Position numbers and translations under genes: made by a program. Under the pieces are notes generated by a model. It worked only from the letters and a program-made list of their open reading frames with translations, was not told the origin of the DNA and did no database searches. From Streptomyces sp. NBC_01217 (GTDB lineage: Bacteria > Actinomycetota > Actinomycetes > Streptomycetales > Streptomycetaceae), in contig NZ_CP108538.1 of the NCBI RefSeq assembly GCF_035994185.1, forward strand, positions 4,255,501 to 4,319,500: a stretch of DNA of 64,000 bases, given 5' to 3'. Below, one piece after another: positions 1 through 64,000 of this stretch; positions within the stretch are counted from its first letter, which is position 1; each line of letters starts with the position of its first letter.

Positions 1-2
1 TC

Positions 3-71
3 ACCGCGGCCGCTGTGGTGCTGGTGGGGGCCGGGGTGGCGGCGCTGCGGCGGCGCGATGTCCTGACGTGA
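3..71 (+). CDS. C-terminal end of a membrane protein, probably an ABC-2 type permease (partial)
   Basis: Only the last 22 codons are inside the window. The frame reads a run of small hydrophobic residues (VVLVGAGVAAL) followed by a basic tail RRRDVLT and a TGA. A final membrane helix followed by a short arginine-rich cytosolic tail is typical of ABC-2 exporter permeases in Streptomyces, but nothing else of the protein is visible, so the family is inferred. The competing frame ending at 66 reads as implausible Trp/Cys-rich sequence. Confidence 0.5.
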   Translation, partial: TAAAVVLVGAGVAALRRRDVLT

Positions 72-162
72 CGGTGGCGGTGGCGGTGGCACGGGGGCGC
101 CGCGGGGCGGGCGGCGGCCCCGGGGTGCAACCACTGCCCGGTGTACCCGCGTCACCCCCGTC

Positions 163-504
163 ATGGAGAACCGACGCGAGACCGTCCATGAAGCCGTCCG
201 CGGGGTCGCCGGATGCCTGGTCGTCGCGGCCGGCGGAGCCGCCGGGATGCTCGCCTGGGCCCCCTACGGGCGGCGCGGCATCTTCGGCGGCTTCGAGGGC
301 GAGTCCGAGTGGAACGTACTGCTGCTCGGGCTGCCGGTCATGACGCTCGGCGGCCTCGCGGCCGGGGCCGCGCTCCTCGCCCTCGTACAGGGAAAGTGGC
401 GGCGGTCGCTCGGGGCGGCGGCGCTCCTCGCCGCCCTCGCGGGCTTCGGGGTGGCATTCGACGTACTGCAGGGCCCGCCGTCGAGCTGCGGTCCGGACTG
501 CTGA
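163..504 (+). CDS. small membrane protein, hypothetical
   Basis: This 113-aa ORF has coding character (Ala/Leu/Gly-rich hydrophobic segments) and three likely membrane helices at roughly residues 15-32, 50-72 and 80-98. It ends in a short tail with two cysteines (CGPDC). A charged loop containing two Arg and two Glu residues separates the first two helices. I see no clear Shine-Dalgarno sequence before the ATG, so a downstream start or leaderless translation is possible. No function is recognisable. It lies 92 bp after the permease tail and is convergent with the P450 gene. Confidence 0.5.
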   Translation: MENRRETVHEAVRGVAGCLVVAAGGAAGMLAWAPYGRRGIFGGFEGESEWNVLLLGLPVMTLGGLAAGAALLALVQGKWRRSLGAAALLAALAGFGVAFDVLQGPPSSCGPDC

Positions 505-579
505 GTGCCGGTGCCGGCCCGCCCCTCGGTCACGGCGTCGCCCCGGTCACAGCGCCCCCTCCTCACAGCGTCCCCTCCG

Positions 580-1836
580 TCACAGCTCCACGCGCAGTTC
601 CCTCAGGCCCCTGATCACATAGCCCGGGTTCCACTCCGGCTCGGCCGCCAGCCGCATCTTCGGGGCGCGGCGCAGCAACTCACCGAAGGAAGCCGCCAGT
701 TCGACGCGGGCCAGCGGGGCGCCCAGGCAGAAGTGGATGCCCGCGCCGAAGGTGATGTGCGGGTTCTCCGTGCGGGCCAGGTCCAGGGTGTCCGGGGCCG
801 GGAAGCGGGCCGGGTCGCGGTTGGCGGAGCCGAAGAGCAGGGCCACCTCGGAGCCGCGTGGAATGACCGTCCCGTCGATCTCGATGTCGTCGAGGATCCA
901 GCGTTCGAACATCTGCAGCGGGGTGTCGTACCGCATCAACTCCTCCACCGCCGTGGGCAGCAGCCCGTGGTCGGCGCGCAGGGCCGCGAGTTGCTCGGGG
1001 TGGCGCAGCAGCGTCCACCAGCCGTTCACCGTGGTGTTGACCGTCGCCTCGTGGCCCGCGTTGAGCAGCAGCACACAGGTCGAGATCATCTCCTGCTCGC
1101 TCAGCCGCTCCCCCTCGTCGTGAGCGGCGATGAGCGCGGAGACCAGATCCGTGCCGGGGTTCCTCCGCCGCTCCTCGATCAACTCGCGCAGATACGCGGA
1201 GAAGTCGAGCGACGCGCGGACGGCGGCACGGGCGGTGTCGTCCGACGGGTTCAGTTCAAACATTCCGCAGATCGCCGCCGACCAGGGCCGCAGCGGGGCG
1301 CGGTCGGACTGCGGGATGCCGAGCATCTCGGCGATGACGGCCACGGGCAGCGGCTCGGCGACCGCCGTGAGCAGATCCCCGCCGCCCGCCTCGACGAACG
1401 AGTCGACCAGCCCGGCCGCCAGCCGCCGTACGGTCGGGACGAGCTGCTCGACCGTGCGCGGGGTGAACGCCTTGGAGACCAGGCGCCGGATGCGGGTGTG
1501 GTCGGGGGCCTCCAGATCGAGGAGCCCCTGCCCGTTGAGGGTGTGGAACGGCTCGTGCTCGGCGGGCGGCGGCGTACGGCCGAACTCCTCGTGGGTGAAG
1601 CGGTGCAGATACGTACGGCCCAGGCGGCGGTCGCGCAGGAGTGCGGACACATCGGCGTAGTGCGGTACGAGCCACTGGTCGGTCGGCTCGAAGTAGTGCA
1701 CCCGCCCGGCCGCACGCAGCGCGGCGTAGGCGGGATACGGGTCGGCGACGAACGCCGGGGACCAGGGGTCGAAGAGTGCCGAAGGCGCGGAGGGTGCGGA
1801 GGAGTCGTCGGCCGCGGGACGTGAGGACGGGTGCAT
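580..1836 (-). CDS. cytochrome P450
   Basis: A soluble bacterial class-I P450 of 418 aa, the usual length. The oxygen-binding I-helix motif AGHEAT is at about residues 260-265, the ExxR salt-bridge motif (ELMR) at 299-302, and the heme loop FGAGIHFCLG ends near residue 371 with the thiolate ligand Cys370. It would need a ferredoxin and reductase for electrons, and neither is adjacent. The substrate cannot be read from the sequence; CYP107-like enzymes of Streptomyces act on macrolides, fatty acids or drugs. It stands alone, convergent with the preceding small gene and upstream of a two-component pair on the same strand. Confidence 0.93.
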   Translation of the reverse strand: MHPSSRPAADDSSAPSAPSALFDPWSPAFVADPYPAYAALRAAGRVHYFEPTDQWLVPHYADVSALLRDRRLGRTYLHRFTHEEFGRTPPPAEHEPFHTLNGQGLLDLEAPDHTRIRRLVSKAFTPRTVEQLVPTVRRLAAGLVDSFVEAGGGDLLTAVAEPLPVAVIAEMLGIPQSDRAPLRPWSAAICGMFELNPSDDTARAAVRASLDFSAYLRELIEERRRNPGTDLVSALIAAHDEGERLSEQEMISTCVLLLNAGHEATVNTTVNGWWTLLRHPEQLAALRADHGLLPTAVEELMRYDTPLQMFERWILDDIEIDGTVIPRGSEVALLFGSANRDPARFPAPDTLDLARTENPHITFGAGIHFCLGAPLARVELAASFGELLRRAPKMRLAAEPEWNPGYVIRGLRELRVEL

Positions 1837-1915
1837 GTACGGACGCTAACCGGACCCGACGGCCACCGACCACCCACCCGGGACACGGCCGGCTGATCGG
1901 GACACGCCCAGCCGC

Positions 1916-2593
1916 TCAGGACGGCGTGACCAGCCGGGCCTCGTACGCGAAGACCGCCGCCTGCGTACGGTCGCGCAGCCCCAGCTTCACCAGGATGCGG
2001 CTCACATGCGTCTTGATGGTGGACTCGGCGACCACCAGATGCGAGGCGATCTCCGCGTTCGACCGGCCCTGCGCGATGAGGACTAGCACCTCCGTCTCGC
2101 GCTCCGTGAGGTCGCCGATCCGGGCGAAGGCGGGCGGCCGCGGGGTCTCGGCGAGCTTCGAGAACTCATTGATCAGCCGCTTGGTGACGGTCGGGGCGAG
2201 CAGCGCCTCACCGGCGGCCACCACCCGCACCCCGTCGGCGAGCTGACGGGCGGAGGCGTCCTTGAGGAGGAAGCCGGATGCCCCGGCGCGCAGCGCCTGG
2301 TACACGTACTCGTCGAGATCGAAGGTGGTCAGCACCAGCACCTTGGCGTCCGCGTCGGCGGCGACGATCTCGCGGGTGGCCTCGATGCCGTTGAGCTCCG
2401 GCATCCGGATGTCCATGAGCACCACGTCGGGGCGCAGCGCCGCGACCTGTGCGATGGCCTGCCGGCCGTCGACGGCCTCACCGACGACCTCGATCCCCGG
2501 CATGGCGTTGAGCAGCACCGAGAAGCCCTCGCGGACCATCATCTGGTCGTCGACGATCAGCACCCGGATGGAGGGGGCGGCGGGGCTGCTCAT
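1916..2593 (-). CDS. NarL/LuxR-family response regulator
   Basis: A 225-aa two-component response regulator. The N-terminal receiver domain (residues 8-125) has the acidic pair DD at 15-16, the phospho-acceptor Asp at about 61 within LMDIRMPE, and the conserved Lys in GFLLKDA. The C-terminal GerE/LuxR helix-turn-helix is seen as LTERETEVLVLIAQGRSN followed by STIKTHVSRIL. It overlaps the upstream histidine kinase by 4 bp (ATGA), so the two are translationally coupled and form a cognate pair. Target genes are unknown. Such pairs often control a nearby transporter, but none is adjacent here. Confidence 0.93.
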   Translation of the reverse strand: MSSPAAPSIRVLIVDDQMMVREGFSVLLNAMPGIEVVGEAVDGRQAIAQVAALRPDVVLMDIRMPELNGIEATREIVAADADAKVLVLTTFDLDEYVYQALRAGASGFLLKDASARQLADGVRVVAAGEALLAPTVTKRLINEFSKLAETPRPPAFARIGDLTERETEVLVLIAQGRSNAEIASHLVVAESTIKTHVSRILVKLGLRDRTQAAVFAYEARLVTPS

Positions 2594-3942
2594 GACTGCT
2601 CCGCCTGTTCCGCCTGAGCCTTGCGCGGCTCGTGCGACTCGCCCGTGGTGTCGGCGGGCTGGACGGGGATGAACGCGGTGATCTCGTAACCGCCCTCCTC
2701 CGTCGCCTCGGCCGTCATGTCGCCGCCCAGCATCGCGACCCTCTCCCGCATCCCCGTGATCCCGTGACCGGCCCCCTGCGAGGGCTTCACCGGAGCGGTG
2801 GGCGGCCCGTTGACCACCCGCAGACCGAGACCGCCCAGCACATAGCCGATCTCCACCTTGGCGTCGGCGCCCGGCGCGTGCCGCAGCGTGTTGCTGAGGG
2901 CTTCCTGAATGATCCGGTACGCCGACAGCTCGACGCCCTGCGGCAGTTCACGTACCGCGCCGGTGACCGTCTTCTCCGTCTCCAGGCCCGCCTCGCGCAC
3001 ATTGGCGAGGAGCCCGTCGAGCTGGGCGAGGGTGGGCTGCGGGGCGTCCGGCGCCTGGTAGTCCTCGGCCCGTACGACGCCGAGGACCCGGCGCAGTTCG
3101 GTGAGTGCGGCGACCGCGTTCTCCCGGATCGTGACGAAGGCCTGCTCCAGCTCGGGCGGCGGGTTCTCCACCCGGTACGGGGCGGCCTCGGCCTGGATCG
3201 CGACGACCGACATGTGGTGGGCGACCACGTCGTGCAGTTCGCGGGCGATGGTGGTGCGCTCCTCCAGCAGCGTGCGCCGGTCGCGTTCGACGGCGGTCAC
3301 GGTGCGCTGCACGGTCACCTCGCGCTCCGCCTCCCGGCGGGTCTGCACGACGGTCACCACGAGCAGGGCGAACGCGGAGGTCACGGCCATGGGCCCGGTG
3401 GTCGACGAGTAGTGCCAGCCGAAATTCTCCAGGAAGGTGCCGAGCACCAGGGTCAGGACCCACATCCAGGCGGCGGTACGCGGCCGGGTCCGGGCCGCGA
3501 CCACGACGAGCACCACCAGGTGCGAGAGCAACATGCTCGGCACCCACGGCCAGTCGCCGCCGGTGACCACGGCTGTCACCGGAGTGAGCGCCATCGACAT
3601 CCAGAACGCGCCGACCGGCCGGACCAGCGTCATCCCGACGGTCAGCGCCGGGAGCAGCCCGGTCACGATGATCTCGATCCCGGACCCGATCCCGGAACTG
3701 TTCGTTGTGCCGATGCCTATGAGGAACGTGATCAGTGCGGCAAAACCGACCAGCGCGTGCGGCGTCCATGCGGCCCGCGCGCGCATCCGCTCGGACAGCC
3801 GCCGGGTCAGCGCCCCGTCGGTCCGCATGGGCGCCAGCGGACGGTAGGCGAACGCATCGTGGAAGAGGTCCTGCCGCAGGCCGCCTACCGCCCCTGCGGC
3901 CAGCCGGAACTCGGGGCTTCTGGTCCTGTTGGTCTCGGTCAC
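2590..3942 (-). CDS. two-component sensor histidine kinase (HisKA_3 type)
   Basis: The N-terminal third contains four to five membrane helices. A HisKA_3 dimerisation/phospho-acceptor motif follows (ARELHDVVAHHMSVV), and then a HATPase_c domain with the N-box (IIQEALSNTLRHA) and a glycine-rich lid (GAGHGITGMRERV). The partner is the response regulator encoded just downstream with a 4-bp overlap. The start is uncertain: GTG at 3942 is chosen because it opens with a typical soluble N-terminus, but a GTG at 3969 and an ATG near 3831 are also possible. The signal sensed is unknown. Confidence 0.9.
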   Translation of the reverse strand: MTETNRTRSPEFRLAAGAVGGLRQDLFHDAFAYRPLAPMRTDGALTRRLSERMRARAAWTPHALVGFAALITFLIGIGTTNSSGIGSGIEIIVTGLLPALTVGMTLVRPVGAFWMSMALTPVTAVVTGGDWPWVPSMLLSHLVVLVVVAARTRPRTAAWMWVLTLVLGTFLENFGWHYSSTTGPMAVTSAFALLVVTVVQTRREAEREVTVQRTVTAVERDRRTLLEERTTIARELHDVVAHHMSVVAIQAEAAPYRVENPPPELEQAFVTIRENAVAALTELRRVLGVVRAEDYQAPDAPQPTLAQLDGLLANVREAGLETEKTVTGAVRELPQGVELSAYRIIQEALSNTLRHAPGADAKVEIGYVLGGLGLRVVNGPPTAPVKPSQGAGHGITGMRERVAMLGGDMTAEATEEGGYEITAFIPVQPADTTGESHEPRKAQAEQAEQS

Positions 3943-4045
3943 GATCCCAAGGTAGGCGGCCCGGCCCACGGCGTCGTCAGCAGTGATACGGATCCTGCGC
4001 CGTCCGTCGCAAGTACTATGCGCCGGGCGCCCTTCCCCCCGCCGC

Positions 4046-4921
4046 TCACCAGGCCAGCTGTGCGAGCTCCTCCGCCACCACCGCGCACGCGTCGCTCGCC
4101 GGGTCGATCAGCGGGAAGTGGCCCACGCCGGGCAGCAGGGTCAGGCCCACCGTCTCCCCCGCCTTCGCCGCCGCGTCGACGAACGCCTCGGAAACGGCCT
4201 TGGGCACATCTGCATCGGTGGTTCCCTGCACCACGGTGGTCGCGATCCCGGTGGGCAGCAGCACGGCCGGGTCGGCGTGCGCGGACCGCTCGTCGAAGTC
4301 GTCCGCGCGGCCCAGGAACTGGCCGACCGCCCCCGAGCAGACGTCCAGCTCGACGGCCGTGGCGAAGTCGGCGATCGGCGCGAGGGCGACGACGCCCCGC
4401 AGCGGCGGCGGCGCGGGCAGCCGCCACGGCGAGCCCTCGGGCAGTACGTGCCGGGCGGCGGCCCACAGGGCAAGCTGCCCGCCCGCGGAGTGCCCGGTGA
4501 CGACGATCCGCCGGGCATCGGCCTCCGGAAGCACCACGGCCAGCAGCCCGGGCAGCGCGTCCATCGCCGCGGCGACATCGTCGAAGGTCTCCGGCCAGCG
4601 GCCCGCCACCGGACCGGAGCCCCGCTGCTGCGGGATCTCGCTGCCGCGCCGGTACTCGACACTGGCGACGGCGAAACCGCGCCGGGCCAGGAAGTCCGCG
4701 AACGGCGACACATGCTGCCGGTCGTACGGCGCCCGCCACGCCCCGCCGTGCAGGAGAACCACGACCGGCGCACCGGTCCGGCCGTCGCGCGGGGCGTAGA
4801 AGTCGATCAACTGGTCGGGGTGGCTGCCGTAGGCGGCAGACGCATCGGGGGCGACCGGAGGGTGCGAGAGTGCCGACTCGGCCTCGGCTGCGTCACGATC
4901 ACGCGCGGCAGAATCCGACAT
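4046..4921 (-). CDS. alpha/beta hydrolase, probable arylformamidase (N-formylkynurenine hydrolase)
   Basis: An alpha/beta-hydrolase fold protein of about 291 aa. It has the HGGAW oxyanion-hole motif typical of the eukaryotic-like kynurenine formamidase branch, the nucleophile elbow GHSAGGQ, and a distal catalytic His in GVGHFPL. It follows kynU and kynA in the same direction, so the likely reaction is N-formylkynurenine to kynurenine plus formate, the missing middle step of the pathway. The ATG at 4921 is chosen because GGAG lies 4 bp upstream; an in-frame start at 4951 is less likely. A 123-bp gap separates it from kynU, so it may also have its own promoter. Specificity is inferred from context. 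Confidence 0.8.
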   Translation of the reverse strand: MSDSAARDRDAAEAESALSHPPVAPDASAAYGSHPDQLIDFYAPRDGRTGAPVVVLLHGGAWRAPYDRQHVSPFADFLARRGFAVASVEYRRGSEIPQQRGSGPVAGRWPETFDDVAAAMDALPGLLAVVLPEADARRIVVTGHSAGGQLALWAAARHVLPEGSPWRLPAPPPLRGVVALAPIADFATAVELDVCSGAVGQFLGRADDFDERSAHADPAVLLPTGIATTVVQGTTDADVPKAVSEAFVDAAAKAGETVGLTLLPGVGHFPLIDPASDACAVVAEELAQLAW

Positions 4922-5044
4922 GCTGCTCCAACCGTCCTGTACCGAGCCCAACCGGATCTGGGCTCAACTGGCCTGACCTGCGGGGACGGTACCAGTACGG
5001 AAGGCTCCCGTCCCCGCCGGCAGATCACTGCAGAGGCTCGCCCA

Positions 5045-6247
5045 CTAGCCCTCCAGCGCCTCGCCGAGCACCTCGCCCAGCACCCGCGCCGCCCGCTCCA
5101 CGTCGGCGAAGCCCACGTACAGCGGGGTGAACCCGAATCGCAGCACGTCAGGGCGGCGCAGATCCCCGACGACGCCCCGTGCGATGAGCGCGCTCATCAC
5201 CGGTTCCGCGTCCGCGCACCGCAGTGCGACCTGGCTGCCGCGCTCGGCGTGCGCGTCCGGAGTGATGGAGGTGACCCGGCCCTCGGGCGCGTACGCCGCG
5301 ACGCACTCCAGGAAGAAGTCCGTCAGCGCCAGGGACTTGGCCCGTACCGCCTCGATCGACACCCCGTTCCACACGTCCAGCGACGCTTCGAGCGCCAGCA
5401 TGGAGAGGATGTCGGGGGTGCCGACCCGGCCCCGTACGGCGCCGTCCGCCGGGGCGTACCCGGGGGCCATGCCGAACGGGTCGGCGTGCGACGTCCACCC
5501 CGGCAGCGGCGAGTCGAAGGCCGCCTGGTGGCGCTCGGCGACGTACAGATAGGCGGGCGAACCGGGGCCGCCGTTGAGGTACTTGTACGTGCAGCCGACC
5601 GCGAGGTCCACGCCGTGCTCGTCCAGGCCCACGGGCAGGGCGCCCGCGCTGTGGCACAGGTCCCACACGGCGAGGCCGCCCGCCGCGTGCACGGCGGCGG
5701 TGAGTCCGGGCAGGTCGTGGAGCCTGCCGGTGCGGTAGTCGACATGGTTGAGCAGGACGGCCGCGGTACGGGCGCCCAGCGCGTCCGGCACCTCGGCGGG
5801 GGCGACCGGGACGAGCCGGTGGCCGGTCATCCGGGCGGCGGACGCGGCGATGTACCCGTCCGTGGGGAAGGTCGTCGCGTCGACGAGGATCTCGTCGCGC
5901 CCCTGGGGCGCCAGCCGGCTCGCGGCGACGACGGCCTTGAAGACGTTCACGCTGGTGGAGTCGCCGACGACGATCTGCCCGGCGGCGGCCCCGACGAGCG
6001 GGGAGATCCGGTCGCCGATCCGCTCCGGCGCGGTCCACCAGCCGCTCTCGTCCCAGGACCGGATGCGCAGCTCGCCCCACTCGCGGGTGAGGACCTCCTG
6101 CACCCGGGCGGGTACATGAGCGGGCAGCGCACCGAGCGAGTTGCCGTCGAGGTAGACGGTGTCGTCGAGGGTGAACAGCTTGCGCAGATCGGCGAGCTGA
6201 TCGGCGGCGTCGAGTGCCGCGGCCCGCGCGGCGAAGGTCTCAGACAT
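5045..6247 (-). CDS. kynU: kynureninase
   Basis: A PLP enzyme of 400 aa that hydrolyses L-kynurenine to anthranilate and alanine. Characteristic segments are YLDGNSLG near the N-terminus, the phosphate-binding GDSTSVNVFK, WDLCHSAGALP, and the PLP-lysine region GCTYKYLNGGPGSPA. The length matches the family. It overlaps the end of kynA by 8 bp, so the two are in one operon and coupled. Together with kynA and the downstream hydrolase it completes the tryptophan-to-anthranilate route, which in Streptomyces can feed secondary metabolism as well as catabolism. Confidence 0.95.
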   Translation of the reverse strand: MSETFAARAAALDAADQLADLRKLFTLDDTVYLDGNSLGALPAHVPARVQEVLTREWGELRIRSWDESGWWTAPERIGDRISPLVGAAAGQIVVGDSTSVNVFKAVVAASRLAPQGRDEILVDATTFPTDGYIAASAARMTGHRLVPVAPAEVPDALGARTAAVLLNHVDYRTGRLHDLPGLTAAVHAAGGLAVWDLCHSAGALPVGLDEHGVDLAVGCTYKYLNGGPGSPAYLYVAERHQAAFDSPLPGWTSHADPFGMAPGYAPADGAVRGRVGTPDILSMLALEASLDVWNGVSIEAVRAKSLALTDFFLECVAAYAPEGRVTSITPDAHAERGSQVALRCADAEPVMSALIARGVVGDLRRPDVLRFGFTPLYVGFADVERAARVLGEVLGEALEG

Positions 6248-7088
6248 GGCTGCGCGCCGTCCACAGCTCGGGGAAGACGTTCTTCGTGGCCCGTTTCTCC
6301 AGCCACGCGACCCCGGCGGAACCGCCGGTCCCGGTCTTCGAGCCCATCGCGCGCCGGGTGGCGACGAGATGGTCGTTGCGCCAGCGCCACACCAGTTCGC
6401 CGACGTCGGTGAGCGCCTCGCCGAGCCGGACCAGCTCGTCGTGCTGGTCGGGGTTGGCGTAGATCTCCGCCCAGATGGTCTCGACCTCGGGCGACGGCTC
6501 GTACTTCTGCGTCAGGTCCCGGCCGAGCACGGCCTGCGGTACGGCGTGCCCGCGCCGGGCGAGCAGGGCGAGCACCTCGTCGTACAGGCTCGGCTCGGCG
6601 AGCGCCTTCTCCAACTCGGCGTGGACACGGGGCGCACCCCGGTGCGGCACGAGCATGGACGCCGACTTGTCGCCGAGCAGGAACTCCATCCGCCGGTACA
6701 TCGCCGACTGGAAGCCGGAGCCCTCACCGAGGGCGGCGCGGTAGGAGTTGAACTGGGCGGGGGTGAGCTGGGCGAGCGGCGTCCAGGAGGCGTTGAGCGC
6801 CTCCAGTTCCCGCACCGACCGCTTGAGCGCATCGCGTGCGACGGGCAGCCGGTTCTCGCGCAGGGCGTGCGCGGCGGTCTCCCACTCGTGGACGATGACG
6901 GTGAACCACAGTTCCATGACCTGGGTGGTGACCAGGAAGACCATTTCGCCCGGGTCGTCGGAGCGAAGGTGCTGGAGATGGGTCAGGACATCCGCCTGGA
7001 CATAGTCCTCGTACGGAGTCGTTCCCGCGAAGTCGAGGTGCGGGGTCTGCGCACCGGTGGCTTCGGGGTCGGGGTGGATCGTCGACAT
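6240..7088 (-). CDS. kynA: tryptophan 2,3-dioxygenase
   Basis: A heme dioxygenase of 282 aa that opens the indole ring of L-tryptophan to N-formylkynurenine. Family hallmarks are the start region LDFAGTTPYEDYVQAD, the block FLVTTQVMELWFTVIVHEW, SGFQSAMYRRMEFLLGDK, and the C-terminal WRNDHL segment that carries the proximal heme His. An AGGAGA ribosome site precedes the ATG. It is the first gene of the kyn cluster, with kynU overlapping its 3' end by 8 bp. The 159-bp upstream region is where the operon promoter must lie. Confidence 0.95.
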   Translation of the reverse strand: MSTIHPDPEATGAQTPHLDFAGTTPYEDYVQADVLTHLQHLRSDDPGEMVFLVTTQVMELWFTVIVHEWETAAHALRENRLPVARDALKRSVRELEALNASWTPLAQLTPAQFNSYRAALGEGSGFQSAMYRRMEFLLGDKSASMLVPHRGAPRVHAELEKALAEPSLYDEVLALLARRGHAVPQAVLGRDLTQKYEPSPEVETIWAEIYANPDQHDELVRLGEALTDVGELVWRWRNDHLVATRRAMGSKTGTGGSAGVAWLEKRATKNVFPELWTARSHV

Positions 7089-7195
7089 TTCTGTCTCCTC
7101 GACACGAGCTTCCGGGTAGCGGTCCGCCCCTTCCGTGAGGTGATGGAGCTCCGGTCCCCTGCCCGCATCCTAGACGGAGCCCGCGGGAGCGCGCA

Positions 7196-7227
7196 GACCC
7201 CGCGGATGCCGGTGCATCCGCGGGGTC
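7196..7227 (-). terminator. intrinsic hairpin downstream of the DUF3151 gene
   Basis: A perfect 14-bp stem (7196-7209 pairs with 7214-7227) with a 4-nt loop, 20 bp past the stop of the DUF3151 gene and upstream of kynA. There is no strong U-tract, as is common for Streptomyces terminators. Confidence 0.7.
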
Positions 7228-7247
7228 CGTGACGATGCTCCGGGCTC

Positions 7248-7661
7248 TCAGCCCAGGGTCTCGGCGGCGGTCGGCGAGGAGTCGCGCAGGAACGTCGAGC
7301 AGCGCTCGTACTCCTCCTGCTCTCCGATCGCCTGGGCGGCCCGCGCCAGGGCGTGCAGGGCGCGCAGGAAGCCGCGGTTCGGCTCGTGCTCGAACGGTAC
7401 GGGGCCGTGGCCCTTCCAGCCGGCCCTGCGCAGCGCGTCGAGGCCGCGGTGGTAGCCGGTGCGGGCATAGGCGTACGACTCGATGACGCGGCCGCCCTCG
7501 AACGCCTCGTCGGCGAGCTGTGCCCAGGCCAGGGAGGAGGTCGGGTACTTCGCGGCGACGTCGGCGGGGGGCGTGCCGTTCGCGAGCAGCTCGCGCGGCT
7601 CGGGGTCGTCGGGCAGGTGGGTCGGGGGAGGCCCCCCGAGCAGGTTCTCGTGGATCGACAT
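7248..7661 (-). CDS. DUF3151 family protein
   Basis: A 137-aa soluble protein conserved in actinobacteria, with no known function. Recognisable features are the N-terminal MSIHENLL, the segment WAQLADEAFE, and a helical TPR-like region with YAYARTGYHRGLDALRRAGWKG. The ATG at 7661 is the conserved start; the much longer open frame upstream of it is only readthrough opposite the MFS gene. It lies between an MFS exporter gene and the kyn operon on the same strand, with its own terminator hairpin. No partner is evident. Confidence 0.85.
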   Translation of the reverse strand: MSIHENLLGGPPPTHLPDDPEPRELLANGTPPADVAAKYPTSSLAWAQLADEAFEGGRVIESYAYARTGYHRGLDALRRAGWKGHGPVPFEHEPNRGFLRALHALARAAQAIGEQEEYERCSTFLRDSSPTAAETLG

Positions 7662-7717
7662 GGGTTCAAGTGTGCCTGGCACATGCGCGCCGGGGGTACC
7701 CGGCCGGCGCGCGGAGA

Positions 7718-9310
7718 TCAGCCCGCGCCGGGTGTGTCCGGCTTCCCCGGCAGGGGCCCGTTCCCGCCCGGCTTCCCCAGGAAGGGGCCGCCCCCGCCCG
7801 GCCGCCCCGCCTCCCCGGGGGCGGGTTCCAGGGGCGGGGAGACGATGCCGCAGTGCACCGTGCACTCGGGGCGCGCCTTCTCCTTCTCGCCCGCCGTCAC
7901 AGGAGGCTTCCGTACGGTCGCCCAGGCGATCAGCGAACCGAGCACGAGCAGCCCGGCACACATCGGCATGGCCCGCCGGAACGTCGCTGCGAACTCGCCG
8001 GGGTCCCGGTACGCCTCCGGACCCATCCCGGCGAGCAGCGGCAGCGCGGCCACCGCGATCAGTCCGGCGGCGCGGGCGGCCGCGTTGTTGATCCCGCTGG
8101 CGAGACCGGCCCGTGCGGTGTCCACGGAGGCCAGTACGGTCGCGGTGAGCGGTGCGACCACGGTGACGAGCCCGACGCCGAGCACACCGACCGCGGGGAG
8201 CACATCGCTGAAGTAGGCGGAGGCGGTACTCGACCCCGGCCCGACCCGCAGCATCAGCAGCATTCCGGCGGCGGCGATCAGCGGTCCGACGGTGAGCGGG
8301 ATGCGGGGCCCGATGCGCTGGCCCAGCTCGCCCGCGGAGGCCGAGAAGAGCAGCATCAGCACGGTCGTCGGCAGCAGGGCCGTGCCCGCGCCGAGGGCCG
8401 AGTACCCGGCCACGACCTGGAGCTGGATCGCGGAGAGGAAGAAGTAGCCGCCGAGCGCCGCGTACACACACAGGGTGATGATGTTGACGACGGTGAACTG
8501 CCGGGACGCGAAGACCGACGGTGGCAGCATCGGGTCCTTCCGCCGCCGCTCCACCTGTACGAACACCGCCCCGAGCACGATCCCGCCGACGGCGGACCCG
8601 ATCACCACGCCGGACGCCCCCCGGCCCGGCGCCTCGATCAGCGCATAGGTCACCAGGGCGAGGGCCAGCGCACCGAGGACGGCGCCCAGCACGTCGAAGC
8701 GCCCGTGTGCTTCCGGGGCGCGCGATTCCGGTACGTGGCGCAGCGCCACCGGCAGACAGACCGCGGCGACCGGCACGTTGAGCAGGAACACCCACCGCCA
8801 GCCGGGTCCGTCGACGAGCCAGCCGCCGACGAACGGCCCGATGGCGGCCCCGACCCCGCCGAACCCCGACCACAGCCCGACCGCGCGGGCCCGGTCGTCG
8901 GGATGGAAGCTCGCCTGGATCAGCGCCAGCGAGCCGGGCGTGAGGAGCGCCCCGCCGATGCCCTGGAGAGCGCGGGCGGCGATCAGCACCGCGGCGTTCG
9001 GCGCGATGCCGCACAGCACGGACGCGGCGGCGAACCAGACGACACCGACGGCGAAGACCCGCCGCCGCCCGTACCGGTCGCCCAGGGAGCCGCCGAGGAG
9101 GATCAGCCCGGCGAGGGTCAGCATGTAGGCGTTGACGGTCCACTGGAGGGCGGCCAGGTCGGTGCCGAGGTCCTTGCCGATGCGGGGCAGGGCCACGTTG
9201 ATGACGGTGGAGTCCAGCATGGCCATGCTGGAGCCGAGGACGGTGGTGAGGATGACCCAGCGTCCGGTGGGGGAGGCGACGCGGATGGCCCCCGTCTCTG
9301 CGTCAGGCAT
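7718..9310 (-). CDS. MFS transporter, DHA2 (EmrB/QacA-like) family
   Basis: A 14-helix drug:proton antiporter-type protein of about 530 aa. Helix 1 carries GSSMAMLDSTVINVALPRI, followed by LQWTVNAYMLTLAGLILLGG and the motif-A loop GDRYGRRRVF. Motif C follows as QGIGGALLTPGSLALIQ. The C-terminal 70 residues are hydrophilic and rich in Pro/Gly (GGGPFLGKPGG), an unusual low-complexity tail that could be a cytosolic extension. The ATG at 9310 begins MPDAETG; the upstream in-frame start is not supported. The substrate is unknown. It stands apart, with no adjacent TetR-type regulator. Confidence 0.9.
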   Translation of the reverse strand: MPDAETGAIRVASPTGRWVILTTVLGSSMAMLDSTVINVALPRIGKDLGTDLAALQWTVNAYMLTLAGLILLGGSLGDRYGRRRVFAVGVVWFAAASVLCGIAPNAAVLIAARALQGIGGALLTPGSLALIQASFHPDDRARAVGLWSGFGGVGAAIGPFVGGWLVDGPGWRWVFLLNVPVAAVCLPVALRHVPESRAPEAHGRFDVLGAVLGALALALVTYALIEAPGRGASGVVIGSAVGGIVLGAVFVQVERRRKDPMLPPSVFASRQFTVVNIITLCVYAALGGYFFLSAIQLQVVAGYSALGAGTALLPTTVLMLLFSASAGELGQRIGPRIPLTVGPLIAAAGMLLMLRVGPGSSTASAYFSDVLPAVGVLGVGLVTVVAPLTATVLASVDTARAGLASGINNAAARAAGLIAVAALPLLAGMGPEAYRDPGEFAATFRRAMPMCAGLLVLGSLIAWATVRKPPVTAGEKEKARPECTVHCGIVSPPLEPAPGEAGRPGGGGPFLGKPGGNGPLPGKPDTPGAG

Positions 9311-9422
9311 ACGAGCAGCATGGCCGCTCCCCGCCGGGAAGGCCATCGGGACGGGGCACCGTAAGCCGGCCGGGGCGCCGGCGCAGTCGTCGAAGGCTCC
9401 CGTGCACGCGGCACGGAATCCC

Positions 9423-10598
9423 CTACGCCCCCGCTTCCGCCACCGCCCGTACCCCCCGGATCAGCGCCTCCACGCCCGCCTCCGCCTTGGAGCGCGGGCA
9501 CCCGACGTTCAGTCGCACGAAGCCCTCCGCCCCGTACACCGCGCCCGGCATCACCGCGATCTTCTCGTGCTCGATCAGCACCCGCTGCAACGCCTCGTCG
9601 TCGGTGACGCCCGCCGGGCGCAGGTCGATCCAGGCCAGATAGCCGGCCTGCGGAGGCTCCCATCCGAGCTCCGGGAACGCCTTGTTGAGCCGGTCCGCGA
9701 CCAGCGCCAGATTCCCGGCGACATACGCGCGGACCTCGTCCAGCCACGCCCCGCCCTCCCGGTACGCGGCGATGTGCGCGGTCAGGGACAGCACCGCCGG
9801 GGAGGCGAGCCCCTCCGCCGTCTCCATCCGGCGCAGGAACTCCGCCCGGTCGGCCGGATCGCCGATCAGCCCGTACGAGCCGGTCAGCGCCGGGAAGTTG
9901 AACGCCTTCGACGCGGAGGTGATCAGCGCCCAGCGCCCCTCGCCCCCGACCCGCGTCCACGGCACATGCACCTGCTCCCCGTGCACGAAGTCCGCGTGGA
10001 TCTCGTCGCTGATCACCGCGACCCCGTGCCGGGCGGCGAGCGCCGCCATCCCGCCCAGTTCGGCCTCCGTCCACACCCGGCCCGTCGGATTGTGCGGCGA
10101 GCACACGAGAAGGACCTTGCTGTCGCGGCGGGCGAGCTCGCGTTCCAGCGCGCCGGTGTCCCCCACCGGTACACCCCGCAGCTCGCGCCCGAGCCCGGTG
10201 ATCGCCTTGCGAAAACCGTCGTACGTCGGGGTGTGGACGACCACGCCCTCGCCCTCGGCCGTCCACATCTGCAGCAGCTGCGAGAGCTGGCTGAGCACGG
10301 ACGGCGCGTACACCAGCTGCCCGGTGTCGATCCGTGTCCCGTACCGGGTCGCGTACCAGTGGGCTATCGCCGAGCGGAAGTCGTCCTGCTGCCAGGTCGT
10401 GTAGCCGAACACCCCGTGGTCGAGCCGGGCCCGCAGTGCGCTCAGCACCTGCGGGGCGGTCTCGAAGTCCATGTCGGAGATGGTGAACGGCAGCAGTCCG
10501 TCCACTCCGAACCGGTCCGCGACCCCGTCCCACTGGACGCACCAGGTGCCCCGGCGGTCGACGACGGTGTCGAAGTCATAGCGGGCGGTGGAACTCAC
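9423..10598 (-). CDS. MalY/PatB family PLP-dependent C-S lyase
   Basis: A fold-type I aminotransferase-like enzyme of 391 aa. The N-terminal block DFDTVVDRRGTWCVQWD is the signature of the MalY/PatB cystathionine beta-lyase group. Further motifs are SPHNPTGRVW, the PLP-facing ISDEIHADF and the Schiff-base lysine at about 231 in SASKAFNFPAL. Likely chemistry is beta-elimination of cystathionine or cysteine conjugates to pyruvate, ammonia and thiol. The start is GTG with GAGGAAT upstream. It is monocistronic, between the MFS gene and fba. True substrate is inferred only from the family. Confidence 0.9.
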   Translation of the reverse strand: MSSTARYDFDTVVDRRGTWCVQWDGVADRFGVDGLLPFTISDMDFETAPQVLSALRARLDHGVFGYTTWQQDDFRSAIAHWYATRYGTRIDTGQLVYAPSVLSQLSQLLQMWTAEGEGVVVHTPTYDGFRKAITGLGRELRGVPVGDTGALERELARRDSKVLLVCSPHNPTGRVWTEAELGGMAALAARHGVAVISDEIHADFVHGEQVHVPWTRVGGEGRWALITSASKAFNFPALTGSYGLIGDPADRAEFLRRMETAEGLASPAVLSLTAHIAAYREGGAWLDEVRAYVAGNLALVADRLNKAFPELGWEPPQAGYLAWIDLRPAGVTDDEALQRVLIEHEKIAVMPGAVYGAEGFVRLNVGCPRSKAEAGVEALIRGVRAVAEAGA

Positions 10599-10627
10599 GG
10601 GGATTCCTCACGTCTTCTCTCGGACAT

Positions 10628-10666
10628 GCCGTGGGCCCGGCACCCCAGGGGTACCGGGCCCACGGC
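10628..10666 (-). terminator. intrinsic terminator of fba
   Basis: A GC-rich stem (13 bp, 10628-10640 with 10654-10666) with an inner CCCC/GGGG pairing, beginning 19 bp past the fba stop codon. Confidence 0.75.
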
Positions 10667-10684
10667 CACACTTCGTACCGGCCG

Positions 10685-11707
10685 CTACTTCAGCTTGGTG
10701 CCGGTGGAACGCAGGTTGGCGCAGGCCTCCGTGACGCGCTTGGCCATGCCGGCCTCGGCGGACTTGCCCCAGCTGCGCGGGTCGTAGACCTTCTTGTTGC
10801 CGACTTCGCCGTCGACCTTCAGCACACCGTCGTAGTTGCGGAACACGTGGTCCACGATCGGGCGGGTGAAGGCGTACTGGGTGTCGGTGTCGAGGTTCAT
10901 CTTCACGACGCCGTTCTCCAGCGCTGTGGCGATCTCCTGCTCGGTGGAGCCGGAGCCGCCGTGGAAGACGAAGTCGAAGGGGGACGACTTGCCGTACTTG
11001 GCGGCGACGCCCTCCTGGAGGTCCTTCAGCAGCTCGGGACGGAGCACGACGTTGCCCGGCTTGTAGACGCCGTGGACGTTGCCGAAGGAGGCGGCCAGCA
11101 GGTAGCGGCCCTTCTCGCCCAGACCGAGCGCCTCGGCGGTGCGCAGCGCGTCGTCGACGGTGGTGTACAGCTCGTCGTTGATCTCGTGCGTGACGCCGTC
11201 CTCCTCGCCGCCGGTCGGGGTGATCTCGACCTCAAGGATGATCTTGGCAGCGGCGGCCTTGGCGAGCAGCTCCTGGCCGATGGCCAGGTTGTCGGCGAGG
11301 GTCTCGGCCGAGCCGTCCCACATGTGCGACTGGAACAGCGGGTTCTGACCCTTGGCGACGCGCTCGGCGGAGATGTCGAGCAGCGGACGCACGTAACCGT
11401 CCAGCTTGTCCTTGGGGCAGTGGTCGGTGTGCAGCGCGACCGTGACGTCGTACTTGGCGGCGACGATGTGCGCGAACTCGGCGAGGGCGACGGCGCCCGT
11501 GACCATGTCCTTGTTGTGCTGGCCGCCCAGGAACTCCGCCCCACCGGTGGAGATCTGGACGATGCCGTCGCTCTCCGCCTCCGCGAAGCCGCGCAGTGCA
11601 GCGTGCAGGGTCTGGGTCGACGTCACATTGATGGCCGGGTAGGCGAACTTGCCTGCCTTCGCCCGGTCGAGCATCTCGGCGTAGACCTCGGGGGTTGCGA
11701 TGGGCAT
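10685..11707 (-). CDS. fba: class II fructose-bisphosphate aldolase
   Basis: A zinc-dependent aldolase of 340 aa that interconverts fructose-1,6-bisphosphate with dihydroxyacetone phosphate and glyceraldehyde-3-phosphate in glycolysis and gluconeogenesis. Visible metal and catalytic motifs include VALHTDHCPKDKL (zinc His and the catalytic Asp), the metal-binding SFGNVHGVYKPG, and the phosphate-binding FVFHGGSGS and NLDTDTQYA blocks. The ATG at 11707 is preceded by AAGGAGC; the longer frame to 11875 has no homology and runs through the parS palindrome. It is followed by its own terminator. Confidence 0.95.
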   Translation of the reverse strand: MPIATPEVYAEMLDRAKAGKFAYPAINVTSTQTLHAALRGFAEAESDGIVQISTGGAEFLGGQHNKDMVTGAVALAEFAHIVAAKYDVTVALHTDHCPKDKLDGYVRPLLDISAERVAKGQNPLFQSHMWDGSAETLADNLAIGQELLAKAAAAKIILEVEITPTGGEEDGVTHEINDELYTTVDDALRTAEALGLGEKGRYLLAASFGNVHGVYKPGNVVLRPELLKDLQEGVAAKYGKSSPFDFVFHGGSGSTEQEIATALENGVVKMNLDTDTQYAFTRPIVDHVFRNYDGVLKVDGEVGNKKVYDPRSWGKSAEAGMAKRVTEACANLRSTGTKLK

Positions 11708-11856
11708 CTGTCCGCTCCTTGGGATGTGCGGGTGTGCGTTGCTGGTTCCCTGACCTGGGGGCGACGTCATCGTCGCCCCCATCTTCCCAGACTCTCGCTC
11801 CGGCTCCACCCGGCCTGCTCCCCCCGAGCTCCGGCGACTTGTTCGCGGACATACGA

Positions 11857-11894
11857 CAGGGGTGGACGGTTTCACGTGAAACCGTCCACCCCTG
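11857..11894. promoter_or_regulatory. parS: parS centromere site (ParB-binding) inside a 38-bp perfect palindrome
   Basis: Positions 11869-11882 read GTTTCACGTGAAAC, an exact match to the Streptomyces parS 14-mer bound by ParB. The palindrome extends symmetrically on both sides to 19-bp arms with no loop (11857-11875 with 11876-11894). It sits between the stop of pyrE and the start of fba. The flanking symmetry could also let it fold as a pyrE terminator, though no U-tract follows. parS sites in Streptomyces cluster around oriC, so this suggests a central chromosomal location. Confidence 0.9.
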
Positions 11895-11908
11895 GAAAAA
11901 GCCGCAGG

Positions 11909-12448
11909 TCAGGCCAGATCGAGATCCGCCACCGTGTAGGCGTGGACGTAAGGGAGACCGGCCTCCGCGATGGCCGGAGCCGCACCCCGCTCCACGATCG
12001 TGGCGACGGCGACGACCTCGCCACCGGCCTCGCGCACCGCCTCGACGGCGGTCAGCGGCGAACCGCCGGTCGTCGAGGTGTCCTCGACGACAAGACAGCG
12101 GCGGCCCTTCACATCCGTGCCCTCGATGCGGCGCTGCATCCCGTGCGCCTTCTGCGCCTTGCGGACGACGAACGCGTCCAGCTCCTGCCCGCGCGCGGCG
12201 GAGGCGTGCAGCATCGAGGTGGCGACCGGGTCGGCGCCCAGCGTCAGCCCGCCGACGCAGTCGTAGTCCAGTTCGGCGGTGACGTCGAGCATGACCTGAC
12301 CGACCATCGGAGCGGCCTTGCCGTCCAGCGTGATGCGGCGCAGGTCGATGTACCAGTCGGCCTCAAGACCCGAGGAGAGGGTCACCTTGCCGTGAACCAC
12401 GGCCTTGTCCTTGATCTGCTGGAGCAGCTCAGCACGTACGTCAGTCAT
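11909..12448 (-). CDS. pyrE: orotate phosphoribosyltransferase
   Basis: A type I phosphoribosyltransferase of 179 aa that makes orotidine 5'-monophosphate from orotate and PRPP in pyrimidine synthesis. It shows the substrate segment WYIDLRRITLDG, the LGADPVA block, and the PRPP-binding motif RCLVVEDTSTTGGS. The length is typical for the short actinobacterial form. It is the last gene of a same-strand run (SRPBCC protein, aldose epimerase, pyrE) with a 45-bp spacing from the epimerase. The parS palindrome follows its stop codon. Confidence 0.93.
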   Translation of the reverse strand: MTDVRAELLQQIKDKAVVHGKVTLSSGLEADWYIDLRRITLDGKAAPMVGQVMLDVTAELDYDCVGGLTLGADPVATSMLHASAARGQELDAFVVRKAQKAHGMQRRIEGTDVKGRRCLVVEDTSTTGGSPLTAVEAVREAGGEVVAVATIVERGAAPAIAEAGLPYVHAYTVADLDLA

Positions 12449-12493
12449 GGCTATGAGCTTAGAGGGCCCGCCTCACGGCCCGCGCCCGCGCGG

Positions 12494-13294
12494 TCAGAGG
12501 GTGCGCCAGCTCCAGGTCGTCGCGATCTCCAGCGGCTCGATCGGGGTGACGTAGTGGGGAGCGGTGTTCAGTCCGTTCGGCGGACCGGACTGCGGTTCCA
12601 CACAGACCGCCTCGTCCTGCTCGTCGTAGATCACGACCCACTCGGTCCGGCTCTTCACGGTCAGCTCCAGCTGCTCCGGCCAGGTGAGCGTCACATCGAC
12701 CCCGTCCGGCATCCCGAAGCAGTCGTCCCACGGGCCGGGCAGCGGCGGGATGCGGCGGCCTGTCGGCAGATGGTTCGCGCCCCGCTCCTCCTGCCAGGCC
12801 GCGTCGAAGGCCAGCTGTACGTCCTTGCCACCGCCGCCGAGGTTGCGCAGGAACCAGGGGTGCCAGCCGGCCTGCGCCGGGAACGAGTCGTCGTAGGTCT
12901 CGATGCCGAAGGCGAGGGTGAGCGAGTCCTCGGACAGCTCGAAGGTCTGGGTCACCCGGCCCGGGTACGGCCAGGGGTCGGCGAGGTCGTAGTAGAACGC
13001 GGCCTCCTGCTCACCCACCCGGGCGGTCCGCCATGCGGTGTTCCTGCCGGTGCCGTGGATGGCGTGCGGCGGGGAGTTCACCGGCAACCGGTGCAGGACG
13101 TCGCCGTTGTGGAAGAGCCCGTTCTCGGTGCGCCCGCACCACGGCACCATCGGGAAGCAGCCGAACCGCTCCCCCTGCCGCAACAGCTCGGTGCCACCGA
13201 TCCGCAGGCTGCTGATGCGACAGCCGTTGGTCGGGTTCACGGTCAACTCTGCGTCGCCGACGGACAGCCGGACGTCCTTCTCGCTGCTACTCAC
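12494..13294 (-). CDS. aldose 1-epimerase family protein
   Basis: A beta-sandwich galactose-mutarotase-like protein of 266 aa. Supporting segments are WCGRTENGLFH, the catalytic His region NSPPHAIHGTGR, PAQAGWHPWFLRN with the second His, and a late acidic region with the Glu in AVCVEPQSGPPN. It would interconvert the anomers of a sugar or hexose phosphate; the exact sugar is not readable. It begins with a GTG and lies 22 bp downstream of the SRPBCC gene, so it is probably co-transcribed with it and with pyrE. Confidence 0.88.
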   Translation of the reverse strand: MSSSEKDVRLSVGDAELTVNPTNGCRISSLRIGGTELLRQGERFGCFPMVPWCGRTENGLFHNGDVLHRLPVNSPPHAIHGTGRNTAWRTARVGEQEAAFYYDLADPWPYPGRVTQTFELSEDSLTLAFGIETYDDSFPAQAGWHPWFLRNLGGGGKDVQLAFDAAWQEERGANHLPTGRRIPPLPGPWDDCFGMPDGVDVTLTWPEQLELTVKSRTEWVVIYDEQDEAVCVEPQSGPPNGLNTAPHYVTPIEPLEIATTWSWRTL

Positions 13295-13316
13295 CCGACC
13301 GAGATTACTGGCGCGG

Positions 13317-14282
13317 CTACCTCCGCCGCCTCAGCGCCCGGCCCACCACGACGGCGGAGGCGAGCGCGAGCGCGGCGGCGGGGGCGACCCAGCGGAGCGT
13401 GGCGCCCGCGGTGGTCGAATCGGGTGACGGTACGGGGGCGTACCTGCCGCGCGGCGGCGCGTGGTCGACCTCCTCGGCGCTGCGGCCGATCATGGTGCGC
13501 CGGGCGTGCGCGGCCTCGGCCGGGGGGCCGTCGGGGACGGTGAACTCCACTTCCGCCACGGGGTCGAGCGAGGGCGGGGGCACGGGGGCGTCGAAGACGG
13601 AGCCCGTGCCCGGGGGCTTCTCGGCGGAGGACGCCTCGTCCACGGCCTGGGCATCGTCGCTCTCGTCGCCGATGCCGGTCCCGTCGGCGGACTCATCGAG
13701 GGCTCCGGTGGCCGCGCCGGTCGCGTCGGCCTCCTCGGCCGCCTCCTCGATGGCCTGCTCCACGGCCTCCCCGACGGACCGCTCGGCTTCCCCGAGGACC
13801 CCGCCCGCGGCGTCCTCGGCCACCTCGTCCCCGCCCGCCAGTGTCTCCGTCACCAGCTGCTGGACGAAGCGGTCCAGCAGGCGGTGGGCCGTTGCGAGTG
13901 CTGCCGTCGGGTCCAGGTCCGGGAGGCGGCCGTCGCCGCTCGCCGTTCCCGAGAAACCGATCGCCGTACCGCCGTCCTTCTGCGTCAGGCTGATCGTCAG
14001 AGCCAGCTTCGCCGAGCCGGTCCCGCGGGCCTCGACGCCCTCGCCCGCCACCAGGACCCCGTCCCCGTCCGGACCGTCCTGCGGGGAGTCGCTGAACCGC
14101 AGCGCACCGCGGTACGTGATCGTGTGGCCGTCGACCCGGATCCTGAGCCGGCCGGACAGCGGGCCCGCGGACGCGTCGGCGTCCTGCTGGAGCCCCGGCA
14201 CGCAGCGCGCGACGCGGGCGGGATCGCCCAGCGTCCGCCGAAGGGACGGGACCGGAACCGGAACGAACACCTCATGCTCCAT
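13317..14282 (-). CDS. SRPBCC (CoxG-like) protein with C-terminal membrane anchor
   Basis: A 321-aa protein with an N-terminal polyketide-cyclase/CoxG-like fold (residues 1-150; EVFVPVPVP, VARCVPGLQQ, YRGALRF, FSGTASGDGRLP). A long acidic, Ala/Glu/Ser-rich linker follows at about 150-245. After it come a short conserved segment with HARRTMIGRSAEEVDHAPP and one C-terminal helix (AAALALASAVVVG) ending in RRRR. The architecture suggests a lipid- or ligand-binding domain held at the membrane by a tail anchor. The function is unknown. It is the first gene of the run leading to pyrE. Confidence 0.8.
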   Translation of the reverse strand: MEHEVFVPVPVPSLRRTLGDPARVARCVPGLQQDADASAGPLSGRLRIRVDGHTITYRGALRFSDSPQDGPDGDGVLVAGEGVEARGTGSAKLALTISLTQKDGGTAIGFSGTASGDGRLPDLDPTAALATAHRLLDRFVQQLVTETLAGGDEVAEDAAGGVLGEAERSVGEAVEQAIEEAAEEADATGAATGALDESADGTGIGDESDDAQAVDEASSAEKPPGTGSVFDAPVPPPSLDPVAEVEFTVPDGPPAEAAHARRTMIGRSAEEVDHAPPRGRYAPVPSPDSTTAGATLRWVAPAAALALASAVVVGRALRRRR

Positions 14283-14406
14283 GGAAACCGAGCCTACTCA
14301 GCCCCGGCCATCACGTCAGCGGTTCCGCATCCCAAAAGTCGACCGCGAAGACCGACCGCGAAGGCCAGTCGCGGAGCCCACCGGACGCGGACGCACGACG
14401 CACCGC

Positions 14407-16005
14407 TCACCGGTCCTCCCAGTACCGCGGATGCACCAGCGTCGACGGTGGCAGCCCGCGCAGCCGTGCGCTCTGCGCATCCCGCCCCGCACGTTCCAGC
14501 GAGGTCTGCGTCAGCGACCGCAGCCGGGGCGCCCCCGGGGGCAGGCCGAGCGCCGGGGCCCCGCCCGGTGCGGCGAGGACGAAGCCCCAGCCGTCCTCGG
14601 CCTGCGCCCGGTACGCGGCCCGGTCGGGGCCCGCCGCGAAATCGGAGAGCCGGCCGCTGATCCGGTACGGGCGGGTGTGCAGGCCCGCCGCCCGCATCGA
14701 CGCCTCCACCGTCCAGTACGTACGCGCCCGGGTCACCGGCGGGCCCCCGTGCACCACCAGTCGGCCGCCCGGCGCGAGGGCCTCGGCGATTAGGCCGTAG
14801 AACTCCGCCGAGTACAGCTTCGTACAGGCGGAGATCCCGGGGTCGGGCAGATCGGAGATCACCACGTCATAGCTGCCGTGCGCCGTCCGCAGCCAGCTGA
14901 AGGCGTCCGCGTTGACGGCCGTCAGCCGCGGATCGCGGTACGCGTGCGCGTTCAGCGCCGAGAGCGCACGGTCGGTACGGGCCAACCGGGTGACGCCGGG
15001 GTCGAGCTCGACGAGGGTGACACCGCGTACGTCCGGATAGCGCAGCACCTCACGCGCGGCGAGGCCGTCGCCGCCGCCCAGGATCAGGACGCGGGCGTGC
15101 GGCCCGTTCATCGCCGGGTGCACCAGCGCCTCGTGGTAGCGGTACTCGTCGCGCGCGCTGACCTGCAGCCGCCCGTCCAGATACAGGTCCAGGGAGCTGC
15201 GCCCCGCCCCCGTCAGCACGACCTCCTGGACCCCGGTCCGCACCGCGACCCGCACCCCGTCCCCGTACACCGCGCGTCGCGCCGCCCGTTCGAAGTCGTC
15301 GACCAGCGCCGTGGCGGTGGCGAGCAGGGCGATCACGGCCACGTTGACGAGGATCAGCAGCCACCGGGAGCGCGGGGTCAGATCCCGCCGGAACACCCAC
15401 AGCACCAGCGCCCCGCCCGCCGCCGCGTTGACCGCGCCGGTGAACAGCGCCCCGGTGAGCTGCCCGAGCACCGGCAGCAGCAGGAAGGGGAACGCCAGCC
15501 CGCCGACCAGCGCGCCCACGTAGTCGGCGGCGAAAAGATCCGCGACGGTCCCGCCCGCGTCCTGCCGGTCGACGCGCTGGATCAGCGTCATCAGCAGCGG
15601 GATCTCCGCCCCGATCAGGATCCCGATCGTGAGCGAGAACCCGACCAGGGCGAACCGCGACTCCCCGATCCAGGCGAACGACGCGTAGAGCACGACCGCC
15701 GAGGAGCCGCCGACCAGGGCGAGCGCAGCCTCGATCAGCCCGAAACCGACCGCGGCACGGCTGCGCAAACGTTTCGCGAGAAGCGAGCCGATGCCCATCG
15801 CGAACACCATCACGGAGAGCACGACGGATGCCTGGGTGACGGAGTCACCGATCAAGTAGGAGGCGAGCGCCACCAGTTCGAGCTCGTAGACCAGACCGCA
15901 GGCGGCACAGATGAAGACAGCGGCCAGCACGAGACACCGACCGGTCCTCGGCCGCACGGGAAGACGCGCCGCGCCCCCTCGCAGCGACACCTGCTGGTCG
16001 ATCAT
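14407..16005 (-). CDS. membrane-bound polyamine aminopropyltransferase (spermidine synthase-like)
   Basis: A 532-aa two-part protein. The N-terminal 220 residues contain about seven membrane helices ([40 protein letters not shown]). The C-terminal 290 residues are a SpeE-type Rossmann methyltransferase fold with [31 protein letters not shown] and the active-site [11 protein letters not shown]. SpeE enzymes transfer aminopropyl from decarboxylated SAM to putrescine. In this membrane-fused actinobacterial group the real substrate is uncertain, and no speD-like gene is nearby. It starts with an ATG at 16005 and is monocistronic. Confidence 0.88.
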
Positions 16006-16089
16006 GTTGCGAACGCTACGTCACGACGCAGTGGCGGCCTGTCACCCACAAGGGTGCAAGTGGCGTGCTCACAACGGACCCGGACCGCG

Positions 16090-16611
16090 TCAGAGTGCTG
16101 CCGCCGGCATCCGCACTCCCACGCGGGTGCGCGTCACCACCAGCTGGCCCTCCTGCGGATACGCATGCCAGGTGCGCCACCGCACCTGCCCCTCGGTCCG
16201 CTGGGCGAGCATGGCCGTGAAGGCGTGCGGGCTGCCCGGGAACGTCCCCGCGAGACCGTGGGGATGGTCGGCGACGAGCGCGAGGAGCTCCTGCGCGCGC
16301 CCCGCGAACGAGCCCGCCGAGAGCGTCTCGACGCGCGCCGCGAATTCGTACTCCCACTCCCCGAGCCGCTTGGCGACACCGAGCGGCAGCGGTGTGCTGC
16401 TGCCGGGCATACACGCGACGGTTTCGGAACAGGTGCCCCCGTCCTCCTCAAGAAGCACCTGGTGGGAGGCGCCGAGCAGGCGCATCTGGACTCGGGCACC
16501 CACGAGATCGAGGTCGAGCACGGCGAGGGCGGGAAGGGGTTCGCGCCCCAGCGCCCAGGCCAGGTCGGCAGCGCGGGTGTCGGAATAGGCCGTCTGGAGG
16601 GTCGTGAGCAT
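16090..16611 (-). CDS. DUF2617 family protein
   Basis: A 173-aa soluble protein of a conserved actinobacterial family of unknown function. Recognisable segments are the N-terminal LQTAYSDTRAADLAWALG, the central LGVAKRLGEWEYEF, and WRTWHAYPQEGQLVVTRT near the C-terminus. The ATG at 16611 has GGAG about 9 bp upstream; the frame upstream of it is unlikely to be coding. It lies 84 bp from the spermidine-synthase-like gene on the same strand, a pairing seen in several streptomycetes, but no joint role is known. Confidence 0.85.
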   Translation of the reverse strand: MLTTLQTAYSDTRAADLAWALGREPLPALAVLDLDLVGARVQMRLLGASHQVLLEEDGGTCSETVACMPGSSTPLPLGVAKRLGEWEYEFAARVETLSAGSFAGRAQELLALVADHPHGLAGTFPGSPHAFTAMLAQRTEGQVRWRTWHAYPQEGQLVVTRTRVGVRMPAAAL

Positions 16612-16856
16612 GGGTCGGCTCCGCAAGCAAGCGTGGACACATGGACAGGGGACGCCTCCGACGTGATGCACGTGGGAGGTGGGAAGCGCCCGATCAGGTC
16701 CAACTCGGGTCCGAGGGCTGGATGTTCTCTCCACCGAGGGAATCACGAAGTACGCCGCATCCACAGCGCTTTTACCCAACTTGGCGTGGTTTCCATCCCC
16801 TCGGGGGCCTCTCGGTTCATCTGTTCACCGGTGTCTCGCTCAGACCCCCAACAAAA

Positions 16857-16890
16857 AGGTGCCCGGCGGGAGTTCACCCGCCGGGCACCT
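16857..16890 (-). terminator. strong Rho-independent terminator
   Basis: A perfect 14-bp GC-rich stem (16857-16870 with 16877-16890) and 6-nt loop, followed on the minus strand by a run of five U (plus-strand ACAAAAA at 16851-16857). It terminates the small Gly/Ser/Cys-rich membrane-protein gene that ends at 16963. Confidence 0.88.
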
Positions 16891-16962
16891 GTCGGGCACC
16901 GGACCGCACGGGTCCGGCACCGGGCGTGTGGTCCTGCCCGGTCACGGATCAGCTGCCCCGTG

Positions 16963-17256
16963 TCAGCTGCTTCCGCCGCATCCGCCCCCGCCACCGCACG
17001 AGGAACCGCCACCGCACGAATGACCTCCGGAGTGACCACCGGAGTCACCGCTGCCGCAGGAGGAGCCGCCGCTGTCATTCCCCGCCCACCAGCTGCCGCC
17101 CGCGGCGCCGCCGCTGCCGCTGCCGCTGCCGCTGCCCGAGCCCCCGCGCGCGCCCCGGCGCTTCTTCTTCCGGTTGCCCGCCCCCACCTGCGAGACGACC
17201 AGCCCGATCACAACGAACGCGATCACCACTCCGACGAAAATCCCCACCGACCTCAC
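16963..17256 (-). CDS. small membrane protein with Gly/Ser/Cys-rich tail
   Basis: A 97-aa protein with one N-terminal helix (VGIFVGVVIAFVVIGLVVSQV), a basic stretch RKKKRRG, and then a low-complexity tail of Gly-Ser repeats, His pairs (GGHSGGHS) and four evenly spaced cysteines. The start is taken as the GTG at 17256, preceded by GGAAGG. A second GTG at 17247 is also possible; the ORF reaching 17433 has no coding support. The Cys/His-rich glycine tail could bind metal, but that is speculation. A strong terminator follows. Confidence 0.7.
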   Translation of the reverse strand: MRSVGIFVGVVIAFVVIGLVVSQVGAGNRKKKRRGARGGSGSGSGSGSGGAAGGSWWAGNDSGGSSCGSGDSGGHSGGHSCGGGSSCGGGGGCGGSS

Positions 17257-17417
17257 GTCCTTCCATTCCCCCGAAGCGAGGTCCCCCCGCTTCCATGCAC
17301 TGCCTCGCGCATCCCCGCGCCTCTTCGCGCTTCCCCGCGCTTCCTTCGTGTGTCGGGGATGCCCCCGTCCCCGTACGGCCAAAGCAGACTTGAGCAACTC
17401 CAGAGCTTCCGCGCAGG

Positions 17418-18596
17418 ATGGCGGCCATGACACAGGGACGACCGCTGCTCAACCGCCGCCTCGCCGAGTTCGGCACGACGATCTTCGCGGAGATGTCGGC
17501 GCTTGCCGTACGGACCGGCTCCATCAACCTCGGCCAGGGTTTCCCCGACACCGACGGCCCCGAAGAGATCAGGGAGGCCGCCGTCCGGGCACTGCGCGCC
17601 GGGCACGGCAACCAGTACCCGCCGGGCCCCGGCATCCCCGAGCTGCGCACCGCGATCGCCGACCACCAGCGGCGCTTCTACGACCTGAGCGTCGACCCCG
17701 ACACGGAGGTGCTGGTCACCGCGGGGGCAACGGAAGCGATCGCCGCGACCATGCTCGCCCTCCTCGAACCGGGTGACGAGGTGATCGCCTTCGAGCCCTT
17801 CTACGACTCCTACGCCGCCTGCATCGCCATGGCCGGAGCACAGCGGGTACCGCTCACCCTGCGCGCCCCGTCCTTCCGCCCGGACCTGGACGAACTGCGG
17901 TCGAAGATCACCCCGCGGACCCGCCTCCTGCTCCTCAACACGCCTCACAACCCGACCGGCATCGTCCTCACCGCCGAAGAACAGAGCGCCATCGCCGCGC
18001 TCGTCGTCGAACACGACCTGCTCGTCGTCACCGACGAGGTCTATGAACACCTGGTCTATGAGGGCGCACACCACCCCATCGCGGCCCTGCCCGGCATGCG
18101 AGAGCGCACCGTGTCCATCTCATCCGCCGGCAAGACATTTTCGTATACCGGATGGAAGGTCGGCTGGGTCACGGCGGACGCCTCGCTCGTCGCCGCCGTC
18201 CGGACAGCCAAGCAATACCTGACCTACGTCAGCGCAGGCCCCTTCCAGTACGCGATCGCCGAAGCGCTGCGCCTGCCGGACACCTACTTCGACGGCTTCC
18301 GCGCCGACCTGCGGCGCAAGCGCAACCTGCTCGGCGACGGGCTGCGCGCGGCCGGGTTCGAGGTCCACGAACCCCAGGGCACGTACTTCATCACCACGGA
18401 CATCTCCCCCTTCGGCGAGAAGGACGCCTACGCCTTCTGCCGCGCCCTCCCCGAACGCTGCGGCGTCGTCGCGGTCCCCAACTCCGTCTTCTACGACACC
18501 GCCGACGCGGGCCGCAGCCAGGTCCGCTTCACCTTCTGCAAGCGCGACGACGTTCTCCAGGAAGCGGTGGGACGCCTGCGGCGCCTGGCGTCCTGA
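17418..18596 (+). CDS. pyridoxal-phosphate-dependent aminotransferase (class I/II)
   Basis: A fold-type I aminotransferase of 392 aa. Motifs are LGQGFPDTDGPEEI, QYPPGPGIPELR, LVTAGATEAIAA, the NTPHNPTG substrate loop, VTDEVYEHLVY, the PLP lysine in SSAGKTFSYTGWKVGW, and the C-terminal VRFTFCKRDD. This set resembles the kynurenine/glutamine transaminase and succinyldiaminopimelate-aminotransferase-like group in Streptomyces. The start could be 17418 or the ATG at 17427 (MTQGRPLL). It stands alone, divergent from the small membrane-protein gene, with 161 bp between them. Confidence 0.9.
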   Translation: MAAMTQGRPLLNRRLAEFGTTIFAEMSALAVRTGSINLGQGFPDTDGPEEIREAAVRALRAGHGNQYPPGPGIPELRTAIADHQRRFYDLSVDPDTEVLVTAGATEAIAATMLALLEPGDEVIAFEPFYDSYAACIAMAGAQRVPLTLRAPSFRPDLDELRSKITPRTRLLLLNTPHNPTGIVLTAEEQSAIAALVVEHDLLVVTDEVYEHLVYEGAHHPIAALPGMRERTVSISSAGKTFSYTGWKVGWVTADASLVAAVRTAKQYLTYVSAGPFQYAIAEALRLPDTYFDGFRADLRRKRNLLGDGLRAAGFEVHEPQGTYFITTDISPFGEKDAYAFCRALPERCGVVAVPNSVFYDTADAGRSQVRFTFCKRDDVLQEAVGRLRRLAS

Positions 18597-18818
18597 GCCG
18601 ACACCCCTACGCCTACGTCGCAGATGAGGCCGGCCGCCGATCCCGGGGCTGTCCCGTTGGATCGACGGGCCGGGCCGGCCCATTTCCGCCGCGCGTTCCG
18701 CAATTCCCCTGGTGCGACGTCTCAGAAACGTTCGACCGTCGGGCGGAACGCGGACCGGCCCGGGGCGGCGGTCGTGGAGACCGTCGCACCGGGCCGGGGC
18801 GTCACTGCCGTGCGGGAC

Positions 18819-19382
18819 TCAGGCGTCCGGAGCGGCCTGCTCCGTGCCGTCCTGCGGCTTCTCCTCGGCCGGGGTCAGGCCGAGGCGCTCCTGCAGCCAC
18901 TTGTCGAACTCGATCGAGGCGCGCACCCAGCTGACCGTCGACGAGACGAAGTGCTCCAGGCTGACGCCCGTACCGATGAGCATCTGCGCCTCACCGATCA
19001 GACGGACCGAGACCTCGGCGTCCTCGGAGCCCTCCTCGGGCTCGTGGGTGTGCGTGTAGACCTTGGGCCACAGGGTGCGGCGGTTCCAGTCGTCGATCGC
19101 GTCGAGGAGGACCGGGCGCTGGTCCGCGGCGTGCGGGCGGTCGTAGAACGTACGGACCGAGAAGACCTGCTGCTCGTCCTCGCCGCGGAACATGAAGTAC
19201 GTGCGGAATTCCTCCCACGGCGCCGCGAGGTCGCCCTCGTCGTCGACGACGTACTTCAGCTCCATCTGTTCGAGGAGCTGCTTGACGAGGTCCTGGTCAG
19301 GGACAACGGGGCCCTCGGGTCCTGCCGCCTGCGGTTCGGGCTGGCCCCCGAAATTCGGAATCGAGGACGGATCGATAGACAT
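18819..19382 (-). CDS. YbjN domain-containing protein
   Basis: A 187-aa protein with the type III secretion chaperone-like YbjN fold. Seen are the segment LKYVVDDEGDL, RTYFMFRGEDEQQVFSVRTFYD, WPKVYTHTHEPEEGSEDAEV and a C-terminal helix VRASIEFDKWLQERLG. Members are common in actinobacteria and of unknown role. The tail is acidic and low-complexity. GGAG precedes the ATG at 19382. It is separated from the neighbouring MFS gene by 72 bp on the same strand. Confidence 0.82.
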   Translation of the reverse strand: MSIDPSSIPNFGGQPEPQAAGPEGPVVPDQDLVKQLLEQMELKYVVDDEGDLAAPWEEFRTYFMFRGEDEQQVFSVRTFYDRPHAADQRPVLLDAIDDWNRRTLWPKVYTHTHEPEEGSEDAEVSVRLIGEAQMLIGTGVSLEHFVSSTVSWVRASIEFDKWLQERLGLTPAEEKPQDGTEQAAPDA

Positions 19383-19454
19383 CGCTGGGTACTCCTGTGG
19401 ATCGCACGTGGTTTCCTGCCGTCGAACCCTAGCCGCGTTTGGCCCTCAGAGGGT

Positions 19455-20726
19455 CTACGCCCTCCGGGGAATCGCTCCCGCACCGGCTTCCCGCGCCCGT
19501 GACCAGGCAACGGCGACGGGGATCGTGCACAGGACTCCGAGGAGTCCGGACGCGCCGATGGTGTTCGCCGACGACCCGGACAGCTCCGCTGCCAGGCCCC
19601 CCACGGCGACTCCGATCCCCTGCATGGCGATCAGCCCCGACCGTGCGAGCCCCAGCGCCTGGCCACGCCGGTTGGCCGGAGTCAGGAGCACGAAGGTGGC
19701 CCCGGCGGTGATCTGATAGGCGGAGCACACCCCCGACACCAGCAGCAGGAGCATGGCCACGCCCACGCCGGGGCCGAGCCAGTAGACGATCAGCGGCAGA
19801 TTGGCGCCGATCGCCAACGGCCCGAGCAGGCGGCGCCGCCGCTCGTCCCCGACCTGAGCCCGCCCCAGAATGGCTGCCCCCAGCACCATTCCGGCCGGAT
19901 GCGCGGCCAGCAGGAGTCCCACCGAGGAGGCACCCCCGCCGGCCTCGTCCGCGAAGGGGGCGGCCAGCCCCTCCGGCAGGACGACGAATCCCGCGAGCCA
20001 CCCCAGCGCGACCAGTGAGCGCAGCCTGCGGTCCGACCAGATCAGCGCGGCCGCACCCCCGACCTGGGCGCCGAGCCGCGTCTTGTGCTCGCCGCCGTCG
20101 GCACTCGCCGCGGGACGGGCCTTCACGCCGAACCTGACCAGGGTCGCCGAGAGAAGGAACGTCACCGCGTTCACACCCAGGGAGAGGTGGCTGCCCAGCC
20201 ACACGGCCAGCACACCTCCACCGGCGAAACCGACCAGCTGTCCGACCTGGTGAGTGATCTGCATGACCCGCTGGCCGCGTTCGTATCTCCGCTCGCCGAG
20301 CACGGTCGGCAGCAGTGCGCCCTGCGCGGCGCCGAAGGGTGCCTCGGCCAACTGCGCCAGCACCAGCAGCCCGGCCAGCAGCGGCAGCGGCGTACCGGGC
20401 AGGGCCATCAGCCCGACCAGCACCGTCCGCACCAGGTCGCACCCGATCATGACCGTACGCCGGGGGAAACGATCCGCCAGACCGGACAGGAGCACCCCGG
20501 ACAGCAGAGCGGGCAAGGTGGTCAGCGCATACGTCGCCGCGGTCCATCCCGGCGAGTCGGTGCGTTCGAACACGAGCAACGACAGGGCCACGCGTGCCAG
20601 CTGGTCACCCAGGATCGACTGGGCATAAGCGGCCCAGAGGGTACGAAATTCGCCAAGGTGAAAGAGATTGTCAGATCTGGGCTTTTTGGGCCCCGGACTT
20701 ATCTCATCGCCTATCTGCTCGTTCAT
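19455..20726 (-). CDS. MFS transporter (DHA3-like)
   Basis: A 423-aa, 12-helix major-facilitator protein. It begins with a hydrophilic N-terminus, then FRTLWAAYAQSILGDQLARVALSLLVF typical of the enterobactin-exporter/macrolide-efflux-like DHA3 group, followed by the motif-A loop GLADRFPRRTVMIGCD. The second half has AANRRGQALGLARSGL. The C-terminal residues are basic. The substrate is unknown and no regulator is adjacent. It begins at ATG 20726. Confidence 0.88.
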   Translation of the reverse strand: MNEQIGDEISPGPKKPRSDNLFHLGEFRTLWAAYAQSILGDQLARVALSLLVFERTDSPGWTAATYALTTLPALLSGVLLSGLADRFPRRTVMIGCDLVRTVLVGLMALPGTPLPLLAGLLVLAQLAEAPFGAAQGALLPTVLGERRYERGQRVMQITHQVGQLVGFAGGGVLAVWLGSHLSLGVNAVTFLLSATLVRFGVKARPAASADGGEHKTRLGAQVGGAAALIWSDRRLRSLVALGWLAGFVVLPEGLAAPFADEAGGGASSVGLLLAAHPAGMVLGAAILGRAQVGDERRRRLLGPLAIGANLPLIVYWLGPGVGVAMLLLLVSGVCSAYQITAGATFVLLTPANRRGQALGLARSGLIAMQGIGVAVGGLAAELSGSSANTIGASGLLGVLCTIPVAVAWSRAREAGAGAIPRRA

Positions 20727-21041
20727 GCGGGCACGCTACCGGCTGCCGAATTCGGTCTCTAATCCTCCTTGTAAGCAGGTTGTGGAGGACGACCCGAGGT
20801 GTCCTGATCATTCGCGTGCCCCCGGGCGGGCGCTGCGGGCGCCCGGGCAGGCTTCCCTTGTCAGAGGCGGGCGGCGCAACCCGGGGCGGGGCGGGTGACG
20901 CGGCCTCACCCCTCGAAGCGGGGCGAAGCGTTTGGCTCAATATCGACGTTGAACAACGGATCGCCGACGACGGCGGTCGATTTCCCGTCCCCCCGAAATC
21001 ATCGCAATTCTTCTTCAATTGCAGTGCGGCGCGGACGACGG
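20727..21041. other. gene-free interval upstream of the MFS gene
   Basis: I see no supported gene here. It must hold the MFS promoter. The stretch around 20930-21030 is relatively AT-rich (CAATATCGACG, GCAATTCTTCTTCAATTGC) compared with the flanks. Confidence 0.4.
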
Positions 21042-21078
21042 GTCCCCGGCCGGGATGCGCAGACTCCCGGCCGGGGAC
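21042..21078 (-). terminator. intrinsic terminator of clpB
   Basis: A perfect 14-bp stem (21042-21055 with 21065-21078) and 9-nt loop located 27 bp after the clpB stop codon. Confidence 0.82.
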
Positions 21079-21104
21079 ACGGCATCGAACAGGCCGTACG
21101 CGAT

Positions 21105-23705
21105 CTACAAGGTCTTCCCCGAGATCGCGGGCCCGATGAGCAGGCCGTCGCCGACCCGGTCCACCCGGACGGTGTCCCCGTCCTTTACCTCGCCCGCGAG
21201 GATCTCCTTCGCGAGCCGGTCGCCGATCGCCGTCTGGATGAGGCGGCGCAGCGGCCGTGCTCCGTAGGCCGGGTCGTTGCCCTCCTCGGCCAGCCAGGCC
21301 AGGGCGGCCGGAGTGACGTCGAGGGTGAGCCTGCGCTCGGCCAGGCGCCCGGCCAGCCGGTCGATCTGGAGCTTCGCGATGTGCGAGAGCTCGTCGCCGG
21401 AGAGCGCGGAGAAGACCACCAGGTCGTCGAGCCGGTTGAGGAACTCCGGCTTGAACGAGGCCCGTACGACCTCCAGGACCTGCTCCTTCTTCACCTCGGG
21501 CTTGGTCAGCGGGTCGACCAGGAACTGGCTGCCGAGGTTGGAGGTCAGGATCAGGATGGTGTTGCGGAAGTCCACCGTCCGGCCCTGTCCGTCGGTGAGC
21601 CGGCCGTCGTCGAGGACCTGGAGCAGGATGTCGAAGACCTCGGGGTGGGCCTTCTCGACCTCGTCCAGCAGGACGACGCTGTACGGGCGGCGGCGGACCG
21701 CCTCCGTGAGCTGGCCGCCCTCCTCGTAGCCGACGTAGCCGGGCGGGGCGCCGACGAGCCGCGCGACGCTGTGCTTCTCGCTGTACTCGCTCATGTCGAT
21801 GCGGACCATGGCCCGCTCGTCGTCGAACAGGAAGTCGGCGAGGGCCTTCGCGAGCTCCGTCTTGCCGACACCGGTGGGGCCGAGGAAGAGGAACGATCCG
21901 GTGGGCCGGTCGGGGTCGGCGATTCCGGCGCGGGTACGGCGTACCGCGTCCGACACCGCCTGCACGGCCTCGGTCTGGCCGATGAGGCGCTTGCCGAGCT
22001 CCTCCTCCATGCGCAGCAGCTTCTGGGTCTCGCCCTCCAGCAGGCGTCCGGCCGGGATGCCGGTCCAGGCGCCGACGACATCGGCGATGTCGTCCGGGCC
22101 GACCTCCTCCTTCACCATCGTGTCCTTGGCGGCCTCCTGCTCGGCCTCCGACGCCTCCGCCAGCTCGCGCTCAAGGCCGGGGATCTCCCCGTAGAGCAGC
22201 TTGGAGGCGGTGTCGAAGTCGCCGTCGCGCTGGGCGCGTTCGGCCTGGCCGTGCAGTTCGTCGAGGCGTTCCTTCAGCTCACCGACGCGGTTGAGGCCCT
22301 GCTTCTCCTTCTCCCAGCGGGCGTTGAGGCCGCGCAGCTCCTCCTCCTTGTCGGCGAGGTCGCGGCGGAGCTTCTCCAGGCGCTGCTTGGAGCCGGGGTC
22401 GGTCTCGTTCTTGAGGGCGAGCTCCTCCATGTGGAGGCGGTCGACGGCGCGCTGGAGTTCGTCGATCTCGACGGGCGAGGAGTCGATCTCCATGCGCAGC
22501 CGGGACGCGGCCTCGTCGACCAGGTCGATGGCCTTGTCGGGGAGGAAGCGGGAGGTGATGTAGCGGTCGGAGAGGGTCGCGGCGGCCACGAGCGCGGAGT
22601 CGGCGATGGAGACCTTGTGGTGGGCCTCGTAACGGCCCTTGAGGCCGCGCAGGATGGCGATGGTGTCCTCGACGCTCGGCTCCGCAACCAGCACCTGCTG
22701 GAAGCGGCGCTCCAGGGCGGGGTCCTTCTCGATCCGCTCGCGGTACTCGTCGAGCGTCGTCGCGCCGACCATGCGCAGTTCGCCGCGGGCCAGCATCGGC
22801 TTGAGCATGTTGCCCGCGTCCATGGCGGAGTCGCCGCCGGCGCCCGCGCCGACGACGGTGTGCAGCTCGTCGATGAACGTGATGATCTGCCCGTCGCTCT
22901 CCTTGATCTCGGAGAGGACGGTCTTCAGGCGCTCCTCGAACTCGCCGCGGTACTTGGCGCCCGCGACCATCGCGCCGAGGTCGAGCGAGACCAGCCGCTT
23001 GTTCCTCAGGGACTCGGGGACGTCGCCCTTGACGATGCGCTGGGCGAGCCCTTCGACGACGGCCGTCTTGCCGACGCCGGGCTCACCGATGAGCACGGGG
23101 TTGTTCTTGGTACGGCGGGACAGGACCTGGACGACCCGCCGGATCTCCTGGTCACGCCCGATGACGGGGTCGAGCTTGCCTTCCCTGGCGGCTGCCGTGA
23201 AGTCCGTACCGAACTTCTCCAGCGCCTTGTACTGGCCCTCCGGGTCGGGAGTGGTCACCCGGCGCCCTCCCCTGCTCTTCTCGAATGCGTCCAGCAGCCT
23301 CTTCGCACTGGCGCCCTGCCCGGAGAGGATCTCACCGGCGCGGCCGCCCACGGCGGCGATGCCGATCAGCAGGTGCTCGGTGGAGATGTAGTCGTCGCCG
23401 AGCTCCTTCGCGCGCTGCGCGGCGTCCGCGATGACGGCGAGCAGCTCGCGGTTGGGCTGCGGCGGGGCGACGGTCGACCCGGTGACGCTGGGCTGGGCGC
23501 CCAGGAGCCGCTCGGTCTCGGTGCGTACGGCGATCTGGTCGGCCTCCACGGCGACGAGCAGATCGATGATGTTCTCGTTGTCCTCGCCCGCGAGCAGCGC
23601 GAGCAGCAGATGCCCGGGGGTCAGATCGGGGTGCCCGTCCTTCACGGCCCTGCTGGTGGCCGCGTTGATGGCGTCCCGGCTCTTGTTGGTCAGCTCGGCG
23701 TCCAC
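21105..23705 (-). CDS. clpB: ATP-dependent disaggregase chaperone ClpB
   Basis: A Hsp100 disaggregase of 866 aa that works with DnaK to rescue aggregated proteins. The N-terminal Clp repeat domain ([21 protein letters not shown]) is followed by the first AAA+ module ([21 protein letters not shown]). Next come the coiled-coil M-domain (about 410-520, rich in Glu/Lys/Arg) and the second AAA+ module ([23 protein letters not shown]). The start is GTG with GGAGGAG upstream. A HAIR operator about 85 bp upstream places it in the HspR regulon, together with the dnaK operon further along. Confidence 0.97.
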
Positions 23706-23788
23706 GTGCGCTTTCTCCTCCTTGCGGTGACTGGCCTCTCCACAGCACTGGCTCTCCGCACAGTACTGACAGAGTCAACGTGCATAAA

Positions 23789-23809
23789 GTTGAGTCTATT
23801 CCACTCAAC
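23789..23809. promoter_or_regulatory. HAIR operator (HspR binding) upstream of clpB
   Basis: An inverted repeat GTTGAGT-N7-ACTCAAC matches the HspR-associated inverted repeat consensus CTTGAGT-N7-ACTCAAG at six of seven positions per arm. It lies about 85 bp before the clpB start, the expected place for repression by HspR. Confidence 0.88.
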
Positions 23810-23931
23810 CCACTCACCGGCTCGCGGAGGGGCCCGCGGGCCCCTCCCTGACTGTTCCGAGTGAACCGGCCGGAGCGCGCCTCCGCCACCGCAGGGGCGG
23901 GCCACTGTCCGGCGCTGCCTACGCTGTCCCC

Positions 23932-24336
23932 ATGGCAGTCGACGTGACGAATCCCAGCCCCGAGTACCTCGCGTTCTGGCGCGAATACCACCTGTGCACC
24001 CTGACCACACCCCGCTCCGACGGCACACCGCACGTGGTGCCGGTGGGCGTGACGTACGACCCCGGGGCCGGGCTCGCCCGCATCATCACCAACAAGAACA
24101 GCCGGAAGGTCGCCAACATCCTGGCCGCGGGCCCGGACGGCGCCCGGGTCGCCGTCTGTCAGGTCGACCGGGGCCGCTGGGCGACGCTGGAGGGCCTCGC
24201 GACGGTACGCACGGAGCCGGACGTGGTCGCCGACGCGGTGAGCCGCTACGCGCAGCGTTACGAACGCACGCCGGCGCCCAACCCGGACCGCGTCGTCATC
24301 GAGATCACCCTGGACCGGGCGCTCGGCAGGGCGTGA
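23932..24336 (+). CDS. split-barrel flavin/F420-dependent oxidoreductase family protein
   Basis: A 134-aa pyridoxamine-5'-phosphate-oxidase-like (FDOR) protein. It shows the typical opening EYLAFWREYHLCTLTTPRSDGTPHVVPVG, the core RIITNKNSRKVANI and the C-terminal RVVIEITLDRALG. Actinobacterial proteins of this short type usually bind F420 or FMN and have no defined substrate. It is divergent from clpB, so the 226-bp intergenic region with the HAIR site may also carry its promoter. A bidirectional terminator follows. Confidence 0.82.
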   Translation: MAVDVTNPSPEYLAFWREYHLCTLTTPRSDGTPHVVPVGVTYDPGAGLARIITNKNSRKVANILAAGPDGARVAVCQVDRGRWATLEGLATVRTEPDVVADAVSRYAQRYERTPAPNPDRVVIEITLDRALGRA

Positions 24337-24358
24337 GCCCCGTATGCCCGCGGGCAGC

Positions 24359-24399
24359 ACAACGGCGCCATCGTGTTCAGGTCACGATGGCGCCGTTGT
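24359..24399. terminator. bidirectional intrinsic terminator
   Basis: A perfect 17-bp stem (24359-24375 with 24383-24399) and 7-nt loop between two convergent genes ending at 24336 (plus) and 24441 (minus). Confidence 0.88.
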
Positions 24400-24440
24400 G
24401 TGGGGGAGTGACTGAGCGACATATGACGACGGGGGATCGC

Positions 24441-24761
24441 TCAGGCACTGCGGGGGGTGGCGGAAATGGTCTCTGGCTCGAACAGCTGGTGGTCCCGCCG
24501 GTCGAGGTTCACAAAAATCATGTCGTACCGAATCGCGCAGCGGACGGGCTGCGGAGCTCCACGCGGCTTGCGGAGACAGCGGTACGCACGCACTTCGTCG
24601 TCTTCTTCACGTGCGACAACGATGGGGTCGCCGAACAGGGTGACCATCAGCGAGTCGCCACAGCGGGGGACGGCCGTGACGAGATCGATGAAATGCCAGC
24701 CTGATCGGTAGGCCGTAGCCATCTCCCGCCGGAAGGTCCGGTCGTCCGGCGGGATGGTCAT
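24441..24761 (-). CDS. Rieske-oxygenase-like N-terminal domain protein lacking iron-sulfur ligands
   Basis: A 106-aa protein not assigned to a named family. Its opening (YRSGWHFIDLVTAVP), then GDSLMVTLFGDPIVVAREEDDEVRAYRC and the later YDMIFVNLD match in order the N-terminal region of Rieske ring-hydroxylating oxygenase alpha subunits. The two-cysteine, two-histidine cluster-binding loops are absent. The first CxH is replaced by CLRKPRG, and the segment normally holding CxxH is missing, so PVRC is followed directly by the final strand. It therefore probably cannot bind a [2Fe-2S] cluster. Its start overlaps the stop of the GDIAWS-repeat gene (ATGA), so the two are translationally coupled. No catalytic domain follows. 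Confidence 0.65.
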   Translation of the reverse strand: MTIPPDDRTFRREMATAYRSGWHFIDLVTAVPRCGDSLMVTLFGDPIVVAREEDDEVRAYRCLRKPRGAPQPVRCAIRYDMIFVNLDRRDHQLFEPETISATPRSA

Positions 24762-25096
24762 GCGCCCTGGTTGATCGGTTCGGACCAGGCGATGTCACCG
24801 GGCCCGGCTGCCGCCTCGACGCTCCACGCGATGTCACCCGGCACAGCGGTCCCGGTGGACCATGCGATGTCACCCGGTGCCGATGCCTGGACGGACCACG
24901 CGATGTCACCCGGCGCGGACGCCCGAGTGGACCACGCGATGTCACCTGGTGCCGACGCCTGAGTGGACCAGGCAATGTCACCCGGCGAGGGTGCCGCCCC
25001 GCCGCTCCAGGCAATGTCGCCGCCGCTCAGCACCCCGAGTCCCAGGGCCGCGACGAACGAGGCGGCAAGCGCCGAGCGAAGCATTCGCTTATACAT
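24758..25096 (-). CDS. secreted/anchored GDIAWS-repeat small protein
   Basis: A 112-aa protein. A signal-like N-terminus (MYKRMLRS followed by AALGLGVLSG) is followed at once by seven copies of GDIAWS spaced 12-13 residues apart. Spacers are rich in Ala, Pro, Thr and Ser (STQASAP, STRASAP, SVQASAP). The repeats fill the rest of the protein up to SEPINQGA. It is shown from the ATG at 25096; an in-frame GTG at 25114 preceded by GAGAAG is an alternative. Strictly repeated short peptides after a leader are seen in multi-core precursor peptides and in structural or signalling peptides. I know of no described family with this motif. It is divergent from the LuxR regulator and overlaps the downstream Rieske-like gene. 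Confidence 0.7.
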   Translation of the reverse strand: MYKRMLRSALAASFVAALGLGVLSGGDIAWSGGAAPSPGDIAWSTQASAPGDIAWSTRASAPGDIAWSVQASAPGDIAWSTGTAVPGDIAWSVEAAAGPGDIAWSEPINQGA

Positions 25097-25189
25097 AGTC
25101 GGCTTCGTCCTCACTTGTGGATTCTTCTCCCCCGCACCTAAGACGATGTCTCACCTGGGCACACGAACACCACTGAGTCGATGCATCAT

Positions 25190-25209
25190 GTTCCTGAATG
25201 TTCAGGAAC
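25190..25209. promoter_or_regulatory. 20-bp palindrome, candidate operator for the adjacent LuxR regulator
   Basis: The sequence GTTCCTGAATGTTCAGGAAC is a perfect 9-bp inverted repeat with a 2-bp centre, 16 bp upstream of the regulator's ATG. It lies in the short divergent region between the regulator and the GDIAWS gene. Its position fits autoregulation and control of the divergent operon, but binding is inferred. Confidence 0.55.
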
Positions 25210-25225
25210 CTGGGGGGTGGAGAAT

Positions 25226-26212
25226 ATGGTCACAAGCGATACAAAGCCGACACATCCTCATGGGATCACCGAACTATGCGAAGCGGGAGGCCGCCTCTAC
25301 GCCAGCGCTCTGCGCTCGGGACGCATCGCCCGCAGCGAGGTGGAACCGGCGCCCTGCCTGATGGATTTCGCCCTGCTGCACCCCGACCCCGACGACCCCG
25401 ACTGGCTGCGTCCCGTACCGCCGTCCGCCGCACTGGCGAAGCGCCTGCATCCCATAGAACGCGAGATCCAGGAGCGCCGACTGCATTCGGTCCTGCTGGC
25501 CGAGTCCTTCGAGCCGTTCATGGACATCAGCGCCCAGGACCCGCCGACCACTCACGCCATCACCGTGCTGGAGGGCGTCAACCGGATCAACGCGGCACTG
25601 GATCTCGCCACGGCAGAGTGCCGCACGGAAGTCCTCACCGTCCAGCCCGGCGGCGGCCGCAGCGAGGACCGCCTCAGCGAAGCCCTGGAACGGGGCCTCT
25701 CCGTGGTGGATCGCGGTGTCAGCATCCGCACTCTCTATCAGCACACCGTACGGCACAGCCCCGGCACCCTGGCCTACGCGGAGCGGATGTCCGACGAGAG
25801 CGTGGAGATCCGGACGCTCGAGGAGCTCATCGAACGGCTCATCATCTTCGACCGCACTGTCGCGTTCATCCCCGCCCAGGACGACCGCCAAGTCGCCCTG
25901 GAGCTGCGCCATCCCGGACTGGTCGAGTATCTCGTCAAGGTGTTCGAGCAGCTCTGGACCCGTGCGGCCCCGCTCCTGGAAGAGGTCAAGTACGACCCGA
26001 CCCCCAAGGGGATCAGCGGTGTGCAGCGCTCCATCGCCCAACTCCTCGTGGAAGGACATGTCGACGACTCGATCGCCCGCCGTCTCGGCATGAACGTCCG
26101 CACCTGCCGCGCGCACGTCGCCAAGCTGTCCGCCGTTCTCGGCAGCAACAGCCGGGCCCAACTCGGCTATCTGATAGCCAGGTCGGGGATCCTGGAACAG
26201 GACCCGGGCTGA
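25226..26212 (+). CDS. helix-turn-helix transcriptional regulator (LuxR C-terminal, TrmB/PLD-like N-terminal region)
   Basis: A 328-aa regulator. The middle part (residues about 120-215) resembles the TrmB-like effector region, with AALDLATAECRTEVLTVQPGG and later IIFDRTVAFIP. The C-terminal LuxR/GerE helix-turn-helix includes HVDDSIARRLGMNVRTCRAHV. It has no receiver domain. The ATG at 25226 has GGTGGAG just upstream; the in-frame ATG at 25181 would place the palindrome inside the coding sequence and is less likely. It is divergent from the GDIAWS-repeat/Rieske-like operon, which is its most likely target. Confidence 0.8.
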   Translation: MVTSDTKPTHPHGITELCEAGGRLYASALRSGRIARSEVEPAPCLMDFALLHPDPDDPDWLRPVPPSAALAKRLHPIEREIQERRLHSVLLAESFEPFMDISAQDPPTTHAITVLEGVNRINAALDLATAECRTEVLTVQPGGGRSEDRLSEALERGLSVVDRGVSIRTLYQHTVRHSPGTLAYAERMSDESVEIRTLEELIERLIIFDRTVAFIPAQDDRQVALELRHPGLVEYLVKVFEQLWTRAAPLLEEVKYDPTPKGISGVQRSIAQLLVEGHVDDSIARRLGMNVRTCRAHVAKLSAVLGSNSRAQLGYLIARSGILEQDPG

Positions 26213-26230
26213 GCCCGCACACACGGCGAA

Positions 26231-26258
26231 GGGCCGGGGAGCATCAGCTCCCCGGCCC
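26231..26258. terminator. intrinsic terminator between convergent genes
   Basis: A perfect 12-bp GC stem (26231-26242 with 26247-26258) and 4-nt loop between the LuxR gene and hspR. Confidence 0.85.
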
Positions 26259-26308
26259 CACACGGGAGAAGTCGTGAGCGAATCACCCGGCCAAGCGGCC
26301 GGACCCGC

Positions 26309-26755
26309 TCAGTCCTTCGGCCTCTTCGGCCGCCAGACCACCAACGCACTGGTCTGCTGCACATCCTGATACGGAACCAGATCCCGCCGGTACGAGGCAT
26401 GCACCTGCGCCTCGCGCTGCTGCATCGCCGCCGCCGCGCCGTCCACCGCCGCCGAGAGTTCGGCGACGCGCTGCTGGAGGGCCGCGACCTGGTTCTCCAG
26501 TTCGATGATGCGCTTGATGCCGGCGAGGTTGATGCCCTCGTCCTGCGACAGCTGCTGGACGGTGCGCAGCAGCTCGATGTCGCGGGCCGAGTAGCGCCTG
26601 CCGCGCCCGGCCGTGCGGTCGGGCGAGACCAGGCCGAGGCGATCGTACTGGCGCAGCGTCTGCGGATGCAGGCCCGAGAGCTGGGCCGCGATCGAGATCA
26701 CGTACACCGGTGATTCATCGGTCAGTTCGTACGGATTGCGTCGTCGGCCGTCCAC
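26309..26755 (-). CDS. hspR: heat-shock repressor HspR (MerR family)
   Basis: A 148-aa MerR-type repressor that binds HAIR sites with DnaK as co-repressor. It has the winged-helix N-terminus VYVISIAAQLSGLHPQTLRQYDRLGLV, RYSARDIELL and a coiled coil (IIELENQVAALQQRVAEL) for dimerisation. The C-terminal end is basic (VVWRPKRPKD). It starts with GTG, one base after the dnaJ stop, as last gene of dnaK-grpE-dnaJ-hspR. The HAIR sites before dnaK and clpB close the autoregulatory loop. Confidence 0.95.
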   Translation of the reverse strand: MDGRRRNPYELTDESPVYVISIAAQLSGLHPQTLRQYDRLGLVSPDRTAGRGRRYSARDIELLRTVQQLSQDEGINLAGIKRIIELENQVAALQQRVAELSAAVDGAAAAMQQREAQVHASYRRDLVPYQDVQQTSALVVWRPKRPKD

Positions 26756-26756
26756 C

Positions 26757-27944
26757 TCAAGCTCCCTTCGCAGCCTGGAACAGCTCCGCCCGCGGGTCGT
26801 GGCCCGCGGTCGCCTTCCGGTAGGCCTCCAGTGCGTCCCTGGCCTCGTCGCTGAGGTCCCTGGGCACTGTCACCTCGACGGTGACCAGCAGGTCGCCCCG
26901 GGTGCCGTCCTTGCGTACGGCGCCCTTGCCGCGGGCGCGCATCGTACGCCCGTTGGGGGTGCCCGCGGGCAGTTTCAGGGTGACCGGCGGACCGCCGAGC
27001 GTGGGCACCTTCACCTCGCCGCCGAGTGCCGCCTCCGTGAAGTCGACGGGCACGGTGACCGTGAGGTTGTCGCCCCTGCGGCCGAAGACCGGGTGGGCGT
27101 CGACATGGACCACGACGTACAGATCGCCGGCCGGTCCGCCGCGCTCGCCCGGGCCGCCCTTGCCGCGCAGCCGGATCCGCTGGCCGTCCGAGACGCCCGC
27201 CGGAATCCTGACCTGCATGGTCCGGGAGGACTTCGCCCGGCCGCTGCCCTTGCAGACGTCGCAGGGGTCCTGGGCGATGAGGCCCCGGCCCTTGCAGTCC
27301 ACGCAGGGGTCGGTGAGCGAGAAGCCGCCGCCGGTGCCGCGCGAGACCTGACCGGTGCCGAGACAGGTCGGGCAGACCCTGGGGGTGCCGTTCTTGTCAC
27401 CGGTGCCTGAGCACGCCTTGCAGGGCGCCTGGCTGGACATCCGCAACGGGACCGTGGCCCCCTCGACCGCCTCGGTGAAGCTGAGCGTCACCTCGGACTC
27501 GATGTCCTGGCCGCGGCGCGGCTGCACCCGCGTCCCCGCACCGCCCCGGTTGAACAGGCCGCCGAAGACATCGCCCAGACCGCCGCCGCCGCCGAAACCG
27601 CCGGCTCCGCCGCCCTGGCCCCCGCCCTGGGTGCCTCCGAAGAGATCGCCCAGGTCGAAGTTGAAGTTGCCTCCGGCGCCTCCGGGCCCGGCCCTGAAGC
27701 CGCCGTTGCCGAAGAGGGCGCGCGCCTCGTCGTACTCCTTGCGCTTCTTGCTGTCGCCGAGGACGTCGTTCGCTTCGGAGATCTCCTTGAAGCGCTCCTC
27801 CGCCTTGTCGTCACCCTTGTTGGCGTCGGGGTGGAACTCGCGGGCGAGCTTCCGGTACGCCTTCTTGATCTCGGCGTCCGTGGCGTCCTTGGGGACGCCG
27901 AGAACCTTGTAGTAGTCCTTCTCGACGAAGTCCTTCGTGCTCAT
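26757..27944 (-). CDS. dnaJ: co-chaperone DnaJ
   Basis: A type I Hsp40 of 395 aa that delivers substrate to DnaK and stimulates its ATPase. The J domain (YYKVLGVPKDAT with a following HPD triad in FHPDANKG) is at residues 10-75. A Gly/Phe-rich linker follows, then four CxxCxGxG zinc-binding repeats (CKACSGTG, CPTCLGTG, CVDCKGRG, CDVCKGSG) and the C-terminal substrate domains. GGAGG lies 8 bp before the ATG at 27944. This is the operon-encoded DnaJ; streptomycetes usually have a second one elsewhere. Confidence 0.96.
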   Translation of the reverse strand: MSTKDFVEKDYYKVLGVPKDATDAEIKKAYRKLAREFHPDANKGDDKAEERFKEISEANDVLGDSKKRKEYDEARALFGNGGFRAGPGGAGGNFNFDLGDLFGGTQGGGQGGGAGGFGGGGGLGDVFGGLFNRGGAGTRVQPRRGQDIESEVTLSFTEAVEGATVPLRMSSQAPCKACSGTGDKNGTPRVCPTCLGTGQVSRGTGGGFSLTDPCVDCKGRGLIAQDPCDVCKGSGRAKSSRTMQVRIPAGVSDGQRIRLRGKGGPGERGGPAGDLYVVVHVDAHPVFGRRGDNLTVTVPVDFTEAALGGEVKVPTLGGPPVTLKLPAGTPNGRTMRARGKGAVRKDGTRGDLLVTVEVTVPRDLSDEARDALEAYRKATAGHDPRAELFQAAKGA

Positions 27945-27968
27945 CGACGTCCCTCCTTCCGGACGATC

Positions 27969-28004
27969 GGCCATGCGACCGGCACACTGGCCGGTCGCAT
28001 GGCC
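27969..28004 (-). other. stem-loop in the grpE-dnaJ intergenic spacer
   Basis: A perfect 14-bp stem (27969-27982 with 27991-28004) and 8-nt loop lies within the 93-bp gap between grpE and dnaJ, inside the operon transcript. It has no U-tract. It may act as a partial terminator or a processing/stability element that adjusts dnaJ-hspR expression relative to dnaK. Confidence 0.65.
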
Positions 28005-28037
28005 GGGCGGTGGGCCACGAGGTGGTCAGACGGAATG

Positions 28038-28685
28038 TCAGACCTCCTCGGTGCCACCGCTCTCCTCGTCGGTTGCCTTCTCTTCCTTGGCCGCGGCCGG
28101 TGCCGCACCCGGCTGGGGTTCGGCCACCGCCACCCGCGCGGGGCGGATGGTGCGCTCGCCGATCCGATACCCCGGCTGCAGGATCGCCACGCAGGTCGTC
28201 TCGGTGACATCCGGCGCGTACGAGTGCATCAGGGCTTCGTGGATCGTCGGGTCGAAGGGCTCGCCCTCCTTGCCGAACTGCTGCAGGCCCAGCTTGGCGG
28301 CGACCGTCTCCAGGGATTCGGCCACCGACTTGAACCCGCCCACGAGCTCGCCGTGATCGCGGGCCCGGCCGACGTCGTCGAGCACGGGCAGGAGGTCGGA
28401 CAGGAGGCCCGCGACTGCGATCTCCTTGACCGTGGCCCGGTCGCGCTCGACGCGACGGCGATAGTTCTGGTACTCGGCCTGGAGCCGCTGGAGGTCGCCC
28501 GTGCGCTCGTTGAGCGCGGTGCGGACCTGGTCCAGCTGGGCGGTCAGGCCGACCGTCTGTACTGCGTCCCCGGCCGGGGACGCCGCCTCCTCGGGCGAGG
28601 AGGGGGCGTCCTTCGGCTCAGCTCCGTCAGGGGTGCCGGAGGGGACGTCGGGCTTCTCCTCGAAGCCCGGAGTCTCCTCGGTCAC
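28038..28685 (-). CDS. grpE: nucleotide exchange factor GrpE
   Basis: A 215-aa homodimeric exchange factor for DnaK. An acidic, disordered N-terminus (residues 1-55) is followed by the long helical region ([19 protein letters not shown]) and the beta domain ending [20 protein letters not shown]. The C-terminal tail is Ala/Glu-rich. It starts with GTG overlapping the dnaK stop by 4 bp (GTGA), so translation is coupled. Confidence 0.95.
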
Positions 28686-30532
28686 ACCGCACCGCCCTTG
28701 GCGTCCTTCTCGTCGTCCACGATCTCGGCGTCGACGACGTCGTCGTCGGCCTTGGTCTGGGCGCCCGGCTGCGGGTCGCCCTGCGGGCCGCCCTCGGCCT
28801 GGGCGTTGGCGTACATCGCCTGGCCCAGCTTCTGGGAGACGGCCGCGACCTTCTCGGTGGCGGTGCGGATCTCGGCGGTGTCCTCGCCCTTGAGCTTCTC
28901 CTTCAGCTCGGTGAGCGCGGTCTCCACCTCCGTCTTCACGTCGCCGGGGACCTTGTCCTCGTTGTCCTTGAGGAACTTCTCCGTCTGGTAGACGAGCTGC
29001 TCGCCCTGGTTGCGCGACTCGGCGGCCTCGCGGCGGCGGTGGTCCTCCTCCGCGTACTGCTCGGCCTCCTCACGCATCCGGTTGACCTCGTCCTTCGGCA
29101 GCGAGGAGCCGCCGGTGACGGTCATCTTCTGCTCCTTGCCGGTGCCGAGGTCCTTGGCGGCGACGTGCATGATGCCGTTCGCGTCGATGTCGAACGCGAC
29201 CTCGATCTGCGGGACGCCACGCGGGGCCGGCGGCAGGCCGGTCAGCTCGAACATGCCGAGCTTCTTGTTGTACGCCGCGATCTCGCGCTCGCCCTGGTAG
29301 ACCTGGATCTGCACGGACGGCTGGTTGTCCTCGGCCGTCGTGAAGATCTCGGAACGCTTGGTCGGGATCGTGGTGTTGCGCTCGATGAGCTTCGTCATGA
29401 TGCCGCCCTTGGTCTCGATACCGAGGGACAGCGGGGTGACGTCGAGGAGCAGGACGTCCTTGACCTCGCCCTTGAGGACACCGGCCTGGAGCGAGGCGCC
29501 GATGGCGACGACCTCGTCCGGGTTCACACCCTTGTTGGCCTCCTGGCCACCGGTCAGCTCCTTGACGAGCTCGGCGACGGCCGGCATACGGGTGGAGCCA
29601 CCGACGAGAACGACGTGGTCGATCTCGGAGAGCTGGATGCCCGCGTCCTTGATGACGTTGTGGAACGGGCTCTTGCAGCGGTCCAGGAGGTCAGCGGTGA
29701 GCTGCTGGAACTGCGAGCGCGTGAGCTTCTCGTCCAGGTGCAGCGGGCCCTCGGCGGAAGCCGTGATGTAGGGCAGGTTGATCGTGGTCTCGGTCGAGGA
29801 CGAGAGCTCGATCTTCGCCTTCTCCGCGGCCTCGCGCAGACGCTGCAGAGCCATCTTGTCCTTGGACAGGTCCACGCCGTGCCCGTTGGCGAACTGCTTC
29901 ACCAGGTAGTCGACGACGCGCTGGTCCCAGTCGTCACCACCGAGGTGGTTGTCACCGTTGGTGGCCTTCACCTCGACGACGCCGTCGCCGATCTCCAGCA
30001 GCGACACGTCGAAGGTGCCGCCGCCGAGGTCGAAGACGAGGATCGTCTGGTCGTCCTTGTCGAGCCCGTACGCCAGCGCGGCGGCCGTCGGCTCGTTGAC
30101 GATACGCAGGACGTTCAGGCCCGCGATCTCGCCGGCCTCCTTCGTCGCCTGACGCTCGGAGTCGTTGAAGTACGCGGGGACGGTGATGACCGCGTCGGTC
30201 ACCTTCTCGCCCAGGTACGACTCGGCGTCCCGCTTCAGCTTCTGCAGGATGAAGGCGCTCATCTGCTGCGGGTTGAAGCTCTTGCCGTCCAGGTCGATCT
30301 TCCAGTCAGTGCCCATGTGGCGCTTGACGGAGCGGATGGTCCTGTCGACGTTGGTCACTGCCTGGCGCTTGGCGACCTCGCCGACCAGCACCTCGCCGTT
30401 CTTCGCGAAGGCGACGACGGACGGCGTGGTCCTGGCGCCCTCTGCGTTGGTGATGACGGTGGGCTCGCCGCCTTCGAGAACGCTGACGACGGAGTTAGTC
30501 GTGCCCAGGTCGATGCCGACCGCACGTGCCAT
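28682..30532 (-). CDS. dnaK: molecular chaperone DnaK (Hsp70)
   Basis: A 616-aa Hsp70. ATPase signatures are [33 protein letters not shown] and [13 protein letters not shown]. The substrate-binding domain follows with [17 protein letters not shown], and the helical lid has a tail rich in Gln/Gly/Asp ending in [14 protein letters not shown] lies 7 bp before the ATG at 30532. It is the first gene of dnaK-grpE-dnaJ-hspR and is preceded by two HAIR operators, so it is repressed by HspR, for which DnaK itself is co-repressor. Confidence 0.98.
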
Positions 30533-30554
30533 TTCAATTCCTCCAGCTTGACTA

Positions 30555-30575
30555 CTTGAGTGGAACTGACTCAAG
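30555..30575. promoter_or_regulatory. HAIR operator 1 upstream of dnaK
   Basis: A perfect HspR site, CTTGAGT-N7-ACTCAAG, 23 bp before the dnaK start codon. Confidence 0.95.
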
Positions 30576-30606
30576 GATGCATGACACCCGCCCCAGTGTC
30601 AACAGA

Positions 30607-30627
30607 CTTGAGTCGGGCAGACTCAAG
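30607..30627. promoter_or_regulatory. HAIR operator 2 upstream of dnaK
   Basis: A second perfect CTTGAGT-N7-ACTCAAG, centred 52 bp (about five helical turns) from the first, which suits cooperative HspR binding on one face of the DNA. Confidence 0.95.
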
Positions 30628-30797
30628 TATCGTGCACACACCTCGCGCGCACCGGGAGGCCGGGGGCGACACCCGCACGCTCCGCGGGCCGCGCAGCCCG
30701 TCCCCATCATCGCGCCATGGGATCGTTCTGTCACAAAATGCCGTGAGCCACGCAAAACCGGCACTCGATCCGCCCGACCCGCAGGCAGGTGCGAACG

Positions 30798-31487
30798 ATG
30801 CAGAGGCAGAGGCCGAGACAGAGGCAGAGGCAGGTCCGGCGCAGGAGCCGCATGCGCGCGCACCGCTGGGAGCGGGCATGGAAGGCGCTGCAGAACGGGG
30901 CACGGGCATGGGAGCGACCATCGGCCAAGCGCGTACTGGATCTGGTCCTCGGCTCGCTCCTGCTGGCCCTGGCCGCACCCCTGCTCGCCGCAGGCGCCCT
31001 CACCCTTGCCCTCGCCACACGGCGGCACCCCGGCGGCGTACTGATCCGCTCGCCCCGCATCGGTCTCGGCGGCCGCCTCTTCGTACTGCGCTCGCTGCGC
31101 ACCCGGCGGCTGCGCCTGGACCTGCTCTCCCGGCTGCCGCACGTCGTACGCGGAGATCTCTCCCTGGTGGGCCCGGAGCCCCTGACACCGGACGCCGGCA
31201 CCCCCGAGACCGCCACGGCCACCGCCGCGAGACACTGGCGGCAGGAACTGAAACCGGGCCTCACCGGCCTGGCACAGGTACGCTCCCGCTCCGGAATGCC
31301 CTGGGACGAGCCGGCCCTGCTCGATCAGCACTACGCCGAGCACCACTGGGTGGGCCTCGACCTGGCCATCCTGGCGGGCGCCGTACACACCCCACTGCGC
31401 AGAGCGATCCGCGGACCCACTCGGCGCGGCAAGGCACACCTGAGCGACACAGATCACCGCCGGTGCGGCTACATCGCGGCGGAATAA
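30798..31487 (+). CDS. bacterial sugar transferase (WcaJ-like) family protein
   Basis: A 229-aa protein resembling the polyisoprenyl-phosphate hexose-1-phosphate transferases. One membrane helix follows KRVLDLVLGSLLLALAAPLL, and the catalytic part has RSPRIGLGGRLFVLRSL, LPHVVRGDLSLVGPEPL and LKPGLTGLAQVRSRSG. Compared with canonical members the Lys-Phe-Arg-Ser-Met motif is altered to LRSLRT, so activity is uncertain. The N-terminus is an Arg/Gln-rich low-complexity stretch encoded by CAGAGG-like repeats, so the true start may be the ATG at 30852 with AGGAG before it. It is divergent from dnaK. Confidence 0.72.
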   Translation: MQRQRPRQRQRQVRRRSRMRAHRWERAWKALQNGARAWERPSAKRVLDLVLGSLLLALAAPLLAAGALTLALATRRHPGGVLIRSPRIGLGGRLFVLRSLRTRRLRLDLLSRLPHVVRGDLSLVGPEPLTPDAGTPETATATAARHWRQELKPGLTGLAQVRSRSGMPWDEPALLDQHYAEHHWVGLDLAILAGAVHTPLRRAIRGPTRRGKAHLSDTDHRRCGYIAAE

Positions 31488-31589
31488 GTGGATAGTGTCA
31501 GCACAGACTGATTAAGTTACTGCTTAGTAATCCCCAGTATTCGCTCGTAGACGCTGGATCCCACCCTCGCAGGCCCGAGGAGCCCCCAA

Positions 31590-33857
31590 ATGCAACTCGC
31601 CGCGATCATCGTGTCGCTGGTGCTGACTGTGGTCGGCGTTGCGCTCATCGCCCGAGCCGTCGCGCAGATCTACCGGTTCGTCACGCTCGGACAGCCGGTC
31701 CCGGCAGGCAGCCGCACCGACAACCCGAAGCAGCGCACGATCACCCTGGCCAAGGAGTTCCTCGGCCACACCCGGATGAACCGGTGGGGGATCGTCGGCT
31801 TCGCGCACTGGTTCGTCGCCATCGGCTTCCTGACGCTGCCGCCGACGCTGCTCCAGGCGTACGGACAGCTCTTCAAGGCCGACTGGGTGCTGCCGATCAT
31901 CGGTGAATGGCTTCCGTTCGAGATGTACATCGAGTTCATCGGTCTGATGACGGTCGTCGGCATCCTCGTGCTGATCGCCATCCGGCTGCTGAACCTGCCT
32001 TCCCGGGCCGGCCGCAAGTCCCGTTTCGCAGGCTCCAAGGCCTGGCAGGCGTACTTCGTCGAGTACGTCATCCTCGTCATCGGCCTGGCGATCCTGACCC
32101 TGCGCGGTCTCGAGGGCGCGATCCACCACGTCGAGGGCTACGAGGCCGCGTACTTCGTCTCGTACCCCCTGGTCCTGGCATTCAAGGGCCTCGCGCTCGG
32201 CACGCTGCAGAACCTCATCTACTTCACCGCGATGATCAAGATCGGTACCTCGCTGATCTGGATGATCACAGTCTCGCTCAACACCAACATGGGTGTGGCC
32301 TGGCACCGCTTCCTCGGCTTCCCGAACATCTGGTTCAAGCGAAACGCGGATGGCTCGTCGGCGCTCGGCGCCCTACAGCCGATGACCAGCGGCGGCAAGG
32401 AGATCGACTTCGAGGACCCGGGCGAGGACGACACCTTCGGTGTCTCCCAGGTCGAGCAGTTCTCCTGGAAGGGCATCCTCGACTTCTCCACGTGTACGGA
32501 GTGCGGCCGCTGCCAGTCGCAGTGCCCGGCCTGGAACACGGGCAAGCCGCTCTCCCCGAAGCTCCTGATCATGTCCCTGCGCGACCATGCGCACGCCAAG
32601 GCCCCGTATCTGCTGGCCGGCGGCGGCAAGGACATGGAGGGCAACGAGAAGGCGTCGGAGGAGCAGTTGAAGGGCGTCCCCGCCGCGGCCCTCGCGGAGG
32701 CCGAGCGCCCGCTGATCGGCACGGTCGAGGAGAACGGCGTCATCGACCCGGACGTGCTCTGGTCCTGCACCACCTGCGGTGCGTGCGTGGAGCAGTGCCC
32801 GGTCGACATCGAGCACATCGACCACATCGTCGACATGCGCCGCTACCAGGTGATGATCGAGTCCGCGTTCCCGTCCGAGGCGGGCACGATGCTCAAGAAC
32901 CTGGAGAAAAAGGGCAACCCCTGGGGGCTCGCCAAGAAGCAGCGCGTCGAGTGGACCAAGGAGGTCGACTTCGAGGTCCCGATCGTCGGCAAGGACGTCG
33001 AGGACCTCTCGGAGATCGACTACCTGTACTGGGTCGGCTGCGCGGGCGCACTCGAAGACCGCGCCAAGAAGACCACGAAGGCCTTCGCGGAGCTGCTGCA
33101 CATCGCGGGCGTCAAGTTCGCGATCATGGGCGGCGACGAGAAGTGCACGGGCGACTCGGCCCGCCGCCTGGGCAACGAGCCGCTGTTCCAGCAGCTCGGC
33201 CAGGAGAACGTCGCGATGCTGAACATGGCGTTCGGCGAGGATGACGAGGACGAGTCGACGAAGAAGCCCAAGTCGTCGAAGAAGATCGTCGCGACCTGCC
33301 CGCACTGCTTCAACACCATCGCGAACGAGTACCCGCAGCTCGGCGGCGAGTACGAGGTCATCCACCACACCCAGCTGCTCCAGCACCTCATCGACGAGGG
33401 CAAGCTGATCCCGGTGACTCCGGTCGAGGGCCTGATCACGTACCACGACCCGTGCTACCTGGGCCGTCACAACAAGATCTACACCCCGCCGCGCGAGATC
33501 ATCGCGAAGGTCCCGGGCCTCAGGAACGAGGAGATGCACCGCCACAAGGAGCGCGGCTTCTGCTGCGGCGCCGGTGGTGCCCGGATGTGGATGGAGGAGC
33601 GGATCGGCAAGCGCATCAACAACGAGCGCGTCGACGAGGCTCTGTCGTTGAACCCCGACATCGTCTCCACCGCCTGCCCGTTCTGCCTGGTCATGCTGAC
33701 CGACTCGGTCAACGGCAAGAAGAACGACGGCAAGGCGAAGGAGTCGGTCCAGGTGGTCGACGTATCGCAGCTGCTGCTGGACTCCGTGAAGACCCCGGCC
33801 GACCCGGCCGGCGAGGCGGAGCCGGCGGACGCACCGGAGCCGGAGCCGGTGAAGTAG
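31590..33857 (+). CDS. membrane-bound (Fe-S) oxidoreductase, heterodisulfide-reductase-related
   Basis: A 755-aa protein. The N-terminal 240 residues hold five to six membrane helices of the nitrate-reductase-gamma type. Two 4Fe-4S ferredoxin motifs follow at about residues 300 (CTECGRCQSQCP) and 393 (CTTCGACVEQCP). Two CCG-type cysteine-rich domains come next (WVGCAGALEDR; YHDPCYLGRHN with GFCCGAGG). An acidic Pro/Ala/Glu tail ends the protein. The layout is that of a quinone-linked electron-transfer protein, common in actinobacteria as a stand-alone gene; its electron partner is not known. A strong terminator follows. Confidence 0.92.
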   Translation: MQLAAIIVSLVLTVVGVALIARAVAQIYRFVTLGQPVPAGSRTDNPKQRTITLAKEFLGHTRMNRWGIVGFAHWFVAIGFLTLPPTLLQAYGQLFKADWVLPIIGEWLPFEMYIEFIGLMTVVGILVLIAIRLLNLPSRAGRKSRFAGSKAWQAYFVEYVILVIGLAILTLRGLEGAIHHVEGYEAAYFVSYPLVLAFKGLALGTLQNLIYFTAMIKIGTSLIWMITVSLNTNMGVAWHRFLGFPNIWFKRNADGSSALGALQPMTSGGKEIDFEDPGEDDTFGVSQVEQFSWKGILDFSTCTECGRCQSQCPAWNTGKPLSPKLLIMSLRDHAHAKAPYLLAGGGKDMEGNEKASEEQLKGVPAAALAEAERPLIGTVEENGVIDPDVLWSCTTCGACVEQCPVDIEHIDHIVDMRRYQVMIESAFPSEAGTMLKNLEKKGNPWGLAKKQRVEWTKEVDFEVPIVGKDVEDLSEIDYLYWVGCAGALEDRAKKTTKAFAELLHIAGVKFAIMGGDEKCTGDSARRLGNEPLFQQLGQENVAMLNMAFGEDDEDESTKKPKSSKKIVATCPHCFNTIANEYPQLGGEYEVIHHTQLLQHLIDEGKLIPVTPVEGLITYHDPCYLGRHNKIYTPPREIIAKVPGLRNEEMHRHKERGFCCGAGGARMWMEERIGKRINNERVDEALSLNPDIVSTACPFCLVMLTDSVNGKKNDGKAKESVQVVDVSQLLLDSVKTPADPAGEAEPADAPEPEPVK

Positions 33858-33874
33858 CTCGGGCTGTCGTGCGA

Positions 33875-33919
33875 CAGAAGCGGCCGGACCTGCCTCGGGG
33901 GCAGGACCGGCCGCTTCTG
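33875..33919 (+). terminator. intrinsic terminator of the Fe-S oxidoreductase gene
   Basis: A 13-bp outer stem (33875-33887 with 33907-33919) with a 6-bp inner stem separated by one A-A mismatch, followed by CTTT, 18 bp after the stop codon. Confidence 0.88.
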
Positions 33920-34036
33920 CTTTCCCCCGAGGGGGCCGGGGACATCCCCTACGGGATGTCACAGCTCGGCAGCAATGGCGGGCAGGTTCCCCAGGCACTC
34001 TCACCGCACCCGCGCGGACCAGGTACGTTCGACGAC

Positions 34037-34930
34037 GTGGCTGGATTCAGGATCGGACGCGGCCGGGACAACCGCACCCCGCAGCAAGCGCAACAGCAAC
34101 CGCGGCAGCAGCCGTACGGCACACAGGCACCACCGCCGTACGCCCAGCAGCCATGGCCCCCGACGGGAGGAAACGGCGCCCCGCCGCCCCCGTACAACGG
34201 CGGCGGCCACGGCGAGCCGGAATACTTCGGCGACCCGTACCAGCAGCCCCACCACCCCCACGGGCCCGCCCAGCACGGCGACCCGTACGCCAACTCCCCC
34301 GGCCACACCCAGGCGTTCAGCATCGGCGAGGACCCGTACGGCGACGGCAACACCTACCGCGCCGGCCAGGCCCCCGCCCAGCCCGCGGGCCCACGACTGC
34401 CGTGGAAGGACCTGCTCACCGGCATCGTGCTGCGCCCGGGTCCGACGTTCTGGCAGATGCGCGACTACCCCGTCTGGGGCCCGGCGCTGATCGTCACGTT
34501 CCTGTACGGCCTGCTCGCCCTCTTCGGCTTCGACCAGGCCCGGGACGACGCGATCCACGCGACGATCTCCACAGCGGTCCCCTACGTCGTCGTCACGGGC
34601 ATCGGCTTCGTCATCGGCGGCCTGGTCCTGGGCGCGGTCACGCACACGCTCGCCCGCCAGCTCGGCGGCAACGGCTCCTGGCAGCCGACCGTGGGCCTCT
34701 CCATGCTGATCATGTCGATCACGGACGCGCCCCGCCTGATATTCGCGCTCTTCCTCGGCGGCGAGAACTCCCTGGTCCAGGTCCTCGGCTGGATAACCTG
34801 GCTGGCCTCGGCCGCGCTCTTCACCTCGATGGTGAGCAAGTCGCACGACCTGCCGTGGCCGAAGGCTCTGGGCGCATCGGCGATCCAGCTGATCGCCCTG
34901 CTGTCGATCATCAAGCTGGGCACGATCTGA
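34037..34930 (+). CDS. YIP1 family membrane protein
   Basis: A 297-aa protein. The first 120 residues are hydrophilic and rich in Pro, Gln, Tyr and Gly (PQQAQQQPRQQPYG, HHPHGPAQHG). They are followed by a YIP1-type membrane domain with five helices beginning WKDLLTGIVLRPGPTFWQM. The function is unknown in bacteria. The GTG at 34037 (start VAGFRIGRGRD) is chosen because this is the usual N-terminus in streptomycetes; the in-frame ATG at 33956 falls inside a small hairpin. A terminator follows its stop. Confidence 0.85.
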   Translation: MAGFRIGRGRDNRTPQQAQQQPRQQPYGTQAPPPYAQQPWPPTGGNGAPPPPYNGGGHGEPEYFGDPYQQPHHPHGPAQHGDPYANSPGHTQAFSIGEDPYGDGNTYRAGQAPAQPAGPRLPWKDLLTGIVLRPGPTFWQMRDYPVWGPALIVTFLYGLLALFGFDQARDDAIHATISTAVPYVVVTGIGFVIGGLVLGAVTHTLARQLGGNGSWQPTVGLSMLIMSITDAPRLIFALFLGGENSLVQVLGWITWLASAALFTSMVSKSHDLPWPKALGASAIQLIALLSIIKLGTI

Positions 34931-34950
34931 CGCTCCCGCCGACAGGCACA

Positions 34951-34984
34951 GAAGAACCCCCGGAGCAGACCCCGGGGGTTCTTC
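34951..34984. terminator. intrinsic terminator between convergent genes
   Basis: A perfect 13-bp stem (34951-34963 with 34972-34984) with an 8-nt loop, between the YIP1 gene and the convergent phosphoribosyltransferase gene. Confidence 0.88.
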
Positions 34985-35008
34985 CATATCTCCGTCTCCG
35001 GGCGGGCG

Positions 35009-35509
35009 TCAGGCGTCGAGAACCTGACCACTACGCCGCACGACGGGCTTGTCCACGCTCCACGGGAAGTTGATCCAGCGATCGGTCTTCTTCCACACGT
35101 ACTCGCACTTCACGAGCGAATGCGACTTCTCGTAGATGACCGCGCTGCGCACCTCTGCGACATGATCGATACAGAAATCACGCACAAGCTTCAGAGTCTT
35201 CCCGGTATCGGCGACATCGTCGGCGATCAGGACCTTCTTGTCCGAGAAGTCGATGGCATTCGGAACGGGTGCCAGCATGACCGGCATTTCCAGCGTGGTG
35301 CCCACCCCGGTGTAGAACTCCACATTCACCAGATGAATGTTCTTGCAGTCCAGGGCATACGCGAGCCCGCCCGCGACGAATACCCCGCCGCGCGCGATGC
35401 TCAGCACGACATCGGGCTCGAAACCGTCGTCGGCCACGGTCTGCGCCAGCTCACGCACGGCCTGGCCGAACGCCTCGTACGTCAGGTTCTCCCGCACGTC
35501 ATCGCTCAT
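35009..35509 (-). CDS. phosphoribosyltransferase (xanthine/hypoxanthine type)
   Basis: A 166-aa type I phosphoribosyltransferase. The PRPP motif is VLIADDVADTGKTL, preceded by ARGGVFVAGGLAYAL and followed by the hood residues of a purine salvage enzyme (WINFPWSVDKPVV). It is related to XGPRT (Gpt)-like proteins of actinobacteria; which base it uses is not readable. It lies 6 bp downstream of dcd on the same strand and is probably co-transcribed, consistent with nucleotide metabolism. Confidence 0.85.
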   Translation of the reverse strand: MSDDVRENLTYEAFGQAVRELAQTVADDGFEPDVVLSIARGGVFVAGGLAYALDCKNIHLVNVEFYTGVGTTLEMPVMLAPVPNAIDFSDKKVLIADDVADTGKTLKLVRDFCIDHVAEVRSAVIYEKSHSLVKCEYVWKKTDRWINFPWSVDKPVVRRSGQVLDA

Positions 35510-35515
35510 CCGGCA

Positions 35516-36091
35516 TCACACCTGAGTCCGGTGGAAATTCATGAAGGAGCGCGACGCGGTCGGCCCACGCTGCCCCTGATACCGCGATCCGTACCGCTCG
35601 GAGCCGTACGGGAATTCCGAGGGCGAGCTCAGCCGGAACATGCACAGCTGCCCGATCTTCATTCCCGGCCACAGCTTGATCGGCAGCGTCGCGAGATTCG
35701 ACAGCTCCAGGGTCACGTGCCCGGAGAAACCGGGGTCGATGAACCCGGCGGTCGAATGAGTCACAAGACCGAGCCGTCCCAGCGAACTCTTGCCCTCCAG
35801 CCGCGACGCGAGATCGTCGGGCAGCGAGATGACCTCGTACGTCGAAGCGAGCACGAACTCACCGGGGTGCAGGATGAACGCCTCGTCGCCGTCGGGCTCG
35901 ACCATGCGCGTCAGATCGGCCTGCTCGACGGCTGGGTCGATATGCGGATAGCGGTGGTTCTCGAACACCCGGAAGTAGCGGTCGAGCCGCACGTCGATGC
36001 TCGACGGCTGAACCATCGACGCGTCGAACGGATCAATGCGTACACGTCCGGCGTCGATCTCGGCCCGGATGTCCTTATCTGAGAGAAGCAC
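35516..36091 (-). CDS. dcd: dCTP deaminase
   Basis: A 191-aa trimeric enzyme that converts dCTP to dUTP for thymidylate synthesis. The active-site region [23 protein letters not shown] and the N-terminal [12 protein letters not shown] and SIDVRLD are diagnostic. The C-terminal [11 protein letters not shown] binds the nucleotide. It shares an operon with the phosphoribosyltransferase gene just downstream. Confidence 0.96.
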
Positions 36092-36172
36092 GCCCCGAGG
36101 ATACGCAGAACGCGCGGGCCTGCCCCAATCCGGGACCGCCCCGCGCGCCTGCCGTCACCGCTCCTACCGCTC

Positions 36173-36346
36173 CTACCGCTGCTCGAACACCACTGGCACG
36201 GCCTGCCGCAGCCGCGCACAGCGAGGACAGCGAATGAGCCGCCCCGGACCGATCCGCCCGGGCCCGAGCTGCTGCATCGGGAACGAAGCGGTAGCGAAAA
36301 CGTGCCCTTCGGCACAGCGGACGACGGTGCGCTCCATGGAGTCCAT
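36173..36346 (-). CDS. small zinc-ribbon-like protein
   Basis: A 57-aa protein with two Cys/His pairs (CAEGH and CPRC) arranged like a zinc ribbon, and the C-terminal LRQAVPVVFEQR. It is too short to assign. The ATG at 36346 follows AGGGACTTG; the second ATG at 36337 is also possible. It is separated from dcd by 81 bp and sits just before the tRNA-Gly locus on the opposite strand. Confidence 0.65.
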   Translation of the reverse strand: MDSMERTVVRCAEGHVFATASFPMQQLGPGRIGPGRLIRCPRCARLRQAVPVVFEQR

Positions 36347-36570
36347 CAAGTCCCTTCCCCAACAAGCCTTGGACGAGACCGCCACATTAGGGGATGAACA
36401 GGACGCCACTCCAGGCGGCACTCCGACCACCCACGCTACGCCCTCAACTCCCGCCCCCGACACCCACATCCACCCACCACCACTGCAAAACGGCCCCACG
36501 GCTCAAACGCCGGGGACCTGGCATGGGGTACAGTGTGGGGCGATGCACAGCCGATCAAACGGCTTGCCTC

Positions 36571-36644
36571 GCGGGTGTAGTTTAATGGTAGAACATGAGC
36601 TTCCCAAGCTCAGAGCGCGAGTTCGATTCTCGTCACCCGCTCCA
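36571..36644 (+). tRNA. tRNA-Gly (anticodon CCC)
   Basis: A complete cloverleaf: the acceptor stem GCGGGTG pairs with CACCCGC at 36634-36640. The D-arm, anticodon stem TGAGC/GCTCA around the loop TTCCCAA (anticodon CCC) and T-arm with TTCGATT follow. The CCA end is encoded. A terminator follows immediately. Its 3' half is the integration site that is repeated three more times downstream. Confidence 0.95.
36601..36644 (+). repeat. attachment-site repeat copy 1 (inside the functional tRNA-Gly)
   Basis: This is the part of the tRNA from the anticodon loop to the CCA that is duplicated at 43807, 53163 and 60135. It is the leftmost (attL-like) copy of the series. Confidence 0.85.
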
Positions 36645-36649
36645 AGACA

Positions 36650-36676
36650 AACCCCCAGGTCAATGGCCCGGGGGTT
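36650..36676 (+). terminator. terminator of tRNA-Gly
   Basis: Stem AACCCCC/GGGGGTT (36650-36656 with 36670-36676) followed by CTTTCTT. A near-identical hairpin follows attachment copy 2; copies 3 and 4 have diverged ones. Confidence 0.8.
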
Positions 36677-36978
36677 CTTTCTTGCCTGGACCAGTTCAAT
36701 CGCCCCGCACCAGATCCGCTCCAGAAGGCTTCCCCTCCAGAGAGGGGCCGATGGTGTCGATGAACACGTCGTCGACACCAGGCAGCTCGGCGTACAGAGC
36801 CAGGGCGCCGAGCATCGGCCCGCTCCACGATGTGTGGGCCGAAGGCGGCGGGATGAAAGCTGAGATGAGTCGTGGGTACAGGGAGGTCGTGAGGGCAGTC
36901 CTGCCTCGAGTGGACCGGACAGAGCCTCTGCCCTCGTCCCATTGCACGACTGATGATGCAGGCTGCATTCTCAGTCGC

Positions 36979-37298
36979 ATGCCGGTCTCTTCCGAAACCC
37001 GCGATCTGTGTCGAGCGGTCTTTGCGCCCACGTCTGCTGGTCTCGCCATCCGCGCGCTGGATACCTATGCGGGCACCGAAGCCGACTGGGTCCACGAGAC
37101 TGCGATACGACTGAGTGGGGGCGTCTTCACCGACTGGCTCACTGGCTGAACGAAGCCGAGCGTGACCCAGAGGAATTCCGTTGGTACGCAGGTGGAGCCG
37201 CTGGCGCTGACTCCGGGACTCGCAATCTCGCTGTCAGCTTCATAAACGGCCTGCTCGACAAGGACGTTCCTCCGCCCTCGTCAAAACCTGACAGATAG
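36979..37298 (+). pseudogene. frameshifted remnant of a hypothetical gene
   Basis: Two adjoining frames read as one protein if a frameshift near 37,135 is corrected: MPVSSETRDLCRAVF and ADWVHETAIRLSGG lead into LNEAERDPEEFRWYAGG and FINGLLDKD. The acidic, Trp-containing composition looks coding, unlike the surrounding shadows. I do not recognise the family. It lies at the start of the first island segment. The preceding 36,677-36,978 holds no gene I can support. Confidence 0.35.
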
Positions 37299-37517
37299 TC
37301 GACGTGCCCCGTCGGCCCAGGCGCAGCTAGCGCTGACATCCACGACTGGCACCAACAGCGAGGAATAGAAGCGATCGCCCGCGTCCGTACGAGGGGGTAC
37401 GTTCGCGGGTGCCGGCGGATTCGTGGTGAGCGTTGTGGGCTCCCATCCCGACTGCCTTCGACCCAGGCAGAGCCGAGCAGTCACGGCCCAGGGCGTCAGG
37501 GAAGCTCCTATAGATCG

Positions 37518-38582
37518 TCAAGTGGCCTGTAGGAGGTGTAGCCGTGGGATATTCATGCTGGTCAGATGCTTGTAGACCTCTCGCGCGATGAAGCGTTTGA
37601 GGCAGCGGAGGATGCCCTTCTTGGACATGCCTTCGGCAGTGCGTCGCGCGACGTAGAGCCGGGTGCGGGGGTCGTAGCGCATCCGCACGAGGGCGATCGT
37701 GTGGAGGGCACGGTTGGCCTGGCGGTCGCCACCGCGGTTGAGGCGGTGGCGGTTGGTCCGGCCGGAACTGGCGGAGATGGGGGCTGCCCCACAAAGGTGG
37801 GCGAAGGAAGCTTCGGACTTCAGCCGGTCGGGATTGTCGCCTGCGGTGATCAGGAGTTGGGCGGCCGTCTCGGTGCCTGTGCCGATCAAATCCACCAGCC
37901 CGGGAGCCGCTTGCGCGACCAGGGGGTCGAGTTCGGCGTCAGCCTAGGCTAGCTCCTGGGTGAGGTGCTGGTAGCGGCGGGCCAGACGCCGCAGTGCGGT
38001 TCGGACGGCGCAGGTTGGGCCGGCGAGGTCCGCGCCGGGGCGAGAGCGGGCCAGCTGCGCAATCAATTGGTGGGTGGGAAGGCTGCGCAGTCGTTCCCGG
38101 ACATCGGCGGGGGCGGAGACGACGAGTGTGCGGATCTGGTTGATCGTCTGGGTGCGGGACTTGATGGCGGAGCGGCGGACCACCCTCAGGGACCGAATGG
38201 CCTCCACGATGCCGTCGCGGGTCTTGGGCCGGCCGTGGGCGCGGCCGGACAGGACGGCGGTCGCGGCGGCGTAGGCATCGGCGGGGTCGGACTTGCCGTT
38301 GGCCCGGCGGGCCTTGCGGTCAGGGCGGTCGACGTCGGCCACGGTCACCTCGTTCACCCGAAGGAACCGGGCGAGTTCGGAACCGTAGGCACCGGTCCCC
38401 TCGACCCCGACGGCGAGCACGTCACCGTGCAAGCGCATCCACTCCAGCAGGCGGCGGTAGCCGTCGGGGGTGGTGGGGAACGGAGCGTTGGCCAGGTGCC
38501 GGCCAATGGTGTCAATCACGGCTGTCTGGTGGAAGTCGGTGTGGGTGGCCACGCCGCCGACCACCGCGATCTGATCTGCCAT
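37518..38582 (-). pseudogene. IS110-family transposase interrupted by one in-frame TAG
   Basis: The minus-strand frame from the ATG at 38582 encodes the DEDD RuvC-like N-terminal domain (VVGGVATHTDFH, VEGTGAYGSELARFL, KSDPADAYAAA). It reaches a TAG at 37944-37946 after LTQELA. The same frame then continues as ADAELDPLVAQAAPGLVDLIG into the C-terminal Transposase_20 domain with the catalytic-serine region (GAAPISASSGRTNRHRLNRGG) and ends at 37518. Thus a single amber codon, not a frameshift, separates the halves. The intact length would be about 354 aa, normal for IS110. It is either a recent nonsense mutation or a readthrough codon. 37,299-37,517 beyond the stop is non-coding and probably the right end of the element. 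Confidence 0.85.
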
Positions 38583-38780
38583 GCCGGGTACTGCTGTCCT
38601 TCCGTGCGATGCGCGAGGGATCACACGGGCCGGTCGGGCGTCAGGACAGGACTGTGAGGGGACCTTTGGCCGGGCTCCTGACTTGTTTGAATCGACCCCA
38701 GACGCTCGGTCTGCAGCCGTAGCGTCCAGGGTGTCGGTCGGCATGGGCCCGCAGTGCTCCTTGCCGCCCTCGGGCTGGCT
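38583..38780 (-). other. probable left end of the IS110 element, candidate bridge-RNA region
   Basis: The non-coding stretch directly upstream of an IS110-group transposase is where the bridge (seek) RNA is encoded in characterised elements such as IS621. Here about 180 bp without a supported gene precede the start codon. I could not fold it and do not claim a defined RNA. Confidence 0.35.
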
Positions 38781-38867
38781 CATTGATAGCGTGCCGCCGC
38801 CGGCCGACACCCGCGCGGTGTGGGCCGAAGGCGGACGGGATGGAAGCTGGGGTGAGTGGTGGGTTGG

Positions 38868-38944
38868 GGTCGCAGCCAGGTGCGGATTGCCTTCGAGCTG
38901 TAGCCCTTGTCGCCCATGACGTGATCGGGCCTGACGCGCGGGCA
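38868..38944 (-). pseudogene. IS5-family transposase fragment
   Basis: A minus-strand frame reads RVRPDHVMGDKGYSSKAIRTWLR, the DDE-region block of IS5-type transposases. Only about 25 residues remain, between the IS110 left end and the stop codon of the phosphatase gene. Confidence 0.7.
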
Positions 38945-38945
38945 C

Positions 38946-40172
38946 TCAGTCAAGGACCGCGAGGTGGTCGGCGGCGCCTCCGTGCCACTCGATCATGAAG
39001 AGGGTGGCGTCGTCGCTGGTGCGCCCGCGCCGTTCCCACTTCAGTGTGTGGGAGAGCCGGCGCAGATCCGCCCGCAGCCCGTGCGACGGCTCCTCCCCCA
39101 GGCGGTTCACGCAGTTGATGAGGCGTTCCTCGCCGAACTGCTCCCCGTCGTTGACGTGTTCCTCGATGATGCCGTCGGTGTAGCACAGCACCCGGTCGCC
39201 CTGCTGAAGCGTGTGCTTTCTGATCCGGGGCTCCTCACCGCCGAAGCCGACGGGCAGCGTCGTCGCGCTCTCCAGTTGCTGCACGACCCGGCCGTCGCGG
39301 ATCAGCAGCGGCGCGGGGTGGCCCGCGTTGACCAGTGCCATCTCACCGGTGGCGATGTTCACATGCATCAGCTGCGCCGTGACGAAGTGGTCGGGCCCGA
39401 ACTGCCGCGAGATGGCATCGTCCATGAACGCGTACTTCTCGGCCAGGCTGACGCGCACGCGCCGGGCATGCCGGTAGGCGCCGATGGCCACGGTCGCCAT
39501 CGTGGCAGCGTCCAGACCGTGGCCCATCGCGTCGATCACGGCCACATGCAGGATGTTGTCGTTGAGGGCGTAGTCGAAGCTGTCACCGGCGATGCGGTAG
39601 GCGGGCTCCAGGATGCCGGCCACCTCGATCTGCGGCACGGACATCGACATCGGCGGCAGCAGGCTCCACTGGATCTCCGCGGACACGCTCATCGGCTCAC
39701 GGCGCCGGGCTCGGAAGAACTCGTCGGTGTAGGCGTTCTTGGTGACCAGCAGGTCGGCGACCAGGCCGGAGAGCCGACTCAGCAGCCGCCGGTCGTCGTC
39801 GCCGACGGCGTCCAGGGTGAGGGCCATCACGCCCACCGTGGCGCTGCCGTCCAGCAGCGGCAGGTACATCCGCATGCCCGAGGGGCTCTGCGACACCTCG
39901 ACGACGTCCCCGCGCAGGAACGCCCGGCCGGCGGGGGAATCAATGATCGGCTCGGGCTCGCTGACGTGCAGTTTCCTGCCCGGCAGCGGCACCAGCAGCT
40001 CCTGCGCGTAGTCCTGGAGCAGGATGGAGACGTCACGACCTCCGATCCTGGCCACCTCCTCCGCGACCAGCGGGGCGATCAGCTGCGGCGGCAGCAGCCG
40101 TGCCCTGTCCAGCAGCAGACCGAGCAGCCGCTCGCCGAAACCCTCCGACCGATCCACGCTCTCCTCGCCCAT
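38946..40172 (-). CDS. PP2C-family serine/threonine phosphatase with GAF-like sensor domain (SpoIIE type)
   Basis: A 408-aa protein. Residues 20-175 are a GAF-like region (DYAQELLVPLPGRKL, MYLPLLDGSATVGVMAL). The C-terminal SpoIIE/RsbU-type phosphatase domain has AGDSFDYALND, IDAMGHGLDAA, LVNAGHPAPLL and LCYTDGIIE with the metal-binding aspartates. Such proteins act on anti-anti-sigma factors in stress-sigma partner switching. GGAGG lies 13 bp before the ATG at 40172, a long spacing. It precedes the two DUF5994 genes on the opposite strand; its partner kinase or antagonist is not in the window. Confidence 0.9.
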   Translation of the reverse strand: MGEESVDRSEGFGERLLGLLLDRARLLPPQLIAPLVAEEVARIGGRDVSILLQDYAQELLVPLPGRKLHVSEPEPIIDSPAGRAFLRGDVVEVSQSPSGMRMYLPLLDGSATVGVMALTLDAVGDDDRRLLSRLSGLVADLLVTKNAYTDEFFRARRREPMSVSAEIQWSLLPPMSMSVPQIEVAGILEPAYRIAGDSFDYALNDNILHVAVIDAMGHGLDAATMATVAIGAYRHARRVRVSLAEKYAFMDDAISRQFGPDHFVTAQLMHVNIATGEMALVNAGHPAPLLIRDGRVVQQLESATTLPVGFGGEEPRIRKHTLQQGDRVLCYTDGIIEEHVNDGEQFGEERLINCVNRLGEEPSHGLRADLRRLSHTLKWERRGRTSDDATLFMIEWHGGAADHLAVLD

Positions 40173-40347
40173 GGCCGGTATGCCACCTCCTTCCTGCCAC
40201 CGCCTCCGCACAACGTGACCTGGAACGCCGGCCGATCGGCTCATTACGCCAAGCGCGGCATGTCGGCCCATGTCGTCGGCGGTCCGCGGTTCACTCGTAG
40301 CTATGAGCAAGGCTGGGCAACCCCGAGGCCTCCCTCTCAGCTGTTCA

Positions 40348-40440
40348 TCAACCGATGGTTTCCGGCGAGTCGGCGTGCGCGGTCGGGGACATGAGCAGGG
40401 GTGCGGCCAGGGCGGCTGCTGTCAGCGAGGCGGCGGCCAT
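40348..40440 (-). pseudogene. signal-peptide-only ORF, probable truncated secreted protein
   Basis: The minus-strand frame reads MAAASLTAAALAAPLLMSPTAHA, a convincing Sec signal peptide with an AxA cleavage site, then only seven residues (DSPETIG) and a stop. A slightly longer start (GTG, VIISTVARR) is possible. Either a secreted-protein gene was truncated here or it is a very short exported peptide. 40,441-40,720 holds nothing else I can support. Confidence 0.45.
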
Positions 40441-40720
40441 GCGCCGGGCGACGGTAGAGATGATCACGGCGGGGGTAACGAACCGCCGGTCACGAGGACA
40501 CGAGCGGTGTTCCCTCCGGGTGTGGTGAACGGAAGGTCCCTGCATGCCGTTCGATCCGTCGTGGGCTCGTATCCCCAGGGCTGCCGCACTCCGCCGGATG
40601 CCCCGCCGGAGTATCCTGGACATACCCAGAACATTCCGTACATGAGCTCCGAGCCTGTGTCGTTCTTGGCGATTCACAACGCCGGGCCCGTGTAGACCAG
40701 CCCGGGGCAGGGTTCGCGTC

Positions 40721-41212
40721 ATGACTGCGACCATTCTGTACACGTCCGCGGTCGACGACCGGACCTTCTCTTTGTCCTCGTTGCCGCCGCGCCTCTCGCT
40801 GGCTCCGACCGACACCGATCCCGCTCTGCTGGACGGTGCGTGGTGGCCGCGGTCGCGCGATCTGACGGCGGAACTTCCCGCGCTGACAGCGGTGCTCGAC
40901 CCGCTGTGGGGGCGGATCACCCGCGTGACGGTGAACCCCACCGTCTGGCCCGTGATCCCACGGAAGGTGCCCGTCCGGGGGCATGTGGTCCACGTCGGCT
41001 GGTTCAAGCCCGAACAGGACCCGAACAAGTTGCTGCTCCTCTCCTACACCACCGGCCGCTGGGACCTGCTGGTGATCCCACCGCAGACGGACCTGGGTAC
41101 CGCCGCCCGACTGCTGACCGCAGCCGCCGATCCGGCACGGAGCCTCACCGCGAGTGGGCTGATGCGGGAGGCCGAGCTTGCCCGGGCGCCGGGCCCGAGG
41201 GAAGGGATGTGA
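40721..41212 (+). CDS. DUF5994 family protein (first of a tandem pair)
   Basis: A 163-aa protein with the family block LLDGAWWPRSRDLTAELPAL, then WGRITRVTVNPTVWP, GWFKPEQDPNKLLLLSYT and WDLLVIPPQTD. The function is unknown; these proteins are frequent in streptomycetes, often in pairs. A second, shorter-linked paralogue follows 47 bp downstream. It is divergent from the SpoIIE-type phosphatase, with the signal-peptide remnant between. Confidence 0.8.
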   Translation: MTATILYTSAVDDRTFSLSSLPPRLSLAPTDTDPALLDGAWWPRSRDLTAELPALTAVLDPLWGRITRVTVNPTVWPVIPRKVPVRGHVVHVGWFKPEQDPNKLLLLSYTTGRWDLLVIPPQTDLGTAARLLTAAADPARSLTASGLMREAELARAPGPREGM

Positions 41213-41259
41213 GGCATGGAGATCTTCCTCGACGTGCACGCCCGGGGGAGTGGTTTGCC

Positions 41260-41763
41260 ATGACTTCGAACGCGCATGTCCCTGGCCGTACCGATGACGC
41301 GGCACCGCTCCTGCTCCTGTCGGACACGAGCGGTCGGCCGATCGTTCCCGGGGCCGCGGTGCTGCGGATGGAGACCACCTCCAATCGCGAGGGGATCTTC
41401 GACGGTGCGTGGTGGCCACGTTCCCGCGACATAGCGTCCCAACTGCCCCGTCTCATCGACGCCTTGGTCGCCCGGCTGGGACCCATCGCGCGGGTCGGTC
41501 TGGACGCGAGTGCCTGGGACGATGCCCCGGGCCACCTCGTGATCGATGGCCGGACCGTCCGTATCGACTGGTCCGCCGTCGACGACAGCACGATGATCGT
41601 CACGCGTGGTGAGCAGGACCACTTCTCGTTCCTGGTGATCCCGCCCACGGCCGGTGCCGCCGCCGCGCGCGCTGCGATGGCCATGGCCGTGCAGGACGGA
41701 AACTGCACGCCCGCGGAGCAGATCCTCATGGGCGTGGGCATCATCCCCGCACCACCAAGTTGA
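41260..41763 (+). CDS. DUF5994 family protein (second of a tandem pair)
   Basis: A 167-aa paralogue of the preceding gene. It shares DGAWWPRSRDIASQLPRLIDAL and FSFLVIPPTAGAAAARAAM, but begins with a longer N-terminus (LLLLSDTSGRPIVPGAAV). GGGGGAG lies 10 bp before the ATG. The pair probably arose by duplication. No role is known. Confidence 0.8.
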   Translation: MTSNAHVPGRTDDAAPLLLLSDTSGRPIVPGAAVLRMETTSNREGIFDGAWWPRSRDIASQLPRLIDALVARLGPIARVGLDASAWDDAPGHLVIDGRTVRIDWSAVDDSTMIVTRGEQDHFSFLVIPPTAGAAAARAAMAMAVQDGNCTPAEQILMGVGIIPAPPS

Positions 41764-41977
41764 TGCGGACATGGAAGCGGCCCCGATGGTCTCGCCACCG
41801 GAGCCGACCCTTCCAGGGCGCCACACGTGAGAGTGTGCGTCCTTGCTTTTAGAATACACCGCAAATCAACCTAAAGCGGATTCTTTCCCCGTCTGTTCCG
41901 TATTGCCGTGCCATTGCCCTGCTCTGCGCCACAGGTAATGAGCATTGCTCCAGCCAGGAGTCCGGCCGGGGAGGTTG
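41764..41977. other. gene-free AT-rich interval
   Basis: Nothing coding is visible. 41,850-41,885 is unusually AT-rich for this genome (TTTTAGAATACACCGCAAAT), possibly a junction of transferred DNA. Confidence 0.4.
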
Positions 41978-42008
41978 TGCGCCCCTGGAGGGTATGTCCA
42001 GGGGCGCA
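41978..42008 (-). terminator. intrinsic terminator of the ice-binding-like gene
   Basis: A perfect 12-bp stem (41978-41989 with 41997-42008) and 7-nt loop, 75 bp past the stop codon at 42084. Confidence 0.75.
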
Positions 42009-42083
42009 GTCACCTCACGGACGCATAGCGCCGCTTCTCAGAGGCCGCCACCGTTGCGATACAGCCTCGAGAACGAGCAGACG

Positions 42084-43274
42084 CTACCAAGCCTTGTGAC
42101 TGTTGGCCTTGTGGCTGTTGGCCTTGTGGCTGTTGGCCTTGTGGCTGTTGGCCTTGTGGCTGTTGGCCTTGTGGCTGTTGGCCTTCTTGCCGTTACCCTT
42201 GTGACTGTCCCCCTTAGATCCCTTATCTCCCTTATGCCCCTTAGAGCCCCTGTCTCCCTTAGGGCCCTTCGGACCCTTGTCTCCCTTATGCCCCTTCGGC
42301 CCAGGAGGCCCGGAGGGGCCAGGAGGCCCGGAGGGGCCAGGAGGCCCGGAGGGGCCGGTCGACCCGGTCGGTCCAGGAGGCCCGGAGGGGCCGGTCGACC
42401 CGGTCGGTCCAGGAGGCCCGGAGGGGCCGGTCGACCCGGTCGGTCCAGGAGGCCCGGAGGGGCCGGTCGACCCGGTCGGTCCAGGAGGCCCAGGCGGTCC
42501 CGTCATGCAGACCGCCCTCGTGATGACGTTGTGGTCCAACGTGACCGCACCATTACGCGCCAGCGCCCGGCCCTCAATCGCCGCATTGGTGTTCACCGTG
42601 ATGGACTCCAGGGCCAGGATGTTGCCCTTGAAGAAGGAATTGGTGTCGATCGTGGCGGAGCTCCCAACCTGCCAGAACACGTTGCAGGCCTGCGCTCCAT
42701 TGACGAGCGAGACGTTGCTCGTCGGGGCCGTGATCAGAGTGGATCCGATCTTGAAGATGAAGACGGCGTTCGGGTCACCCTGGGCGTCGAGAGTGACAGT
42801 CCCGGTGAGATTCAGCGACGACGAAGCGCTGTAGACGCCGGGAACCAGCGTCTGTCCACCGATGTCACCCGGGGAGGTCAGGACGGTGTTGGTTGCCCTG
42901 CTGGCCGCGTCGTTGTAGGCGATGGTCAGGTCGGACTGAGCCTGAACGGCGGCGGCATCGGCGACGTGCTGCACCCCGTTGACGACTCCGGGCGGAAAGC
43001 CCGTCACCGAGCTCCCAGGGCTGAGCCCCAGGTCGCCGTTGACGACCGTGTTGGGGACCGGGGGGACGACCACATTGGTGACCGTTGTACCGGCCAGGAC
43101 CGCGTAACTCGTGGCAGTCCCCAATCCCACGGACGCCTCAGCTGCGCTCGCAAGGTTCGAGATCAAAGTCATCGTCAGCACCAGCGCGGCCGCAGGCAGC
43201 ATGGCGACAGTTGCTTTGAATCTCCGTGTTCGCCGCCTGCCAGGAGGGGTGGAGGGGATGGCATCCAATGCCAT
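42084..43274 (-). CDS. secreted DUF3494 (ice-binding-like) protein with collagen-like stalk and NSHKA repeat tail
   Basis: A 396-aa exported protein with three parts. A signal peptide ([23 protein letters not shown]) is followed by a DUF3494 ice-binding-type beta-solenoid (residues about 50-250; [48 protein letters not shown]). Next come about 33 uninterrupted Gly-X-Y triplets, including four copies of the 12-residue unit [12 protein letters not shown]. The end is a basic tail with six NSHKA repeats. DUF3494 proteins bind ice or act as adhesins, and the collagen-like part probably forms a trimeric stalk. The ATG at 43274 follows AAAGGA; a GTG at 43295 is possible. It is the most distinctive gene of the first island segment. 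Confidence 0.85.
42088..42180. repeat. 15-bp tandem repeat encoding the NSHKA tail
   Basis: About six units of TTGTGGCTGTTGGCC in tandem, nearly identical. This makes the C-terminus prone to slippage and length variation. Confidence 0.9.
42340..42495. repeat. 36-bp tandem repeat encoding the collagen-like [12 protein letters not shown] units
   Basis: Four near-perfect units of the 36-bp sequence containing GGCCGGTCGACCCGGTCGGT, with related shorter GPP/GPS triplets on the 5' side of the plus strand. Confidence 0.9.
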
Positions 43275-43806
43275 GGATGAGTCCTTTCTTGTCACCGTTG
43301 ACCTCAGTCGCCAGGCTCCCTGGCGCTCGAGGTGAGCTCTGGTCAGTCACAGGCGCCGTACTCACGACGAGCTCCCGCTGACTCGTGATGCACCGTCACT
43401 CGCCCATAGGAAATACTCATATACATGTAAAAAGGGTCTTATTCGGACTCACGGAGTCGCGCTGGCATGACGTTCGCTCTACCAGCGGATACCAACGGAT
43501 CAACTGGGCTACCGACGCAGCAGCGATGACGAGCACAATCACGCCGCCGGCCCTGGCCTGGCTGGGGTGGTACAGCAGCGCGGCACCACCCCAGCAACCG
43601 CCCCCGGCTGGCAGCGTCCCTCCGGGCCCGCGGAGTTACCGGTATGACTGTCGCCGCCCGATTCTGCTGAGCACGGAACAGAAGGTCCCCGTGCCCGACC
43701 GAGGGGGGAACCACGGTCAACCACGGGTGCCGAGGCGAGCTCCGCGGTTCCCCTTGGCACCCATTCCCGCTGGTCAGCTCGTTGATGGGGGCACAAAGCC
43801 CGGTGA
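43275..43806. other. non-coding or decayed interval before attachment copy 2
   Basis: The first 100 bp must carry the ice-binding gene promoter. Around 43,440-43,580 the minus strand reads a hydrophobic piece (GGVIVLVIAAASVAQLI) that may be the remnant of a membrane protein, but I cannot assign it. Confidence 0.35.
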
Positions 43807-43850
43807 TTCCCAAGCTCAGAGTGCGAGTTCGATTCTCGTCACCCGCTCCA
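43807..43850 (+). repeat. attachment-site repeat copy 2 (tRNA-Gly 3' half)
   Basis: It matches the tRNA-Gly 3' half from the TTCCCAAGCTC loop to the CCA with one difference (AGTGCGAG for AGCGCGAG). The terminator hairpin just after it is also conserved with copy 1 (three to four differences), so the shared block is about 85 bp. It has no 5' half and cannot be a tRNA. Confidence 0.9.
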
Positions 43851-44021
43851 AGACAAATCCCCAGGTCAACGACCCGGGGGTTCTTTCTTGTCCAGACCGG
43901 GCGAGGAATGGCGTGCCCTCTTGCATGCCCCAACTTGCCAACCCTGGGCCCCAGGCACCTCATCAACAGACAGCCAAGCCGGCACGCACCCGCTCGGGGC
44001 TGCCTGCCCGACGGGAGCGTC

Positions 44022-44474
44022 GTGGAAAAAGGGCCGATAGACTTCGCGTTTCTGCTGACCAGGCCGCGCATGGCCTTTCACCAGGCGTGGCTACAGACCG
44101 AGGCATCTTCGGTAGCCGACCCGTATGCCACGTTCGTGGCCGCCGCTCGGGCCGAGGCAGGCGTCCAGATGAGCGTGGCATGGCTTCAAGCGCCGATCAC
44201 TTCCGACAGTGGCATGAACCTCGGCACGGCGTACTACCGCGGCAGATCCAACGCCGCGAAAGCTGCCTGCACCGCCTCTATGCACCGCCACCTTCGACAA
44301 AGGCCGTTTGCGCACTCGCCCGTCGATGCCTTCCGCAACCTCCTGCTGCCCCTCACCGTCCGAGTTCTGGTGGTCAGTGCCGCCCTCTGCCGCTCTCGTA
44401 GGTCGTGCAGGAGGGGGAGGAAGGGGGGCGGCGGTATCGGGACGGGGTTCTACCGGCGCGATCCGGTGCTGTAG
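44022..44474 (+). CDS. hypothetical protein, possibly decayed
   Basis: A 150-aa frame from a GTG with GGGAG upstream. The first 100 residues look coding (PIDFAFLLTRPRMAFHQAWL, ADPYATFVAAARAEAGVQ, MNLGTAYYRGRSNAAK). The remainder is Arg-rich and may be out-of-frame. I do not recognise the family. It begins about 170 bp after attachment copy 2. Confidence 0.35.
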   Translation: MEKGPIDFAFLLTRPRMAFHQAWLQTEASSVADPYATFVAAARAEAGVQMSVAWLQAPITSDSGMNLGTAYYRGRSNAAKAACTASMHRHLRQRPFAHSPVDAFRNLLLPLTVRVLVVSAALCRSRRSCRRGRKGGGGIGTGFYRRDPVL

Positions 44475-44484
44475 CGGGCGTGTG

Positions 44485-44516
44485 AGAGGGGACCGAAGAA
44501 TCCTCCGGTCCCCTCT
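44485..44516 (-). terminator. terminator of the PA14/FN3 gene
   Basis: An 11-bp perfect stem (44485-44495 with 44506-44516), 38 bp past the stop codon at 44554. Between them a 17-bp sequence (TCATGTCTCACGTCCGG) occurs twice in tandem. Confidence 0.75.
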
Positions 44517-44553
44517 TCATGTCTCACGTCCGGCCCTCATGTCTCACGTCCGG

Positions 44554-46965
44554 TCAGAGCCAGGAGTCCCAGATGCCGTACGCCGTCGATCGGGTCACGG
44601 CCTCGGCGCCCGAGGCGTCCAGCCGTACGACGCGGTAGTAGTACAGGCCGAGCCGGTCCTCGTGCACCGTGGTGTCCATGTAGAACGCGGTGTCGCCGGT
44701 CGTGCCCTCGGCCAGGGTGACGTAGGCGGCCGTGGCGGGGTCCCAGCGCTCCACGCGGTAGCTCGCGAACCGGGAACAGTCCCCGAGGCCGGAGCTCTCG
44801 GAGCAGCCGACGTACAGCTCCGGGTACTGGCCCTCACGGACCTCGGTCTCCGTCCAGCCCGGCGGCCGGGTGTCGGGCAGGGTGACCGAGACCTCGGCGG
44901 GGTGGAGGACGTCGAGTGGCTCGTCGTCGTACAGAAGCCGGCCGTCCGTGGCGGCCACCTTGTAGACGTGGGTGGCGCCGTCGGGGACTGTCGGGCAGAG
45001 CATCTCGGTCCTGGCCAGGGAGCTGCCGATCCAGCAGTTCTCCTTCCAGACCGTCTCGCCGCTGTCCGGGTCGGTGATGCCCTGCCACACGTGGTAGCCG
45101 GTGACGTCGGCATCGGCGGGCGGCGTCCAGGTCAGCCGGACGCCGAGCGGGACGCGTTCCGCGGTCAGGTTCTGCACCGGGGAGGGACGCTCGGTGTCCG
45201 GGGTGGTCTCCGTGGCGGCCGGGCCGGGCTGCGAGACATGCCCGTACCGGTCGGTCGTCACGACCCGGTACTCGTACGTCGTCTCCGACTTGCCCTGGAC
45301 GTCCCAGCAGGTGCCGTTGACCTGCTTGCGGGCGGACAAGGGGGCGTTGTCGTCCGCCCAGGTCCAGTACGTGTCCGGGTCATCCAGCGGCTCATCCCAC
45401 GGGGTGAACGGCTTGCACTTGTCCACGGTGCTGGTCTCGCCCGTCACGGTGTCGGTGCGGACGATCTTGTACGTGGGAAGGGGCGTTTCGTCGACGGTCC
45501 ACGGGTCGACGCTGCTCCACTCGACCATCACGCCCTCATCGAACCTGTGGGCGGTGGTCTCGAACGCGGCGATCGCTTCCGGCCGGTCGGCCATCTTCAG
45601 CGTGATTTCCACCGGCGCGGCGGCGTTGCCCTTGGCGTCCACCGAGCGCACCGCGTACCGGTAGCTCTCGGCGACGGCGGCCAGCTGGCTCGGCACCACG
45701 TCGGTCTGCGTGGTGGTGCTTTTCTCGGGCAGGGCGTTGCCGTAGCTGCCGGTCGCCGGGTCGTACTGGAGGACCTGGTAGGAGGCGGCCCCGGTGACGG
45801 GCGACCACACCAGATGCGGAACACCCGACCGATACTCGGCGCGGAGCTGCGCGACGGCGGCCGGCGGGGTCAGGTCGGAGGTGGTGAACGTCGTGGCGGC
45901 CGAGTACGCCGACCAGTTCCCGGCGGCGTCCCGGGCCCGGCCCCGGTAGGTGACCTTGCTGCCGTCGGCCGGATAGCCGGTGTCGCAGATCGCGCCCTTG
46001 GCGCCGGAGTAGACGGTGCTCCAGCGGTTCGTGGCCGCGTCGAGCCGCTGCATCTCGTACCAGGCGATGTCGGCGGCGTTCTCCGCGGTGGTGACCAGCT
46101 GCGGGGCCGCGTAGGGCTGGCCGGGCGGGCACGCGTCCCACTCGACGAACGGCGCGGCGGGCGGCGTCCTGTCGACGGTGGTGACGAGCTGGTCGGCGCT
46201 GCCGCCGGAGACGTTGCCCGCCTTGTCGACGGCCCGCACCTCGTAGTAGTAGGCCGCGCCGGTCTTCGGCAGGGTGCTGTCGGTGTACGACGTGGCGGTG
46301 GTCGTCGCGAGCGGCTTGCTGCCGTACGACGAGCCCTTCAGCCGCCGGTAGACCCGGTAGTTCGCGAGGTCCATCTCCTTGTTCCTGGACCAGGTGAACT
46401 TGGCCGCGCCGGTGGCGGTGCCGTAGGAGACGACCGCGCCCGTCGGGGTGAGCGGCTTGACCTTGTCGACGTCGACGGAGGTGCGCGGCGTATAGGCGTA
46501 CTTGACGTTCGCGGTGCCCGTCCAGTTGACGAAGTCGACGCGGAGCGTGTGCTTGCCACTGGGGATCGTCACGTTGACCGTCTTTTTGACGGTGGTGGAG
46601 ACGTTCTTCCACAGGTCGATCTTGCGGACACCATCGAGGTAGACCCGTATGCCGTCCTGGGCGGACACCGCGAACGTGAAGGGGCCGCCGGAGCCGAAGT
46701 CACGCGTCACAGACCAGCGCACGCCGAAGTTGTTGGACGGTACGCCGGAGACGGGTGCGCCCGTGCCCCAGTTCTGGTCGATCGCGGAGTCGCAGTCCGT
46801 CTTCTTCGGCGTGCCCGAGAACGTCGTGTTCGCGAAGAACTGCCGTTTGAAGACGGGGGAGGTGCAGCTCACCACCGCGGAGGCGGGCAGGGCGGTGGCG
46901 TAGAGCACTCCGCCCGCCGTGGCCAGAACCAAGGCGGTGGCGACGGTGCGTCTGGCTGGTTTCAT
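44554..46965 (-). CDS. large secreted PA14 / fibronectin type III protein
   Basis: An 803-aa exported protein. A Sec signal peptide (TALVLATAGGVLYATALPASA) is followed by a PA14-like beta-barrel (about 35-150; RQFFANTTFSGTP, NNFGVRWSVTRDF, IRVYLDGVRKID). Several fibronectin type III modules fill the rest, with the boundary phrases YRVYRRLKGSS, YYYEVRAVDKAGN, LVWSPVTGAASYQVLQYD and YEYRVVTTDRYGH. No anchor or catalytic domain is seen, so it is probably a released, carbohydrate-binding or adhesive protein. AAGGA lies 5 bp before the ATG at 46965. A long inverted repeat lies just upstream. Confidence 0.85.
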   Translation of the reverse strand: MKPARRTVATALVLATAGGVLYATALPASAVVSCTSPVFKRQFFANTTFSGTPKKTDCDSAIDQNWGTGAPVSGVPSNNFGVRWSVTRDFGSGGPFTFAVSAQDGIRVYLDGVRKIDLWKNVSTTVKKTVNVTIPSGKHTLRVDFVNWTGTANVKYAYTPRTSVDVDKVKPLTPTGAVVSYGTATGAAKFTWSRNKEMDLANYRVYRRLKGSSYGSKPLATTTATSYTDSTLPKTGAAYYYEVRAVDKAGNVSGGSADQLVTTVDRTPPAAPFVEWDACPPGQPYAAPQLVTTAENAADIAWYEMQRLDAATNRWSTVYSGAKGAICDTGYPADGSKVTYRGRARDAAGNWSAYSAATTFTTSDLTPPAAVAQLRAEYRSGVPHLVWSPVTGAASYQVLQYDPATGSYGNALPEKSTTTQTDVVPSQLAAVAESYRYAVRSVDAKGNAAAPVEITLKMADRPEAIAAFETTAHRFDEGVMVEWSSVDPWTVDETPLPTYKIVRTDTVTGETSTVDKCKPFTPWDEPLDDPDTYWTWADDNAPLSARKQVNGTCWDVQGKSETTYEYRVVTTDRYGHVSQPGPAATETTPDTERPSPVQNLTAERVPLGVRLTWTPPADADVTGYHVWQGITDPDSGETVWKENCWIGSSLARTEMLCPTVPDGATHVYKVAATDGRLLYDDEPLDVLHPAEVSVTLPDTRPPGWTETEVREGQYPELYVGCSESSGLGDCSRFASYRVERWDPATAAYVTLAEGTTGDTAFYMDTTVHEDRLGLYYYRVVRLDASGAEAVTRSTAYGIWDSWL

Positions 46966-46975
46966 CAAGTCCTTC

Positions 46976-47033
46976 GGTCCTGTTCAGCGACAGATGTCGA
47001 TCAGACGTCGATCAGACGTCGCTGAACAGGACC
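46976..47033. repeat. 16-bp inverted repeat upstream of the PA14/FN3 gene
   Basis: GGTCCTGTTCAGCGAC (46976-46991) is exactly complementary to 47018-47033. The 26-bp loop has an 11-bp tandem repeat (GTCGATCAGAC). It begins 11 bp before the start codon, so it could sequester or regulate the 5' leader, or be a factor-binding site. Confidence 0.7.
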
Positions 47034-47829
47034 GCCATGAGCATCGATTGGTTGTACGAGCCTCAGCCGGTCACCGCAGCAGTGACAGCCCGGTCGCTCG
47101 GGGGCAGGTCTCCGTTCTGTCCGCCGTCACGGCGGTTGGGTTCCGTACGGACACTCACCGGGCATCCGACACGGGTGTCAGAGGGCTGGGCAACGCGGCT
47201 GCACCGGCTGCGGCCGTGCCGAAACGTGCCAGTAGGGGCAGTGAAGAGCGATCGAAACGGGAGACATAACGACAGTCGGTTCAGCGGAGCACCAGCCGGT
47301 TCCTGCAGGTCAGGCAGCATATCTGGACCAGCCGTGAGGCGGCGTGCCCTCCGCGCCGCTGTGAAAGGAGCCGTCTCCCGGACCGATGCCCGCAGCGCCT
47401 TGGCCTGTCCCCCACGCACTGAACTGAACGACGTGGAGTCGGCCGCTGACTCAATTGTCGACGCGGACGGGTTCCCGGACGGCCTCCCAATGGCACATCC
47501 CCGCGTGCTGTGCTCATGGTGGTCGGGTAGGGCCAACGTTCAGCTCTGCCTCCGGCAGCCTCTGCAACCAGGAAGGCGCCCAGCGTTTCGTATTGCCCCC
47601 ACCATCAGTATTTGCTTCTGGAAGCTCTCATGACTCTCGGAGGCATGTGCAGCGTCACCAGTGCCGATAGCGTCCATGCTGCTCCTGAGGGAGATTGAGG
47701 ACCTGCGGGCTGAATTCGTCGGGTGTGTCGTGCCGGATTCGCTGGGTCGCTTCACCGTAGTCACGTGTGCTGGTGACCTATGACGAGAAAATGACTCGCA
47801 GCAGGTGAGTCACTTCAGGTAGGTGAATC
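47034..47829. other. region without a supported gene
   Basis: Several overlapping frames exist but none looks coding throughout. A short plus-strand piece near 47,680-47,785 (EIEDLRAEFVGCVVPDSLGRFTV) reads like the tail of a lost gene. Confidence 0.35.
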
Positions 47830-48593
47830 ATGGGCACCCGGATAAGAAGGACCAACACGCTCATCGCGCTCATCGCGCTCGTCGCGGCGCTGGTGACTGT
47901 CCTGGTGGTTTCCGTCAGCTTGAGCACCGGAGCATGGGGCGAGAGTCGCGGGTATGGCGCGGGCAAGGCGGCACAGTCGCCGTCGCCTTACCCGCAAGCG
48001 GAACCACCCCCCGGTTTTCAGTCCAAGTACGCGGACGTGAACGGCTTTCGCATGCACTACCTGCAAGGCGGCAAAGGTTCACCGGTCGTGCTGATCCACG
48101 GGTTCCCTCAGACGTGGGCCGAGTGGCGGCATCAGATGGGCCCGCTCTCCAAGACCCACACCGTGATCGCCGTCAACCTGCGCGGCGCCGGCAACTCCGA
48201 GGTCACCAAGAGCGGTTACGAGAAGGCGCAGATGGCTGCGGACGTGCATCAGTTGCTGAAGCAGCTGAAGCTGAACAACGGCGTCCAGATCGTCGGCCAC
48301 GACGTCGGCCTGTGGGTCAGCTACGCCTACGCGGCCCAGTGGCCGTCGGAGGTGCGCCGCATGGCCGTGATGGAAGCTCCCATCCCGGACGACAGCCTCT
48401 ACAGCTTCCCGGCTCTGGAGGCCGACCCGAAAACCCCGTCGATGTGGCACTTCGGCCTGTTCCAGCTGTCTCTCGCCGAGCAACTCATCTCCGGTCACGA
48501 GCGCTCCTTTGTCCAGGGCTTCATCGGGGAGCTTCTGGCCAACAAGTCCGCGTTCAGCCCGGCTGACTACGACTTCTACGCCCACTACCTGAA

Positions 48594-50301
48594 CCCGGAT
48601 CCACCGGCTGATGTTTCCGAGGTCCGATTTCTCGCCGAGGGCTGATGGTGGTGTGGGGCTTGGGTTCGAGGGCGGGCGGCGCCCGCCGCGCTCGGGTCGC
48701 GGCCTGTCCGAGGTGTTTTGCGAGTCGGGGCTGGGGCGGTGGTGCCGGTGGCCGGTGCGGCCGTCAGGGTGCGGTGTCGATGGAGGCCGTCAGGGTGTCG
48801 ACGGTGGGTGATGGACGGCCTCGAACAAGTCCTGGTAGGCGGCCTGCCAGGGCCAGTTGGCGGGCAGGTGGGCGGTCAGCTTGGTCCTCGCGGTGCGGGC
48901 GAGTCGGGCGGGGACGTGGATCAGGTGGGCGCGGAGTGTGGCGGTGGTGGCCTTGGCGTGGAAGGCCGAGGCCAGGGCGCCGGCGGCCCGCAGCAGGTTG
49001 TGCGACATGGCCCACAGGATCAGCCAGGCGGCGTTCGCCTGGAAGTTTCCCGAGGGCAGGTGGGCGAGCGCGGAGGACTTCCCGTCCGCGATCGCCTGTT
49101 CCACGACAGCGTGTTGCCGGTGGTGCAGTTCGGCCTGAAGCATGCCGAAGGGGCTGTTGGTGAAGATGGGATGGTAGCGCCAGGAGTCGAACAACTCGCC
49201 CTGCCCGGTGGCTGCTTGCGGGTTCAGGCGTCGCACCCGTCGCACGATCAGACGGGCGGTGACCTGCTCGGCCTTCTTGCGTCCGGTGAACGCGGTGTAC
49301 TCGGTCTCGGCGACCTCGGCGTCGGAGACCATCTCGCCGGTGTCGGGATCCACGAACGCCTCGGGGTAGCGGATCGGGATCCAGGCGTCCTCGGTGATGC
49401 GGCCGATCGCGGCGGCGATGGAGGGGTTCATGCCCGTGGTGAGGGAGAAGTGGGCACCGGACCTGTGGCAGGCGGCGGCCACATCGGCGGTGTAGAACTT
49501 GCTGTCCGCCCGCACCATCCGGATTCCGGTTCCGCCCGCGTCCTTCGCGATGGCCAGGGCCTGGGCGACGAAGCTTTTCGCGCCGCGGACGTCGGCGGCC
49601 TTGCCGCGGCGCAGGCGGACCGCACCGATCACCGGCCGGGCGAGCGGGGTGGACAGGGTGGCCATGATCGGGTGCAGGGTGCGCTGCCCCTTCAGGCGCC
49701 CGTGCTCGGCGCCTTGCTTGGCCCGTCCGTAGACCCGGCGGTGGGTGGGGTCGATGTCGATGAACATCAGCTGCCCGGCGCCGGGCAGCAGCGGGGTACG
49801 GGTCGCGAGGCGGGCCAGGAATTCCCGGTGCACACGGTGGAGTTGCCGGTTGTGGCCGTGGGTGAAGGAGCGCAGGAAGGTGCCCAGCGTGGACGGGGCG
49901 CGTATCCCGGCGAAGGCCCGGTCCATTGCGCCGTGCCGCAGCCGGTCGGCATCATCGATGGAGTCGGCCCCCGAGCACATCGCGCCCAGCAGCGACATCA
50001 CCTTGGCCGCCGGATGGGCGCCGCCGCTGTTGTCGGCCGCCTCGATGCGGACCTGGGCGGCCAGACCGGGCAGGCCGACCCGTTCGGCGAGCGCGATCAG
50101 CGGAAGCAGCCCCGCATCCGCGATCAGATTCGGCTCGTCGAAGAGTGCGGAGACATGGACGGCGGCATGGGAAGATTGCATCTCGGAAGAGCCTTGTCAT
50201 CGTGCGTGCTGGAAGCCTCAAGAACTCCCATCATCGCAGGTCACAAGGCTCTTCCTCGTTCCCGGAGAAGTTGTCCACAGAGGTCAGCCGGTGGATCCGG
50301 G
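48594..50301. mobile_element. IS1380-family insertion sequence, apparently complete
   Basis: A 1,708-bp element bounded by 18-bp perfect terminal inverted repeats (CCCGGATCCACCGGCTGA at 48594; its complement ends at 50301). It is flanked by the 5-bp direct repeat CTGAA (48589-48593 and 50302-50306). It carries one intact transposase on the minus strand. The exact duplication and undamaged ORF point to a recent insertion. Confidence 0.92.
48790..50181 (-). CDS. IS1380-family transposase
   Basis: A 463-aa DDE transposase. Recognisable are MFIDIDPTHRRVYGRAKQGAEHG, RMVRADSKFYTADVAAACH (second acidic region), YPEAFVDPDTGEM and the C-terminal SGNFQANAAWLILWAMSHNLLRAAG. It fills most of the element, ends about 195 bp from its left terminus, and shows no frameshift or stop, so it may be functional. 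Confidence 0.93.
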   Translation of the reverse strand: MQSSHAAVHVSALFDEPNLIADAGLLPLIALAERVGLPGLAAQVRIEAADNSGGAHPAAKVMSLLGAMCSGADSIDDADRLRHGAMDRAFAGIRAPSTLGTFLRSFTHGHNRQLHRVHREFLARLATRTPLLPGAGQLMFIDIDPTHRRVYGRAKQGAEHGRLKGQRTLHPIMATLSTPLARPVIGAVRLRRGKAADVRGAKSFVAQALAIAKDAGGTGIRMVRADSKFYTADVAAACHRSGAHFSLTTGMNPSIAAAIGRITEDAWIPIRYPEAFVDPDTGEMVSDAEVAETEYTAFTGRKKAEQVTARLIVRRVRRLNPQAATGQGELFDSWRYHPIFTNSPFGMLQAELHHRQHAVVEQAIADGKSSALAHLPSGNFQANAAWLILWAMSHNLLRAAGALASAFHAKATTATLRAHLIHVPARLARTARTKLTAHLPANWPWQAAYQDLFEAVHHPPSTP

Positions 50302-50647
50302 CTGAAGGAACCCGGACGCACGACGGCCTGGATGAACATGTACCGCCAGCTCCGCGAAGACGTCCAGCAGAACAAGAAGTTCCTGGCCGAAGGCAAACTG
50401 AAGATGCCCGTCCTGGCGATCGGCGGCCAGGCATCGTTCGGTGGCAAAATCGCCGACCAGTGGCGTGAGTACGCCGTGAACGTCGACGGCCGGGTCCTGA
50501 AGGGTTCGGGTCACTGGGTGACCGAGGAGAAGCCGCAGGAAGTGACAGCCATGCTGCAGTCCTTCCTGCAGAAGTAGGTTCCTCGGCAAGCGGCGGGCCC
50601 TCTGTAGCAACGACCCGATCTCCCGCCCGAAGTCCCTGCGCACCGGC

Positions 50648-50745
50648 CTACGGTGTGTAGAGCGTGACCGGCCGGCCGTTCTTGATCACCTGGGACTGGT
50701 CGGAGGTTGCGACGACCAACTTGTTCGTACCTGGCTGCCGGTGTC
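50648..50745 (-). pseudogene. C-terminal fragment of an unknown gene
   Basis: The minus strand reads TNKLVVATSDQSQVIKNGRP followed by VTLYTP and a stop, sequence with clear coding character but no start. It lies between the split hydrolase and the deacetylase gene. The family is not recognised. Confidence 0.35.
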
Positions 50746-50784
50746 GGGGGGGCGGTTCTTGTTGTCAGTGCGGGCGAGCCTTAC

Positions 50785-51567
50785 TCACCGCACGGGGAAG
50801 CCGAAGGAGTACCCCTGCTGCTTCAGCCAGGGCAGCACCTCGCTCAGAGCGGCCAAGGTCTGGGAGCGATCCCCTCCCGCGTCGTGGAAGAGGACGGTCG
50901 GCCCGTTGGAGATCTCGTTCTTGACGGTGGCGACCATGGTGTCCACACCGGGACGCTCGAAGTCCTTCGAGTCGACGTTCCAGCCCAGCGGCCGCATCCC
51001 CCGGGACGCGGCGAGCTGCCTGCTGTACGGGGTGAAAGCACCGCCCGGGGCCCGGTAATACTGAGGCCGGACGCCTCCGGACGCCTTGGTGATCATGCGT
51101 TCGGCATCCAGGATCTGCTGGGACTGGTATGCCTCGGACCGGGTGTCCATGGTGGTGTCGTGCGAGACGGTGTGGTTGCACAGCCGGTGCCCGCCCGCCA
51201 CGACCGCCTTGACCAGGTCCGGGTGTGCCTGGGCCTGCGTGCCCACCATGCAGAACGTAGCCTTCACACCGCTGTCCTTCAGCAGTTGCAGCACCTGCGG
51301 CGTCCAGACCGGGTCCGGTCCGTCGTCGATGGTGATGTTGACGCCCCGGGCGCCGCGGTCCGAGGCGTGCGCGATGTCCGCCGCCACCTTGGCCACGGTC
51401 CGGTCCTCGGGCTGGGCGTCCGGCGCGGAGACACGCGCTTGCGGCTGCCGCCCTCCGGCGGTGTCGGCCTGCGCGGTCCACACCGAGGTGGCCGCGGCCA
51501 CCGCCGTCACCCCGAGCGCCGCCGCGAGAAGCCGGCCGTGCCATCCCCTCCCCTTGCGCCTTGCCAT
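50785..51567 (-). CDS. secreted polysaccharide deacetylase (NodB homology)
   Basis: A 260-aa exported CE4-type deacetylase. A signal peptide (RLLAAALGVTAVAAATSVWTAQA) is followed by NodB motif 1 NITIDDGPDP, motif 2 NHTVSHDTTMD with the two metal-binding His, motif 3 YYRAPGGAFTP, and the late motifs LGWNVDSKDFERPG and VLFHDAGGD. It would remove acetyl groups from peptidoglycan, chitin or another N-acetylhexosamine polymer. It probably acts outside the cell, like the neighbouring secreted proteins of this segment. Confidence 0.93.
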   Translation of the reverse strand: MARRKGRGWHGRLLAAALGVTAVAAATSVWTAQADTAGGRQPQARVSAPDAQPEDRTVAKVAADIAHASDRGARGVNITIDDGPDPVWTPQVLQLLKDSGVKATFCMVGTQAQAHPDLVKAVVAGGHRLCNHTVSHDTTMDTRSEAYQSQQILDAERMITKASGGVRPQYYRAPGGAFTPYSRQLAASRGMRPLGWNVDSKDFERPGVDTMVATVKNEISNGPTVLFHDAGGDRSQTLAALSEVLPWLKQQGYSFGFPVR

Positions 51568-51746
51568 GTCCGCCCGCCCCTTTGTTGTCTCCGCCGATGC
51601 CGTGCCCCCATGAGGACATACGAACGCCCGTACACGATCCCTCTGTTACCGACCGCAGACGAAGCCGCAGGGGACCGGCGACAAACGCAGGAGCCCCGCG
51701 ACAGATGAGGGGCGCAACGGCCTCGAAAAGGTGCCGCCGAGGGCGG

Positions 51747-51935
51747 CGGACGCTGATCCGCACGGATTGCGGCGGAGGCACCCGCGCATCCGTCGAATGG
51801 TTCGCGAAGCGGGGCCGATGGCTGCCCCACTCGGCCGGCATGACCATCACCTATCAGATTCACCGGTCCGTGCCGACAGTGCTGCCCTCCGCCTGGATGC
51901 CCGCTGTCGAACTTGGCGGCGAGATCCGCGACAGC
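51747..51935 (+). pseudogene. IS1380-family transposase fragment
   Basis: The plus-strand frame reads RTLIRTDCGGGTRASVEWF, then LPHSAGMTITYQIHRSV and AWMPAVELGGEIRD. This is the middle DDE block of a different IS1380 lineage from the intact element nearby. Both ends are missing. Confidence 0.55.
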
Positions 51936-51969
51936 ACCGGCCCGCCCGCAAGCCCCGGCAAACGAAGAA

Positions 51970-51995
51970 GAGCCCGTCAGCAAGCTGACGGGCTC
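51970..51995 (-). terminator. intrinsic terminator of the 52,027-52,626 gene
   Basis: A perfect 11-bp stem (51970-51980 with 51985-51995), tetraloop CAAG, followed on the minus strand by a U-rich stretch (TTCTTCTT). Confidence 0.82.
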
Positions 51996-52026
51996 CCGCG
52001 AAAGACGAGGCTAACCTGCCATCAGG

Positions 52027-52626
52027 TCAGATCGTCGGTGTGTCATCGACGATCTCCTTGTGCGGTTCGACGATGAACCTCCAGCCATCGCTGGGCTCCA
52101 GGAACCGCACTCGGGTCGGGTAGATGTCCAGGGCACGGCGGTCGCGGTTCTGGGTGTTCGTGTTCTTCCGCCCCCGGGCCGGCTCCTCGTACAGGTCGAC
52201 CTTGACGTCGGGCACCGCGACGGTTTCCTCGCTCCAGCGCTGAACGATCCCCGCGCCGAACGCGTCCCGTGCGGCGGAGTAGAGCGAGTCCAGGGATTCC
52301 TTGTTCCCGTCGGGCACGAAGAGGGCGAGGTTCAGGAGGACGCCGGCACTCTGGAGAACCTCGATCTCTTCCCCTGCCTTGTCGGCAATCCAGATCCCGC
52401 GCTCTTCGAGATTTTCCGGGAGAACATGAATTTCCTCACCGAAGATCGTCCTCGCGATGAAGGACCCTCTTTCGAAATTCTTACCCGGCTTCGTAAGGAG
52501 AGCCGGGGCGTAGCAGTCGAGAGGAAGGCCATCCATCTCCGCCGAGACGAAGATGTCGTCCTGGAGGCCCAATTCCGAAACCTCTTCGGCCGTAAGACGT
52601 CGAGCCGTAACCTTCTCGGTATTCAC
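52027..52626 (-). CDS. hypothetical protein of unknown family
   Basis: A 199-aa soluble protein with strong coding character, no signal peptide and an acidic composition. It includes TAEEVSELGLQDDIFVSAEM, FERGSFIARTIFGEEIHVLP, ALFVPDGNKESLDSLYSAARDAFG and VRFLEPSDGWRFIVEPHKE. It has its own terminator and a good AAGGGG site before the GTG start. Its codon use and upstream region (TAAATTCATTAGGACTATATC) are less GC-rich than the surroundings, which suggests horizontal acquisition. I do not recognise it and assign no function. Confidence 0.75.
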   Translation of the reverse strand: MNTEKVTARRLTAEEVSELGLQDDIFVSAEMDGLPLDCYAPALLTKPGKNFERGSFIARTIFGEEIHVLPENLEERGIWIADKAGEEIEVLQSAGVLLNLALFVPDGNKESLDSLYSAARDAFGAGIVQRWSEETVAVPDVKVDLYEEPARGRKNTNTQNRDRRALDIYPTRVRFLEPSDGWRFIVEPHKEIVDDTPTI

Positions 52627-53162
52627 GCCATTCCCCTTTTTTCGCGGCGTCCTGTAAATTCATTAGGACTATATCATGAAAGCGAACAGCCAGTCCCTTT
52701 ACGCACACCTTCGCACTCACGGCAGCACAGTCAGCCCTCCGAGTAATTTCTTCCGACAGAACAGCAGAAAAAACCTCTCGAATCGTCGACGAAACGCAGC
52801 CCCGTAGAGAAATGCGACCGGACTTGGTCGAATGGCGACCCCGCGACCCCGCGACCCGGCGACCCGGCGACCCGGCGACCCGATCGAGCGAACCACGGCG
52901 GTCGCCTTTCCGATCGGACACCTCGCGCCTCACACCCCGCCCCTACGGCCGCCTTCGCGGGGCCGCCGTCTCTTCATCCGCGGTCCAGGCGGAGCCGAAG
53001 GAGTAGTAGCACCGGTGCTCCCACTCCAATCGATCCGCACCAGTAGGACGTCCTGACGCGGCCGTGCCGTCGAGCCGGTGATTCGCGAGGCCCTGCGACC
53101 ACGCCCCTGATGCTGAATAAGGGCAAGCCAAAGCGTGCGAGAACGCCGCATGCGCCGCTGCT
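52627..53162. other. interval with a GACCCGGC-type tandem repeat
   Basis: The first 170 bp are relatively AT-rich and hold the promoter of the hypothetical gene. At about 52,840-52,885 a 9-bp unit (CGACCCGGC and variants) is repeated about six times. No gene is supported. Confidence 0.5.
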
Positions 53163-53205
53163 CCCCGAGCTCAGAGCGCGAGTTCGATTCTCGTCACCCG
53201 CTCCA
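53163..53205 (+). repeat. attachment-site repeat copy 3 (tRNA-Gly 3' half)
   Basis: The T-arm and acceptor 3' end are identical to the tRNA-Gly from GAGCTCAGAGCGCGAG to CCCGCTCCA. The anticodon-loop portion is CCCCGAG instead of CCCAAG. A hairpin with a different sequence (GCCCC/GGGGC) follows, ending in TTATTTG. Confidence 0.88.
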
Positions 53206-53652
53206 CGCAAAAGCCCCGGGCCGGCGGCCGGGGGCTTATTTGTTGTCTGGACCTATCCGACCTCGCCACGCATCGGTGGCGCGGCGGCGGCGAGCCTCGC
53301 ATATTGCGATCCGTTTTGTGCGGCCTCCACCACCCCATTGCGGGGAAGCGTTTCGTTTCGTCCGCAAAGTGCTGGGTCAGGCGACCATCAGACGGAAAGT
53401 GAGGTCGCTGAGACAAGCGGGTCTCAACTGGAGGTCACGGGCGATATCGGCCAGCGATGTGCCATCGGCCCGTACGGCTTTATTCGCGAGTGAGTCGTGA
53501 AGTAGGTGGAGAGACGTAGCTCGTCTCGGGCACGAGGACGGTGTGCCACAGGCGGCCGTGTCACCGCAGCGGGCCCGACATCGCTCGGTGTCGGACCCGC
53601 TGGGCTGTCAGCATGTGGGCCGGGGTACCTGGTCGGCTCCCCGCCTCATGCG
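53206..53652. other. region without a supported gene
   Basis: Beyond the hairpin after attachment copy 3 the minus strand around 53,385-53,515 reads SLADIARDLQLRPACLSDL, which could be a helix-turn-helix remnant. Nothing else is assignable. Confidence 0.35.
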
Positions 53653-54924
53653 TCAGGCGTGGGAGCCGGCCTTGCGACGGCGTACGACGAACACCGCGCC
53701 CGCGCCGATCGCCACGGCCGCGCCGCTCGCGAGGGCGAGCTGCGACGTCGCGGAGGACGAGCCCGTGGCGGCGAGGCTGCCGCTCACGGGACTGGCCGAC
53801 GCGCCGCTCTGCGGCTTGAGGTCCGAGGTGTTCGGCTTGGTCGTGCTGGGCTTGGCGTCGTCGACCTTGCCGGGCTTGCTTCCCGCGGCGGCGATCAGGA
53901 ACTCGTAGCCCTCGAGGTCCGGGCTCCCGCCGCAGGTGCCGTTGTCGTTGAAGTAGTCACCGGCCACGAAGGTGATGCCATTGCCCGCGGGGGCCGAGGC
54001 GTCGATCGTGAGGCGCATCTTGACGTCGGCGTGGGCGCCCGCCTTCAGCGGGCTGATGGCGTCCATGTAGTGCTCGTTGTCGACGGTCTTCCACTTCGAG
54101 GACGAGGCGGACGACCACTGCAGGTGCACCAGGTCGTCGATGGCGTTGAGCCCGCTCCGGTCGGTCGCGTGGACGTAGGCGAACGGAAGCACCTCGTCCA
54201 TCGCCTTGTCGGTGCCGTTGGTCACCCGGAGATTGAAGTTGACCTTCGTACCGGCGACGACCGTGGACGGCAGACCCGTGACGACCGTGGTGAGCTTGGC
54301 CTCGGGGACGCAGTCCCCGCCGTCCTCACCCTCCTCCTTCGCCTTGGCCAGCGCCTCGTCGGCGGCGGTCTTGTCAGCGAGCGCCGCCTTGGTGGCCTTT
54401 TGCGCCTGATCCAGCGTCCGGACTGCGGCGACCCGCTCGTCGTCACGCGCGTCCAGGGCTTCCACGACCTTCGCATCGGCGGCGGCCTTGGCCTCGTCGG
54501 CGGCCGCGGCGGCGGCTTCTGCCTTGGTGAGAGTCGTCGCCGCGGCGGTCTTCTCCTCCTCGGTGGCCGTCTCCGGGAGGGCGTCGATCGCCGCCTGGGC
54601 GTCGACGACCGCCCGGTCGGCGTCGGTCTTCGCGGTTGCGGCGTCGGCCGCCGCGGCCTGGGCGGCCTTGGCTGCCACGGCCAGGGGAGCGGTGTCGGAC
54701 AGGAGCGCTTCCAGAGCCGCCTCGGCGGCACTCTCGGCCGCTACGGCGTCGTCGTACGCCACCTTCGCTGCGGCGGCGGCCTTTTCCAGCTCCGCGATGG
54801 ACGGCTTCTCCTGCGTCTGCGCTGCCGGCTTGTCGTCGGCGAACGCGGGGGTGACCGACAGCAGGAGAGCAGGCGTGGTCACTGCGGCGGCAACAGCTGT
54901 GGCAAGAATCCGGCGAATCTTCAC
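53653..54924 (-). CDS. LAxTG-type sortase substrate with Ala-rich helical stalk
   Basis: A 423-aa surface protein. A signal peptide (RILATAVAAAVTTPALLLSVTPAFA) leads into a long Ala/Glu/Lys-rich predicted coiled coil (residues about 40-205; AELEKAAAAAKVAYDDAVAA). A globular beta-rich domain follows at about 205-350 (VAGTKVNFNLRVTNGTDK, AGDYFNDNGTCGGSP), then a Ser/Pro/Thr linker. The end is a sortase signal, LAATG, with a hydrophobic helix and RRRK tail. LAxTG is the preferred motif of class E sortases in Streptomyces. AAGGG precedes the GTG at 54924. No sortase gene is in the window. Confidence 0.85.
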   Translation of the reverse strand: MKIRRILATAVAAAVTTPALLLSVTPAFADDKPAAQTQEKPSIAELEKAAAAAKVAYDDAVAAESAAEAALEALLSDTAPLAVAAKAAQAAAADAATAKTDADRAVVDAQAAIDALPETATEEEKTAAATTLTKAEAAAAAADEAKAAADAKVVEALDARDDERVAAVRTLDQAQKATKAALADKTAADEALAKAKEEGEDGGDCVPEAKLTTVVTGLPSTVVAGTKVNFNLRVTNGTDKAMDEVLPFAYVHATDRSGLNAIDDLVHLQWSSASSSKWKTVDNEHYMDAISPLKAGAHADVKMRLTIDASAPAGNGITFVAGDYFNDNGTCGGSPDLEGYEFLIAAAGSKPGKVDDAKPSTTKPNTSDLKPQSGASASPVSGSLAATGSSSATSQLALASGAAVAIGAGAVFVVRRRKAGSHA

Positions 54925-55632
54925 AAGAGCCCTTCGAGGTCCGAAAAGAGAAGAAGGGGTCGCAGCGGAATGGAACACGCAGATGCGACTTGAGGTGATC
55001 GTATGGCCGGGGCGGCAGTTGACCGTCAACAATTTTTCCCCTGGTCCGGCCAATACCACAACACCGGTACAGACAGAAAAGACGAAAGGGTGCAGTTGCT
55101 TTCACTGCCTGTGCTTTCGCTGTGAGGAATGCCACATGACTCTGGACGCGTCGTACCCTGCTCGTCTGCGTGTGGCCCACGCTTCGCACACCGGTCACTC
55201 GTGATGTCCGTGAGGTCTGGGAGATCTCCTTCTCCGAGCCGGCTCACAGCGCTCGGGCCGCTGCGGGAACCTCACTGACACGAGGCACGCCGGGACCATG
55301 AAGCGAGCGCTCCGGAAAGGTGATTGGCCGCATCCGTTGTCGACCATGAACGCCTCGGAAATGCGGCACCGCCCAACCACGCGCCCGCTGGTGCTGTGAC
55401 CGCACGGGTTCGCCGGGCTGCGTTCAGGCCGCCTGTGACTCGCAGCGATACCCGGCCACTCGCAGCGTGAATGGCCACTCCCGTTGCGGCATCGAGCGAT
55501 GAGTTCCGATACGAAAAGAGGTCTTCTTGAACGGACGTGCCCGTGAGGTGCCGGTGGAGGCGCCGCCCAGTCCTCGGGTCGTGGGCACATACGAACTCGA
55601 TCAAGCTTGATGACCGGTAAGGAGACTCCAGC
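54925..55632. other. region without a supported gene
   Basis: The upstream part must hold the promoter of the LAxTG gene. I see no frame with convincing coding character before the DinB gene. Confidence 0.4.
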
Positions 55633-56169
55633 GTGAGCGACATTGTGATCCGGAAGCTCGTCCGGCCTGAGCGCGCAGTATCGGGCCCGTGGCTGGAGGT
55701 GATCGCCTCGAATCTCGATTACCACCGAGCGACCTTCTTGTGGAAGTGCGAGGGCCTCTCGGATGCACAACTGCGGCTACGTCCTGTGAGGTCGTCGGCG
55801 TTGACCCTGCTGGGGCTCATGCGTCATCTACAGGGGGTCGAACGTGCCTGGTTCCAGCGGACGTTGGCAGGCACGACACCTCGCTTCTTCCCCTATCGGA
55901 CCTACGTCACCGCTGATGGTGGCGAGTGGTACGACGAGTCGGACGCTACGCCGGCCAGGGACGTCTACGAGGACTACCTGAAGGCGTGCGAGGAGTCGCG
56001 GCAGGTATTCGCGAAGGTGACCGTCGACCTCGCGCGCATCGTGCCGAACCGGGAATTCGGTGACACCGATGTGCGGTTCGTCCTTGAGCACGTGATCGAG
56101 GAGTACGCCCGCCACGTCGGCCATGCGGACCTCCTCCGTGAGGCCATCGATGGCGCCGTCGGCGAGTAG
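55633..56169 (+). CDS. DinB/DUF664 family protein
   Basis: A 178-aa four-helix-bundle metalloenzyme-like protein. The metal-site His residues are visible in LLGLMRHLQGVERAWF and VLEHVIEEYARHVGHADLLRE, with NLDYHRATFLWKCEGLS at the N-terminus. Such proteins are thiol-dependent S-transferase-like (mycothiol) enzymes of mostly unknown substrate. AAGGAG precedes the GTG start. Its stop overlaps the 3' end of an IS630 remnant on the opposite strand. Confidence 0.88.
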   Translation: MSDIVIRKLVRPERAVSGPWLEVIASNLDYHRATFLWKCEGLSDAQLRLRPVRSSALTLLGLMRHLQGVERAWFQRTLAGTTPRFFPYRTYVTADGGEWYDESDATPARDVYEDYLKACEESRQVFAKVTVDLARIVPNREFGDTDVRFVLEHVIEEYARHVGHADLLREAIDGAVGE

Positions 56170-56640
56170 CCGACCGCCCCAGCGGATGCCTTTCTCGCAT
56201 CGGCTGCGGGCGCGTTCCTTGCATTTGGCGGCCAGGACGTCGCGGTGGCGGGCGTTGGTGTTGCGCCACCGCAGGTATGCGTACAACGCCCGGTCTGCGC
56301 GGTGTGGTTGGGGTAGTTCGAGTTGGCGATGGTGAACCGCCTCAGCGGTCCGAAGTGGGCTTCGATGAGGTTGACCCACGAGGCGTAGGTCGGCGTGAGG
56401 CACAACTCGACCTTGTGCTTCGCCGCCCGGCGCCGGGCGTCGGCGCCCCTGTGGGCGGACAGGTTGTCCAGGATCACGCAGATCGGGGCGCCGTCGGGCC
56501 GGCCGGCGCGGATCGATTTCAGCGCGGACAGTGTGTTCCCGGTGCCCTTCTTGCGCCGGTTGACGCCCACAGGGTGTCGTCGCCGACCGAATAGCAGCCG
56601 TCGCAAGCGGGGCACCACAGTGAGGCCGCGTTGCGGCATC
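56166..56640 (-). pseudogene. frameshifted IS630-family transposase remnant
   Basis: Minus-strand pieces in different frames read, in order, GCYSVGDDTLW, then GVNRRKKGTGNTLSALKSIRA and ICVILDNLSAHRGADARRRA, then ALYAYLRWRNTNARHRDVLA. These are consecutive blocks of an IS630-type DDE domain with at least two frameshifts (near 56,568 and 56,290). The N-terminal half is missing. Confidence 0.8.
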
Positions 56641-57217
56641 GTCTTTGGGCCCTTCCGGCCTGTCCGGCACGCGTCTCGTCGTGGGTGCTCACCGAGGGCA
56701 TGAGACGGTCCGCCTCCGCGGGTGTCGCGCCGGGTGGCACGACCAGCGGATCACAGCGCCCGGCGCCGTAGGAGGGCAGGCAGATCGCACTCGGGCTCTC
56801 CCCGGCGTCGAAGCGGTTGATGTGGACCGTACGGTCGGCGAGGGTCAGTGTGCTGGGCCCGGTGTGCCACAAGGGCCGGCTCACCATGATCCTGTCGACG
56901 TACGGCCACCGCTCGCCCAACGCCGCCACGCACCGTCCAGCCTGTGCCGCACGGCGCCCGGGGGCAGCACTGTGCTCCTGCGCACTCCAGCCGGACCGGG
57001 GCGGACCGTTCCCCCCGATGTGCAGGCGTAGACTCGCGCAGCACCGAGCCGCCGAGCCGAATTCCGCCGTGCCCGGATTTCTTTCACGTCCTGCGCGATC
57101 CCCCAACAGTCGGGTGCCTGACTCCAGGTACCGGACAGCCAGGTCCATGGTCATCACCGCGGCCCTCCGGCCTGCCGTAGACCGGCGTACCGGAGCTCCG
57201 CTTCCGAGGGGACAGCT
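56641..57217. other. region of uncertain content before the Mur ligase gene
   Basis: Both strands have long frames. A minus-strand frame starting at 57154 (MTMDLAVRYLESGTRLLG) and a plus-strand piece near 56,868-56,930 (GRLTMILSTYGHRSPNAA) have partial coding character; neither is convincing enough to call. Confidence 0.35.
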
Positions 57218-58735
57218 TTGAAACTCAACGAACTGCTGGACGGGCACACCCACCAGGTGCTTCAGGGCTCCATCGGAACGCGAATCAGCGGAGGAATGCA
57301 CTTCGACGCCCACCGCATGACCCGTGGCTCGCTGTACATCGCGGTACCGGGCCACCGCGAAGGCGGCCCCGAAGCCATTACGCGTGCCGTGGAACTCGGA
57401 GCGGTGGCGGTCCTGGTGGAAGGCACGGGCGTCGTCGTCCCGGACGGGGTGTGCGTCGTAGGCGTACCGGACATCCGGGTCGCGGCCTCGGCTGTCGCCG
57501 CCCGCTACTACGGCGAGCCCGGTCGGGCGATGGATATGGTGGCGATCACCGGCACCAACGGAAAGACCTCGGTGTCGTACATGGTCGAGTCGGTCCTCCG
57601 GATCGCCGAGGGTGCGAGGGTCGGGGTCATCGGGACGGCCGGCAGCCGCATCGGCGACGACCCGGTGCCGATGCCGCACTCGGTCCTGACCACGCCGGAG
57701 TCGCCGGACCTGCAGTACCTGCTCGGTCACATGCGCGACCGCCGCACGGGCAGTGTCGTGCTGGAGGCCACCTCGATGGCGCTGCTGACCCATCGCGTGG
57801 ACGACGCCCACATAGACGTCGGCGTATTCACCAACCTGACCCAGGATCACCTGGACGACCACGGCACGATGGAGAGCTACCGGAACGCAAAACTGCGGCT
57901 CTTCCAGGGCCTGTGCCGCCATGCCGTCGTCAACGCCGACGACCCGGTGAGCGCCTGGATCCAGCGCCTGATGCCGGGGGCCGGGGCGGTCACCACGTAC
58001 GCCCTGGACACCGACGCCGACGTGGACTACCGGGCGACCGACCTCTCCATGGACGCCACCGGCAGCCGGTTCACCCTCCACCACCAGGGGCGTACGTACC
58101 CTGCGTCCATCCCCGTCCCCGGACGGTTCTCGGTGTCCAATGCCCTCGCCACGGTCGCCGCCTGCCACGCCCTCGGCCACGACCTGGGCGCCCTCGTCGC
58201 CGCCCTGCGGCTGATGCCGCCGGTCCCGGGCAGGCTGGAGCGCCACGTAACCCCGCTCGGCACCTCCGTGATCGTGGACTACGCCCACTCCCCGGACTCG
58301 CTGGAGAAGGTCCTGACCGCGATCCGCGGCTTCGCCACCGCCCACGTCATCACCGTCTTCGGCTGTGGCGGCGACCGCGACACCACCAAGCGGGCGGCCA
58401 TGGGAGAGATCGCCGGCCGGCTCTCCGACCACTGCGTCCTCACCTCCGACAACCCCCGCACTGAAGATCCCGGAGCGATCCTCGACCAGATCACCCCCGG
58501 CATCGCCCCGACCGGCACCCCGTTCGAGCGGATCCCCGACCGGAGTCAGGCCATCCGTTTCGCCCTCGCCGCCGCCGGGCCCGACGACGTGGTCCTCGTC
58601 GCGGGGAAGGGCAGCGAGCCGCACCAGATCATCGGCGAGGAACTGCTTCCCTTCAGCGACATCGCCGTCGTACGGCAGCTCGCCGACGAGCTGTCGCTGT
58701 CACGGTCCGGGGCTGCTGGCGCCATCCCCCGCTAG
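57218..58735 (+). CDS. Mur ligase family protein, MurE paralogue
   Basis: A 505-aa protein with the three-domain MurE layout. It has an N-terminal UDP-sugar domain (RMTRGSLYIAVPGHREGG), the central ATPase with GTNGKTS at 112-118, and the C-terminal domain with the diaminopimelate-specifying DNPR at 411-414. The final catalytic motif reads AGKGSE instead of the usual GKGHE, so the substrate may differ from canonical MurE. MurE normally adds meso/LL-DAP to UDP-MurNAc-Ala-Glu. A second copy outside the division cluster may serve resistance or a peptide/nucleoside pathway. Translation starts at a TTG preceded by GAGGGG. An IS630 element is inserted exactly at the stop codon. Confidence 0.88.
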   Translation: MKLNELLDGHTHQVLQGSIGTRISGGMHFDAHRMTRGSLYIAVPGHREGGPEAITRAVELGAVAVLVEGTGVVVPDGVCVVGVPDIRVAASAVAARYYGEPGRAMDMVAITGTNGKTSVSYMVESVLRIAEGARVGVIGTAGSRIGDDPVPMPHSVLTTPESPDLQYLLGHMRDRRTGSVVLEATSMALLTHRVDDAHIDVGVFTNLTQDHLDDHGTMESYRNAKLRLFQGLCRHAVVNADDPVSAWIQRLMPGAGAVTTYALDTDADVDYRATDLSMDATGSRFTLHHQGRTYPASIPVPGRFSVSNALATVAACHALGHDLGALVAALRLMPPVPGRLERHVTPLGTSVIVDYAHSPDSLEKVLTAIRGFATAHVITVFGCGGDRDTTKRAAMGEIAGRLSDHCVLTSDNPRTEDPGAILDQITPGIAPTGTPFERIPDRSQAIRFALAAAGPDDVVLVAGKGSEPHQIIGEELLPFSDIAVVRQLADELSLSRSGAAGAIPR

Positions 58736-59905
58736 TGTCTCGTGATTCCGTCAGCGTTACTTGATCTTGTATGGCAGGGTCTCTTGGTGTGGAGATCTCC
58801 GTGGAACAGGCCGCCGAGTTGCGGGAGTTGGTGAACAGCCGGGACGTTCCTGCGGACATCGCTACGCGGGGCCGGATCGTTCTGTGGTCGAGTGAGGGGC
58901 GTCGGCGCAAGGACATTGCGGAGCTGCTCGGGGTGTCGCTGCCGACCGTGGACCGCTGGAAGATCCGCTATGCCGAGCAGGGCCTGGCCGGGCTGGAAGG
59001 TGAGCGTCCCGGTGGCGCGCGGGAACAGGTGCCGGCGCGGGTGCGGGCCCGGGTGATTGCGCTGACGCGCATGACGCCGCCGGACGGCACGGGGCTTTCG
59101 CGCTGGTCCACGCGGGAGTTGGCGAAGTATCTGGAGCGGGCCGAGAACATCACCGTGTCCTGGCACTACATCGCGCGCGTCTGGCGGGAGGAGAGCCTGA
59201 AGCCGCACCGGTCCGGCACCTTCAAGATTTCCAAAGATCCCGCGTTCGCGGAGAAGGTGGCCGACGTGATCGGCCTGTATCTGGCCCCGCCGGGCGGCGC
59301 GGTGGTCCTCTCGATCGACGAGAAGACGCAGATCCAGGCGCTGGACCGGACCCAGCCGGTGCTGCCGGTCGCCTTCGCGGCGAGCGAGAAGCGCACCGCC
59401 GACTACGTCCGGCACGGCACCACGAACCTGTTCGCCGCCCTGAACGTGACCACTGGTGAAGTGCTCGGCGAGTGCAGGCCGACCCGGAACGGCAAGGATT
59501 TCCTGGCCTTCTTGAAGAAGGCGGTGAAACCGCACGCCGGGAAGGACATCCATGTCGTCCTGGACAACCTCTCGACGCACACCACCCCGGAGGTCAAGGA
59601 GTGGCTGGTCAAGAACCCGCAAGTCCACTTCCATTTCACTCCCGTCGGTTCCTCGTGGCTGAACCAGATCGAGATCTGGTTCGGAATCCTGACCCGGCAG
59701 TCCATCCGCCGCGGCACGTTCTCCAGCGTCAACGTCCTGATCAAACAGATCCGCGACTACATCAACTCCTGGAACACGACAGCGAAACCGTTCACTTGGA
59801 CCGCGACCGCCGGCGAGGTCCTCGCGAAGGTCCGACTCGTCGCGACCAACGTGAAGAAACTCGTTAATAACAACTCGAACTGACATGAACAGGATCACGA
59901 GACAC
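58735..59905. mobile_element. IS630-family insertion sequence, apparently complete
   Basis: A 1,171-bp element with terminal inverted repeats GTGTCTCGTGAT (12 bp perfect) and the TA target duplication typical of IS630 (58733-58734 and 59906-59907). It contains one intact transposase gene. The insertion is in the TAG stop of the Mur ligase gene; G follows TA on both sides, so the stop codon is preserved. Confidence 0.92.
58771..59883 (+). CDS. IS630-family transposase
   Basis: A 370-aa intact transposase. A helix-turn-helix N-terminus (DIAELLGVSLPTVDRWKIRYAEQG) is followed by the DDE catalytic region: VLSIDEKTQIQALDR, HVVLDNLSTHTTPEV and FTPVGSSWLNQIEIWFG. The sequence ends in KLVNNNSN. It shows no damage and is probably functional; it is clearly different from the decayed IS630 copy at 56.2-56.6 kb. 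Confidence 0.95.
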   Translation: MAGSLGVEISVEQAAELRELVNSRDVPADIATRGRIVLWSSEGRRRKDIAELLGVSLPTVDRWKIRYAEQGLAGLEGERPGGAREQVPARVRARVIALTRMTPPDGTGLSRWSTRELAKYLERAENITVSWHYIARVWREESLKPHRSGTFKISKDPAFAEKVADVIGLYLAPPGGAVVLSIDEKTQIQALDRTQPVLPVAFAASEKRTADYVRHGTTNLFAALNVTTGEVLGECRPTRNGKDFLAFLKKAVKPHAGKDIHVVLDNLSTHTTPEVKEWLVKNPQVHFHFTPVGSSWLNQIEIWFGILTRQSIRRGTFSSVNVLIKQIRDYINSWNTTAKPFTWTATAGEVLAKVRLVATNVKKLVNNNSN

Positions 59906-60134
59906 TAGGAGGCGTCCGACGAATGTTCACGCTGGGGTTCTGGTGCGCCTCGGCACCTCCTCCTCGAAATGGTCATCGGGGTGCAACCGCGGTGGACGTG
60001 CACAGCGCCCCGATGCTCGTGCCCAGCCGAGCGGTCAACAGCGGTGACAGGGCGCCGAGAGACCACACCGGGAGCACCTCCAGCGCGGCGTATCGCCAGG
60101 TCAGGGCATATGCGGCCGTCGCAATCACCGGTGG

Positions 60135-60178
60135 TCCCCAAGCTCGGAGCGCGAATTCGATTCCCGTCACCCGCTCCA
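60135..60178 (+). repeat. attachment-site repeat copy 4 (tRNA-Gly 3' half)
   Basis: It matches the anticodon-loop-to-CCA part of tRNA-Gly with a few changes (CTCGGAGC, GAATTCGATTCCCG) that mostly keep the T-arm pairing. It is followed by a hairpin ending in TATTTGTTGT. It marks the right end of the island. Confidence 0.88.
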
Positions 60179-60208
60179 TGACGAAGGCCCAGGTCAGACA
60201 CCGGGGCC

Positions 60209-60472
60209 CTATTTGTTGTCGGCTGACAGCGGTGTCACAGGCCCCTGGGTGCTGCTAGAGCCATTCCGTTCGGCAAGGGTCGAGGTGAGGATGTCGACCC
60301 CGCCGTCGTATGGGCGGAAAAGCCGTCCGAGGCCCCTCGGCGGCAGGCTGTGGAAATGCACCCACCGGTCCGGGTGAGCTGTGCGTAGCAGGTGTCCCGG
60401 TGGAAGCGTGGCACCCCAGTTGAATTCCCACGCTCTGTCGAAGTCCCGCAGGGCGTTGGCCCGGGACGTCAT
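60209..60472 (-). pseudogene. truncated DUF3885-like protein
   Basis: The 87-aa minus-strand frame MTSRANALRDFDRAWEFNWG with PGHLLRTAHPDRWVHFHSLP resembles the N-terminal part of DUF3885 proteins, which are normally about 200 aa. The C-terminus is replaced by an unrelated tail next to attachment copy 4, consistent with truncation at the island junction. Confidence 0.45.
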
Positions 60473-60633
60473 GGGCCCTCCGTCCCGTTCGGTCGGAAAA
60501 CTGCAGGGTCCGTTCCTCGCGGCAACGCGGGCGGAAGGCTTCGGTGATCGAGACGCTGACGGACGTCCGTCGGAAGGACAACTCGCCCATTCACGTCCGA
60601 AGGTCGAGCGTCGGAAGGGCGCTCCGCGTTTTC

Positions 60634-61974
60634 TCAGGTGATGGTGACGACACGTGCCCAGGGCGGCGGGGTGTCCGGGACGTAGTCGGGGTTCTCTTCT
60701 TCCGCAGCGCGGAAGGGGCGGGGGAAGAGGCCGACAACGGTGCGGCAGGGCGGCTGCGCGGTGGGCCACGGTGTCTGAGCGTCCGTCAGGGCGACGATCA
60801 CGTCCGGGTGGGGCCGGGAGCGGAGAGCCCGGGCGAAGCCGGAGCGCAGATCCGTTCCTCCGCCGCCGACCAGTTCGATGTTCTCGGCGCGGCAGAGCGG
60901 GACGGCGACCCCGGCCGCCGCGTCGCAGGAGATCACCGAGACCAGGTCGCGCCGCCCGCCCACCGCCCGTGAGATCGCCGCCACCTCCAGCAGCGCGCTG
61001 CCCAGCTCGGCGTCGCTCACCGACCCGGAGGTGTCGATCACGACGCAGACCCGGGGCGGCGTATGGCGCAGGCTCGGCAGCAGCACTCCGGGGACACTGG
61101 CCGAGCGCCGGGACGGACGCCGGTAGCTGTGGTCCTCGCCCACCCCCGGCGCACTTGCCGCGGAGCGGATCGCCGCCCCCAGCAACCGCCGCCACGGCTG
61201 AGGTGGATGGAACGCCTCGTCGGCCCACCGGCGCCATCCCTCCGGAGCGTCGCCCGGCCGGCCCCTGATCCCCTCGGCCACCCGGAAGCGGACCGCGTCC
61301 CGCTGCTGCTTGCTCAGCCCGTGTGCCCCGTCGGGCCCCAGCTCCCACGGTCGGCCCTGCCCGTCGGCACCGCTGCCGCAGTCCAGCCAGGCCAAGTCCC
61401 CGGTGAGCCCTGACATCGACGCCCTCCGCAGGTACTCCTCCATCAGCAACCCGTCGGGCAGCCGCAGCAGAGACGGCAGCACCGCCCCGGCAGGCAGGGG
61501 CAGACCGTCACCGTAGATGTCGTCGTTGATCTCGAAGTCGGCGGCGATGTTCCGCCGCAGCCGAGCGCCCGGCCCGTATTCCTCGTGCTCCCGCGCATAC
61601 CGCTCACCCCGCCCGTGGTGGTCCCGGAGCAGATGGGAGACCTCGTGCACCCAGACGCCCGCCAGTTCCTCCACCGGGGTGCGCTCCACGAAGCCGGGGG
61701 CGACGTAGCAGCGCCAGTGTGCGTCCACCGCCATCGTCGGCACCGACCGGTCCTCCACCACGTGCAGCGCGAAGAGTGCGCTTGCCAGGTAGGGGCGGAC
61801 CTTCACCGCGTGCAGCCGGGCGGTCAGCAGTTTCTCCACGTCCAGCGGAAGTCCGGGCGCTCCGTACGGCGTGCCGGAGCCGGCCGGTGGCGTCGGCACG
61901 GTGGCCCGCACCGGGCGCGGCGGCGCGGGCCGGGCCATCGGGCGCGGCAGAGGGTGCTTCGCGCCCCCCGTCAT
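60634..61974 (-). CDS. VWA-like domain / putative metallopeptidase protein (DUF2201 type)
   Basis: A 446-aa protein. The N-terminal metallopeptidase-like domain has the zinc motif HEVSHLLRDHH (HExxH) and NIAADFEINDDIY. The C-terminal VWA-like domain has VCVVIDTSGSVSDAELGSALLEVAA (MIDAS-like DTSGS) and VALTDAQTPWP. This family is always paired with a MoxR ATPase. Its start overlaps the stop of the MoxR gene upstream (ATGA), so the two proteins probably form one chaperone-like or metal-insertion complex of unknown target. Confidence 0.88.
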   Translation of the reverse strand: MTGGAKHPLPRPMARPAPPRPVRATVPTPPAGSGTPYGAPGLPLDVEKLLTARLHAVKVRPYLASALFALHVVEDRSVPTMAVDAHWRCYVAPGFVERTPVEELAGVWVHEVSHLLRDHHGRGERYAREHEEYGPGARLRRNIAADFEINDDIYGDGLPLPAGAVLPSLLRLPDGLLMEEYLRRASMSGLTGDLAWLDCGSGADGQGRPWELGPDGAHGLSKQQRDAVRFRVAEGIRGRPGDAPEGWRRWADEAFHPPQPWRRLLGAAIRSAASAPGVGEDHSYRRPSRRSASVPGVLLPSLRHTPPRVCVVIDTSGSVSDAELGSALLEVAAISRAVGGRRDLVSVISCDAAAGVAVPLCRAENIELVGGGGTDLRSGFARALRSRPHPDVIVALTDAQTPWPTAQPPCRTVVGLFPRPFRAAEEENPDYVPDTPPPWARVVTIT

Positions 61975-63293
61975 CGGCGTGCCCTCGCCGCACGCCTGGC
62001 GTCGGCCGCCGCCGCGACCCGCCCCACCGACCGGTCCGCCTGTCGGGCGAGACCAATCACCCCGACCAGCCGCTCCACCGCCGCCGGCACCTCCCAGTCG
62101 TCGCGCCGCAGCGAGGCCAGCGTCGTCGCGGGGGCGACCAGCAGGTCCGGGGGGCCGGTCTCCAGCGCCCGGACCAGCACCGCCCAGCCCGCCTCCCACC
62201 GTGCCCGCTCGGGCCGCGCCCCGACGGCGGCCACCACCGCCTCCAGCGCAGCCTGACGCAGATCGCCCCGCACCGGCAGTTCGGCGGAGGCCGGATCGGC
62301 GAGCAGCGACTCCGGGTCCGGCAGGTCCATCCGGTCCAGATGGGCAAGGAGTTCGAGCCCCGGCCCGTCCCCCACCGTGCCCCGCACCAGCAGTGCCAGC
62401 ACCTCACGGGAGACGGAGGCCGCCGTACCGAAGGCAAGCAGGGCCAACGCGGCCTCCCAGCTCCGGGGCGAGGGCCAGGCACCGCCGCGCCGTGTCTCCG
62501 TGCTAGGCAGCCGGTGGATCAGCGTCGGCCGGGCCTCCAGGAATCCGCAGACCGCGCGCCGGGCGAAAGCAACCGCCTCCGGCAAGCGCTCCGGCACCAG
62601 CCGGGGCAGCTCCGCCCGGGGCCAGACCCCGCCCAGCCCGCGCACCACCACCTCCCGGTCGTGCACCCAGTACAGATGCACGAACCGGTTGGCCAGCGGC
62701 GGGCTCAGCTCCCACCCGTCCGCCGCCGACGCGCTCGGATTGGCCGCGGCCACGATCCGTACCTCCGGCGGCAGTTGCAGCGCGCCGACCCTCCGCTCCA
62801 GGACGACCCGGAGCAGCGCCGCCTGGACGGCCGGTGTGGCGGTGGAGAGTTCGTCCAGGAAGAGCAGCCCCCGGCCGGCCCGCACCAGTTCCACGGCCCA
62901 CTGCGGCGGCGCCATCGGCACCCCCTGCACCGCCGGGTCGTCTCCGACGATGGGCAGCCCTGAGAAGTCGGTCGGCTCGTGGACGCTGGCGATCACGGTC
63001 GTCAGCGGGAGGTCGAGGGAAGTGGCGAGCTGCGTCAGGGCCGCGGTCTTGCCGATGCCCGGCTCGCCCCAGAGCAGCACGGGCAGGTCGGCCGCGACGG
63101 CCAGAGTGAGGGCTTCGAGCTGCTCGTCGGGGCGCGGTTCGGTGGTGGTCGTGCGCAGGAGGGACAGGAGGTCGCCGGCGACGGCGAGTTGGGTGCCGGT
63201 CCCGGACGCGCCGACGGAGGTGGGCGCGGGCGCACCGGCAGGGGCGGGGGCGGGGGCGGGGGCGGGGGCGGGCAGGAGGGTGCTGGAGGTCAT
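61971..63293 (-). CDS. MoxR-family AAA+ ATPase
   Basis: A 440-aa AAA+ protein. A Pro/Ala-rich start (PAPAPAPAPAGAPAP) is followed by Walker A WGEPGIGKTA, Walker B GLLFLDELSTA and the sensor/arginine-finger region (IVAAANPSASAADGWELS, PPLANRF). MoxR ATPases act as chaperones that assemble or activate a partner, usually a VWA protein, and the next gene encodes exactly such a partner. AAGGTG precedes the ATG at 63293. Confidence 0.9.
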   Translation of the reverse strand: MTSSTLLPAPAPAPAPAPAGAPAPTSVGASGTGTQLAVAGDLLSLLRTTTTEPRPDEQLEALTLAVAADLPVLLWGEPGIGKTAALTQLATSLDLPLTTVIASVHEPTDFSGLPIVGDDPAVQGVPMAPPQWAVELVRAGRGLLFLDELSTATPAVQAALLRVVLERRVGALQLPPEVRIVAAANPSASAADGWELSPPLANRFVHLYWVHDREVVVRGLGGVWPRAELPRLVPERLPEAVAFARRAVCGFLEARPTLIHRLPSTETRRGGAWPSPRSWEAALALLAFGTAASVSREVLALLVRGTVGDGPGLELLAHLDRMDLPDPESLLADPASAELPVRGDLRQAALEAVVAAVGARPERARWEAGWAVLVRALETGPPDLLVAPATTLASLRRDDWEVPAAVERLVGVIGLARQADRSVGRVAAAADARRAARARR

Positions 63294-63411
63294 GGGCATC
63301 ACCTTGGGTGGGATGAGGGAACGGAACGGGACGGAACGGCCCGTTCCGGATGTCGTGGGCGTGCAGCGCGCAATGCGCAGTGCGAGCACGGAACTCAGGT
63401 GGGACAGCCGG

Positions 63412-64000
63412 TCAGCTGGTCCTCGGGATCAGGCCGGTACGGGGCCGGGCCCGGCCGCTCTGCTTGAGGCGCATTGCGGGAGGCGTACGGCGGTCGAGTC
63501 GGGGGCGGTGACCCGCCCCCGCGTGCCTCGGGCCCGAGGCCTTTCCGCCCGCTGCCGAACCGGCACCGGGGTGCACGGCGACCAACCCCGAGCGGAAGAG
63601 CCCGTGGTCGATGCGGCGGGCCGCAGCCGACTCCAACTCCTCCCGCAGCGGCCCGTCGCGCAGGACCGCACCGGGACCGAGCAGCCCCTCGACCACGGCC
63701 AGGGCCCCGGCGATGTCGCCATGCCCCAGCCGCTCCCGGACCGCGGGCAGTGCCTCCGGGTCACGGTGCACCTCGTCGATGGCACGCAGGCAGGGCAGCG
63801 CGGGACCGCCGAGCGCCACCAGCAGTTCCTCCCGGCGCAGTTGTGCCGGGTCGTGATCGATCGCCGTAAGTGTCCCGTCCCGCAGCGCTATCCGGTGGAC
63901 CTCACCCCGGCACTCCACCCGGTGCGGATCACCGGGCCGGGAGGCGGGGCCGGTCGCCGGTCCCGAGCTGGACAGCGCCGCTGAGCCGAACGCCGCCAGT
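63412..64000 (-). CDS. hypothetical protein upstream of the MoxR gene (5' end outside window)
   Basis: The minus-strand frame is open to the right edge and ends at 63412. It reads HRVECRGEVHRIALRDGTLTAID, LGGPALPCLRAIDEVHRDPEAL and GHGDIAGALAVVEGLLGPGA, then a basic tail. In MoxR/VWA loci a third gene of this size is often present. No function is assigned. It is 118 bp upstream of moxR and may be co-transcribed. Confidence 0.7.
   Translation of the reverse strand, partial: LAAFGSAALSSSGPATGPASRPGDPHRVECRGEVHRIALRDGTLTAIDHDPAQLRREELLVALGGPALPCLRAIDEVHRDPEALPAVRERLGHGDIAGALAVVEGLLGPGAVLRDGPLREELESAAARRIDHGLFRSGLVAVHPGAGSAAGGKASGPRHAGAGHRPRLDRRTPPAMRLKQSGRARPRTGLIPRTS

Follow-up and report, generated by a model that had tools for sequence, protein, structure and literature searches.

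The locus between clpB and hspR

The unit studied here lies on a Streptomyces chromosome between clpB and the hspR-dnaJ-grpE-dnaK genes (all named from their translations), within a stretch of 64,000 nucleotides that was analysed as a whole and is called the window below. In order of coordinates, a gene encoded on the opposite strand for an F420 oxidoreductase of the PPOX type (23932-24336; NCBIfam TIGR03618, above cut-off) faces the unit and is followed by a gene for a small Rieske-like protein, a repeat gene and a divergent gene for a LuxR-type regulator. The surroundings are stable: clpB stands on one side in 60/60 loci and hspR on the other in 49/60 (within the fetched 5 kb). The PPOX gene is likewise retained beside the unit in 60/60 loci, but the PPOX protein does not change in concert with the peptide motif described below. 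No modifying enzyme or transporter occurs among the immediate neighbours in the window (the PPOX gene, clpB, hspR and dnaJ), and no protease adjoins the unit there, the chaperone clpB excepted, in agreement with the preliminary description of this DNA.

The repeat gene (24758..25114, minus strand) is the candidate precursor of a multi-copy DxxW peptide, and a [DEN]xxW motif is present in it in 230/230 loci. Its reading frame ends with a stop codon at 24758-24760 and starts either with an ATG at 25096, giving 112 aa, or with a conserved GTG at 25114, giving 118 aa (VRTKP); across 210 distinct genes, precursor length ranges from 57 to 167 aa. The repeat region (24782..25021, minus strand) holds seven GDIAWS motifs with Ala/Pro/Ser-rich spacers, and Tandem Repeats Finder reports a 36/72-bp tandem array in the window copy at 24812-24987. 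The leader (25022..25096, minus strand) consists of a basic n-region, MYKRMLRS, and a hydrophobic segment, as judged by sequence and hydropathy only; it is conserved among loci, the pattern being present in 228/230. This leader would act as an export signal or a membrane anchor, and it is from the leader alone that we infer export of the precursor. An AxA site is absent from the leader of the GDIAWS precursor; in 156/210 distinct precursor genes, the first motif is preceded, at most three residues away, by a loose site of small residues. Over 4000 random pairs, synonymous divergence is low in the leader (25060-25114; pS 0.19) compared with the Rieske-like gene (pS 0.48), so that a DNA or RNA signal may overlap it.

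The Rieske-like gene (24441..24761, minus strand) overlaps the precursor frame by exactly the ATGA at 24758-24761 and encodes a protein of 106 aa that was classified by profile, alignment and model. Its Pfam Rieske score is 13.8 bits, under the cut-off of 20.3, its sequence weakly matches the N-termini of Rieske oxygenases (best E 6e-6), and its predicted model also matches Rieske oxygenases (best Foldseek E 3e-4). The ligand motifs of Rieske clusters are CxH and CxxH. In a 28-row alignment of the Rieske-like proteins, Cys75 is invariant and Cys62 is absent in 2/28, and both places expected for the ligand His are occupied by invariant arginines, Arg64 and Arg78, the placing of the second motif being our own reading. 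The protein has the fold and a weak sequence match in common with the N-terminal domain of Rieske oxygenases, but it lacks the two ligand His, comprises about 106 aa and has no catalytic domain. Its gene is under purifying selection (pN/pS 0.20), and a nearly invariant ATPRSA end together with a conserved helix suggests a constant partner, perhaps of LuxR.

On the plus strand, the divergent gene (25226..26212) encodes a regulator of 328 aa with a sensor part and a putative LuxR-type HTH, which we propose as the peptide receptor on the basis of sequence, fold and co-change. In the predicted structure, residues from about 108 to 253 match the PLD/TrmB fold; the closest Pfam profiles to the sensor part are DUF7436 (27.4 bits) and TbsP_N (15 bits), both below their curated cut-offs (34.2 and 27.1), and no TPR family appears among the Pfam matches up to E 1. 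The PLD-fold effector domain is shared with the TrmB family of archaeal sugar-responsive regulators (2f5t, 3qph, 5box), whereas the DNA-binding domain here would be of the LuxR type and lie at the C-terminus, and the ligand would be a peptide. Two codons on the plus strand, those of Val136 (25631..25633) and Ala153 (25682..25684), co-vary with motif positions -2 (Ile here) and -1 (Ala here), respectively. In S. coelicolor, SCO3665 is given as a LuxR protein of 327 aa in a table of PMC3282765, where the numbers SCO3664-SCO3666 include two LuxR genes, of 327 and 394 aa, with neighbouring numbers; section 7 of PMC6585502 counts insertions in the regulator SCO3664 among those that raise actinorhodin more than 50-fold. 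By size and number, our guess is that SCO3665 is the S. coelicolor orthologue of the unit's LuxR.

Conservation is strong between the two divergent genes, where a perfect 20-bp inverted repeat (25190-25209), a conserved operator candidate, lies 16 bp before the LuxR start codon. The site TCCTGN6CAGGA is found upstream of LuxR exactly in 144/210 distinct units and with at most one mismatch in 174/210, compared to 0/210 in a control with one shuffle per unit, which was never better than two mismatches. Its position just before the LuxR start suggests autoregulation. An operator search of the window's own genome returned only five perfect sites (0 in the reversed control), one being the window site and one lying about 330 bp past the end of a gene for a DSSWGG protein (see below); the three others had no evident link, and a regulon was not found from this search. 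The preliminary description had reported a 112-aa repeat frame with a signal-like leader and seven GDIAWS copies, an ATGA overlap with a Rieske-like region devoid of iron-sulfur ligands, and a palindrome just upstream of a divergent LuxR gene, and the features given above agree with it on each point.

Distribution of the unit and its relatives

We read 230 loci: the window, 60 from a peptide scan of species genomes (all Streptomyces), 29 of 30 from a genus search (L062-L090) and 140 (L111-L250) picked by the place of the Rieske-like gene only, from the best-scoring profile matches listed. The peptide gene, the Rieske-like gene and the divergent LuxR gene stand in the same arrangement in 230/230 loci (210 distinct), including 140/140 of the units fetched through the Rieske-like gene. 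Searching the genus with the peptide yielded 63/199 genomes, some of them weak matches; because the repeat diverges, such peptide scans undercount. The Rieske-like profile matches 232/293 genomes of the order (E 1e-3); by our count of the rows listed, 223 of them match strongly, all of these in the window's genus, and nine weakly (E >1e-10), one of these in another genus. Among the 28 Streptomyces genomes common to the Rieske-like and LuxR listings, 23 have both genes, with the LuxR orthologue at E <1e-160, and five (G088, G223, G225, G228 and G229) have neither: the Rieske-like profile has no match in them, and their LuxR relatives are all distant (E 6e-37 to 6e-58). This co-occurrence bears out the earlier proposal that repeat peptide, partner protein and regulator form a single unit; missing conservation or purifying selection of the repeat frame, or missing co-occurrence of the three genes, would have spoken against it, and neither was observed. 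The partner is kept with peptide and LuxR in Streptomyces, but searches did not reveal it beside the related pairs described next, which belong to a different genus.

Relatives of the LuxR protein occur in 40/114 genera of the class (E 1e-10) and, in the genus of genome G599, in 57/59 genomes (E 1e-20). We read 34 loci (L286-L319), 33 from this genus and one from another genus of its family. In 34/34, a small secreted-looking protein of 39-91 aa with a DxxW motif behind a hydrophobic start is encoded convergently towards the LuxR gene, in a search for which [DEN]xxW and a hydrophobic beginning were themselves required. In 31/34 of these precursors, a motif is preceded, at most three residues away, by a loose cleavage-type site; 26/34 have a single copy and the others two to four (for example DITWG three times and DTSW four times). 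A Rieske-like gene was not found in the genus: 15/59 genomes match the profile (E 1e-3; best E 4e-8), and we took these matches for ordinary Rieske oxygenases, those listed being pieces of frames of 403-729 aa, with the match ending by profile position 69. Since the Rieske-like partner was not found with these pairs, it looks like an addition of Streptomyces. In many of the loci L292-L319, a small membrane-like protein (minus strand, about 2870-3600) with a common start, YRLAP...AR..G or QARLLGA, adjoins the peptide gene.

Further afield, an AxA-DxxW peptide was not found in 30 loci of another family (L320-L349), an unplanned negative for the peptide search, apart from two possible candidates at L340:2442-2625 and L327:947-1118, small secreted-looking proteins with NTWP or NLGW beside distant LuxR relatives. 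Within 1.5 kb of the LuxR paralogues of the window's own genome (L252-L257), a hydropathy and W filter revealed no clear DxxW peptide. A second small secreted-looking protein, with DSSWGG near its end, is encoded in the own genome (L365:7011-7274, minus strand) and at L285; at L285 its gene is divergent from that of a LuxR with Met136, and the own genome encodes such a LuxR (L253) at a distance of about 3 kb. A LuxR-like piece beside the DSSWGG gene of the own genome failed to align as a full receptor and was dismissed as one. At L350 (G220:C7:228000-236500), L352-L354 and L356-L358, the same place is taken by three to five related LuxR genes in tandem; the residues at position 136 differ between their members, which are possibly receptors for other species' peptides.

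Motif types and their co-change with LuxR residues

Compared between species, the repeat reduces to a [D/E/N]-x-x-W motif, of which a gene holds 1 to 11 copies (732 in total, from 210 genes) and which comes in 37 types, among them DIAW, DIGW, EISW, DITW, EPSW, DPVW, DLGW, DSGW, DTGW, DSTW, DTVW and NSSW. Copies within a gene agree: 176/188 multi-copy genes are uniform and 12/188 have mixed motifs, and 1317/1345 within-gene copy pairs are identical, compared with 5.8% between genes and with permutations that gave a mean of 7.8% and a maximum of 9.9%. The constancy of D/E/N at -3 and of W is partly by construction, in that these residues defined the copies; the two inner residues do not enter the definition. 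Neither the copy pairs of one gene nor the genes of related species are independent. The positions flanking the motif agree in only 26-61%. The DNA within the motif differs in 807/1345 copy pairs, almost always synonymously (synonymous to nonsynonymous codon differences 365:1 at -2 and 560:28 at -1), so that the identity of the copies does not simply reflect recent DNA duplication. At the level of the sequences compared, we conclude that selection acts on the protein for identical copies and that the types are species-specific. Copies may change in concert, possibly via loss and re-amplification or via gene conversion. One copy is present in 22/210 genes and two in 65/210; in some two-copy precursors (L163, L178 and L187), the first copy directly follows the hydrophobic segment and the second sits at the extreme C-terminus, and a single residue follows the last Trp in 29/210 genes.

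On a tree built from the LuxR and Rieske-like proteins, alignment columns were scored for change on the same branches as the motif. LuxR residue 136 stands out for motif position -2 and residues 153 and 129 for position -1; LuxR columns above z 3 make up 4-7% of 209, with further ones beyond 136 and 153 among them. In the PPOX protein, 0/87 columns exceeded z 3 in any of the three tests, an imperfect control given its negative mean z on the LuxR tree. The Rieske-like protein shows essentially no co-change with the motif (1/40 columns above z 3 in one test), and since it does not follow the code, it is probably not in contact with the variable residues.

The pairings are regular at -2. In the Streptomyces units, Ser goes with Met136 in 74/74 and Met136 with no other residue, Ile with Val136 in 60/60, Thr with Val136 in 32/32, Pro with Leu136 in 18/18 and Phe with Ala136 in 3/3; for Leu, residue 136 is Val in 12, Ala in four and Ile in one, and for Val it is Val in five and Ile in one. 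Broadly, a bigger peptide residue is matched by a smaller receptor residue, as would be expected for direct contact. Val136 is common to the Ile, the Thr, most Leu and most Val peptides, so residue 136 alone does not discriminate all types. At -1, Gly is accompanied by Gly153 in 0/73, Thr by Gly153 in 26/26, His by Gly153 in 3/3 and Ala by Ala153 in 24/27, with mixtures for Ser (Gly 32, Ala 19, Ser 1) and Val (Gly 9, Ala 8; n=17); Arg with Ala153 in 3/4 and Lys with Ala153 in 2/2 speak against a simple size rule.

On the tree of LuxR and Rieske-like proteins, 16/21 changes at residue 136 coincide with changes at -2, 12 of the 16 being Ser/Thr with Met/Val switches, and 12/22 changes at 153 coincide with changes at -1; neither count was reached in any of 100,000 simulations. 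The 136 link holds on a PPOX nucleotide tree of 198 units (37/41; 0/20,000), on which the 153 link is not significant (1060/20,000), and the 153 link holds on a clpB tree of 59 taxa (16/19; 0/20,000), on which the 136 link is not significant (1905/20,000) with only seven changes at 136; the gene trees are noisy and the parsimony is crude. Mere co-transfer of linked genes is disfavoured because single LuxR columns differ from the rest on the LuxR tree. Among genome-disjoint pairs with LuxR identity of at least 75%, 35/45 that differ at -2 also differ at 136, and all 28 Ser/Thr pairs lie within those 35/45 (hand count). Peptide and LuxR thus change together in sequence, and direct binding of the one by the other would account for it.

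The Ser-Met136 rule holds, without fitting, in 7/7 further cases, six from the genus of G599, several of which share the DSSWGC form, and the seventh a paralogue from Streptomyces (L285). Met136 occurs with no residue but Ser in the table of 36 pairs, and column 136 ranks second of 218 for association with -2 (z 7.1, uncorrected for relatedness). Thr at -2 is paired in the G599-genus set with Leu in 14, Ala in three, Ile in two, Thr in one and Val in one; being mostly with Leu there, it does not carry over the Thr-Val rule of Streptomyces. The 153 link was not recovered in this set, column 153 not being among the top columns.

Proposed pheromone function and comparison with known systems

The LuxR protein, cast earlier as a dedicated regulator, most likely acts as the peptide's receptor as well as regulating it. 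We consider it likely that the unit is a multi-copy peptide pheromone system whose peptide leaves the cell, is released by cleavage, is taken up again and is sensed by a LuxR receptor of TrmB/PLD fold. The precursor would be exported through its N-terminal signal, proteases would free several copies of one short [D/E/N]xxW peptide (GDIAWS or part of it here), and an oligopeptide transporter would take the peptide up again. Inside the cell, the divergent LuxR protein would bind the peptide through its TrmB-like sensor domain of PLD fold and so change its activity at the intergenic palindrome and at other targets. The two inner residues would form a species-specific address, read by LuxR residues 136 (for -2) and 153 (for -1), among others, and each species would answer mainly its own peptide type; motif changes from species to species in step with single LuxR residues are what is expected if own kind is recognised by a peptide code. 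Several identical copies would provide more signal per precursor, and as all must fit one receptor, they would be kept equal while the type drifts between species. The Rieske-like protein would be an accessory of the Streptomyces version, such as a constant cytoplasmic partner of the peptide or of the receptor. A wider reading, which we regard as reasonably probable, is that of a genus-wide, ribosomally made pheromone in Streptomyces that comes in at least 37 pherotypes and follows a residue-to-residue code, part of a wider actinobacterial DxxW/TrmB-PLD-LuxR class and a second, TPR-independent way of reading imported peptides, in which the receptor arrays of some species may listen to others.

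Co-change ties LuxR to the motif but not to a meeting place, and the precursor might instead stay in the cell or membrane, its motif-rich tail binding LuxR as a multivalent anchor or anti-activator; multiple copies suit multivalent tethering, and the leader could be an uncleaved membrane helix. By the positive-inside rule, however, basic residues before the hydrophobic segment put the tail outside, the G599-genus set has a loose cleavage-type site in 31/34 precursors and a single copy in 26/34, too few for multivalence, and species-specific diversification is unexpected of a private tether, all of which makes this arrangement unlikely. A place between clpB (60/60 loci) and the hspR/dnaK genes (hspR 49/60) would fit a LuxR for which the peptide is an indicator of stress in secretion or proteolysis, an idea that we find quite improbable, as such an indicator needs no species-specific code.

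A leader followed by identical cores with spacers is also the layout of a multi-core RiPP precursor with a pathway regulator, the frame in which the preliminary description had placed the repeats. It is not the best frame, as the genes next to the unit in the window include neither a modifying enzyme nor a transporter, and because cores do not predict residue-by-residue co-change with a regulator, we rejected it as very improbable. The 36/72-bp tandem array of the window copy could be a tandem repeat without selected function, had the identical residues not been encoded by different codons; given the excess of synonymous over nonsynonymous differences between copies (365:1 and 560:28), we rejected that reading too, at next to no probability.

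If the pheromone reading is true, most Streptomyces also communicate by unmodified peptides built around a single tryptophan, in a language whose specificity rule has been decoded. Actinobacterial signals are described as small molecules made by enzymes in the consulted part of PMC10075063, and as gamma-butyrolactones and cyclic or modified peptides in that of PMC4748050. A description of the repeat or of the peptide-regulator pair was not found in the open-access full texts searched, which does not prove absence from print, and the consulted portions of PMC13118837 and PMC13136126 mention neither. BldK imports a 655-Da signal by oligopeptide uptake in S. coelicolor (PMC9640686), and such import of a small peptide in Streptomyces development would by analogy be a possible route for the DxxW peptide. 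A pheromone of this kind would offer a means of influencing development and antibiotic control, would assign a role to many actinobacterial LuxR proteins that so far lack an explanation, would supply naturally orthogonal pairs of peptide and receptor, and would make the use of imported peptides by Streptomyces directly testable with cheap synthetic peptides.

The precursor of yeast alpha-factor likewise begins with a signal sequence, behind which identical copies of the pheromone stand in tandem, separated by spacers; alpha-factor is eukaryotic and has a membrane receptor, and the likeness is an analogy only. The types of the PapR peptide differ between species, and a short variable peptide with species-specific types is common to RRNPP systems, especially PlcR-PapR, and the unit described here. 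In both, a small propeptide, exported in RRNPP and putatively so here, is encoded beside a one-component intracellular regulator of 250-500 aa (PMC10075063). The same source, as far as consulted, describes RRNPP systems by a propeptide of 10-100 aa, a Sec-type signal, a receptor of 250-500 aa, TPR repeats and adjacent genes (PMC10075063); our unit shares the receptor size (328 aa) and the adjacency of receptor and propeptide (230/230 loci), but its receptor has a PLD-fold, TrmB-like sensor in place of TPR repeats. It further differs in its putative C-terminal LuxR-type HTH, in having up to 11 copies per precursor and in its occurrence in Actinobacteria. Because no TPR repeats were found in its receptor, we conclude that the unit, although it would operate in the manner of RRNPP quorum sensing, does not belong to that family.
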